Assembly: GCA_021827945.1 (NCBI GenBank)
Contig: JAKATW010000030.1
Location: forward strand, 1-37,247
Length of the DNA: 37,247 nt
Origin: Thermoplasmata archaeon
GTDB lineage: Archaea > Thermoplasmatota > Thermoplasmata > Thermoplasmatales > GCA-001856825
Direction: 5' to 3'
The notes under the pieces were generated by a model. It was not told the DNA's origin, did no database searches, and saw only the letters and a list, made by a program, of their open reading frames with translations. This document shows positions 1 to 37,247 of the stretch, piece by piece. Within the stretch, counting starts at the first letter, position 1. Each line of letters starts with the position of its first letter. The position numbers and the translations under genes were made by a program.

Positions 1-309
1 CCGATCTCCCGTCTAAAGGAAATGTGCACAAGATAAAAGAAAGATACTAAATGATAAATAAGTTAGCTTATTGGGCAGATGTGAGGGCAACTAGTCTAAG
101 ATTAGTTTATTGCAACGCGTCTACTGCACGAATTTTTAGAAAGCGTCAAGTTTCATCTAGCAACGGGAATATCGTCCATGAATAGAATTCACTTTTGAAT
201 CCATTACTTATATTTAAGACAATCAGGCCAATATAGAACACTCTGACAAAGTCACGGGACCCGTCGAAGAGACTGAAGTTATTATTACCGAATTTGTTTT
301 ACTTGGTCA

Positions 310-1056
310 ATGACTGACGATCGTGAAAATTTGACAGTGATAGTGACGGGTGGGAATAGGGGTATAGGCAAATCAATCGTGATGAAGCTATCTGAATCTG
401 GTTACGACATCATTTTTACATACAACACAGGGACTGAAGAAGCCGCATCTACAGAGGAAGCTGTACGTAAATTTGGGGTAAAAGTGAAGGGGTATCAGGT
501 AGACCTCACTTCCAGAACCAGAATTGAGGACTTCTCAAAACAAGTGAAGAAGAGCGGTCAGCGTATTTTTGCAATCGTAAACAATGCAGGGATATACAAG
601 GGAGAGACCATAGATGAAATAACTGACGAAGACTGGGAAAAGACAATTAACCTGAACCTTTCAGCACCCTTTTATCTCACAAGGAATCTGCACAGTATTA
701 TCATGGATAACGGTTCCATAGTCAATATTTCTTCGGTCTATGGATTCAGGGCAGATCCGTGGGCCCATGGATACCAAGCATCTAAGGCTGCAATCATTCA
801 TCTCACCAGAGGACTTGCGAAAGAACTTGCGCCGCGAATCAGGGTAAACTGCGTCGCCCCGGGTTACATCAGGACCGACATGAACAAGGAAGGTTGGGAA
901 AGCGTAACATTTTACAATAAAATAAAGAAGATCACTCCAATGTCCAGATGGGGAGAGCCGGAGGATATTGCAAATGCAATCAAGTTCCTTATGGGTCCGT
1001 CTAATAGTTTCATAACTGGTGAGACATTGGTTGTAGATGGTGGAATAGGCCTTTAA
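310..1056 (+). CDS. SDR family oxidoreductase (3-oxoacyl-ACP reductase/FabG-like)
   Basis: TGGNRGIG nucleotide-binding motif, NNAG, S...YQASKAA catalytic motif, C-terminal ITGETLVVDGG. Confidence 0.93.
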   Translation: MTDDRENLTVIVTGGNRGIGKSIVMKLSESGYDIIFTYNTGTEEAASTEEAVRKFGVKVKGYQVDLTSRTRIEDFSKQVKKSGQRIFAIVNNAGIYKGETIDEITDEDWEKTINLNLSAPFYLTRNLHSIIMDNGSIVNISSVYGFRADPWAHGYQASKAAIIHLTRGLAKELAPRIRVNCVAPGYIRTDMNKEGWESVTFYNKIKKITPMSRWGEPEDIANAIKFLMGPSNSFITGETLVVDGGIGL

Positions 1057-1486
1057 ATGGCCGACGAGAGAGATATGCAATAACAGATACAGTTCGCATT
1101 CTCTTCTCTTTACCAAGCACCAAAACATAAATTTTTTCACCCCCAAGGTCAGAAAAATTTCATCTTTTGCTCGCATGGAAACAGTTCCTCATGTTACCAC
1201 ATTGTCGTTACAGTCTAATATTCAGATCGTTGTGATTTGTAACAATCAGTCTACTGAAGGCGGGTCTAATTATCGATATAAACTGGTTCCCCTTCTAAAA
1301 CCATCCGAGCACGGTACCAAGTTTAGTATGACATCTTTCCGCTTGAGTTGCAGTGGATCCCCTGCCAACCAGGGCAAACGAGAATATTCGAAATGAAAGT
1401 TCACAGAGGGTTCACTCTTTCTTAACTCAGAAGACCAATCGAAAGTGTAATAAACGATTTGTTCGATACTATCTCCATTCCCTCTT

Positions 1487-2674
1487 ATGCAAAATAGAAG
1501 TAAAGTGTTCGCTGTAATAATCTTGACCTGTCTAGTTTCAGTACCTGTTAGTTCATTTTCTGTTCCATTGTCAACCGATAGTGGGGTCTCTTTGAATCCG
1601 CATTTTCCTACCGTTCCTCTCAGTTATAATTCTGTCTCTGTGAAATATTCCGTAACCTTTGTACAGTCTGGGCTCCCAAAGGGTACGAGCTGGTCTGTTT
1701 CACTGGATGGAGCAGACAAATCAACAAATACGAGTTCGATAGTCTTCAACAGGACAAATGGAATTTACAACTTCACGGTGGGAGGGGCACCAGGTTACAC
1801 TCCATCACCTGACCATGGTAGTGTCAACATTAATGGAACGAATGAGAGAGTTTCAATAACATTCGGTGCAAAGGAATATGACATTACCTTTCGTGAAGAG
1901 GGGCTTCCAGCCGGTATGCTCTGGAACGTATCCCTCAACGGTACGATGGAATCGTCGGCAACAAACGAGACTATATTCCTCAAACCGAACGGTACTTACT
2001 ACTATGTAGTTGGACTGATTAGCAACTATACTCTCTCCCCATTTGCAGGTCTCTTTACAGTGTCTGGTAAGCCGATTACGACCCTAATAATTTTCTCCAG
2101 GCTATACCAAGTCTTGTTCCACGAGACTGGGCTCCCGAAGGAAACCAGATGGTCGGTCGCGTTCAATGGAGTCACTAAGATTACGACGACGAACAACGTC
2201 TCGCTCAAGGAAATCAATGGAACCTACCCATACACGATAAATATGCCAGAAAACTTCACCACCTATCCAACCACAGGAACAATTATAGTCAATGGTTCTT
2301 CAGTTTTCCAGACCGTGAAGTTTGTGCTGTATACTATCACCTTCACTGGTCTCTTATCTCCTGAGACTGCTTCAATGTTCATTGACGGCCAAGAAGTAAG
2401 GACCGTCGCCGGGGTCTTTACATTGTCTCTCGCTGCAGGTCAGGAGTACGAGGTGGAAGTCAAATCACCGGGATACAGGAACTATTTCTACAACCTTACT
2501 GTCACATCGAGAACTAACCCCACGGTACTTCTCAATATCAATCTCGTATCGACTGAACCAGTACAAGGATTCCCTATAGCTTCTCTCATATATGCAGTAG
2601 TGATTTTAGCCTCAATAATCGCAGTATTCGTAATTACCATTCGTTTTCAGAGAAGACCAAAGAAGAAAATGTGA
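1487..2674 (+). CDS. Secreted/membrane-anchored surface protein with tandem 'YxVTFxExGLPxGTxWSVxLNG' repeats and a PEGA-like domain
   Basis: N-terminal signal-like hydrophobic segment, three degenerate repeats, PEGA-like fourth unit, C-terminal TM helix followed by basic tail RRPKKKM, many N-x-S/T sequons. Confidence 0.85.
   Translation: MQNRSKVFAVIILTCLVSVPVSSFSVPLSTDSGVSLNPHFPTVPLSYNSVSVKYSVTFVQSGLPKGTSWSVSLDGADKSTNTSSIVFNRTNGIYNFTVGGAPGYTPSPDHGSVNINGTNERVSITFGAKEYDITFREEGLPAGMLWNVSLNGTMESSATNETIFLKPNGTYYYVVGLISNYTLSPFAGLFTVSGKPITTLIIFSRLYQVLFHETGLPKETRWSVAFNGVTKITTTNNVSLKEINGTYPYTINMPENFTTYPTTGTIIVNGSSVFQTVKFVLYTITFTGLLSPETASMFIDGQEVRTVAGVFTLSLAAGQEYEVEVKSPGYRNYFYNLTVTSRTNPTVLLNINLVSTEPVQGFPIASLIYAVVILASIIAVFVITIRFQRRPKKKM
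1640..2323 (+). repeat. Three tandem ~75-aa protein repeats within the surface protein
   Basis: VKYSVTFVQSGLPKGTSWSVSLDG / KEYDITFREEGLPAGMLWNVSLNG / RLYQVLFHETGLPKETRWSVAFNG. Confidence 0.85.
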
Positions 2675-2760
2675 CCAGATAATCAACGGCAATAGATCGC
2701 CTCAGGCTCTGGCTCACGCTGATGCCAGAATTATTAAATTATCGATTGGCATTTGTGTCC

Positions 2761-2874
2761 ATGAGTATCAATGACCGTTCCAGCCCCTACGAATCGCACT
2801 GGAATGTCAATGAGCTTCTTGAATCCAGCTCAGTCGGTAACAGAATTCAAGTTAGAGTCATGGATGGAGAGTGA
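2761..2874 (+). CDS. Putative 37-aa small protein or leader peptide upstream of ABC ATPase ([37 protein letters not shown])
   Basis: ATG at leaderless distance from TATA-like attattaaattatcg; stop TGA lies 4 nt before the likely ATPase ATG at 2879, with GGAG just upstream. Confidence 0.5.
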
Positions 2875-2878
2875 GCGG

Positions 2879-3607
2879 ATGGAAAAGTCACTCGTTCCAC
2901 CATCTATAGAGCTTAACAACATCTCCAAGAGCTACGGAAACGTTCAGGCTCTGAAGGGGTTGAGCTTTAGACTCGAACCAGGAGAGAGATGTGCTTTACT
3001 TGGACCAAACGGTGCAGGTAAGACTACCACGCTCAAGATCCTGGTCGGCCTTCTAACTCCCAACTCCGGAGAGGCAAAGATCGGTAACTATTCGCCCTCT
3101 TCAGAAGATGCGCGCAGGATCATGGGCTACCTGCCAGACGATGCGTCTCCCTATAGGTCTTTTAGTGTAAGGGAAAACATGGAGTACATAGGTGCACTAA
3201 GGGGTGTGGAAGATGTTTCTGACAGGGTTGACAGACTTCTGGACCTGCTACAGTTGAGAGAATACGAAAAGGCAAAGGTCGGCAGACTTTCAAGAGGCAA
3301 TGTCCAGAAACTCGCACTATCTCTGGCAATCATTCACGAGCCACTGGCACTGCTGCTGGATGAACCACTGAACTATCTCGACATTCCAACTCAGGAAACA
3401 GTCATAGACCAGCTGAAGAATCTCAACTCAACTCTTCTGGTATCCACGCACATAATGGAAGTTGCCACCAGACTTACAGAAAGAGTCGTTATGATTTCCC
3501 ACGGGTCTGTTGTCTGGTCTGGGACACTAAATGATCTGAAGAAACTGGGGAAGGACGGAGAACCTGTCGAGAAAATAGTCGCGAGGATGTTAACCGATGT
3601 CCTATAA
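2879..3607 (+). CDS. ABC transporter ATP-binding protein (ORF track start 2771; start at 2879 preferred)
   Basis: Walker [10 protein letters not shown], signature [12 protein letters not shown], Walker B LALLLDEP, His switch STH; domain begins right after the internal Met. Confidence 0.92.
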
Positions 3608-5027
3608 ACTACTCAAGTTCATTATACTCTCCAGATTTTCTAAGCAGCTTCTAGCCCTGATGCTTGTGCTTATGGTATACGCACTGTTCATTAGCTTTGA
3701 AACTGGCTCTACTACCTCAACCTCAATTTATTACTATTATGGACCTGCGTTTGTTGCATTCTTTCTCATACTGCCCATACTAAGCGGTGGAATAGCGGTC
3801 ATGAAATCAGACAGGGATTTCCTCTTCACGCTCCCCATAAAGAGATCGGATCTCGCCTTTTCACTGTTTGTGGTGCAGCTCCTTAGCTTTGGTCTCATCA
3901 TAATCTACGTCCTTGCCTATTCGTTCTCTAGTCTGAAACCGGTTTTTGTCTATGCGCTGATTGACTTTGCTGCGCTCATACTGGTCATAACATCGCTGGG
4001 ACCGATCACTTATTCGCTGAAAATTCAGTGGAGAATTCTACTTGCTATCGTACTGGCAATTTGGCCCCTCTCTGTTTTCGTAGGATTCCCATTCTCTCCT
4101 GCTGCGATATATTCGGGTCATCCATTATATGCAGATATTACTTCGATAATTCTGGCCGTCATTACTGTGCCCCTAGCGTTCAGATCTCTGTCCAGAGTGG
4201 ACCTCGATATGATGAAAACGTTTACTAGATACTCATCTGGACAGGTCAGGCACGTGAGAAGATTCAGCGGAATGTCACCCAATGGGGCAATATTCGCTGA
4301 GAACTTCTTCGTGGTTGAGATTTCAGGCAGGATGAATTCGATGGGTGGAGGTGGTTCGTACAGGTCTGGTAGGTTCAGATTGTGGAAAGGAGTTCTTGTC
4401 ACCGCAGTCCTTGCTGCTGTCTATTATTATATGTTCACATACCGACTGACCATGTCGTTACATACTCAAGAGATGGCCGTCTTAATCATATCTATCTACT
4501 CGATAATATTTGTAATGTTCACGACGATGGGAATCCTCGGGAACGAGAGACTCTGGCTAGGATTCATGACGCGAAATCCTACACGATACCTACGAGATAT
4601 TCTTGTCGCGAAATCGTTGTCCATGGCTACACTCCTTTCACCACTTGCAGTCGCAAATTTCCTCATCGCATATCATGGGAATGAACAGGCCCTGAATTTC
4701 GGCCTCCTTCTGCTGGTTGCAATCCCATCGCTGATCATAATTGTGGTTTTCATGTCAGCGTTTCTCTACCCTTTCCAGATAAAGGAAGATCTGATGATGC
4801 CTGGTCAGTTTAATCTAAGACAGATGGGCACGCTTCTACCTGCACTTCCTGTCTGGTTTTTGGTTGCTCTTTCATTTGGAGTCCTGGAAGCTGGGCTTAC
4901 GCTGGCTGCGATTATAATCACTCTGCTAACTTCTGTGATAATGGCAGGAATTGCACTGGCCATGATATACAGTAAATCTATGGGGCAGAAGCTTATAGAC
5001 AAGCTGGTTACGGTCGGATTTGTTTGA
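3597..5027 (+). CDS. ABC transporter permease, multi-pass membrane protein
   Basis: About 12 hydrophobic segments; start overlaps the ATPase stop. Confidence 0.8.
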
Positions 5028-5137
5028 TTTGTTCTGAGCTACAGACGGACCTTGAAGGGACTTAATTGCAAATGATACCTCCGTACAATTCCACCTTAGT
5101 CAACCGTTCTTAAATATGAGCTCATTCTAACATATCA

Positions 5138-5926
5138 GTGCTATTATTGATTATTCTTGCCATTTTCGTCCTCGCCCTGTTAGTAGGGATGATCGGAAAC
5201 ATAGTTGGTATCGGGGGTGGCGTCATTATAGTGTTATTCCTGATCTACCTTTTCAAGTTGGATCCACTGGACGCCGCAGGGCTGAGTCTACTCGCAATAG
5301 TGTTCAGTTCATTCTCTGGATTTATCCAGGACATTAGAAAGAAACTTGTGGATCTAAAGCTGTTCGCGATGATCGGAGCGATCGCTGTTGTTGGCTCTGT
5401 CGCAGGATCGATAGCAACTCACTACATTTCTCCTAACATATTCAAGGGAATATTCAGTCTCATAGTGGTCTGCATTGGAATCTTCTCGATTTATTCTTCA
5501 CACATACAGACAAGAGGGGGTATTGAGAGCTACAGCGAAGGTGGGTCCTATTCAAGAAGTACTGGAGCCCTTTCACTTGTAGCAGGAGTCATATCTGGAT
5601 TCATGGGCATAGGAATCGGGGGGATAATGGGGACTTACCTGACTGCAATAAAGAGGCTCAAACCGAAGGTAGCATTCGCTACCATCATTGCAGCTATGTT
5701 TCCGGTTTCAATTGCAGGGTCGGTGATTCACTTTTACTACACAGGTCTTGTAAACATCGTTCTTGCTCCATCACTGATAGTCGGGGCAATGCTCGGAGGA
5801 GTACTTGGGTCGTGGGTGATAAGTAGGGCTCCCCAAACAAGGTTGAGGTTTTTCCAGGGGTACATCATAATAGCCTTCGGAATTCTTTCCGTATTGCTCT
5901 TCCTGATCTCGGTCTTTCACCCTTAG
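5138..5926 (+). CDS. TauE/SafE family sulfite exporter-like permease
   Basis: GNIVGIGGGVIIV and GVISGFMGIGIGGIMG repeats typical of TauE/SafE; GTG start. Confidence 0.9.
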   Translation: MLLLIILAIFVLALLVGMIGNIVGIGGGVIIVLFLIYLFKLDPLDAAGLSLLAIVFSSFSGFIQDIRKKLVDLKLFAMIGAIAVVGSVAGSIATHYISPNIFKGIFSLIVVCIGIFSIYSSHIQTRGGIESYSEGGSYSRSTGALSLVAGVISGFMGIGIGGIMGTYLTAIKRLKPKVAFATIIAAMFPVSIAGSVIHFYYTGLVNIVLAPSLIVGAMLGGVLGSWVISRAPQTRLRFFQGYIIIAFGILSVLLFLISVFHP

Positions 5927-6173
5927 GAAGACGGTCTCACTTTCCTATGTGGATAGATCGGAGTTGAATGGCCAGCTAAAATGTTTTTAGCGATAGTTTG
6001 CATATAAAGCATGACAAGCCAGGCGGTTTCAGAGGTTATCGATTACTGGTAACTGACAGGTAAGACAAAAATGTACCCGAATACATGAACTTCCATCTCA
6101 ATGATGATGGAGCAGTTCAACCTTCAGAAATGTTAATACGAAGTGGGCATTCTTACTCTAGAAGGCGAACGCA

Positions 6174-8018
6174 GTGGCAAAATTACGCGAACATACCATT
6201 GAGGATTACCTGAATTCTAGAAGTGCATCCGATGTAGATTTTTCAAGAGATGGTTCAAGGATAACATTTACTGTTTCAGGCGTATTCAAGAATTTTAAGG
6301 AGGAGGCGATCTCCGAAGTTGCGGTAATTTCAAGGAAAGACAGCAAACAGAGATCGTTCTCTCAGCAGGGATGGTCCAACTACGCTCCGAAATTTAGTCC
6401 ATCCGGGAACAGACTTGCGTACCTGTCGAGGAAAGAAGAAGAATACCGACTATTTATTCACGACTTTGACAGAGACTCCGGCCAAGAGATCGTGGTCGAA
6501 GGGGCAGCTGAAAGTCTTCAGTGGAAAGACGAAGAATCACTCATCATTCTGATTAAAGACAAGGATCCATTCAACGAAGAGAAGAAGAAAGGGGATGATG
6601 GATTCTTCTTTGAGGAGAATCCGAGATACGATTCACTCTGGCGGTATGAGATAGGCTCAGGTTTTCAAAGAATAACTAGCGGAGTGCAGGTCTGGGAGTT
6701 CGACGTAAACGGAGATATAGCGGCATCGGTAACTTCGCCCCTACCTTATGAGTGGTCTTGGTATGAAGCCGTTGTATCCGAGGTAGATCTGAAAAATGGA
6801 GTGGTCAAGAAGATTTACTCAAAGAAAGATAGACAGGTTGCCAAACCCAGACTTTCACCAGACAACAAGAGAATAGTCTTTCTTGAGTCTCTTTGGAGCG
6901 ATAGAGGAGTTAATTCGGGTGATATAATAAGTACTGACATCAAGACCCTTAGTTCCAGGAACTTGACAGATGGGGAAAAAGAGAGCTATTCAGAGGTGCA
7001 GTGGAAAAATGAAGAGGAATTCTATGCACTGTCGAACATGGAAGGTACTTTCTCGATTAATCTATTTTCTGAAGGTGACAGAAGAGTCATTTGGTCAAAG
7101 TATGGATCAGTATATAGGCCATGGTCACCATCTTTTTCCGTATCCGGGAACATGGCGGTCGTTTCATTCGAAAGTTCGGTTCAACCTGATGAACTCTTCA
7201 TAATTGATATGGAATCTAAGAAAGAGAGAGTGATCACAAGCATAAACAGGCAGCTTGAAGGATGTAAGACCTACGACTCAGAGAAGATCACCTGGAAATC
7301 AAGCGATGGGTTGGAGATATTTGGAATCTTCAGATCAGCAGGAAAGAATGCACCACTGATGGTAATGGTACATGGTGGTCCAACTGGTGCTTCCGTTGAT
7401 TCTTTTATAGGTATGCAGTCTCTCTTCTTATCGCACGGGTATTCTGTCTTTCTCCCAAACTACAGGGGTAGTGTCGGAAAGGGGAGGAAGTACGCCGAAA
7501 TGAATCTAGGAGACATGGGAGGCATGGATCTACAGGATATTCTCACTGGTACGGAATATCTGATCAGGAACAAGGGGATTGACAGAGGCAAGATATTCAT
7601 CACAGGAGGATCATACGGGGGTTTTATGTCTGCTTGGGCAATAACACAGACGGACATGTTCAAGGGAGCGGTCTCTCTCTTTGGTATATCAGACTGGATA
7701 AGCTTCCATGGAGTTAGCAATCTTCCGACATGGGATCGTATTCACTACAATGAGGACCCCTATAAATTCAACAAGTTTCTGAAGTTCTCACCTATTTGGT
7801 ATGCTGATAGAGTGAGGACTCCTGTCCTACTAGCACACGGGATCGAGGACCCATATGTCCCTGTAGGACAGTACTACCAGTTCTACAGGGCTCTTAAGGA
7901 CAAGGGGAAAGACGTCAGATTCTTGTTATTCCCAAGGGAAGGACACGGTTTCAGAGAAAAGAAACACATTGAGAAGTTCTACTCCGAAGTATTTGCATGG
8001 CTGAAGAAGAGGAACTAG
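6174..8018 (+). CDS. S9 family peptidase (acylaminoacyl-peptidase-like), beta-propeller plus alpha/beta hydrolase
   Basis: VHGGPTGAS, GGSYGGFMSAW nucleophile elbow, HGIEDPYVP, GHGF; TolB-like propeller N-terminal; GTG start. Confidence 0.93.
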   Translation: MAKLREHTIEDYLNSRSASDVDFSRDGSRITFTVSGVFKNFKEEAISEVAVISRKDSKQRSFSQQGWSNYAPKFSPSGNRLAYLSRKEEEYRLFIHDFDRDSGQEIVVEGAAESLQWKDEESLIILIKDKDPFNEEKKKGDDGFFFEENPRYDSLWRYEIGSGFQRITSGVQVWEFDVNGDIAASVTSPLPYEWSWYEAVVSEVDLKNGVVKKIYSKKDRQVAKPRLSPDNKRIVFLESLWSDRGVNSGDIISTDIKTLSSRNLTDGEKESYSEVQWKNEEEFYALSNMEGTFSINLFSEGDRRVIWSKYGSVYRPWSPSFSVSGNMAVVSFESSVQPDELFIIDMESKKERVITSINRQLEGCKTYDSEKITWKSSDGLEIFGIFRSAGKNAPLMVMVHGGPTGASVDSFIGMQSLFLSHGYSVFLPNYRGSVGKGRKYAEMNLGDMGGMDLQDILTGTEYLIRNKGIDRGKIFITGGSYGGFMSAWAITQTDMFKGAVSLFGISDWISFHGVSNLPTWDRIHYNEDPYKFNKFLKFSPIWYADRVRTPVLLAHGIEDPYVPVGQYYQFYRALKDKGKDVRFLLFPREGHGFREKKHIEKFYSEVFAWLKKRN

Positions 8019-8089
8019 AGGAAGCAACCGCGAATTCGGTAAATCTCTAGTTACAGGAGAGTACTATACCATCCCGATGGATAATTTCC

Positions 8090-8749
8090 CTATTTCTTTT
8101 CTTTATTTCTCTCCCTGATGTACTTCTCGATGTAATCAGGCACGCGGGGATCAGATGCAAATTCTGGTTGGTGCAAAATCATTGAGATTGGGATTACTCC
8201 AGACCAAATATCCAGGTCTTTTCTCACTTCAGAAGGTCCCCTTTTCCTTATCTTAATTGAGAATTGGTCCAATCTCACTCTGAACACTGAAACAGTATTC
8301 AATTCGTCGTGGCTGGGGAGTGCAGTATCATTCTTTCTACCAGGTAGTAGGTGATCGATCCATTCCTTGAAGAAGGAAAGCTTTTCATCTTCTCCTGTAA
8401 GTTCTTCTGGTTTTCCAAAAATGACTATTGACCTGTAATTCATGGAGTTATCAGCCAATCCCTTTGCGAGTACAAGGCCATTAAGCTCCAGAACCGATAT
8501 GGCCACAGAGATCCCGGATCTAAGTGCATTTGAAATCCTGGCGACAGGACTTCCGTGGATGTAGATGAAATCGGAATCGTTGTAGTATGTCATTGGTATA
8601 ATGAAAGGCTGTCCTTCAAGCTGAAAGGCAACTTGGCAGGCTAGACCGTCTTCGAGGATGCTTAGGAGCAACTCTCTGTCGTGACTGCCCCTCTCAGGAT
8701 GTCTCTTGATTTTCGTTGTATCAGTAGAAGTCACTCTTCTCAAATTCAA
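8090..8749 (-). CDS. Pyridoxamine 5'-phosphate oxidase-family FMN-binding protein (NimA-like)
   Basis: PFIIPMTYYNDSDFIYIHGSPVARISNAL; GLVLAKGLADNSMNYRSIVIFGKPEEL; WSGVIPI. Confidence 0.85.
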   Translation of the reverse strand: MNLRRVTSTDTTKIKRHPERGSHDRELLLSILEDGLACQVAFQLEGQPFIIPMTYYNDSDFIYIHGSPVARISNALRSGISVAISVLELNGLVLAKGLADNSMNYRSIVIFGKPEELTGEDEKLSFFKEWIDHLLPGRKNDTALPSHDELNTVSVFRVRLDQFSIKIRKRGPSEVRKDLDIWSGVIPISMILHQPEFASDPRVPDYIEKYIRERNKEKK

Positions 8750-8815
8750 GGGACTAAAAGAATCTTCTCATATGGACAGCGAAGTACTCATTCTGGGAAG
8801 GAGAAGAATCGATCT

Positions 8816-9739
8816 CTAGATGCCTATCTTTTCCCGGTTCATGTAAAGGGTCTCATCCCTCTTGACCACGTTGTGTGGTTCCATCCCATCCACGAAACGC
8901 TTAATGTTTTCAAAGGCATACCTGAAGGAGAACTCCATCACTTCTCCAGAGAGCCCCCCTGCGATGTGAGGGGTTATAACTACATTTTCTCGATCAGAAC
9001 CTTCAAGTTTAGGCTCTCCCCACCATACGTCCGTCAGGTAAGATGCTTCCTTATTCTTGTCAACGAATTCGAGAAGATCCTGTTTCTTTACTATCTCTGG
9101 TCTTGCAATGTTAATGATTATACAGTTCTTCTTCACAATATCTAACTGTTTCTTCCCTATCAACCCGAAAGTACTAGTGGTCAAAGGAATAGAAATGAGA
9201 ATGTAGTCTGATTCCTTCAGCACAGTGTCCAACTCATCGAGTCCGAAGAATTCGTCGGAGTTGTGGTCCCTGTACCCTCTCCCTATGGATATTACCCTCA
9301 TACCGAACGATTTTGCAATAGATGCTACCCTGCTTCCAATTCCCCCATATCCTATTACCCCCATGGTCTTTCCGTATAGCAGCTTGGTGGATTTTGGTTT
9401 ATAGACACCGCCTCTCGTCTCATCTTTGAACGTCGAGATGTTTTTACATCTTTCCAAGAGCAGAGCAAATGCGTGTTCTGCAACCGAAATGGAATATGCC
9501 CCAGCATTGCTGGCCACGATAGTCTCTCTTGGTATGCCCTTAAAGTCAATGTGGTCCGTCCCTGCACTTAGAGTCTGGATAAACTTGAAATTCCTGTCCC
9601 TTGGAAAATCGTTACCTCGCACCAGTAAGATCTCCGCATCTCCACTTTCAGGAAACCACAATATATTTTCTTTTCCGAGGATTTCTCGACCTATTCTCTT
9701 GTATTTTTCATCCAGTTCGAACGGGACAAGGAGTTTCAT
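8816..9739 (-). CDS. D-2-hydroxyacid dehydrogenase family NAD-binding protein
   Basis: GVIGYGGIGSRVASIAKSFGMRV Rossmann motif; NIARPEIV; TPHIAGG. Confidence 0.92.
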   Translation of the reverse strand: MKLLVPFELDEKYKRIGREILGKENILWFPESGDAEILLVRGNDFPRDRNFKFIQTLSAGTDHIDFKGIPRETIVASNAGAYSISVAEHAFALLLERCKNISTFKDETRGGVYKPKSTKLLYGKTMGVIGYGGIGSRVASIAKSFGMRVISIGRGYRDHNSDEFFGLDELDTVLKESDYILISIPLTTSTFGLIGKKQLDIVKKNCIIINIARPEIVKKQDLLEFVDKNKEASYLTDVWWGEPKLEGSDRENVVITPHIAGGLSGEVMEFSFRYAFENIKRFVDGMEPHNVVKRDETLYMNREKIGI

Positions 9740-9804
9740 GTTTCTTTAATGCGGAAGTGCTAGTTATGACTTTTCTAAGGTTGAATTATGGACAATTTCT
9801 GACC

Positions 9805-10698
9805 TTAGAATGCATTGAAATTCGGATTCTTATCCCTTATGAAAGTTCCGTTGTTAAGCTCTCTAAGAGAGTCTTCTATCTCATTCCAATTGTTCATCAC
9901 TATCGGTCCGTACCATGTTATCGGTTCGTTAATTCTCCTTCCAGATATGTAGATGTAGCGGTGTCTCCGATCCCCATCAATCCTTATGGTTCCATTCCTT
10001 GAATCATATACTGCTACCTCAAGTCTGTCCAATGGGGTTCCGTTTGCTTCTAACTTTCCCTCCAATGGAATAATCAAAGAGGTGAATCCGTCAGATTTAG
10101 GAATCTCAAGAAATCCACCTCCAGATGTTATGTCGAAATAACTCACCTCAAGACTGTGCCTTTCCATCAAAGGGCTATCCCTTCCCATCAAAGTACCAGA
10201 AATTACCTTGATTTCACTTCTCTCAGACTGGAGTTTGTTCAAGCGGTTTACATCGATGCTTCGGTAAGTCGGTTTGGAGAATTTATCTGTTTTTCTGAGG
10301 TTTATCCACAGTTGAAATCCAAGCATTTCTTTGTCCTGGCCATATGAACTTGGCATTTCTTGATGGAATATTCCGCTCCCTGCCGTCATCCACTGGATCT
10401 CGCCAGAATGTATCACACCCTTGTTTCCCATGCTATCCTCGTGCTCCACCTTCCCCTTCAGTAGGTATGTGAGAGTCTCTATTCCTCTGTGTGGATGCCA
10501 GGGGAATCCCATTTCGTAGTCTTCGGGTCTATCCGATCCGAAATAGTCGAGCAAAAGGAACGGATCGGTGACCTCATAAGTCCTGGGAGAACCAAACAAT
10601 CTTGACAGTTTAACCCCTGCCCCATCCCTTACTTCCCTTCCTTTGAGGATCATACTAGGGGTGAAAGCGTTTCCTTTGTCTTCCAAATCTCTATTCAT
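9805..10698 (-). CDS. Pirin family protein (bicupin)
   Basis: DPFLLLDYFG, GFPWHPHRGIETLTYLLKGKVEHEDSMGNKGVIHSGEIQWMTAGSGIFHQE. Confidence 0.95.
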   Translation of the reverse strand: MNRDLEDKGNAFTPSMILKGREVRDGAGVKLSRLFGSPRTYEVTDPFLLLDYFGSDRPEDYEMGFPWHPHRGIETLTYLLKGKVEHEDSMGNKGVIHSGEIQWMTAGSGIFHQEMPSSYGQDKEMLGFQLWINLRKTDKFSKPTYRSIDVNRLNKLQSERSEIKVISGTLMGRDSPLMERHSLEVSYFDITSGGGFLEIPKSDGFTSLIIPLEGKLEANGTPLDRLEVAVYDSRNGTIRIDGDRRHRYIYISGRRINEPITWYGPIVMNNWNEIEDSLRELNNGTFIRDKNPNFNAF

Positions 10699-10728
10699 GA
10701 TGGGAAATCAAATATTGGTATATAAAAA

Positions 10729-10753
10729 ATACTTAGTAAGTATAGATAAGTAT
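10729..10753. promoter_or_regulatory. Candidate operator: perfect inverted repeat ATACTTA-G-TAAGTAT plus extra TAAGTAT half-site, directly upstream of pirin TATA box
   Basis: ATACTTA (10729-10735) G TAAGTAT (10737-10743), second TAAGTAT at 10747-10753, 10 bp register; TATA-like tttttatata on minus strand between this and the pirin start. Confidence 0.5.
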
Positions 10754-10778
10754 TTCTTCATTTCGGGGAACCATCGCC

Positions 10779-11042
10779 TTATACTTTGCTCTCAGGCTTG
10801 TAGAACTTGCCAGAAATGACTCTCTCCTTACTCTCGCTATAGACGTAGATCTGGGATGGGTCTTCATCTTTGGTGATTCTGTGACTTCCGTCGCAAAAAG
10901 GCTTATCGTGGGAGAGTCCGCACCCGCAGAACTCTATTGGAAGTTCAAGCACTTTCGAGTTTGGGTCGAGCTTCTCAGCTCCAGGTAGATTTCTTACTTT
11001 CATTTTGTATGGACCCGTTCTTTCATGAGTTACTATCCTCAT
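10779..11042 (-). CDS. CDGSH iron-sulfur domain protein
   Basis: CGCGLSHDKPFCDGSH motif. Confidence 0.93.
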   Translation of the reverse strand: MRIVTHERTGPYKMKVRNLPGAEKLDPNSKVLELPIEFCGCGLSHDKPFCDGSHRITKDEDPSQIYVYSESKERVISGKFYKPESKV

Positions 11043-11454
11043 GACTGTTGCAATAAGACGTAGTTAAAAAAATTTTGTTGACTAAAAGTGGTTATAATCT
11101 TATAGTATCAAGAAAGTGGAGTTATATCTAGATTTAAGGTGAACAATAACAGAATTGTACTAGCCAGACACTAGGAAAGGGACGATCTGGACGCAGTTTT
11201 ATGTATATTCAAGTAGGTTTGTAATTGATATATATGAAACATTTTGAAAGTTGTTCGACAAGTTAAAAGTTGTCTCTGGAAAAGGGAAATCTCTCTTCCT
11301 GATAAACAAGGGGGAGAGAAGATACTAGATGGTGGATGCTTTGTCAGAACATTGAATTGGGATCCTGAAGGACGTGGGTACATTCATAAATTTCGGGTTC
11401 TCAGAACGTATGGTTTCTATGCAATTCTAAAAAGAAGACCTATAGCGATCTGGG

Positions 11455-12075
11455 TTAGAGAATTTCGCTGAAAAAGGGGTTATTGGCTCTCTCTTCTTCC
11501 AGAGTCGTCGACTCACCATGACCTGGATATATTTCTAGATCGTCTTTCAACCCCTTCACCCATCTAATACTAGCAGTCATTTCCCCGTACGATCCACCAA
11601 AATCGGTTCTGCCCACCGTACCTTTGAAAATGAAGTCCCCTGAAAACATTATGTGATCGACAATAAATGAGCAACTCCCATGAGTATGACCTGGTGTTTC
11701 CACGACGTTTATTGTCTTATTGCCCAGTTTGAATGTAGAATCGCGGTTGATGTACAGATTAGGTTCTGGTGGTGATCCCGGGTCTATTTGAAAGTACTTG
11801 TTGACAAATTCCGTGAAGCCATCGATGATCTTTTTGTCTTTATCATTTACCAGAAAAGGAATGCCAAACCTGGTCTTGAGGGGGTCGACCGCAAGGATAT
11901 GATCAAAGTGACCGTGGGTAGCCAGGATCATTTTAGGAGTAACTTCCCTGTCTTCGAGGTATTGGATTATGGTGTCTTGATCTCCGCCAGCATCGATTAT
12001 AATACACTCTGTGCCTTCAATCAAAACATAGCAGTTCGTTCTGAGAGGTCCGACGACGAGTCTTTCAATTTTCAT
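11455..12075 (-). CDS. MBL fold metallo-hydrolase (glyoxalase II-like)
   Basis: ATHGHFDHILA, TPGHTHGSCSF, SGDFIFKGTVGRTDF, YPGHGESTTL. Confidence 0.95.
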   Translation of the reverse strand: MKIERLVVGPLRTNCYVLIEGTECIIIDAGGDQDTIIQYLEDREVTPKMILATHGHFDHILAVDPLKTRFGIPFLVNDKDKKIIDGFTEFVNKYFQIDPGSPPEPNLYINRDSTFKLGNKTINVVETPGHTHGSCSFIVDHIMFSGDFIFKGTVGRTDFGGSYGEMTASIRWVKGLKDDLEIYPGHGESTTLEEERANNPFFSEIL

Positions 12076-12213
12076 CCAGATATCATCTCTAGAACGTTCA
12101 CAAAATATAATGTCTTTGGAACCAGTATTGGTGCCACCAGTGACAGATCCTTATTGAAGCTATCCGTTAGACAAAAAAGAACAGTTATATATCGGATTTT
12201 CCTTGAAACCTGA

Positions 12214-13209
12214 ATGAGTTCAATTTCAATAAAAACTAAAAATCGGGTTATAGTTAAGTTCATAAATGGCAGAAAGCTCGAAGACATCTCACTGGAAGAA
12301 AGAATTTCCCTTAGCTCCGTAGAGGAGGTAATAGAGGAATGGAGGCAGGGCTACATCAACATGGACCTAGGAAACGATATAGCCCAAGAGCTGAAGGAGC
12401 TTGCATTCTTGATCCGAGACAAGGAGATAACTCCACATGACATAGTGGAAGGATATCACTACTACGGAATATTCAAAGAGAAGGACAGAGAGAAGATAAT
12501 TGGAATTGTGAATGAGATCTATTCCATCGGAGAAGAGAGGAGGAGCCATTTTGTAAAGACTGCAGAAAAGATGATGAAGCTTGCAAAGTATGCAAACATA
12601 GAATACGTCGACATTCCCAAAGCAATAGATGATATGGTCGAGAGGGGGAAGGAACTGAACAGAGAGATAAAGAGCAAGGAAATTCTAAACCTGGAACTGA
12701 CAGAAAGACTGACAAAGATAAGGAAAGAGCTCGAGAGTTTTGAGGAGGAGAAGAAGAGTCTGGAGAAAGAGATCGCATTTTCAAACTATCTCAAACAGGA
12801 ACTTACTATGGATGGAAAGTGGGACGAGAATGCGATTAAAAATACAATTGAGGGGCTCAAGCATTCGAACTACGATATCAGGAAGATAGAGGAGACATCT
12901 GCCCAGATAGCACTCATCGGAAAAAGGGAGCTCACCGTAGACCAGTTTCTAAAGATATCCAGGTATTTTGAGGAGCTCATGAACCTAGGACTTACGGTTC
13001 CGACGATGGAGAAGATACTGGACAATGTCAAGGAAGATGGCGTAACTATTGATGAGTACCTCAACGAGAGGGCAGTGTATGTAAGAGACAAACTGGCATA
13101 TCTGAAATCCCTAAAGGAGCTCATGGAAGCACACAAGAGAGCTGAAAAACAGATGAAGCAGATTAATGAGGAAATTTCATTAAAGAAGCTAAAGCTCGAA
13201 AGAACCTGA
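12214..13209 (+). CDS. Hypothetical protein: N-terminal HTH-like segment followed by long coiled coil
   Basis: VKFINGRKLEDISLEERISLSSVEEVIEEWRQGYI resembles an HTH; heptad-rich KELNREIKSKEILNLELTERLTKIRKELESFEEEKKSLEKEI; TATA-like agttatatat upstream. Confidence 0.75.
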   Translation: MSSISIKTKNRVIVKFINGRKLEDISLEERISLSSVEEVIEEWRQGYINMDLGNDIAQELKELAFLIRDKEITPHDIVEGYHYYGIFKEKDREKIIGIVNEIYSIGEERRSHFVKTAEKMMKLAKYANIEYVDIPKAIDDMVERGKELNREIKSKEILNLELTERLTKIRKELESFEEEKKSLEKEIAFSNYLKQELTMDGKWDENAIKNTIEGLKHSNYDIRKIEETSAQIALIGKRELTVDQFLKISRYFEELMNLGLTVPTMEKILDNVKEDGVTIDEYLNERAVYVRDKLAYLKSLKELMEAHKRAEKQMKQINEEISLKKLKLERT

Positions 13210-13229
13210 TACCTAATATATTGCTATTT

Positions 13230-13519
13230 ATGCTTGTTCTGGGTAGATCCATCGGTCTTATCAGGTCTTTGCAACTAATGGGACAAATAGTTACTGTCCT
13301 CCCTTTATCAAAATCTTATGTAATGTTCTGCAAATCTTCCACAATGAATGTTGCATCTGGATTCTCACAGGCAACTTCCACGGATATCTAATTCAGTACA
13401 TCTCTTACACGGATCCTAAGCCTATCTCTGCCCTCCCGGAGTTTCCTAATCTTCTTCTGATTCCATGACATTGCTCTAATTTTAGGTACGGGTCCCCTAC
13501 TGATTTGTCTGATACTCCA
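13230..13519 (-). pseudogene. Degraded TnpB/OrfB-like (IS200/IS605-type) transposon-protein remnant
   Basis: Minus-strand reading: WSIRQISRGPVPKIRAMSWNQKKIRKLREGRDRLRIRVRDVLN*ISVEVACENPDATFIVEDLQNIT*; resembles the TnpB segment '...RRxxRDFLHxxSxxIVxxxxxxxIVxEDLxxI'; interrupted by in-frame stops. Confidence 0.5.
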
Positions 13520-13623
13520 TTATGGATTGACTGATGGGTGACAATTGACAGTTAAGGTGAGACTTTTTAGATGATTAATGATATTAAAAGAAATTTTAAT
13601 AAACGGAGAGCATTAGCAAGTAA

Positions 13624-14480
13624 ATGTCGCCCCAGGAACTTCTCCTGATATTCTTGATTACTCTCGGATTTTCTGGGGCAATCCCAATTGCAAAGGTGGG
13701 AGTAAACAGTGCGAATGTGCAGGGGTTTACTGCTATCTACATATCAGGGATCGTCTTCACGATGTTTGTAGAACAGTTGATATTCATACCTTTGAAGGCT
13801 TCCTTTGTCTCTTTCGGCCCCCCAGTTCTTGTGATCATCATTGCAGGTACGGTTGGTGCGTTCGGTTACCTCTCAGGATATGGAGGAATGAAGAAGGTCC
13901 ATGCCGGGATATCCAGCACAGTATTCAATTTGCAAGGACCGTTAATACTATTATTTGGAGCTCTTTTCACATCTATCTATCCAGGAAACATGATCACTCT
14001 TGGCCTTATTATTTCTCTAATGGGAATCGTGCTGATCGGTTCTTCAAGGGTCAAATTGAAGAACATGGCACTCGGCATCCCCTTCATTCTCGTAGTACTA
14101 GCTCCGATACTATGGGCATTAGAGTGGGTCTTCTTCTCTACAGTATCCGTAAAAGACCCGATCTTCTTCACCTTCCTTTTGTACCTGACAGCTTGCCTTG
14201 TAACCCTCGCCATAGGGATAGGCAGAAATACGCTATTCACAGCCCTAAGAGGGCTGCAACATATGCATTTATCGGGGGTGCTCTTGCTGGCGTTGCCAAC
14301 GCATCTTATGGAGTTTTCATCACAAACTTTGGTACAGCGCTAACAGGGATTGTGACTATAATTTCAGTTCCAGTATCAGTACTCTTGGTGATATCGGTTC
14401 TTCATGAAAGGTATTCGACAAGCGAAGTTATTGGACTAATCGTCACTGGAATAGGATTGGGAATCGCGTTGATTCTTTGA
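13624..14480 (+). pseudogene. DMT/EamA family transporter, split by a -1 frameshift near 14240-14260 (ORFs 13624..14343 and 14112..14480)
   Basis: Frame 1 gives N-terminal TM segments up to ...VTLAIGIGRNTLFTA; frame 3 continues ...PKRAATYAFIGGALAGVANASYGVFITNFGTALTGIVTIISVPVSVLLVISVLHERYSTSEVIGLIVTGIGLGIALIL. Confidence 0.8.
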
Positions 14481-14571
14481 AAAGTGAAATTATCTAATGC
14501 AAGAAGCATGGATTTATCGCTAGCGAGATGCCATCAAAAACGATATCAATGACCTTGTGGTGAACTAGCAG

Positions 14572-15390
14572 TTGACAGAATTCACGATTGAATCCAGCAG
14601 AGGAAGAGTGGTGGTAGACAGTTACGGTGCCTACATTCGAACACTGAGGCTTTTGGGAACGGAAGTACTCATGAAATCGGGGGACAATAGCCAGACTCAT
14701 GGAGGTTGTGCAACCCTGATTCCGTTTGCAAACAGAGTCAGGAGTGCCTCATATAAATGGCGCGGTAGGAATTACAGACTTCCCAAGAATAGTGGCGAAA
14801 ACAGTATTCATGGATTTACAAAGGAGATGGACTGGGAAGTAAAGCAGGAGAATGGGTCCCTAGTTCTGTCCACGACAATCGATGGGGAAGATTACCCAAC
14901 CATATTGGAGTGTCAATCCACGATAAGTCTAACAGACAATTCTCTGAGCATCAAGATAGAAATCTTCAACACAGGTGATTATGCCACTCCCCTGTCAATC
15001 GGTCTCCATCCATATTTCATCCATGATGGGAGATGGAGAATAAAAAGACCTTCGAGTCTAAAGATGTTGAATTATGTCGATTCATATTTTCCCGATGGCA
15101 CAATGACAAATATTGATTCAAAGAAGCTTTCTTCGAAAGGAAAGACAGAGTTTGACAACTGTTTCTATGTCGGTCCAAATTTGATATTGGAGACGGCTAC
15201 ACATGAGGTCAGCATTCGCACAGAGAACATGGATTATTTCGTAATTTACAACGGAGACTATTCCAATGGTGACTCGGTTGCAATAGAACCAATGACCTCA
15301 GCCCCGGATGCCTTTAACAATAGAATCGGTCTAGTAACACTCAGACCCAACTCCAAATTCTATTGTTCTGCAATCTTTTCCAGCTGCTGA
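14572..15390 (+). CDS. Aldose 1-epimerase (galactose mutarotase-like)
   Basis: GGCATLIPFANRVRSASYKWRGRNYRLPKN...NSIHGF; SIGLHPYF; TTG start. Confidence 0.92.
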   Translation: MTEFTIESSRGRVVVDSYGAYIRTLRLLGTEVLMKSGDNSQTHGGCATLIPFANRVRSASYKWRGRNYRLPKNSGENSIHGFTKEMDWEVKQENGSLVLSTTIDGEDYPTILECQSTISLTDNSLSIKIEIFNTGDYATPLSIGLHPYFIHDGRWRIKRPSSLKMLNYVDSYFPDGTMTNIDSKKLSSKGKTEFDNCFYVGPNLILETATHEVSIRTENMDYFVIYNGDYSNGDSVAIEPMTSAPDAFNNRIGLVTLRPNSKFYCSAIFSSC

Positions 15391-15672
15391 CACGGGTTCC
15401 TACAACGTCTGCAGATAACTGAGGAAGGAAGTTCTGCGGGATCTATACAATAGGATAGATATCTGAACAGTTCCAAGCGGCTGTTTTAACATTATTGGAT
15501 TAGATTTCAGAGAGATTAAACGGGAGTGGTACATTTAATCAAACTGTAATCATTTCAAAAATCAATTTAGATGCTATTAATTTCAATAAGGTTAGTTAAA
15601 CGGTAGAACTTTATTCAGTAAGTGTAGTATGGATTGAAAAATCTTATTATACTTCAATTTTCATACATCATT

Positions 15673-15993
15673 ATGATTGGCGAACAAGAGCATCTTGAAG
15701 ATAGATGCGATGTTGTAGCCAGAGTGAGAGGACTTTGCAGCGAGGGTAAAGAATACAAGCGAATATTGAAAATTTTCAAGATTGAGGGGGATTTCATAGT
15801 ACTAGAGCTCACTCGTGACGCTACCACTGAGGGATGGGTGGTATCTGCAAGTATGGAAGCTACCGCGGATAAGCCAGCCAGTTACGGAGCTGAATATTTT
15901 GACGAATACGCGGATGCTCTCGCCTGTTTTGGGGATATTGCGGAGAAGTACGGTTTAGAGGATTCTACCGGTAACGATTTTGGTAGCGACTGA
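15673..15993 (+). CDS. Small acidic hypothetical protein (track start 15634; ATG at 15673 fits a leaderless transcript)
   Basis: MIGEQEHLEDRCDVVARVRGLC...; TATA-like cttattata about 25 nt upstream. Confidence 0.65.
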   Translation: MIGEQEHLEDRCDVVARVRGLCSEGKEYKRILKIFKIEGDFIVLELTRDATTEGWVVSASMEATADKPASYGAEYFDEYADALACFGDIAEKYGLEDSTGNDFGSD

Positions 15994-16117
15994 ACATTTG
16001 TCTTCAAGCATCTAACAGGGCTGTGAAGCCCACCAGAGATGAGTATACTTAGCGATATACGTAAAAACACAATCAAAGTGTACCCATACCATAATGTTGA
16101 GGGTATTTGAGGCTGAA

Positions 16118-16909
16118 TCAACTTCTCTGTCGTTCTCTAAGCAGCTCTGCCAGCTGTGTCGACTTCTCGGCAACATCTCCTTCTATGAACACTTTCTTTC
16201 TTCGGATTGGTGTTATTTCACTCAATCCTCTCACAAACGTGAAAGAACCTTTATTGCCCGTGACCTCTTCTCTCAGACCAAGATCTCGAGATGACCATAC
16301 CGTTAGGTGAAACTGCGAGAGTGCCCTTTTCATCTTCTTGAAATCCGGGAATCTCGGTTGTACCGCTCCCATCTCTACACTTACCATTGCTGGGAGAGAT
16401 GTCTCAACTACTTCGTGTCCTCCCCTTATTCTCCTCCGTACCCTTAGTTTGCCTGCATCAGCCTCAACGGAAGAGGCAAACAGCACTTGGGGAATGTCCA
16501 GGAACTCTGCAATCTGTCCAGGTAGCTGTCCAAGCGCGGCATCGGATGACTCCTCACCCGCAAGGACCAGGTCATAATCCCCGATCTGAGCTATTGCAGT
16601 CGATAGAACGAGTGCGGTCGGATAGGTGTCTGCACCTCCAAAATTTCTGTCAGAAAGAAGAATGGCATCATCAGCCCCCATAGCTACTCCCAGTTTTAGG
16701 AAGTTCTCAAACAGAGGTGGGCCCATAGAGATAAGAATAACTCTCCCACCCTGCTTCTCTCTCACCCTAAGAGCGATCTCGATTGCAGTCTTGTCAGCTT
16801 CGTTTATCTGGTTCTCCGCCTTACTCCTGTCCAACCTCTTTGTCACTGGGTCAAAAATGATGTTTTCTGACTTCGGGACTACCTTCAGACAAACGATAAT
16901 GTTCCTCAT
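16118..16909 (-). CDS. etfB: Electron transfer flavoprotein subunit beta
   Basis: CLKVVPKSENIIFDPVTKRLDR..NQINEADKTAIEIALR; LVLAGEESSDAALGQLPGQIAE; overlaps etfA stop (ATGA). Confidence 0.92.
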   Translation of the reverse strand: MRNIIVCLKVVPKSENIIFDPVTKRLDRSKAENQINEADKTAIEIALRVREKQGGRVILISMGPPLFENFLKLGVAMGADDAILLSDRNFGGADTYPTALVLSTAIAQIGDYDLVLAGEESSDAALGQLPGQIAEFLDIPQVLFASSVEADAGKLRVRRRIRGGHEVVETSLPAMVSVEMGAVQPRFPDFKKMKRALSQFHLTVWSSRDLGLREEVTGNKGSFTFVRGLSEITPIRRKKVFIEGDVAEKSTQLAELLRERQRS

Positions 16910-17880
16910 CGTTTCTCCTCCAGTTTCTTAATGACAGCGGGAACGATTTCAGCTACATCGCCAACCACGCAGTAGTCCGAGTGGTTGAATATTTCTGATT
17001 CTTTGTCTATGTCTACAGATATAACGGTCCCGCAGTCCCTTATGCCTGATGTGAAGTGCTCCGAACCACTTACGCCCAAAATTAAAGTAAGTCTGGATTT
17101 CAGGGAATATCCGGTGGTTCCCACCTGCAGATCCCTGGGGGCTAATCCTTTGTCGGCGAGGGGTCTAGTGACTCCCACGTCAGAGTTAGTGAGTTCAGCA
17201 AGCCTCCGGACCATTGAAAGGTCTCCTCCAATTCCGTTCCCTCCGACTATCGTTCTCTCGGACTTGGTGAGATCCTTTGACTTTGTGACCTTTCTCTCTA
17301 TTACCCTTACCCTGTCTTGAATCGATGAGAGATCGGGTATCACCTCGACGATCTCCCCTTTCCTGTCCTGATCAAAGAACTTCGTGAATGTACCAGGTCT
17401 AACGGTTGACATCTGTGGACGAGCTCTCTCGCACACAATCTCTGCCATTATTTTGCCTCCATATGCGGGAACACCAAAAACGAGAAGCCCTTCCTCATCC
17501 ATTTTAAGGTTAATTGCGTTTGCAGTAAGTCCCGTTCTGAGCCTTGCTGCAAGTCTTCCCGCAAGATCCCTACCATAGTAGGTTGCACCGATCAGAAGAG
17601 CTGTTGGAAATTCCGATGAGGCTAAATCGAAGAGAACTTTTGAATACAGATCGTTCGAATACTCATTGAGCCTCTCGTGCTTCATCAGAATCACCTTGTC
17701 AGCACCGTACCTGATAACATCCCGCAACACACTCTCGTTAGATGTGCCCAGCACGATACCCACGACTTTATATCCTGATGACTTAGCAAGGACGGTCAAT
17801 TTACCCAGAATTTCAAGGGACACATCCTCTATCTCGTCTTCGTTCCTCTCGACAATTACCCATATCTCCTTTCTAGTCAT
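16906..17880 (-). CDS. etfA: Electron transfer flavoprotein subunit alpha
   Basis: VVGGNGIGG...VGVTRPLADKGL...VGTTGYSLKSRLTLILGVSGSEHFTSGIRDCGTVISVDIDKESEIFNHSDYCVVGD. Confidence 0.92.
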   Translation of the reverse strand: MTRKEIWVIVERNEDEIEDVSLEILGKLTVLAKSSGYKVVGIVLGTSNESVLRDVIRYGADKVILMKHERLNEYSNDLYSKVLFDLASSEFPTALLIGATYYGRDLAGRLAARLRTGLTANAINLKMDEEGLLVFGVPAYGGKIMAEIVCERARPQMSTVRPGTFTKFFDQDRKGEIVEVIPDLSSIQDRVRVIERKVTKSKDLTKSERTIVGGNGIGGDLSMVRRLAELTNSDVGVTRPLADKGLAPRDLQVGTTGYSLKSRLTLILGVSGSEHFTSGIRDCGTVISVDIDKESEIFNHSDYCVVGDVAEIVPAVIKKLEEKR

Positions 17881-19001
17881 TTCAGATTCTCCTCCAGAAA
17901 TTCCGCAAACTCTTTCACGCGGACGTTCACTCCATTGGTCTTTGCGCTATCCAGGAGGTTCATGTTGCATATCGGACAGGAGGTTATCACAGTCTCTGCT
18001 CCCGTATCCCTGGCCTGTTCAATTCTGAAATCAGAGAGTCTCTTTCCCTCAAAATCGACGAACATCCTGTTTCCACCTCCTCCACAGCATAGGCTGTCCT
18101 TTCCCGAAGATGACATTTCCTTGACTTCTATCTCTGGGAAGAGGCTGAACATTTCCCTCAAGCTATCCGGTCCGTCGCCATATCTACTCAGGTAGCATGG
18201 ATCGTGAATCGTGATCTTCCCGTGCGCCTCCTTCCCGAGGTTCACCTTACCGTCTTGCAGCAGGGAATTGAGGAAATCAGAATAGTGTTTCACTTCAAGC
18301 TTCATCCCACTTTTCTTGTAGACCGTATTGAACATGTTCCCACAGTGCGGTGAGAAAGCCACTATCGTCTTTGCCCCGGTCTTCTCAAACTGCTCAATGT
18401 TATCCTGGACTAGATCGTCAAGGAAGTACCGTTCACCTGCGTTCCTTACCGGTTCTCCGCAGCATTTCTCTTCATTTCCCAGTATTCCAAAATCAACACC
18501 AGCCTTTTTCAAGATATCGGCCAGGCCCTTAAGTGACTTGTGAAGATTTTTATTGTAGGCTGCGTCACATCCAACGTACAGAAGAACCTCCGTTCCCTCT
18601 TTGGCATCTTTGAGGTTGAGTCCCTCTGACCATTTCGATCTGTCCACCTTCTTTCCGCCCCACGGGTTGCCAGTTTCGTAGATGTCCCACAAAAGTTTGA
18701 CTATCTTATCCGGTGCCCTTCGCTCTTCAAACTCAAGCTGGCGGAGGCCAGTAATTACATTCACGATCTCTACCTGCCTCGGACAGGACTGCTCGCAGAG
18801 TTTACATGTAGAACAGTTCCACACGGTTTCGGAGATATCAAGACCAATCTGGGCCCTTCGCATCAGATTTCTGACGTCCAGGTCTTCTTCTCCCAAGTAA
18901 CCAAGCGGACAGGTCGCGGTACACACTCCGCACTGGAAGCACTCGTTTCCGTTGAATCCGGTCAGGTTGGTGATCTTTTCCCACCTGAGATCATCGATCA
19001 C
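17877..19001 (-). CDS. HdrC-HdrB (HdrD-like) fusion: heterodisulfide reductase-type Fe-S protein
   Basis: Two CxxCxxCxxxCP ferredoxin motifs (CFQCGVCTATCP, CSTCKLCEQSCP) then two CCG-type units (KCCGEP...SPHCGNM; DPCYL...LCCGGGGNRM...CPICNMN); GTG start. Confidence 0.9.
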   Translation of the reverse strand: MIDDLRWEKITNLTGFNGNECFQCGVCTATCPLGYLGEEDLDVRNLMRRAQIGLDISETVWNCSTCKLCEQSCPRQVEIVNVITGLRQLEFEERRAPDKIVKLLWDIYETGNPWGGKKVDRSKWSEGLNLKDAKEGTEVLLYVGCDAAYNKNLHKSLKGLADILKKAGVDFGILGNEEKCCGEPVRNAGERYFLDDLVQDNIEQFEKTGAKTIVAFSPHCGNMFNTVYKKSGMKLEVKHYSDFLNSLLQDGKVNLGKEAHGKITIHDPCYLSRYGDGPDSLREMFSLFPEIEVKEMSSSGKDSLCCGGGGNRMFVDFEGKRLSDFRIEQARDTGAETVITSCPICNMNLLDSAKTNGVNVRVKEFAEFLEENLK

Positions 19002-22000
19002 TAACGTCTTATCACTCCCTTCAGCTTCGAATCAGTGCTCGTAATCTCATCTCTTGAAAGAGATTTGATAAGTGCGTCCATTTCCCTGATCTTTGAGGCA
19101 AACCTGTTGCCTTCAGCCGCGCTGACCCACCACAGCTGCAGTCTATCGGGATTGACCTTCTTTGCTTCCAGAAAGTGTCTCCATCTCTCCACCCTCTTTT
19201 CCGTGTACTCGTTGGCATCAATATAATGGCAGTCGTTTATGTGGCAGCCCGTTACGAGTACAGCACCTGGGTTCCGGCTGAAGGCGTACATCACGAGCTT
19301 CTGCGAAATTCTGCTTGAACACATGGTCCTAATGACTCGTGCGCTTGGAGGGTACTGGATTTTGGAAATTCCTGCCTGATCTGCCCCTGCGTAGGAGCAC
19401 CAGTTGCACGCAAAAACAACCAACTTTTCCTCAGGCTTTTCTGCGGTTGCAGCATCTATCTGCGTCATGATTTCCGAATCCGTGAAATTAGGCATGGTGA
19501 TTGCCCCGTCTATGTTGCACTCTGCTACACAGTTTCCACATCCCATACAGGCTGCGGGAACGAGATTTATCCATTTCCCTCTCTCTCCCTTTATTGCTCC
19601 GTATGGGCAGACTTCCGCGCACCTAAGACACTTCACGCACTTTTTCTCGTCTATCTGTGGTATTATGGGTTCTTTGTTTATCTTACCACTAAACAGAAGT
19701 TTTGCAGCCTTTGCAGCAGTCGCGTATCCCTGCGATATGGACTCCTTTACACCCTTTGGTCCCTGAACAGTTCCAGCAAGGAAGACTCCCTGTACAGCGG
19801 CCTCTACCGGTCCAAGCTTGGGGTGCACTTCCAGCAGAAACCCTTCGCTATCTCTCGAGAGCTTGAGTTGAGTAAATATCTCCTCGTCTTTTGGCTTCAG
19901 CCCAATGTTCAGGACGAGATGATCCACCGGTGCCTTCATCCTGGTGGACGATAGCTGATCCACGAAAGTCAATGAAGAGCCATCAAATTCCAGGGCCTCA
20001 CTGGGGGTCTTGGAGGGATCGTACCGGAAGAATTGGACGCCCTTCTCCCCCGCCTTTCTGTAGAGTTCCTCCGCATTTCTCTCGTACGCCCTGATGTCCT
20101 TGTAAAAGACACGAACAGTCTTCCCCTTTTCCTTCAGATCTATTGCCTGTTGGAGCATGGTAGAACAGCAGAATCTCGAACAGCCTCTCTCTCCATTTCT
20201 CGAGCCTATGCAGGAAATCATAGCATATTTGTCGCCCTCGACCTTGGAGTAGCTCTTCTCCAGATCGAGAGAGGTTATCACCTCTGGAACTTCTCCGTAC
20301 CTGAATTCGGTTGGCTGGTATGGGTCCGCCCCAGTGGCAATAATGACCGCACCTGCATCGATTTTTCCACCATCTGACAGTGTCGCTGAGAAGTTCCCGA
20401 CGAATCCCGTTATTTCCTTTACTGTTGTGGAGGTGTGAACAGTTGCACCAGAGTTCTGCAAGCCCTCCTGCAGTTTTTGAAGAGTCCTGTCTGCCCTCTC
20501 AAGTTCCGGAGAGACTATGTCTATCGAATTCAGAAGTCCACCCAGTCTCCCTTCTTTCTCGACTAGGTGAACCTCAATGCCCATCCTCGAGAGAGAAGAT
20601 GCAGCCGCAATCCCGGCAGGTCCTCCGCCTATGACCAGACCAGTTCTGATAACGGGGAACTCAATGTCATCCATTGGAGTGAGTAGCCTGGCCTTTGAGA
20701 CTGCCATGTTCACGATGTCTACAGCCTTTTCAGTGGCCAGGATCTTCTCCTTCTTGTGGACCCAAGAGTCCATGTTTCTAACGTTGGCCATCTCAAAGAG
20801 GTATGGGTTCAGTCCCGCTCTAGAACACACCCTCTGGAATGTAACGCCGTGGGTCTTGGGAGAACAAGCTCCAACGACGAGTCTGTTCAGTTTCTTTTCC
20901 TTTATCTTCTCCCTGATAGAATCCTGCGTGCTCCCTGCACAGGTATATTTGTTCTCCTCCACATAAGCTACGTTGGGCAGGGCCCTTATTTGGTCCACAA
21001 CCTTTTTGACGTCAACGACCCCCGCAATGTTGGAGCCGCAGTCGCACAGGAAAACACCAATCCTCGGGTCTCCAGAGACATCCAGGGGAGGAGGCAGAGG
21101 TTCCTCTATCCATTCTCTCTTCTTCACGTATCTCAGTGCCTGGGCCGTTGCAGCGGAGGCTTCCGTCACGCTATCTGGAATATCCTTAGGTCCAGAGGCG
21201 CAACCTGCAACGAAAATTCCGTTTCTGGTTGTTGAAACAGGGTCTTCAAGTCTGTTCTTGAAGAATCCGTCCTCGGACAGTTCAATTCCAAGGGTTTTCG
21301 CTAGCTTGGGAGTGCCCTTCGATGGGATGGAGGCAGTTGCCAGAACGACCATTCCATATTCTTCCTCTATGATCGAACCATCGCTCGTCGCATACCTCAC
21401 CGATATGTCATCATCCTTCCTCTTCACGGATGCAGGTCTTGACCTTATGTATCTAATGTCCTTTTGAGATCTCGAGTAGAGTTCGTCGAATCCTTTTCCG
21501 TAAGCCCTTATGTCCATGTAGAGTACAGTCACGTTCTTTATACCGTGATCCACGAGCTGCGATGCCTCCTTTATTGAGTACATGCAGCACGTCCTCGAGC
21601 AGTAGGGAACGAACCTGGTATCGCGAGACCCTGCGCAGAGAACGAACAAGACGCTATCCGGATGCTTTCCGTTGGAAGGTTTTATTATCTCCCCCTCAGT
21701 CGGACCCGCAGCATTGATAAGTCTTTCCAGCTCGTATGATGTCACTATGTCTGGGTCAGATGAGTAACCAAATTCGTCCAGAAGCGAGGCATTGAAGAGG
21801 TCAAAACCAGTTGCTACTATTATGGACGCAACGTTTTCTCTTATGACGCTGGGTGCCATGTTAAAATCTATTGCATCGGGTCCGCACGCATCGGTGCATC
21901 GTCCGCACGGAAGATAGTTCGGAGGATCATTCAGGCAGCTCTCTATATCTATAACGTAGGGTCCTGGTTCTGCCTGGGAAAATGGCGTGTAAATTGCCTT

Positions 22001-22387
22001 CCTTGCTCCAATGCCAGCATCAAATTCATTCTTGCGAATCTGAGGACATGCTTGGGTACACAGGTCGCATCTGGTACACGCATCCGTCACAAACCTCGGT
22101 TTCTGGTTGATCGTTACCTGGAAATTTCCCTCTTCCCCCTTCACCTCGGTGACCTCCGCAAGGGTGAGCACCCTGATGTTCGGATTGTGTGTGACGTCGC
22201 TCATCTTGGGTGCCTCTATGCATATCGAACAATCAAAGGTCGGAAAATTTTTGTCGAGGGCAGCCATCTTGCCACCAATGGAGGCTGTCTTCTCGACCAG
22301 CAGGACCTCTGCTCCGGCCTCTGCCAGATCGAGGGAGGCCTGGATACCCGCTATTCCTCCTCCTATAATCAGTACCTTATCTGCCAT
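19001..22387 (-). CDS. hdrA: HdrA-HdrA-MvhD fusion (two FAD-binding HdrA modules, ferredoxin domains, C-terminal MvhD/FlpD-like domain)
   Basis: VLIIGGGIAGIQAS...VLFVLCAGSRDTRFVPYCSRTCC; second module IGVFLCDCGSNIAGVVDV...GLVIGGGPAGIAAA...ISCIGSRNGERGCSRFCC; CVKCLRCAEVCP/CMGCGNCVAEC; MvhD-like VVFACNWCSYAGADQAG...RTMCSSRI...GCHINDCHY. ORF track starts at 22417; MADKVL at 22387 preferred. Confidence 0.92.
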   Translation of the reverse strand: MADKVLIIGGGIAGIQASLDLAEAGAEVLLVEKTASIGGKMAALDKNFPTFDCSICIEAPKMSDVTHNPNIRVLTLAEVTEVKGEEGNFQVTINQKPRFVTDACTRCDLCTQACPQIRKNEFDAGIGARKAIYTPFSQAEPGPYVIDIESCLNDPPNYLPCGRCTDACGPDAIDFNMAPSVIRENVASIIVATGFDLFNASLLDEFGYSSDPDIVTSYELERLINAAGPTEGEIIKPSNGKHPDSVLFVLCAGSRDTRFVPYCSRTCCMYSIKEASQLVDHGIKNVTVLYMDIRAYGKGFDELYSRSQKDIRYIRSRPASVKRKDDDISVRYATSDGSIIEEEYGMVVLATASIPSKGTPKLAKTLGIELSEDGFFKNRLEDPVSTTRNGIFVAGCASGPKDIPDSVTEASAATAQALRYVKKREWIEEPLPPPLDVSGDPRIGVFLCDCGSNIAGVVDVKKVVDQIRALPNVAYVEENKYTCAGSTQDSIREKIKEKKLNRLVVGACSPKTHGVTFQRVCSRAGLNPYLFEMANVRNMDSWVHKKEKILATEKAVDIVNMAVSKARLLTPMDDIEFPVIRTGLVIGGGPAGIAAASSLSRMGIEVHLVEKEGRLGGLLNSIDIVSPELERADRTLQKLQEGLQNSGATVHTSTTVKEITGFVGNFSATLSDGGKIDAGAVIIATGADPYQPTEFRYGEVPEVITSLDLEKSYSKVEGDKYAMISCIGSRNGERGCSRFCCSTMLQQAIDLKEKGKTVRVFYKDIRAYERNAEELYRKAGEKGVQFFRYDPSKTPSEALEFDGSSLTFVDQLSSTRMKAPVDHLVLNIGLKPKDEEIFTQLKLSRDSEGFLLEVHPKLGPVEAAVQGVFLAGTVQGPKGVKESISQGYATAAKAAKLLFSGKINKEPIIPQIDEKKCVKCLRCAEVCPYGAIKGERGKWINLVPAACMGCGNCVAECNIDGAITMPNFTDSEIMTQIDAATAEKPEEKLVVFACNWCSYAGADQAGISKIQYPPSARVIRTMCSSRISQKLVMYAFSRNPGAVLVTGCHINDCHYIDANEYTEKRVERWRHFLEAKKVNPDRLQLWWVSAAEGNRFASKIREMDALIKSLSRDEITSTDSKLKGVIRR

Positions 22388-22910
22388 ACTTGGCCCCCTC
22401 GTCGTACCCGCGCTCAAAACACGCTATATTTGCATCCACATACTTGGGGAACCTCTTCGTTATTGCCCTTCTCCCCGACTCAGCTGAGAAAGTCTTTGTC
22501 AGGCCAGAAAATGCTCCCATCAGTACTATGTTTGCCCCCTTAGGGTTCCTCAGGGACTTTGAAATCTCTATACCGTTGATCTCTATGCTTCTGGGCCTCA
22601 TGTTTTCGGGAACTGTCACCAGACTCTTCTCTGTTAGTACCGTTGATTTTGAGTCTAGATCTTTAAGTGTCGCGTCTAATCCTTCTTGTGAAAGAGTCAC
22701 CAGGTAATTGAGTTCTTCAGGAAGCGGATAGTCTATCGTCTCATCACTTATGACCAGATCAGCCTTGGACCACCCTCCGGTGATATAAGGACTGTATTCC
22801 TCGGTCATTATGACGAATTTTCCATCCTCTAATGCCGCCTCCCCAACCAGTTTTGCAAGAGTTATTATCCCCTGACCTCCCATTCCGTACATCCTGATTC
22901 CAAGCTTCAT
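22377..22910 (-). CDS. korC: 2-oxoacid:ferredoxin oxidoreductase subunit gamma
   Basis: MKLGIRMYGMGGQGIITLAKLVGEAALEDGKFVIMTEEYSPYITGG. Confidence 0.92.
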   Translation of the reverse strand: MKLGIRMYGMGGQGIITLAKLVGEAALEDGKFVIMTEEYSPYITGGWSKADLVISDETIDYPLPEELNYLVTLSQEGLDATLKDLDSKSTVLTEKSLVTVPENMRPRSIEINGIEISKSLRNPKGANIVLMGAFSGLTKTFSAESGRRAITKRFPKYVDANIACFERGYDEGAKYGR

Positions 22911-23749
22911 TTCCTCGCCCCCATTGCTTTTTCCACAAGCTCATTTTCCAGCATGACGTAAGAAGGTCTCTTCCTGTCGACGAAATCTCCAAGAATGACC
23001 GGTTTTCCATGGAACGGGTCAATGGATACGTCCTCGAGCCTCGCATCATTCTGCACCGTCGATTTGGTGCGGTAGAACTCCATCTCTTCAAAACCATCTC
23101 CGAATCCGTTGAATTTGCCAAAATTTGGGGGGCACGGAGAAAGCACTTCAATGAAAGCAAATCCCTTCGTATCCATAGCCATTCTGATCGATTTTGCAAG
23201 CTGTCTTGGGTGCATTACCGTCCACCTGGCCACATATGAAGCCCCAAGGGCTGATGCAAGGTAGGGGAGGTTGAAAGTTGGTTCAACGTTACCGTAAGGG
23301 GTGGACGCTGACTTCGAGGTCAGCGGAGTAGTTGAACCGTGCTGTCCGCCCGTCATTCCATAATTGAAGTTGTTTGAACAGATAACGACAAGGTCCATGT
23401 TTCTCCTGGCAGCGTGGATAAAATGGTTTCCTCCGATGTTGAAGAGATCGCCATCACCGCTTATCACCGTGACCTTCAGTTCTGGGTTTGCAATTTTCAT
23501 CCCAGTAGCGAAGGGTATCGCCCTCCCATGCGTGGTGTGATACGAATCGAATTTGGCGTAGCCTGGAAGTCTAGCCGTACATCCGATTCCTGAAACGAGA
23601 ACTTGTCGTTCTAGAGGTACCGCAGACTTTTCAACTGCATTCAGGTAACTCTGTAGGAGGATACCGAGTCCGCAGCCAGGGCACCACACGTTTGGAAATC
23701 TCTCTTCCCTAATGAGAGCGTGTTTTGGATGGAACTCTTCAGTGGTCAT
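22907..23749 (-). CDS. korB: 2-oxoacid:ferredoxin oxidoreductase subunit beta (TPP-binding)
   Basis: WCPGCGLGI; GHGRAIPFATGMKIANPEL-like region; SGDGDLFNIGGNHFIHAARRNMDLVVICSNNFNYGMTGGQHG. Confidence 0.93.
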   Translation of the reverse strand: MTTEEFHPKHALIREERFPNVWCPGCGLGILLQSYLNAVEKSAVPLERQVLVSGIGCTARLPGYAKFDSYHTTHGRAIPFATGMKIANPELKVTVISGDGDLFNIGGNHFIHAARRNMDLVVICSNNFNYGMTGGQHGSTTPLTSKSASTPYGNVEPTFNLPYLASALGASYVARWTVMHPRQLAKSIRMAMDTKGFAFIEVLSPCPPNFGKFNGFGDGFEEMEFYRTKSTVQNDARLEDVSIDPFHGKPVILGDFVDRKRPSYVMLENELVEKAMGARK

Positions 23750-24882
23750 ATGAACGTCCCCTCGATTTTCTTAAGGATGATGCTGTAATCTGGAACTGCT
23801 CCTGGTGGAAAATGGATCTCCTTGGTCTCGGATCTACTGTACTCTCTTATCGGGTGTGAATACTGACCGTAGTTGATCTCCGGAACTATGAATTCCCTCG
23901 TCCGTTCCGCAATCTGTTCGATCCTCTTCTGCGGAAAAGGCCACAGGGTTATTGGCCTGAAGAGACCCACTTTAAGTCCCCGCTTTCTGGCAATACTCAC
24001 GGCCTGCTTTGCTGCACGGGAAGTTATACCGTATGCAACAACGGTCACCTCGGCGTCCTCCATGAAAAATTCTTCGTATCTCACTATTTTTCCCTCATTG
24101 TTCTTCACCTTACCGAGTAGATGCTCGAGCATCTCCCTCTCAACAGAAGCTTCATTTGAAGGATAGCCTCTCTCGTCGTGCGTCAGGCTGTCGACATTTC
24201 CCTTGAAGCCTGTTCCAGCAACAAACATTGGAATGTAGTCTTCTGTGTAACTGAAGACTCTATTCTCATCATCATGCTTCCTTGTCATCCTCTGGACGAC
24301 CTCATACTCCTCAGATGGCTTCACCTCTAAGACTTCCGAAAGATGACCTACAACTTGGTCAGATGCTATTATGACTGGTTGTCTGTACTTTTCAGCAGAA
24401 TTGAATGCCTCTATTGTAATATCGAAGGATTCCTGAACGCTGTTTGGAGCATATGTTATCGGTGCCAGATCCCCATGGGAGCCATATCGTGTTTGCATTA
24501 CGTCTCCCTGACCAACCCTGGTCGGGATGCCCGTGGAAGGGCCGGCTCTCATCTCATCCAGAACGACGGTGGGAGTTTCAGTTATGATACCTAGGCCGAT
24601 GTTCTCTTGCATAAGTGAAAACCCTGGGCCAGAAGTGGCGGTCATGCTCTTTGCACCTGCGTTGGAAGCTCCAATTATTGCGGCCATGCTTCCTATTTCG
24701 TCTTCCATTTCAATGAAGTGCCCACCAAGTTTTGGCAGCCGTTCACTCATCCTTTCTAGCACTTCGCTGGAAGGAGTTATAGGATAACCGGCGAAGAATC
24801 TGCAGCCACCCATTAGAGCACCCTCCGTAACTGCAAAGTTGCCGTCAGCAAAGTACTTGCCTGGTTCCAGCAGAGCAGTCAT
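23746..24882 (-). CDS. korA: 2-oxoacid:ferredoxin oxidoreductase subunit alpha
   Basis: GNFAVTEGALMGGCRFFAGYPITPSSEVLERMSERLP; GPGFSLMQENIG; start MTALLEPG at 24882 overlaps korD stop as ATGA (track start 24951). Confidence 0.93.
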   Translation of the reverse strand: MTALLEPGKYFADGNFAVTEGALMGGCRFFAGYPITPSSEVLERMSERLPKLGGHFIEMEDEIGSMAAIIGASNAGAKSMTATSGPGFSLMQENIGLGIITETPTVVLDEMRAGPSTGIPTRVGQGDVMQTRYGSHGDLAPITYAPNSVQESFDITIEAFNSAEKYRQPVIIASDQVVGHLSEVLEVKPSEEYEVVQRMTRKHDDENRVFSYTEDYIPMFVAGTGFKGNVDSLTHDERGYPSNEASVEREMLEHLLGKVKNNEGKIVRYEEFFMEDAEVTVVAYGITSRAAKQAVSIARKRGLKVGLFRPITLWPFPQKRIEQIAERTREFIVPEINYGQYSHPIREYSRSETKEIHFPPGAVPDYSIILKKIEGTFI

Positions 24883-25187
24883 ATCTGTACCTCCCTTACG
24901 AAAATTGCAAAGTCTGGACAGATGGTCTGGCACATTCCGCAGGCAACGCACGAATCTTCCTTACCTGCTTTTACCCTGACTGGATGGTAGCCGTGACTGT
25001 TCACAATGGGAGATCTTTCCAGAACATCATTTGGACAGTAGTTCGTGCAATAATTGCACTCCTTGCACCTTTCGGGAATTATGTGCACCTCCCCTCTGGG
25101 CTTGGCGAACTTTTCATAATTAACTGGTTCTCTCCAGATCTCTTTTTGGGCATCAGAAATCTTAGGTCCTTTCAACATAATATGCAC
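24879..25187 (-). CDS. korD: 2-oxoacid:ferredoxin oxidoreductase subunit delta (2x[4Fe-4S] ferredoxin)
   Basis: CKECNYCTNYCPNDVL and CVACGMCQTICPDFAI. Confidence 0.9.
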   Translation of the reverse strand: MHIMLKGPKISDAQKEIWREPVNYEKFAKPRGEVHIIPERCKECNYCTNYCPNDVLERSPIVNSHGYHPVRVKAGKEDSCVACGMCQTICPDFAIFVREVQI

Positions 25188-25348
25188 TATTAAACAATAA
25201 CATTATTCTTAAATCTCTATAAATCAATTGCGTTTAGCAGGCCTAAATTATTAAGGTTTCCTAAGCTTCTATATGATGCGAATTACTGCCTTCTTGATAT
25301 TCTGTACAGCTAATCAAGAGTTAAATACAGAATCTTGGTAGTGAGAAG
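25188..25348. promoter_or_regulatory. Divergent promoter region for the korDABC-hdr-etf operon (minus) and radical SAM gene (plus)
   Basis: Only intergenic gap upstream of the eight-gene minus-strand chain; AT-rich TATA-like elements on both strands. Confidence 0.55.
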
Positions 25349-26353
25349 ATGGGGCACCTGGAGAATGTTGCCTTACGTACGGTCAAGAGAAAGATCAGGA
25401 GCCTCTCTGGGAACAAGATTCCAGTGATTGCAGGGCACAAGCTCCTTTACACCTGCAACCTCAGATGTAAGGTGTGCCCATTCTGGAGGAGGATCGACCC
25501 TCCTCTGCTGAGCTTAGATGAAGAGACAAAGATGATGGATTCCCTTGCCTCCATAGGTGTCTCCTTCATGGGTTTCGAGGGAGGAGAACCATTCCTCCGG
25601 AAGGAACTGCTGGAGATACTGAAACTGTCGCACGAACGATTCTTTACTTCTTTGGTATCTAACGGATGGATGCTCGCAAATCGTATCAAGGAGGTAAGGG
25701 AATACGTGGACTATGTGTTCGTATCTATAGATGGAGTTGGAGAGGTCCACGACAGACTTAGGGGAGTGGAAGGGTCGTTTGAGAGAGCCAGGGAAGGGAT
25801 AGCCGTTGCGAGCAAAGAAGTGCCGCTATCCCTCAGTAGCACGATCACGTCTGAGAACACGGACCAGGTCGAAAGAATAGTAGATTTTGCTAGAGAGATG
25901 GATGTATCCGTATCGTTCCAGGTCGTCTACGATTATTCAACTGCGGAGAAGATGTTTCCCTCCTCAGCGAAGCTCAGGGGGGCCCTGTTCAAGCTTCTGG
26001 ACCTAAAGAAATCTGGTGCGCCTATCGTTGAGTCGAAGGAATACTTCGAATCCGTCATAAACTCTTGGTACAATGGCAAAGGCTGGAAGTGCAAACCCTG
26101 GCTCGTCATCAACATAGATCCGGAGGGGAGGGTGGTCTTGCCCTGCTACGCTCTTAGCGAATACACCGGCTCAAAGAGGGTATGGGAGATCGATCTTCCA
26201 AGGGTTTGGAATTCTGTAGACTGGGAGCAATATGAGACCTGCAACAAGTGTGCGCTTTCCTGCTATCTCGAACCATCACTCTTCAGCTGGGACAATTTTA
26301 GTATGGTCAAGGAGAGAATCATAGACAATATGCTCTCCTACATAGTAGAGTAA
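25349..26353 (+). CDS. Radical SAM protein with SPASM-like C-terminal Cys region
   Basis: LLYTCNLRCKVCPFW (CxxxCxxC), GFEGGEPFLR, VSIDGVGEVHDRLRGVEGSF; C-terminal CKPW...LPCYAL...CNKCALSC. Confidence 0.92.
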   Translation: MGHLENVALRTVKRKIRSLSGNKIPVIAGHKLLYTCNLRCKVCPFWRRIDPPLLSLDEETKMMDSLASIGVSFMGFEGGEPFLRKELLEILKLSHERFFTSLVSNGWMLANRIKEVREYVDYVFVSIDGVGEVHDRLRGVEGSFERAREGIAVASKEVPLSLSSTITSENTDQVERIVDFAREMDVSVSFQVVYDYSTAEKMFPSSAKLRGALFKLLDLKKSGAPIVESKEYFESVINSWYNGKGWKCKPWLVINIDPEGRVVLPCYALSEYTGSKRVWEIDLPRVWNSVDWEQYETCNKCALSCYLEPSLFSWDNFSMVKERIIDNMLSYIVE

Positions 26354-26577
26354 TTCAATGACAAGAAAGGATAAGGCAACCAATAGAAACGAAAGAAGAT
26401 ATTGAGAATACGAGAGCGTCAATAGAGACGCAGGGAAACCAACTTAGGACTTACTGTGGCAAATGTGCCTAATGAACCTTTTGGGACACTCGAACACGAA
26501 TCAATGAATGTCAACACACTCTAACTGTCCCTCTAATGCGCATCCTCAGATACGCAGTCGGAAATTCCGAAGAACAG

Positions 26578-26662
26578 TGCGGAGGGCCGGATTTGAACCG
26601 GCGAACCCCTATGGAAACAGATCTTGAGTCTGTCGCCTTTGGCCAAGCTCGGCAACCTCCGC
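26578..26662 (-). tRNA. tRNA-Leu (anticodon CAA), long variable arm, no encoded CCA
   Basis: GCGGAGG...CCTCCGC acceptor pairing; anticodon arm ACAGA-CTCAAGA-TCTGT; T-arm GCCGG-TTCAAAT-CCGGC. Confidence 0.95.
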
Positions 26663-26684
26663 TGGGGGGAGAACTGTTGGAAAC

Positions 26685-28160
26685 TTATATTACTTGCTGT
26701 AGTGGCTCCCTTTGCTCCTTTCGAACCATTCTCAGGGTCGGCTTTGGATTCTTTGAGGCGTCGACATCGTCGATCCTCGTGACTTTCAGATTCATAGGTT
26801 CCTTTTCAAAAGTTTCGTGTGTCAATTTGAGTGTTTGTCTTACGGTCTCAACAAACAGATCCATCTCTGCCTTTGTAGCACTTTCAGTTGGTTCAATCAT
26901 GAGAGCCTCAGGAACGATGAGGGGGAAGTAGATGGTCGGGGCATGGACTCCGTTATCTATCAGGTGCTTAGCAATGTCCCCTGCCTTTGGCATGTTCTGT
27001 CCTACGGATGAAGCTACGAATTCGTGTTTTTTGACTGTTTTGCCTGGTACTGGCATGAATTCCTGGATCTTTTTCCTCATATAGTTGGAGTTCAGGACTG
27101 CAGTTTCACAAGCGTCTCTGAGACCTTCCTCTCCCATCATTTTTATGTAAGTCCAGGCCCTTACAAGTACGCCGAAATTTCCGTAGAAGCTAGCTACTTT
27201 CCCTATCGATTTCGGTGGGGCATAGTCGTTGTAGTACTTCTCACCATCAAACGTTACCAGTGGATAGGGAAGGAAATCCTTGAGTTTCTCTACCACTCCC
27301 ACAGGTCCCGCACCTGGCCCTCCGCCCCCATGAGGCGTGGAGAATGTCTTGTGGAGGTTGAGGTGGACTATATCGAATCCCATCTTGGCAGGGGTGGTCT
27401 TTGTCATAATTCCATTCAGATTTGCGCCATCGTAGTAGAGCAGAGCCCCTTTAGAATGAGCATAGTTTGCCATTTCTACAATCTTATCCTCAAAGATTCC
27501 TAGTGTGTTCGGATTTGTGATCATGAACGCGGCGGTCCTCTCCGTTACTGCCTCTTTGAACTTTTCGATGTCAACTGTTCCATCTGGGGTGGAAGGAATC
27601 TGGACCACTTCGAAACCTGCCATGTGAGATGATGCAGGGTTGGATCCATGTGCAGAATCTGGAACTACGACCTCCCTTCTGGTTTCAAGCTCCTTCTTGC
27701 ACTCGAAATATGCCCTTACTATTGATAGTCCGGTAAACTCTCCTCCCGCTCCAGCAAGCGGTTGGAGTGTTATCTCGTCCATTCCAGTAATCTTCTTGAG
27801 AGACTCTGAGAGTTCGTAGAGCAGTTTCAATGCGCCCTGGACCTCGCCGCAATCCTGAAGAGGATGGATCATCCTGAATCCCTCCAGGCCTGCGATTTCA
27901 TCGTTGATCTTTGGGTTATACTTCATTGTACAGGATCCCAGGGGGTAAAAGCCGGTATCTGCACCGAAATTCATTTCTGAGAGTTTCACAAAGTGCCTGA
28001 TGACTGAAAATTCTTCCCTGTCACCAATTCCAACACTTTCTCTCTTCATGATCTCTGGTACTGTTATTTTGAAGTTCTCGTTCTCCCGAGGAATCTTTAA
28101 GGTTCTCCTTCCCCTTAAATCGAGGATGATTGGCTCATCAAACACGGCCTGATGATACAT
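26685..28160 (-). CDS. gcvPB: Glycine dehydrogenase (decarboxylating) subunit 2
   Basis: GFYPLGSCTMKYNPKIN; PDSAHGSNPASSHMAGF; DIVHLNLHKTFSTPHGGGGPGAGPVGV (PLP Lys). Confidence 0.96.
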   Translation of the reverse strand: MYHQAVFDEPIILDLRGRRTLKIPRENENFKITVPEIMKRESVGIGDREEFSVIRHFVKLSEMNFGADTGFYPLGSCTMKYNPKINDEIAGLEGFRMIHPLQDCGEVQGALKLLYELSESLKKITGMDEITLQPLAGAGGEFTGLSIVRAYFECKKELETRREVVVPDSAHGSNPASSHMAGFEVVQIPSTPDGTVDIEKFKEAVTERTAAFMITNPNTLGIFEDKIVEMANYAHSKGALLYYDGANLNGIMTKTTPAKMGFDIVHLNLHKTFSTPHGGGGPGAGPVGVVEKLKDFLPYPLVTFDGEKYYNDYAPPKSIGKVASFYGNFGVLVRAWTYIKMMGEEGLRDACETAVLNSNYMRKKIQEFMPVPGKTVKKHEFVASSVGQNMPKAGDIAKHLIDNGVHAPTIYFPLIVPEALMIEPTESATKAEMDLFVETVRQTLKLTHETFEKEPMNLKVTRIDDVDASKNPKPTLRMVRKEQREPLQQVI

Positions 28161-29492
28161 CTATGCCACCTCCCTCAGGAATTCCCTGTATGCATTGAAA
28201 TCTTCATTCGTATTTCTCTCTGTCACATTGGTCACAATATTTACCTGGTTCCTGTCGTTAAATCCATAGTCCTTCCCGAGCATGTACCCCGGGTTCAGAT
28301 TGTACTTCTTGGCTATCCGGCTTACGAACGTTTTAGACTCCTTGAGTCTGATCAAAAATTCATTGAAAACAGGAGATCCTTCATATGGAAAATACGTGCC
28401 AAACTCTTTTGCGATCTCAATGAGTTCTCTCGTTCTGCCCATGTTGACTTCTCCAATCTTTCTGAGACCTGAGTCTCCAAGCAAAGAGAGATATACGGCT
28501 GATGCAACTGCCATCAGTGCCTGATTGCTAGTCATGTTGGTTACTGCCCTCTCTCTCCTAATGTGCTGCTCTCTGGTCTGGAGAATCATTGAAAATGCAA
28601 CATTACCATTGTGATCTTTAGTCATTCCCATAATCTTTCCCGGCATCTTTCTGATATATTGTTCCTTAGTTCCGAACAAGCCAACTACTGGACCTCCATA
28701 ATTGAGACCGAGACCCAGCACCTGCCCTTCCCCAATTGCAATGTCTGCGCCGAATTTTCCCGGTGGAGCAAGTACTCCCAGAGAGATTGGGTTAACTCCA
28801 GCTACGAATAATCTCTCCTCTCCAATCATCTCTTTGATCTTTGAGACGTTTGTATCTATGATGCCGAACATGTTTGGATACTCCGCATAGACTCCAGATG
28901 TATTTTCAGTGATCATCTTTTCAAGAGAAGATAGATCGATCATTCCCCTGTCGTCAAAATCGACCTCCTTAATTCTTATGCCTGCACCTTTAGCATAGTT
29001 GTCCAGAACGGCCCGCCTGTTTCTGCTTATGTACTTAGGAACTATGAACTCATCCTTGCCCGTTATGTTCTTCGCCATTCTAGCAGCTTCACCTAGGGAG
29101 GTGGCCACATCGTACATTGAAGAATTTACCGCATCCATCTCTAGGAGCTCTGCAACAAGGCTCTGATACTCGTAAAGAGCCTGCATTATGCCCTGAGATA
29201 TCTCTGCCTGATAGGGGGTGTATGCTGTCAAGAATTCGTTCCTGTTCACGACATTGGCTATGGCAGCTGGAACGAAATGATTATACATACCGAAACCCAG
29301 GAACGAATGCTGCTGATTGACCGTCTTGTTCATGCCTGCATACTCACCAGCTACTCTCCTTATTTCATCTTCATCCAGTCCTATGGGAAGACCCAATATT
29401 CTGGTTCTTATTGATTCTGGGATGTCTCTGAAAAGTTCATCGGGACTTTGGATTTTTAACTCCTTCAATAATTCTGATAGATCGTTACTCAT
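28161..29492 (-). CDS. gcvPA: Glycine dehydrogenase (decarboxylating) subunit 1
   Basis: SFLGFGMYNHFVPAAI; AYTPYQAEISQGIMQALYEYQSLVAELLEMDAVNSSMYD; GAxxxNYGGPVVGLFGT. Confidence 0.96.
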   Translation of the reverse strand: MSNDLSELLKELKIQSPDELFRDIPESIRTRILGLPIGLDEDEIRRVAGEYAGMNKTVNQQHSFLGFGMYNHFVPAAIANVVNRNEFLTAYTPYQAEISQGIMQALYEYQSLVAELLEMDAVNSSMYDVATSLGEAARMAKNITGKDEFIVPKYISRNRRAVLDNYAKGAGIRIKEVDFDDRGMIDLSSLEKMITENTSGVYAEYPNMFGIIDTNVSKIKEMIGEERLFVAGVNPISLGVLAPPGKFGADIAIGEGQVLGLGLNYGGPVVGLFGTKEQYIRKMPGKIMGMTKDHNGNVAFSMILQTREQHIRRERAVTNMTSNQALMAVASAVYLSLLGDSGLRKIGEVNMGRTRELIEIAKEFGTYFPYEGSPVFNEFLIRLKESKTFVSRIAKKYNLNPGYMLGKDYGFNDRNQVNIVTNVTERNTNEDFNAYREFLREVA

Positions 29493-29567
29493 ATTGACCG
29501 GGTCGATATCATTTAGAGGAATAAAACTGTTTTATTGATTTAACCAAAATAAAAAGATATTTAGAAC

Positions 29568-30746
29568 TTGCAATGTTCTCATACAGTGGATTCGAGATAT
29601 CTCCTATTCGTCGCGAGAGCCTTAAGGGGCTTCATATATGGAGTCTTCTCGGTCATCACAATCATATACCTGATAGATAACAAGTTATCTCCTCTGGAGG
29701 CCGGTCTGACGGTGACTGCCTCCATTTTGATAGGTTCATTTCTCACGTTCTACATAACATCCAGGTTTGGAATTGGCTATTCCAGAGCATTCCTTCTCCT
29801 CTTTTCCTTCCTTCTTTTCGCTGGTATAACTGGTATCTTCTTAAGCCCTAGCCCTCTCTTAAAGGCGCTTTTTGCAATGGTCGGGTCGCTAGGAGTGAAC
29901 CCATCTGACAATACAATATTCTCAGCTTATGAACAACCGATCATTGCTAGGATCAAGGAAGACCAACACTCGAAGAACAAACTATTTGCGCGTTACACTT
30001 TCGGGGGCTACATAGCGTCCTCCTTTGGTGCAGCTGCCCTGAATCTGGGGCTGAACCTTTCCTTTGAGATTTCTATAGTATTCGCCCTGGTCGTCATCCT
30101 GTCTTATCTGTTCATACCAAAAATACAGGGGAATAAGAGATTAAAGACAGCAAGAGTGAGCAAGCAGAGCAAGAAAATCACAAGAGACGTCAGCGCTCTC
30201 TTCTCAGTGGATGCTGCCGCAGGAGGATTCGTACTTCAGAGTCTCATGGCGTATTGGTTTAAGTTAAGATATTCCATCAACCTTTCACAGCTCGGTTACG
30301 TTTTCATGGTAGTTGACGTAATAACAGCACTTTCAGTTCTGGTTACTCCTTATATCTCCTCGAGAATCGGACTCGTAAGGACAATGGTTTTCACGCACTT
30401 ACCTTCAAATGTCTTCCTCATCCTGATCCCCCTTGTTCCGACGCTCCCACTATCGCTCCTATTTCTTTTCCTGAGGCAGAGCATTAGTCAGATGGACGTT
30501 CCTACTAGACAGTCTTATCTGAACAGTGTCGTTGAGGGGGAGGACAGGAGCTACGTCGTAGGAGTGTCCAATGCTCTCAGAAGCGCATCGAGTGGTGCGT
30601 CTCCATATATTTCTTCTTACATGATTTCCGTCGCAGCCGGAGCACTTTCGTTTGTCGCAGGCGGGGCTATAAAAATAGCATATGATATTGCATTCTACGA
30701 AAGATTTAAAAGTTTAAAAGAGCATTATGGAAGAGAGGAAAAATGA
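29568..30746 (+). CDS. MFS transporter
   Basis: About 12 hydrophobic segments; VARALRGFIYGVFSVITIIYLIDNKLSPLEAGLTVTASILIGSFLTFYITSRFG; TTG start. Confidence 0.85.
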   Translation: MQCSHTVDSRYLLFVARALRGFIYGVFSVITIIYLIDNKLSPLEAGLTVTASILIGSFLTFYITSRFGIGYSRAFLLLFSFLLFAGITGIFLSPSPLLKALFAMVGSLGVNPSDNTIFSAYEQPIIARIKEDQHSKNKLFARYTFGGYIASSFGAAALNLGLNLSFEISIVFALVVILSYLFIPKIQGNKRLKTARVSKQSKKITRDVSALFSVDAAAGGFVLQSLMAYWFKLRYSINLSQLGYVFMVVDVITALSVLVTPYISSRIGLVRTMVFTHLPSNVFLILIPLVPTLPLSLLFLFLRQSISQMDVPTRQSYLNSVVEGEDRSYVVGVSNALRSASSGASPYISSYMISVAAGALSFVAGGAIKIAYDIAFYERFKSLKEHYGREEK

Positions 30747-30979
30747 CGGTTCTTTCTCTCTGTTACATATGCGGCATGCCAGCGGGGGTAACATGCAAAA
30801 TGTGCGGCAAGCCCGTCTGCTCTGAGCACTATGTGGCGAGATTGGAACTGTGCGTCAAGTGTGCCGGGAAACTGCACTCCCAGAGGTTAGTCTATAAAAG
30901 ACTGAAGGTAGAGATTCCACATTCGACATCTGCGACACCATTGAAAAGCACAGCCTCCAAAAATCAAAATCGGTCTTGA
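30743..30979 (+). CDS. Small Cys/His zinc-finger protein
   Basis: CYICGMPAGVTCKMCGKPVCSEHYVARLELCVKC; ATGA overlap with MFS stop. Confidence 0.75.
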   Translation: MTVLSLCYICGMPAGVTCKMCGKPVCSEHYVARLELCVKCAGKLHSQRLVYKRLKVEIPHSTSATPLKSTASKNQNRS

Positions 30980-31271
30980 CTTCATAAGAATTCAGGTGCC
31001 TTATAAGTGAAGAGGTGAGTCTTTTCCCTTTTGGATCCCAGTCCATCAGGAGTATCACCTCCTTGTGTTCCGTGGACAGGTTTCTACAAAACTTCTCAAT
31101 CGTCACCCGAGAATGGAGCTGTATTATCTCTCCCTCAAAGCTCAACTTTCTCAGAGCTCTGATATCGTTCTTTCCCTCCACAATTATAGGAATAGATCGA
31201 TTCCTCTCTCTCAAATCTTCCAGTGATTTGAAGATCCTCTCAACGTTGTCTTTAGCACTCAACGGACTCAC
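30855..31271 (-). CDS. TOPRIM domain protein (archaeal small-toprim/primase-like)
   Basis: PIIVEGKNDIRALRKL, VILLMDWDPKGKRLTSSLIRHL, C-terminal DFWRLCFSMVSQMSNVESLP. Confidence 0.85.
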   Translation of the reverse strand: MSPLSAKDNVERIFKSLEDLRERNRSIPIIVEGKNDIRALRKLSFEGEIIQLHSRVTIEKFCRNLSTEHKEVILLMDWDPKGKRLTSSLIRHLNSYEVKTDFDFWRLCFSMVSQMSNVESLPSVFYRLTSGSAVSRHT

Positions 31272-31278
31272 CCTCTAA

Positions 31279-31971
31279 TCAGATGGCCTTCGCCCTCACT
31301 ATCAGTTTCTCCGATTCTAATTCCAGGGGGGAGAGATCATAGTCGCCAAAAGTCCCATCAACCTCAAAATTCTCTGAAGTCAACATCTCCCTCAGCTCTT
31401 CTGGAGTTATGGGATAAATGGTTATAGTCTTTTCCACGCTTCTCTTGGTCTGATCGAAAATGCTGTATGAGTACCTGAGCTGGTAACGGTCCCTCAGTCT
31501 CCTCGCCTTCATCTTGAGTGAAATCTCGGTCCTGCCGTCGTTGAACTTTGAGATATCGTATGTTCCTCTCCTTAGCGTGAAACCATTGATGATGTCGACG
31601 AAAAGGAACCCATTCCTGTTCAGGACTCTTCTGGCCTCACTCAGTATCGATTTTTTCTGCTCGTTTGGAACCAGCAGCAAGCTGTTCAGCCCTATGATCA
31701 CGGTGTTGAAGTATTTCTTGAATGGAAGCGTTCTCGCATCTCCCATTACCTTTATAAAGGAGTTGACTGACTTCCTGAGCATGTTGGGATTGATCTCTAG
31801 TCCAATGCCTCCATTGAATTTTGAAATTATCCTCCCAGTACCTGCAAATATCTCCAGATAAGGTGGGGTTGCTGACATAGACTTGTAGAAGGATATGTCT
31901 TGGCTGAATATGCCGTATATCTTGTCATAGTATGTCGATTCGAAATCATAGAAATCTTCAATTTCCCTCAT
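31279..31971 (-). CDS. Class I SAM-dependent methyltransferase
   Basis: YLEIFAGTGRIISKF, IGLEINPNML, GDARTLPFKKYFNTVIIGLNSLLLV, EARRVLNRNGFLFVDII. Confidence 0.9.
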   Translation of the reverse strand: MREIEDFYDFESTYYDKIYGIFSQDISFYKSMSATPPYLEIFAGTGRIISKFNGGIGLEINPNMLRKSVNSFIKVMGDARTLPFKKYFNTVIIGLNSLLLVPNEQKKSILSEARRVLNRNGFLFVDIINGFTLRRGTYDISKFNDGRTEISLKMKARRLRDRYQLRYSYSIFDQTKRSVEKTITIYPITPEELREMLTSENFEVDGTFGDYDLSPLELESEKLIVRAKAI

Positions 31972-32447
31972 CGTTTATATCCTATATCCCTCAGAAATTT
32001 CTTTCTCTCTTCAATGTCTCCGATCTTTTCAACACCAAGGGGTCTCTCTCCATCCAGTACTCCCATGACGCCCCTCCGATCTCCCTCCTCTGCAACAACA
32101 ACTGATAGGGGGTTGGAGGTCGCGGCGTAAAGATTGAGCACTTCTGGAATGTTCCTGATGTGCGGAATCGCGTTGATGGGGAATGAATCCTTAAGGTGTA
32201 CAATGAATACGTGACCGCTACCGAGTTTTTCTGCATTCTTGACTGCACGTTTTATGAGGACTTCATCGTTTCCGTCGAATCTGATCAACCTCCTTCCCGA
32301 TGCCTCGCAGAAGGCTATTCCGAACGTGGCAGTCGGAGACGAGTTCTTGATAGCCTCGTACAGGTCTTCCACCGACTTGATGAAGTGAGACTGTCCAAGG
32401 ATTACATTCTCATCTTCCTTTTCGATGTCTACAACTGAAAAATTCAC
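31968..32447 (-). CDS. Adenosine-specific kinase (DUF355 family)
   Basis: NVILGQSHFIKSVEDLYEAI, FGIAFCEASGRRLIRFDGND, GSGHVFIVHLKDSFPINAI, ATSNPLSVVVAEEGDRRGVMGVLDGERPLGVE. Confidence 0.93.
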   Translation of the reverse strand: MNFSVVDIEKEDENVILGQSHFIKSVEDLYEAIKNSSPTATFGIAFCEASGRRLIRFDGNDEVLIKRAVKNAEKLGSGHVFIVHLKDSFPINAIPHIRNIPEVLNLYAATSNPLSVVVAEEGDRRGVMGVLDGERPLGVEKIGDIEERKKFLRDIGYKR

Positions 32448-32456
32448 TAATTATCA

Positions 32457-32849
32457 ATGAATACACACATAAATTTATTTTCCTTGTCGAGATTGAAAGG
32501 AGTGAAGGCTTTACTTGTGAGAAGAGAGCGAGTAAGGGAAGTCAGGGACGGCCTAATTTCCATGGGGATTGAGTTTTACGAGGAGAGGGACAATTTTCAC
32601 TTCCTGTTCATATTTCCAGAATTGAAGGAGAGCACGGGCTTGAATGGCAAAGTCTGCTATTTAGTGAGTGAAGAAATAGGGGAGGTCAGTACTTCTGGGA
32701 GCACATTCAAGATCGAAGGTCCAAGAGACGCCATTAACCTCTTCGCCCCCCTGTTCGAAAAAAGAGGCTTGAAGGCCAGGATGGAGAACCCTGAGAACCT
32801 GATAGAAATAAAGAAATGGGGGACTAAGTACCTGATCAGTGTCGCCTGA
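32457..32849 (+). CDS. Hypothetical protein (130 aa)
   Basis: Open frame with coding-like composition; convergent 14-nt overlap with rpl15e. Confidence 0.65.
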   Translation: MNTHINLFSLSRLKGVKALLVRRERVREVRDGLISMGIEFYEERDNFHFLFIFPELKESTGLNGKVCYLVSEEIGEVSTSGSTFKIEGPRDAINLFAPLFEKRGLKARMENPENLIEIKKWGTKYLISVA

Positions 32850-33429
32850 GTCTTCCTTTCGCCCTGATAGATGGCCTGGATTTCACTGATCCCTTTCCCT
32901 TAGTTGCAAGTCCTCTCGCTTTCTTGCCTGCAGTTGACAGACCCCTGTAGACTCTTCCTTTTTGGGCCCGGTCTGCAGTCCAGTTGAGGTTCTTGTCGTT
33001 TGTAATGGAGGGATTAGTGGGATCAACAAACATCACTTCGTAGAACTTGTTTTTCCCATCTTCAGCCAGATAGTATGAGTTTAGGAGAACTAGGTTTGGA
33101 TATCTCCTCTGGGCCCTCTCTTCCGCGATCCACTTCTCACTCTTTCCGTGAGTGAGCTTGTTGTAACCGTATCTTCTGGGCCTTCTGCCACCCATAATCT
33201 TGGGCTTGTGGAGTCCCCCTCTCCTCACCTTGACCCTTGCAACAACAAATCCTGGTTTTGCTTTGTATCCGAGTGCCCTAGCCCTCGATAATTTTGTTGG
33301 TGTGGATATTCTCTCTACTGTTCCTGATGCTCTCCATTCTGTCATTCTCTTTCGGACTATCCCTTTCATCTCTTCCTTTGCAGTGAGAAAGTTTTCAGAC
33401 TGGAACGAATAACTACTTTTTGAGGGCAA
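32836..33429 (-). CDS. rpl15e: 50S ribosomal protein L15e
   Basis: ARALGYKAKPGFVVARVKVRRGGLHKPKIMGGRRPRRYGYNKLTHGKSEKWIAEERAQRRYPNLVLLNSYYLAEDGK. Confidence 0.97.
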   Translation of the reverse strand: MPSKSSYSFQSENFLTAKEEMKGIVRKRMTEWRASGTVERISTPTKLSRARALGYKAKPGFVVARVKVRRGGLHKPKIMGGRRPRRYGYNKLTHGKSEKWIAEERAQRRYPNLVLLNSYYLAEDGKNKFYEVMFVDPTNPSITNDKNLNWTADRAQKGRVYRGLSTAGKKARGLATKGKGSVKSRPSIRAKGRLRRH

Positions 33430-33589
33430 TTTACTTCACCTTTGAGCAAACAGGATTGTGACTTGTTATTTATTGATTTCTAAGCAGTCTGGCAATAGAT
33501 GGAATGTCTGAAGAGATTTTTCCTTCATACCAGTTTGTCAATAGTTAGCTCTCGTAATACTAATATATCGCTCTCCTATCTGAAGATGG

Positions 33590-34099
33590 ATGAGCAGTAT
33601 AAGAATAGACCTACCTTCAGACAAGGCGGCGATCATTCTCAAGAGAATTCAAAACAAACTCAGCACTTACAAGGGGTACAAGACAGGGGCAGATGCAAGG
33701 ATATCCTCGCAGGTGCTTGGAGATGATATAGAGAAGAGGATAGACGTCTCCTTGACTAACTTCAAGGCTGCCATAGAGAACCTAGAGATGTACGACAAGC
33801 TCGAAGAGAAGGAAAAGGCCGGTGAAGTCTACAATAAGATCGAGAACCTAAGGAGCAAGAAGGTATCAGTTCCTGCAGAACCATTTCTGGCAAAGGAGGA
33901 AGTCATTCAGAAGTTCTATCTACTCGACGAAGTCGGATTCAGGAATTCTATTGATCTGCTGGACAACATAAACAGCTTCAGATCGGCATCAATATCAGGG
34001 GATTTTGACGCGACCATTCTCCAAAAGATCAGCGAAAATATCGAAAAGATAGCAAGTTTCGTAGACGAAAAGAACCTATCCCTTAAGCCACAGGTCTAG
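33590..34099 (+). CDS. Hypothetical helical protein (169 aa)
   Basis: ATG with TATA-like ctaatatatcg about 25-30 nt upstream; ORF extends to within 4 nt overlap of the MDR gene stop. Confidence 0.75.
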   Translation: MSSIRIDLPSDKAAIILKRIQNKLSTYKGYKTGADARISSQVLGDDIEKRIDVSLTNFKAAIENLEMYDKLEEKEKAGEVYNKIENLRSKKVSVPAEPFLAKEEVIQKFYLLDEVGFRNSIDLLDNINSFRSASISGDFDATILQKISENIEKIASFVDEKNLSLKPQV

Positions 34100-35109
34100 A
34101 ATTTGATAAAGGCCTTCCCGAAGAGCTCCCTGTTCTTCATTGCTTTGTAGGCAATGTCGACTTCTTCCAGGGAAAAGATCTTTCCCACTACTGGAGTAAT
34201 CTTCCCTTCATTGGAAAGATTCAACGCTCTTACCATACTCTTCTTTGTCGAACTGACGCTGCCTGCTATCGAGTTGCCTTTCAATATCAGGTTTCCGAGC
34301 GGAAGGCTTACGGGATTAACGTCGACGTTACCCACAACAACCATTCTTCCACCAAATTTCAGTGATCTGAATGCATCAGTGAAAGTTGGTGATCCAACAG
34401 TCTCGAGCACAAGATCCACGCCTTCGCCGGTTATTTCCTTCACCTTCTTTGAGAAATCAGGGTCACCTACCACAAAATCAGCTCCAGCTTTCTGGATCCC
34501 CTCTCTCTTCCACTCGCTGCTGGTCTCTGCGACGACTGTTGCACCCAGTGCCTTGGCTATCTGAACTGCGTGGGAACCAACTCCCCCACCAGCTCCCGTG
34601 ATGAGAACGGTCTGTCCGGCTTTAAGCCCGCCAACGACTTCCATAGCTTGAACTACCATCCCGGTTACGCAAGCCGAAATAGCTGCTGCTTCTGGAGTGA
34701 CTCTTGCAGGGACTTTGACCAAAGAGATCTCAGGAACATTGATGTACTTCCTGTATGCACCATTCATACTCTCTCCAAATGTCTTCTTGTTCCTGCAGAG
34801 GTTTTCCCTTCCTGATCTGCAGTATTCACAAGTCCCACAGGGTACGTAGATGAGGCTAGCAACCCTGTCTCCCACCTTGAATTTGGTAACTCCAGATCCG
34901 ACCATCCTGACTGTGCCAGAAATTTCGTGACCCGGGACAATTGGAAGGACGAGTCTTGGCATGAATCCTTCCATTGTTAGAATATCTCTGAAACAGATTC
35001 CAGTTTCACTCTGTTCTATTTGGACTTCATTTTCCTTGAGTGGTTCTTCCTCAATTTCTTTGACCTGCGGGTACTCTTTGATCCTTGTTAGGACGGCCGC
35101 CTTCTGCAT
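34096..35109 (-). CDS. Zinc-binding MDR family dehydrogenase (alcohol dehydrogenase / acryloyl-CoA reductase-like)
   Basis: GHEISGTVRMVGSGVTKFKVGDRV, CGTCEYCRSGRENLCRNKKTFG, VLITGAGGGVGSHAVQIAKALGA. Confidence 0.93.
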   Translation of the reverse strand: MQKAAVLTRIKEYPQVKEIEEEPLKENEVQIEQSETGICFRDILTMEGFMPRLVLPIVPGHEISGTVRMVGSGVTKFKVGDRVASLIYVPCGTCEYCRSGRENLCRNKKTFGESMNGAYRKYINVPEISLVKVPARVTPEAAAISACVTGMVVQAMEVVGGLKAGQTVLITGAGGGVGSHAVQIAKALGATVVAETSSEWKREGIQKAGADFVVGDPDFSKKVKEITGEGVDLVLETVGSPTFTDAFRSLKFGGRMVVVGNVDVNPVSLPLGNLILKGNSIAGSVSSTKKSMVRALNLSNEGKITPVVGKIFSLEEVDIAYKAMKNRELFGKAFIKF

Positions 35110-35138
35110 GCACCAGAATAGAATATTGGGATAAATGT

Positions 35139-36149
35139 TTATAGAGTCTTTACGACCTCGTCTCTTGCCAAATCCATGTTCTTCAATTTCTCAAATCCAA
35201 CTTCCCTGCTCCTGGTCCTAAGTCCACAGTCCGGATTGATCCTCAACCTATCCGGTTCCATGAATTTAAGAGCAAACTCGATTCTTTCCTTGATCAGGGA
35301 CGGTGGCTCTAGGAAGTCTCTGTGAATGTCTGTCACTCCCAACCCCAATGAAATCTCTCTTGTAGTTACGTCCGCTGTCTCTTTAAATCTCCGGACGTCG
35401 TCATATCCTTTTCTGTCCTCCCCAAGCGCAACCGGATCCCTGTTCGCAAATTCTAGATTGTAGACCGAAACGTTGAGGGACGGCACTATATTGAACAAGA
35501 GGCCATAGTCTGAGCTGTAACAGACGTGAAGATGAGTCTCAATTCCTTCTATTCCCTTGACGCTCTCGTTCACAGAATCTAGGACAATATCCATCTCTTC
35601 CGGGTGTGTGGTTGCAGCGGGCTCGTCGATCTGAATCTGAAGGATTCCGTCTCCCCAGGCAGATTTTAACTCCCTTATCTCCTGGTTCATTATTCTTCCA
35701 AATGCGAGGGCCAAATCAGCCCTGTTCTTGTAGTGGTCATTGAATGACCAGTCCATAAGAGTGTATGGTCCAGTCACGGGGATTTTTATATTGTTCATCC
35801 CGAGTTCCTTGAACAATCTGATCTCTTCTATATGGAACGGTTCCTTTCTTGAAATGTCTTCATACACACTCCCCTTGTTGTAGTACCTGTTGTCGAATGA
35901 TCTCACCGGTCCAAATATTTCAACTCCGCTCATTCTTGCAATTGGATGCTCGTACATCTCCCATCTATACATTTCCCCCCCAACTCCAATGTTCATGAGT
36001 CCACTTTTGCTGAACAGGTCAAGGGTCTCAAGAGTCGCCTTCTTGGCAACTTTCTCGAATTCCTGGCCCTTGTAAGACCTGAACTTGGAGGATAGATATG
36101 TTGGCTTTCTGAAGCTTCCTATTTCCTGTGTTATAAGATCTTCCATCAT
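35139..36149 (-). CDS. Methionine synthase catalytic (MetE C-terminal/core) domain protein
   Basis: EIGSFRKPTYL, QIQIDEPAATTHPEEM, HLHVCYSSDYG, RLRINPDCGLRTRS (Zn ligands). Confidence 0.93.
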   Translation of the reverse strand: MMEDLITQEIGSFRKPTYLSSKFRSYKGQEFEKVAKKATLETLDLFSKSGLMNIGVGGEMYRWEMYEHPIARMSGVEIFGPVRSFDNRYYNKGSVYEDISRKEPFHIEEIRLFKELGMNNIKIPVTGPYTLMDWSFNDHYKNRADLALAFGRIMNQEIRELKSAWGDGILQIQIDEPAATTHPEEMDIVLDSVNESVKGIEGIETHLHVCYSSDYGLLFNIVPSLNVSVYNLEFANRDPVALGEDRKGYDDVRRFKETADVTTREISLGLGVTDIHRDFLEPPSLIKERIEFALKFMEPDRLRINPDCGLRTRSREVGFEKLKNMDLARDEVVKTL

Positions 36150-37018
36150 TCACCACCCTTGAAACTGAATATCTTCTTGTCTGCAATTACCCTAGGAAGG
36201 AAATCAAAACTTTCTGTATTAGCGACTATCAGCCGTTCGAAATCAGTCGAATAGGGCTTCACTTTCTGAAGCACGTCATCGCCTATCCTAGTGGAATGGG
36301 CATCGACCAATTTTATTCCAGGTATCTCACAGTATTTGGAGTACGAATATGGGTCATCGCCAATTATCGAAAAGAATTTCTTCCCACCATTCAAGTTAAG
36401 CTTACCGGTATTTCCCGTTACCACCAGGAAAATTGTTGTGATATTGTTGAGTTCGCTATACAGCCTGAGATCTTCAGTCTCAAAAGGCTCGTATATTAGG
36501 AGGCGCCTTATTTTCAGTCTTTTAATTATTTCGGAATAAACCTCCCTTAGTCGTTCCTTTACCTCTGAAGTGTCGCCAGAGACCTTGCTCATCTTCAGGA
36601 ATGAATTTATTCCAGGGAGGAAGTGAAGATAAGATTCACTTTCCAGTCCGTGAAATATTGGAAAAGGTGGATTCTCCTCCACTTCCCTGAATTTGTTCAG
36701 TTCGCCCAGATTTCCTATTCTTTCAATTTCTGGCTCCCTGTAAAAGGTGTTGGTCGCCTTGTATCTTGCTAACTGACCGAGTCTTATTCCCTCTATGGAT
36801 AGTGCAATTGGGCGAAGCAGGTCGTACCAGTTGAAGAGCGGGTCTGTAAAGTAATTGAGGGATGCCTCTCTCACAAGATCGTAGTAAAGCGATGACTCTT
36901 CCTGAATCTTTATGGAAATATCTACAGAAGTCAGATCTCCCTTCTCCCATTTACCGTAAGCTTTCCTTAGGTTCTCCGTTCTAGGGTATATCCCATACAG
37001 TAACGAAATCAATTCCAT
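36146..37018 (-). CDS. MetE N-terminal-domain-like partner protein
   Basis: PRTENLRKAYGKWEKGDLTSVDI, NYFTDPLFNWYDLLRPI, THxFYREPEI-like region (TNTFYREPEIE); ATGA overlap with the core MetE gene. Confidence 0.8.
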   Translation of the reverse strand: MELISLLYGIYPRTENLRKAYGKWEKGDLTSVDISIKIQEESSLYYDLVREASLNYFTDPLFNWYDLLRPIALSIEGIRLGQLARYKATNTFYREPEIERIGNLGELNKFREVEENPPFPIFHGLESESYLHFLPGINSFLKMSKVSGDTSEVKERLREVYSEIIKRLKIRRLLIYEPFETEDLRLYSELNNITTIFLVVTGNTGKLNLNGGKKFFSIIGDDPYSYSKYCEIPGIKLVDAHSTRIGDDVLQKVKPYSTDFERLIVANTESFDFLPRVIADKKIFSFKGGE

Positions 37019-37247
37019 CTTTGGTCGCCTCTTTGTACAATTTCTAATGAAGACCGAATCTCCAATTCGAATTCTGTCTCTGTCTTCGAAGTGTTCGAAC
37101 TCATTGGTAAATTTGTTAATGGTCTATATGATATTAAATATTCTTAACAATGAAAGGAAAAAAAGATGCAAATCTAGTCACAGCCTCAAATAAAAAGTGG
37201 AAGCAAGGAGCATGACAGTCCTTCATTTGAACTACCTTCAAGTTATG

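Follow-up and report, generated by a model that had tools for sequence, protein, structure and literature searches.

A DNA stretch of 37,247 nucleotides (hereafter the window) from a Thermoplasmata archaeon carries, in a single row of eight genes, a four-subunit 2-oxoacid oxidoreductase (Kor), HdrA-, MvhD- and HdrCB-type redox proteins and an electron-transferring flavoprotein (Etf), raising the question of whether these proteins act together as one complex or as separate machines under one promoter.

Arrangement and recurrence of the eight genes

The eight minus-strand open reading frames lie head to tail in the order korD-korA-korB-korC-hdrA/hdrA/mvhD-hdrCB-etfA-etfB, at the coordinates given in the preliminary description of the window, and their family assignments hold in Pfam and NCBIfam (Table 1). 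That description had all eight chained by overlaps, and this was borne out when we re-read the junctions from korD to etfB as 4, 4, 4, 11, 1, 4 and 4 nt; the 4-nt overlaps are korD/korA, korA/korB, korB/korC, hdrCB/etfA and etfA/etfB, the 11-nt overlap is korC/hdrA, and the 1-nt overlap is hdrA/hdrCB (TAGTG). Two starts differ from those in the list of open reading frames: korA begins at ATG 24882, the listed GTG 24951 lying upstream and being unneeded, and the fused hdrA begins at ATG 22387, not at TTG 22417. The ATG 22387 site is used in relatives too, several of which have an in-frame TGA near it; selenocysteine in the archaeal hdrA was considered and rejected because this TGA falls just 5' of the start codon. 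The single promoter-sized gap claimed upstream of korD is likewise present, as a divergent gap to the next gene, in which a TATA-like TTTATA can be seen by eye on the minus strand at 25223-25218, about 31 nt ahead of the korD GTG start. The junctions are identical in the nearest relatives (L116 and L117) and nearly so in other members of the genus. In a further carrier (L039), about 1.9 kb of other genes separates korC from hdrA, so the tight coupling is not universal.

Table 1. Features of the operon in the window, with the models, domains or residues on which each assignment rests.
Feature	Positions	Strand	Basis and key features
Intergenic region, putative operon promoter	25188..25348, 161 bp	divergent (.)	sequence, by eye only
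korD, 2x[4Fe-4S] ferredoxin-like delta subunit	24879..25187	-	OGOR delta / OorD models
korD starts	GTG 25187; alternative ATG 25178	-	
korA, 2-oxoacid:acceptor oxidoreductase alpha subunit	23746..24882	-	POR_N, PFOR_II; NF006412 above cut-off
korB, TPP-binding beta subunit	22907..23749	-	TPP_enzyme_C
korC, gamma subunit	22377..22910	-	POR family
hdrA-hdrA-mvhD fusion, 1128 aa	19001..22387	-	NF040770 HdrA2 above cut-off; FlpD/MvhD domain
HdrA N-half, aa 1-438	21074..22387	-	FAD/TrxR domain + inserted 2x[4Fe-4S] domain; alignment to 5odc_A
HdrA C-half, aa 439-985	19433..21073	-	N-terminal Fe-S domain, FAD/TrxR domain, C-terminal 2x[4Fe-4S] domain
MvhD domain, aa 986-1128	19004..19432	-	FlpD; C994, C997, C1023, C1048, C1053 invariant
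hdrCB, 2x[4Fe-4S] HdrC part + two CCG domains	17877..19001	-	CCG, Fer4 domains
etfA, alpha subunit	16906..17880	-	ETF, ETF_alpha; V137 at b-FAD N5 arginine position
etfB, beta subunit	16118..16909	-	NAD-site motif RxFxG present (R88); degenerate b-FAD motif

The full set of eight genes was found in the same order at 16 loci, 14 of them archaeal (the window included) and two in Anaerolineae, and the archaeal carriers extend beyond the window's own class. A few more loci agree with this order though they are cut by contig ends, one of them from Elusimicrobia (Elusimicrobiota). The order persists in relatives whose HdrA identity has dropped to about 53-64%. Such recurrence is far above chance; the operon is one conserved unit, and an arrangement unique to this genome is excluded. 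A quick KorA tree, with long outgroup branches, is compatible with a single origin of the operon Kor and equally with more than one (four changes on the tree, one forced). The genes flanking the operon in its distant carriers revealed no common physiological partner.

Cofactor sites of the subunits

KorDABC has the make-up of a four-subunit enzyme, with alpha, beta, gamma and delta subunits, a TPP domain, the cluster cysteines of the beta subunit (C23, C26, C57 and C206, invariant among operon members) and a delta subunit whose eight cysteines are invariant across 17 operon members. The best solved relative of KorB is the beta subunit of a 2-oxoglutarate:ferredoxin oxidoreductase (8ys5), and the closest models and structure overall are 2-oxoglutarate enzymes, a hint at the substrate that comes from sequence. 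The same genome also carries other keto-acid oxidoreductases.

The fused HdrA is built from two unequal halves. In the alignment to 5odc_A, C56 and K273 of the N-half correspond to Cys197 and Lys409, and both are invariant in 28 of 28 sequences; this half has the inserted ferredoxin domain and neither the N- nor the C-terminal Fe-S domain. The C-half lacks the inserted domain, has Q746 in place of Lys409, and brings the N-terminal Fe-S domain (C448, C450, C483 and C508) and the C-terminal one, after which MvhD follows. The two halves are thus complementary, the inserted domain and the Lys409 and Cys197 equivalents being exclusive to the first and the terminal Fe-S domains to the second, so that the FAD/TrxR domain, Lys409 and the Fe-S domains of an HdrA are found in the two halves jointly. 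The earlier idea of an HdrA dimer in one chain gains from this alignment and from a confident single-chain model (pLDDT 87.3, pTM 0.89), whose nearest folds are HdrA from HdrABC complexes. At the Lys409 position of the C-half, operon members have Q, N, H, S or G, whereas other double HdrAs mostly have K or R. Lys409 as a marker of bifurcation is borrowed from known HdrA and applied here by analogy. Many bacterial double-HdrA homologues have TGA (Sec) as the codon of the Cys197 equivalent, which suggests that the position matters; TGA at this codon is restricted to those other, bacterial double HdrAs.

HdrCB (374 aa) begins at its Fe-S domain and aligns with EtfD from about residue 400 to 725 of the latter; because it has no membrane domain, it is not by itself a quinone reductase. 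Its C-terminal non-cubane site is intact (C269, C305, C306, C342 and C345), whereas in the N-terminal CCG site S217 replaces a cysteine, a ligand that is missing in all operon members; in L039 this first site is wholly lost. FadF and DgcB are EtfD homologues without the D1 cysteines (PMC13083937), and the pattern of a degenerate first and an intact second CCG domain matches theirs. The closest solved relative is EtfD (9ojn; sequence E 7e-49), and the fold is nearer to EtfD (TM 0.83) than to HdrB (TM 0.50). An HdrB-type disulfide site, as the preliminary description envisaged, is therefore not supported. Ser217 was also considered as a marker of Etf linkage and discarded, since it occurs in Chloroflexota HdrCB with no Etf nearby (L084, L108 and L115).

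The closest solved structures to EtfA and EtfB are those of bifurcating Etfs, from which the operon EtfAB, judged by sequence, is descended. Characterised Etfs need the arginine at N5 of b-FAD (RPxFGG) in order to bifurcate (PMC9232219, PMC10734219). At this position every operon EtfA has Val, and 25 of 25 other Etfs of the phylum have Arg; a bifurcating Etf, previously entertained, is unsupported because of this substitution throughout the family. The b-FAD motif of EtfB (DGDTAQVGP) is degenerate as well, reading DAALGQLPG (aa 123-131) in the window and DGATGQVPQ in L037. The NAD-site motif RxFxG (RNFGG) is retained in all 14 operon EtfB compared, which would also fit a simple wire to NAD. 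Separate FixC-linked and EtfD-linked Etf sets exist elsewhere in the genome, so the operon's third set looks dedicated.

A candidate complex and its rivals

From the observed gene content, order, conservation, domain make-up and key residues, we infer a single soluble electron-transfer complex, comprising KorDABC, the pseudo-dimer HdrA, HdrCB and a non-bifurcating EtfAB, together with its substrate, its third partner and the route and direction of its electrons; we give this reading a probability of roughly 0.5. KorDABC would oxidise (or make) a 2-oxoacid and exchange low-potential electrons with HdrA by way of KorD and/or MvhD together with the HdrA Fe-S domains. The halves of HdrA, folded together as an internal pseudo-dimer, would hold the sole bifurcation-competent flavin in the N-half: with the Lys409 equivalent kept in this half alone and the EtfA arginine lost, only one flavin of the set has a bifurcation residue. 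A branch of higher potential may lead from HdrA through the HdrC part and the single non-cubane cluster of HdrCB to EtfAB, an exchange modelled on the way in which EtfD-type proteins trade electrons with Etf, and EtfAB, itself non-bifurcating, would connect this branch either to NAD(H) or to a flavin dehydrogenase that acts on acyl-CoA or a 2-hydroxyacid. Soluble ferredoxin or NAD(H) would be a third partner, of middle potential, docking at a free site, either MvhD or the ferredoxin domain of HdrA.

The preliminary description noted no hydrogenase in the window, and this extends to the window's own genome (87% complete) and to 14 others of its archaeal family, as NiFe hydrogenase (PF00374) was found in none of these 15 genomes. 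The partner of MvhD is therefore probably other than MvhAG; as a candidate for it, a NiFe hydrogenase was rejected, being present neither in the archaeal family nor in the two Anaerolineae genomes. In the likeliest direction, electrons from the 2-oxoacid would help to lift those of a weaker donor on the Etf side to the mid-potential carrier, by confurcation at HdrA. We tentatively suggest that the operon could represent a new class of confurcating complex based on HdrA, found in archaea and bacteria, in which a single HdrA flavin receives electrons directly from Kor and from its own non-bifurcating Etf, and 2-oxoacid oxidation is coupled to Etf-linked oxidation of acyl-CoA or a hydroxyacid without free ferredoxin.

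The same proteins could instead form a linear, ferredoxin-independent wire with no bifurcation, running from the 2-oxoacid through Kor, HdrA, HdrCB and EtfAB to NAD+, with EtfB as the NAD-reducing subunit. NADH-dependent phenylglyoxylate dehydrogenase, a keto-acid oxidoreductase with integral NAD subunits, is a precedent for such a wire, though its models score weakly here. The retained RxFxG motif favours this route, as do the loss of the N5 arginine, which frees the Etf from any need to bifurcate, and the small residues (A or G) at EtfB 123-124, which leave room for a flavin (rule from PMC12630350). A wire, however, would need neither the Lys409 equivalent nor the inserted ferredoxin domain nor the MvhD cysteines, all of which are retained, and the degenerate b-FAD motif of EtfB also speaks against it, so that we regard it as rather doubtful.

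Co-transcription alone is not proof of a Kor-Hdr-Etf complex. Kor can reduce ferredoxin without bifurcation on thermodynamic grounds, and the two halves of the operon might be separate machines, Kor passing electrons to free ferredoxin and Hdr-Etf forming a distinct complex, transcribed together because they serve the same pathway. Zinc-containing ferredoxin is the acceptor of keto-acid oxidoreductases in Thermoplasma and Sulfolobus (PMC2946596), and a gene for it adjoins the operon in four relatives, so Kor may just reduce free ferredoxin; the other keto-acid oxidoreductases of the genome agree with such a division. Nevertheless, the whole part set has been retained over very large distances, across domains, and two types of cluster pair this type of Kor with a double HdrA, which argues for contact, and we consider separate machines unlikely. 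A heterodisulfide (or CoA-disulfide type) reductase with HdrCB as its catalytic part and Etf as electron donor, as its HdrB/HdrD/TfrB-like CCG domains might suggest, is highly improbable given the ligand-deficient site and the EtfD-like fold of HdrCB, since known heterodisulfide cleavage uses a pair of non-cubane clusters (Wagner et al. 2017, cited in PMC13083937).

Relation to known systems

In the bifurcating systems known so far, the coupled substrates are H2, formate, NADH, F420H2, lactate or acyl-CoA. HdrABC-MvhAGD and its relatives, driven by H2 or formate (5odc, 7bkb, 8rvu), resemble the operon products in the HdrA fold, Fe-S domains, flavin lysine, MvhD domain and HdrC part; the operon differs in having a one-chain double HdrA instead of a homodimer, a single intact non-cubane site, and Kor and Etf in addition, with no MvhAG. 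Class II benzoyl-CoA reductase BamB-I has subunits that resemble HdrA, HdrB and MvhD. Etf genes (BamOP) are formed alongside it (PMC5109826); its tungsten catalytic subunit is absent from the window, where Kor stands in its place.

A Kor-Hdr supercomplex is not a new idea in kind, having been proposed for tubeworm symbionts and Thioflavicoccus, in which flxABCD-hdrABC is interspersed with korABCD (PMC6315080). The common idea is an HdrA complex that exchanges electrons directly with a four-subunit Kor. Those clusters have the NADH-linked FlxABCD and a thiol:fumarate reductase, whereas the operon has EtfAB, a fused HdrCB and a double HdrA that carries MvhD in the same chain, with no FlxABCD module among its eight genes or those adjoining. 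The type II or fused HdrA of ANME (HdrA3 and 4 in PMC9012536; PMC12054007) likewise has two TrxR domains per chain with a complementary N-terminal domain and Cys197. There, the half with the N-terminal domain comes first and both halves are reported to have the flavin lysine (PMC9012536, PMC12054007); in the operon, by contrast, the halves are reversed, the lysine is missing from the C-half, and MvhD is part of the chain.

Among the CCG-type Etf:quinone reductases EtfD, FadF and DgcB (9ojn), HdrCB is nearest to EtfD, having an intact D2 site and adjoining EtfAB, but it is without their membrane domain. EtfA and EtfB are closest to the bifurcating Ldh-EtfAB, Bcd-EtfAB, CarCDE and EtfABCX, from which they differ by the lost arginine and b-FAD motif. 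In the open-access literature, which leaves most subscription papers outside its scope, we found work on Kor-Hdr and on fused HdrA and no description of the eight-gene unit.

If the proposed complex exists, a keto acid would feed straight into the HdrA flavin with a link to Etf, joining Hdr and Etf, two of the main families of bifurcating enzymes, and carbon metabolism would be coupled at one of its central steps. The survival of one bifurcation residue and the loss of two give a sharp prediction of the bifurcation site, and Val for Arg in EtfA is a simple marker with which to find more members. The proposed complex would operate even in this lineage, whose genes include those for a haem-copper oxidase and for a complex I subunit.

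Composition and spread of the operon

The window comes from contig C146 of a 1.83 Mb archaeal genome (87% complete). Pfam and NCBIfam bore out the gene identities proposed in the preliminary description, namely KorD, KorA, KorB, KorC, an HdrA-HdrA-MvhD fusion, an HdrC-HdrB fusion (HdrCB), EtfA and EtfB, and the chained overlaps also held, being 4, 4, 4, 11, 1, 4 and 4 nt at the successive junctions from korD to etfB; the start of the fused hdrA was corrected to the ATG at 22387. When 61 related genomes were searched, the 1100-aa double HdrA was detected within the genus (84-95% identity), elsewhere in the family in two genera, and in another two families of the order, and every such relative fetched with enough flank carried the eight genes in the same order. 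Two genomes of the same phylum but outside the class (G068 and G070; HdrA identity 53-54%) also carry the operon. The search for this gene order across archaeal genomes, suggested earlier as a check, thus showed conservation in the genus, family and order and beyond the class. A one-genome-per-species scan further detected the order in Anaerolineae (L037, L039 and the contig-cut copy L038), in Elusimicrobiota (L040, where the contig ends inside etfA) and at a contig-cut archaeal locus (L071). All eight genes are found at 16 loci (the window, L116-L126, L184, L185, L037 and L039), a count that takes in L124 (hdrCB interrupted) and L119 (etfB runs off the contig) and leaves aside the truncated L038, L040, L071 and L127. 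The spacing is looser in L039, with about 1.9 kb between korC and hdrA.

A sister arrangement, KorDABC - double HdrA - MvhD - HdrCB - further HdrA without Etf, was observed in Planctomycetota, Myxococcota, other bacteria and one Thermoplasmatota genome, so the operon-type Kor is linked with a double HdrA in two kinds of cluster. A Kor-Hdr supercomplex was already proposed in 2019 (PMC6315080), but neither the eight-gene unit with Etf nor its cross-domain spread was found described in the literature searched. In the order-level relatives L124, L126 and L127, a second, divergent KorA-KorB pair adjoins the operon. The operon's neighbour in G010 is a molybdopterin oxidoreductase with Fe-S and NAD-binding subunits, reminiscent of NAD(P)-linked formate dehydrogenase.

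Coordinates and loci of the features discussed
Feature	Location	Strand or remark
Operon, eight genes	window 25187 to 16118	minus; Pfam and NCBIfam
Glycine decarboxylase genes	window 26577-29492	
331-aa open frame	window 12214-13209	
476-aa open frame	window 3597-5027	
Bacterial double HdrAs, TGA in frame, precisely at the Cys197 codon	L045, L046, L049, L054, L061, L066, L070, L073, L077, L081, L083, L095, L096, L099, L101, L110	
Sister clusters without Etf	L051, L052, L053, L055, L062, L100	
EtfD-like/Etf locus	L130 (same genome, contig C44), 52-5516	EtfD-like 578-aa protein (two CCG domains), then etfB, etfA, 3-hydroxyacyl-CoA dehydrogenase/enoyl-CoA hydratase
Haem-copper oxidase subunit	same genome, C12:2588-3907 (L148)	
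Complex I NuoH	same genome, C161:5741-6652 (L149)	
Zinc-containing ferredoxin gene	L117:4262-4690, L118:9389-9814, L122:11719-12144, L123:13791-14219	beside etfB, on the opposite strand
Molybdopterin oxidoreductase set (G010)	L117:316-4107	

Double HdrA, EtfAB and HdrCB

Alignment to the HdrA of the solved HdrABC-MvhAGD complex (5odc) showed that the two HdrA halves of the fusion are complementary. In the solved complex the N-terminal-domain cluster of one HdrA is completed by Cys197 of the other (PMC9012536), and therefore the fused chain holds each half of the joint site once. Its predicted structure is confident along the whole chain (pLDDT 87.3, pTM 0.89), and the best structural matches are the HdrAs of HdrABC-MvhAGD-like complexes. 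K273 of the N-half is invariant (28/28 sequences). At the equivalent position of the C-half, operon members have Q, N, H, S or G, and other double HdrAs mostly K or R. HdrA selenoproteins are known. Double HdrAs of ~1000 aa that share this half order, with MvhD as its own protein, are widespread, and many of those from bacteria have TGA as the Cys197 codon, which at the sequence level is in keeping with selenocysteine; the operon family has Cys, not TGA. Fused HdrAs have been described in ANME archaea (PMC9012536, PMC12054007), but the half order of the operon protein is reversed and MvhD is present, a combination for which the literature searched gave no description.

The nearest solved relatives of EtfA and EtfB are bifurcating Etfs. 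In characterised Etfs, loss of the arginine contacting N5 of the bifurcating flavin abolishes bifurcation (PMC9232219, PMC10734219), and in the operon this residue is Val in all EtfA copies, whether from archaea or from bacteria; no description of this loss was found in the literature searched. Across the 293 genomes sampled from the phylum, all five of the closest EtfA (at least 43% identity to the query) lie in the operon and have Val, and Arg is present in 25/25 others examined, the L169 alignment being shifted by one column in this comparison. The operon EtfB has a degenerate b-FAD motif and retains the NAD-site motif RxFxG. Since the genome has two further Etf sets, encoded next to a FixC-like protein in one case and next to an EtfD-like protein and beta-oxidation genes in the other, the operon set looks dedicated to the operon. 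The EtfD-like locus is likely to be the beta-oxidation to quinone route.

HdrCB has two [4Fe-4S] motifs and two CCG domains. Its second CCG site (C269, C305, C306, C342, C345) is conserved in all proteins compared, whereas one Cys of the first is Ser in all operon members (in L039 this site has lost its cysteines); sister-cluster HdrCB, where compared, retains the Cys that is replaced by Ser. The nearest solved structure by sequence and fold is EtfD (TM-score 0.83, against 0.50 to HdrB), which receives electrons from Etf; as the first-site Cys is missing from the EtfD homologues FadF and DgcB, the authors of the EtfD study inferred electron entry at the second cluster (PMC13083937). Because of this loss and likeness, HdrCB is best read as an Etf-facing relay, and the disulfide-reductase role entertained for the HdrB-type sites was not upheld.

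Proposed electron flow and possible partners

Exchangeable partners are a known feature of HdrA complexes. The best-supported reading is that the operon products make up one complex in which a single flavin, placed in the HdrA N-half, would be competent for bifurcation. Low-potential electrons would pass between Kor and HdrA, HdrCB would carry the high-potential branch to an EtfAB that does not bifurcate, and MvhD or the HdrA ferredoxin domain would serve a third partner of mid potential. Textbook potentials are near -490 mV for a 2-oxoacid electron, near -150 mV for an Etf-side donor and about -320 mV for NAD; as a plausibility check, the first two would average ~ -320 mV, the potential of NAD. 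In the main rival explanation, electrons would simply be passed along from keto acid to NAD+, with no bifurcation.

Acyl-CoA or 2-hydroxyacid dehydrogenases are possible Etf-side partners, since the acyl-CoA dehydrogenase N-terminal domain is matched eight times in the genome and FAD-oxidase-C twice. The genome also has four keto-acid oxidoreductase alpha-domain matches, operon KorA among them. No NiFe hydrogenase was found in this genome, 14 others of the family or two Anaerolineae genomes. On other contigs, the genome that contains this anaerobe-type operon encodes a haem-copper oxidase subunit and a complex I subunit, which suggests oxygen respiration or tolerance.

In four relatives a zinc-containing ferredoxin gene lies beside etfB, although none adjoins the window operon; for the one tested (L123), the family was confirmed by NF041165, the Thermoplasmatales zinc-ferredoxin model, as best match, and on that basis the organism is taken to belong to Thermoplasmatota. 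In Thermoplasma and Sulfolobus, ferredoxins of this kind serve as electron acceptors for keto-acid oxidoreductases (PMC2946596).

Elsewhere in the window, glycine decarboxylase genes, with the P-protein split in two parts, adjoin a tRNA-Leu (CAA) gene. No Pfam match was obtained for two open frames (331 aa and 476 aa); the longer one lies after an ABC ATPase gene, whose permease it may encode.
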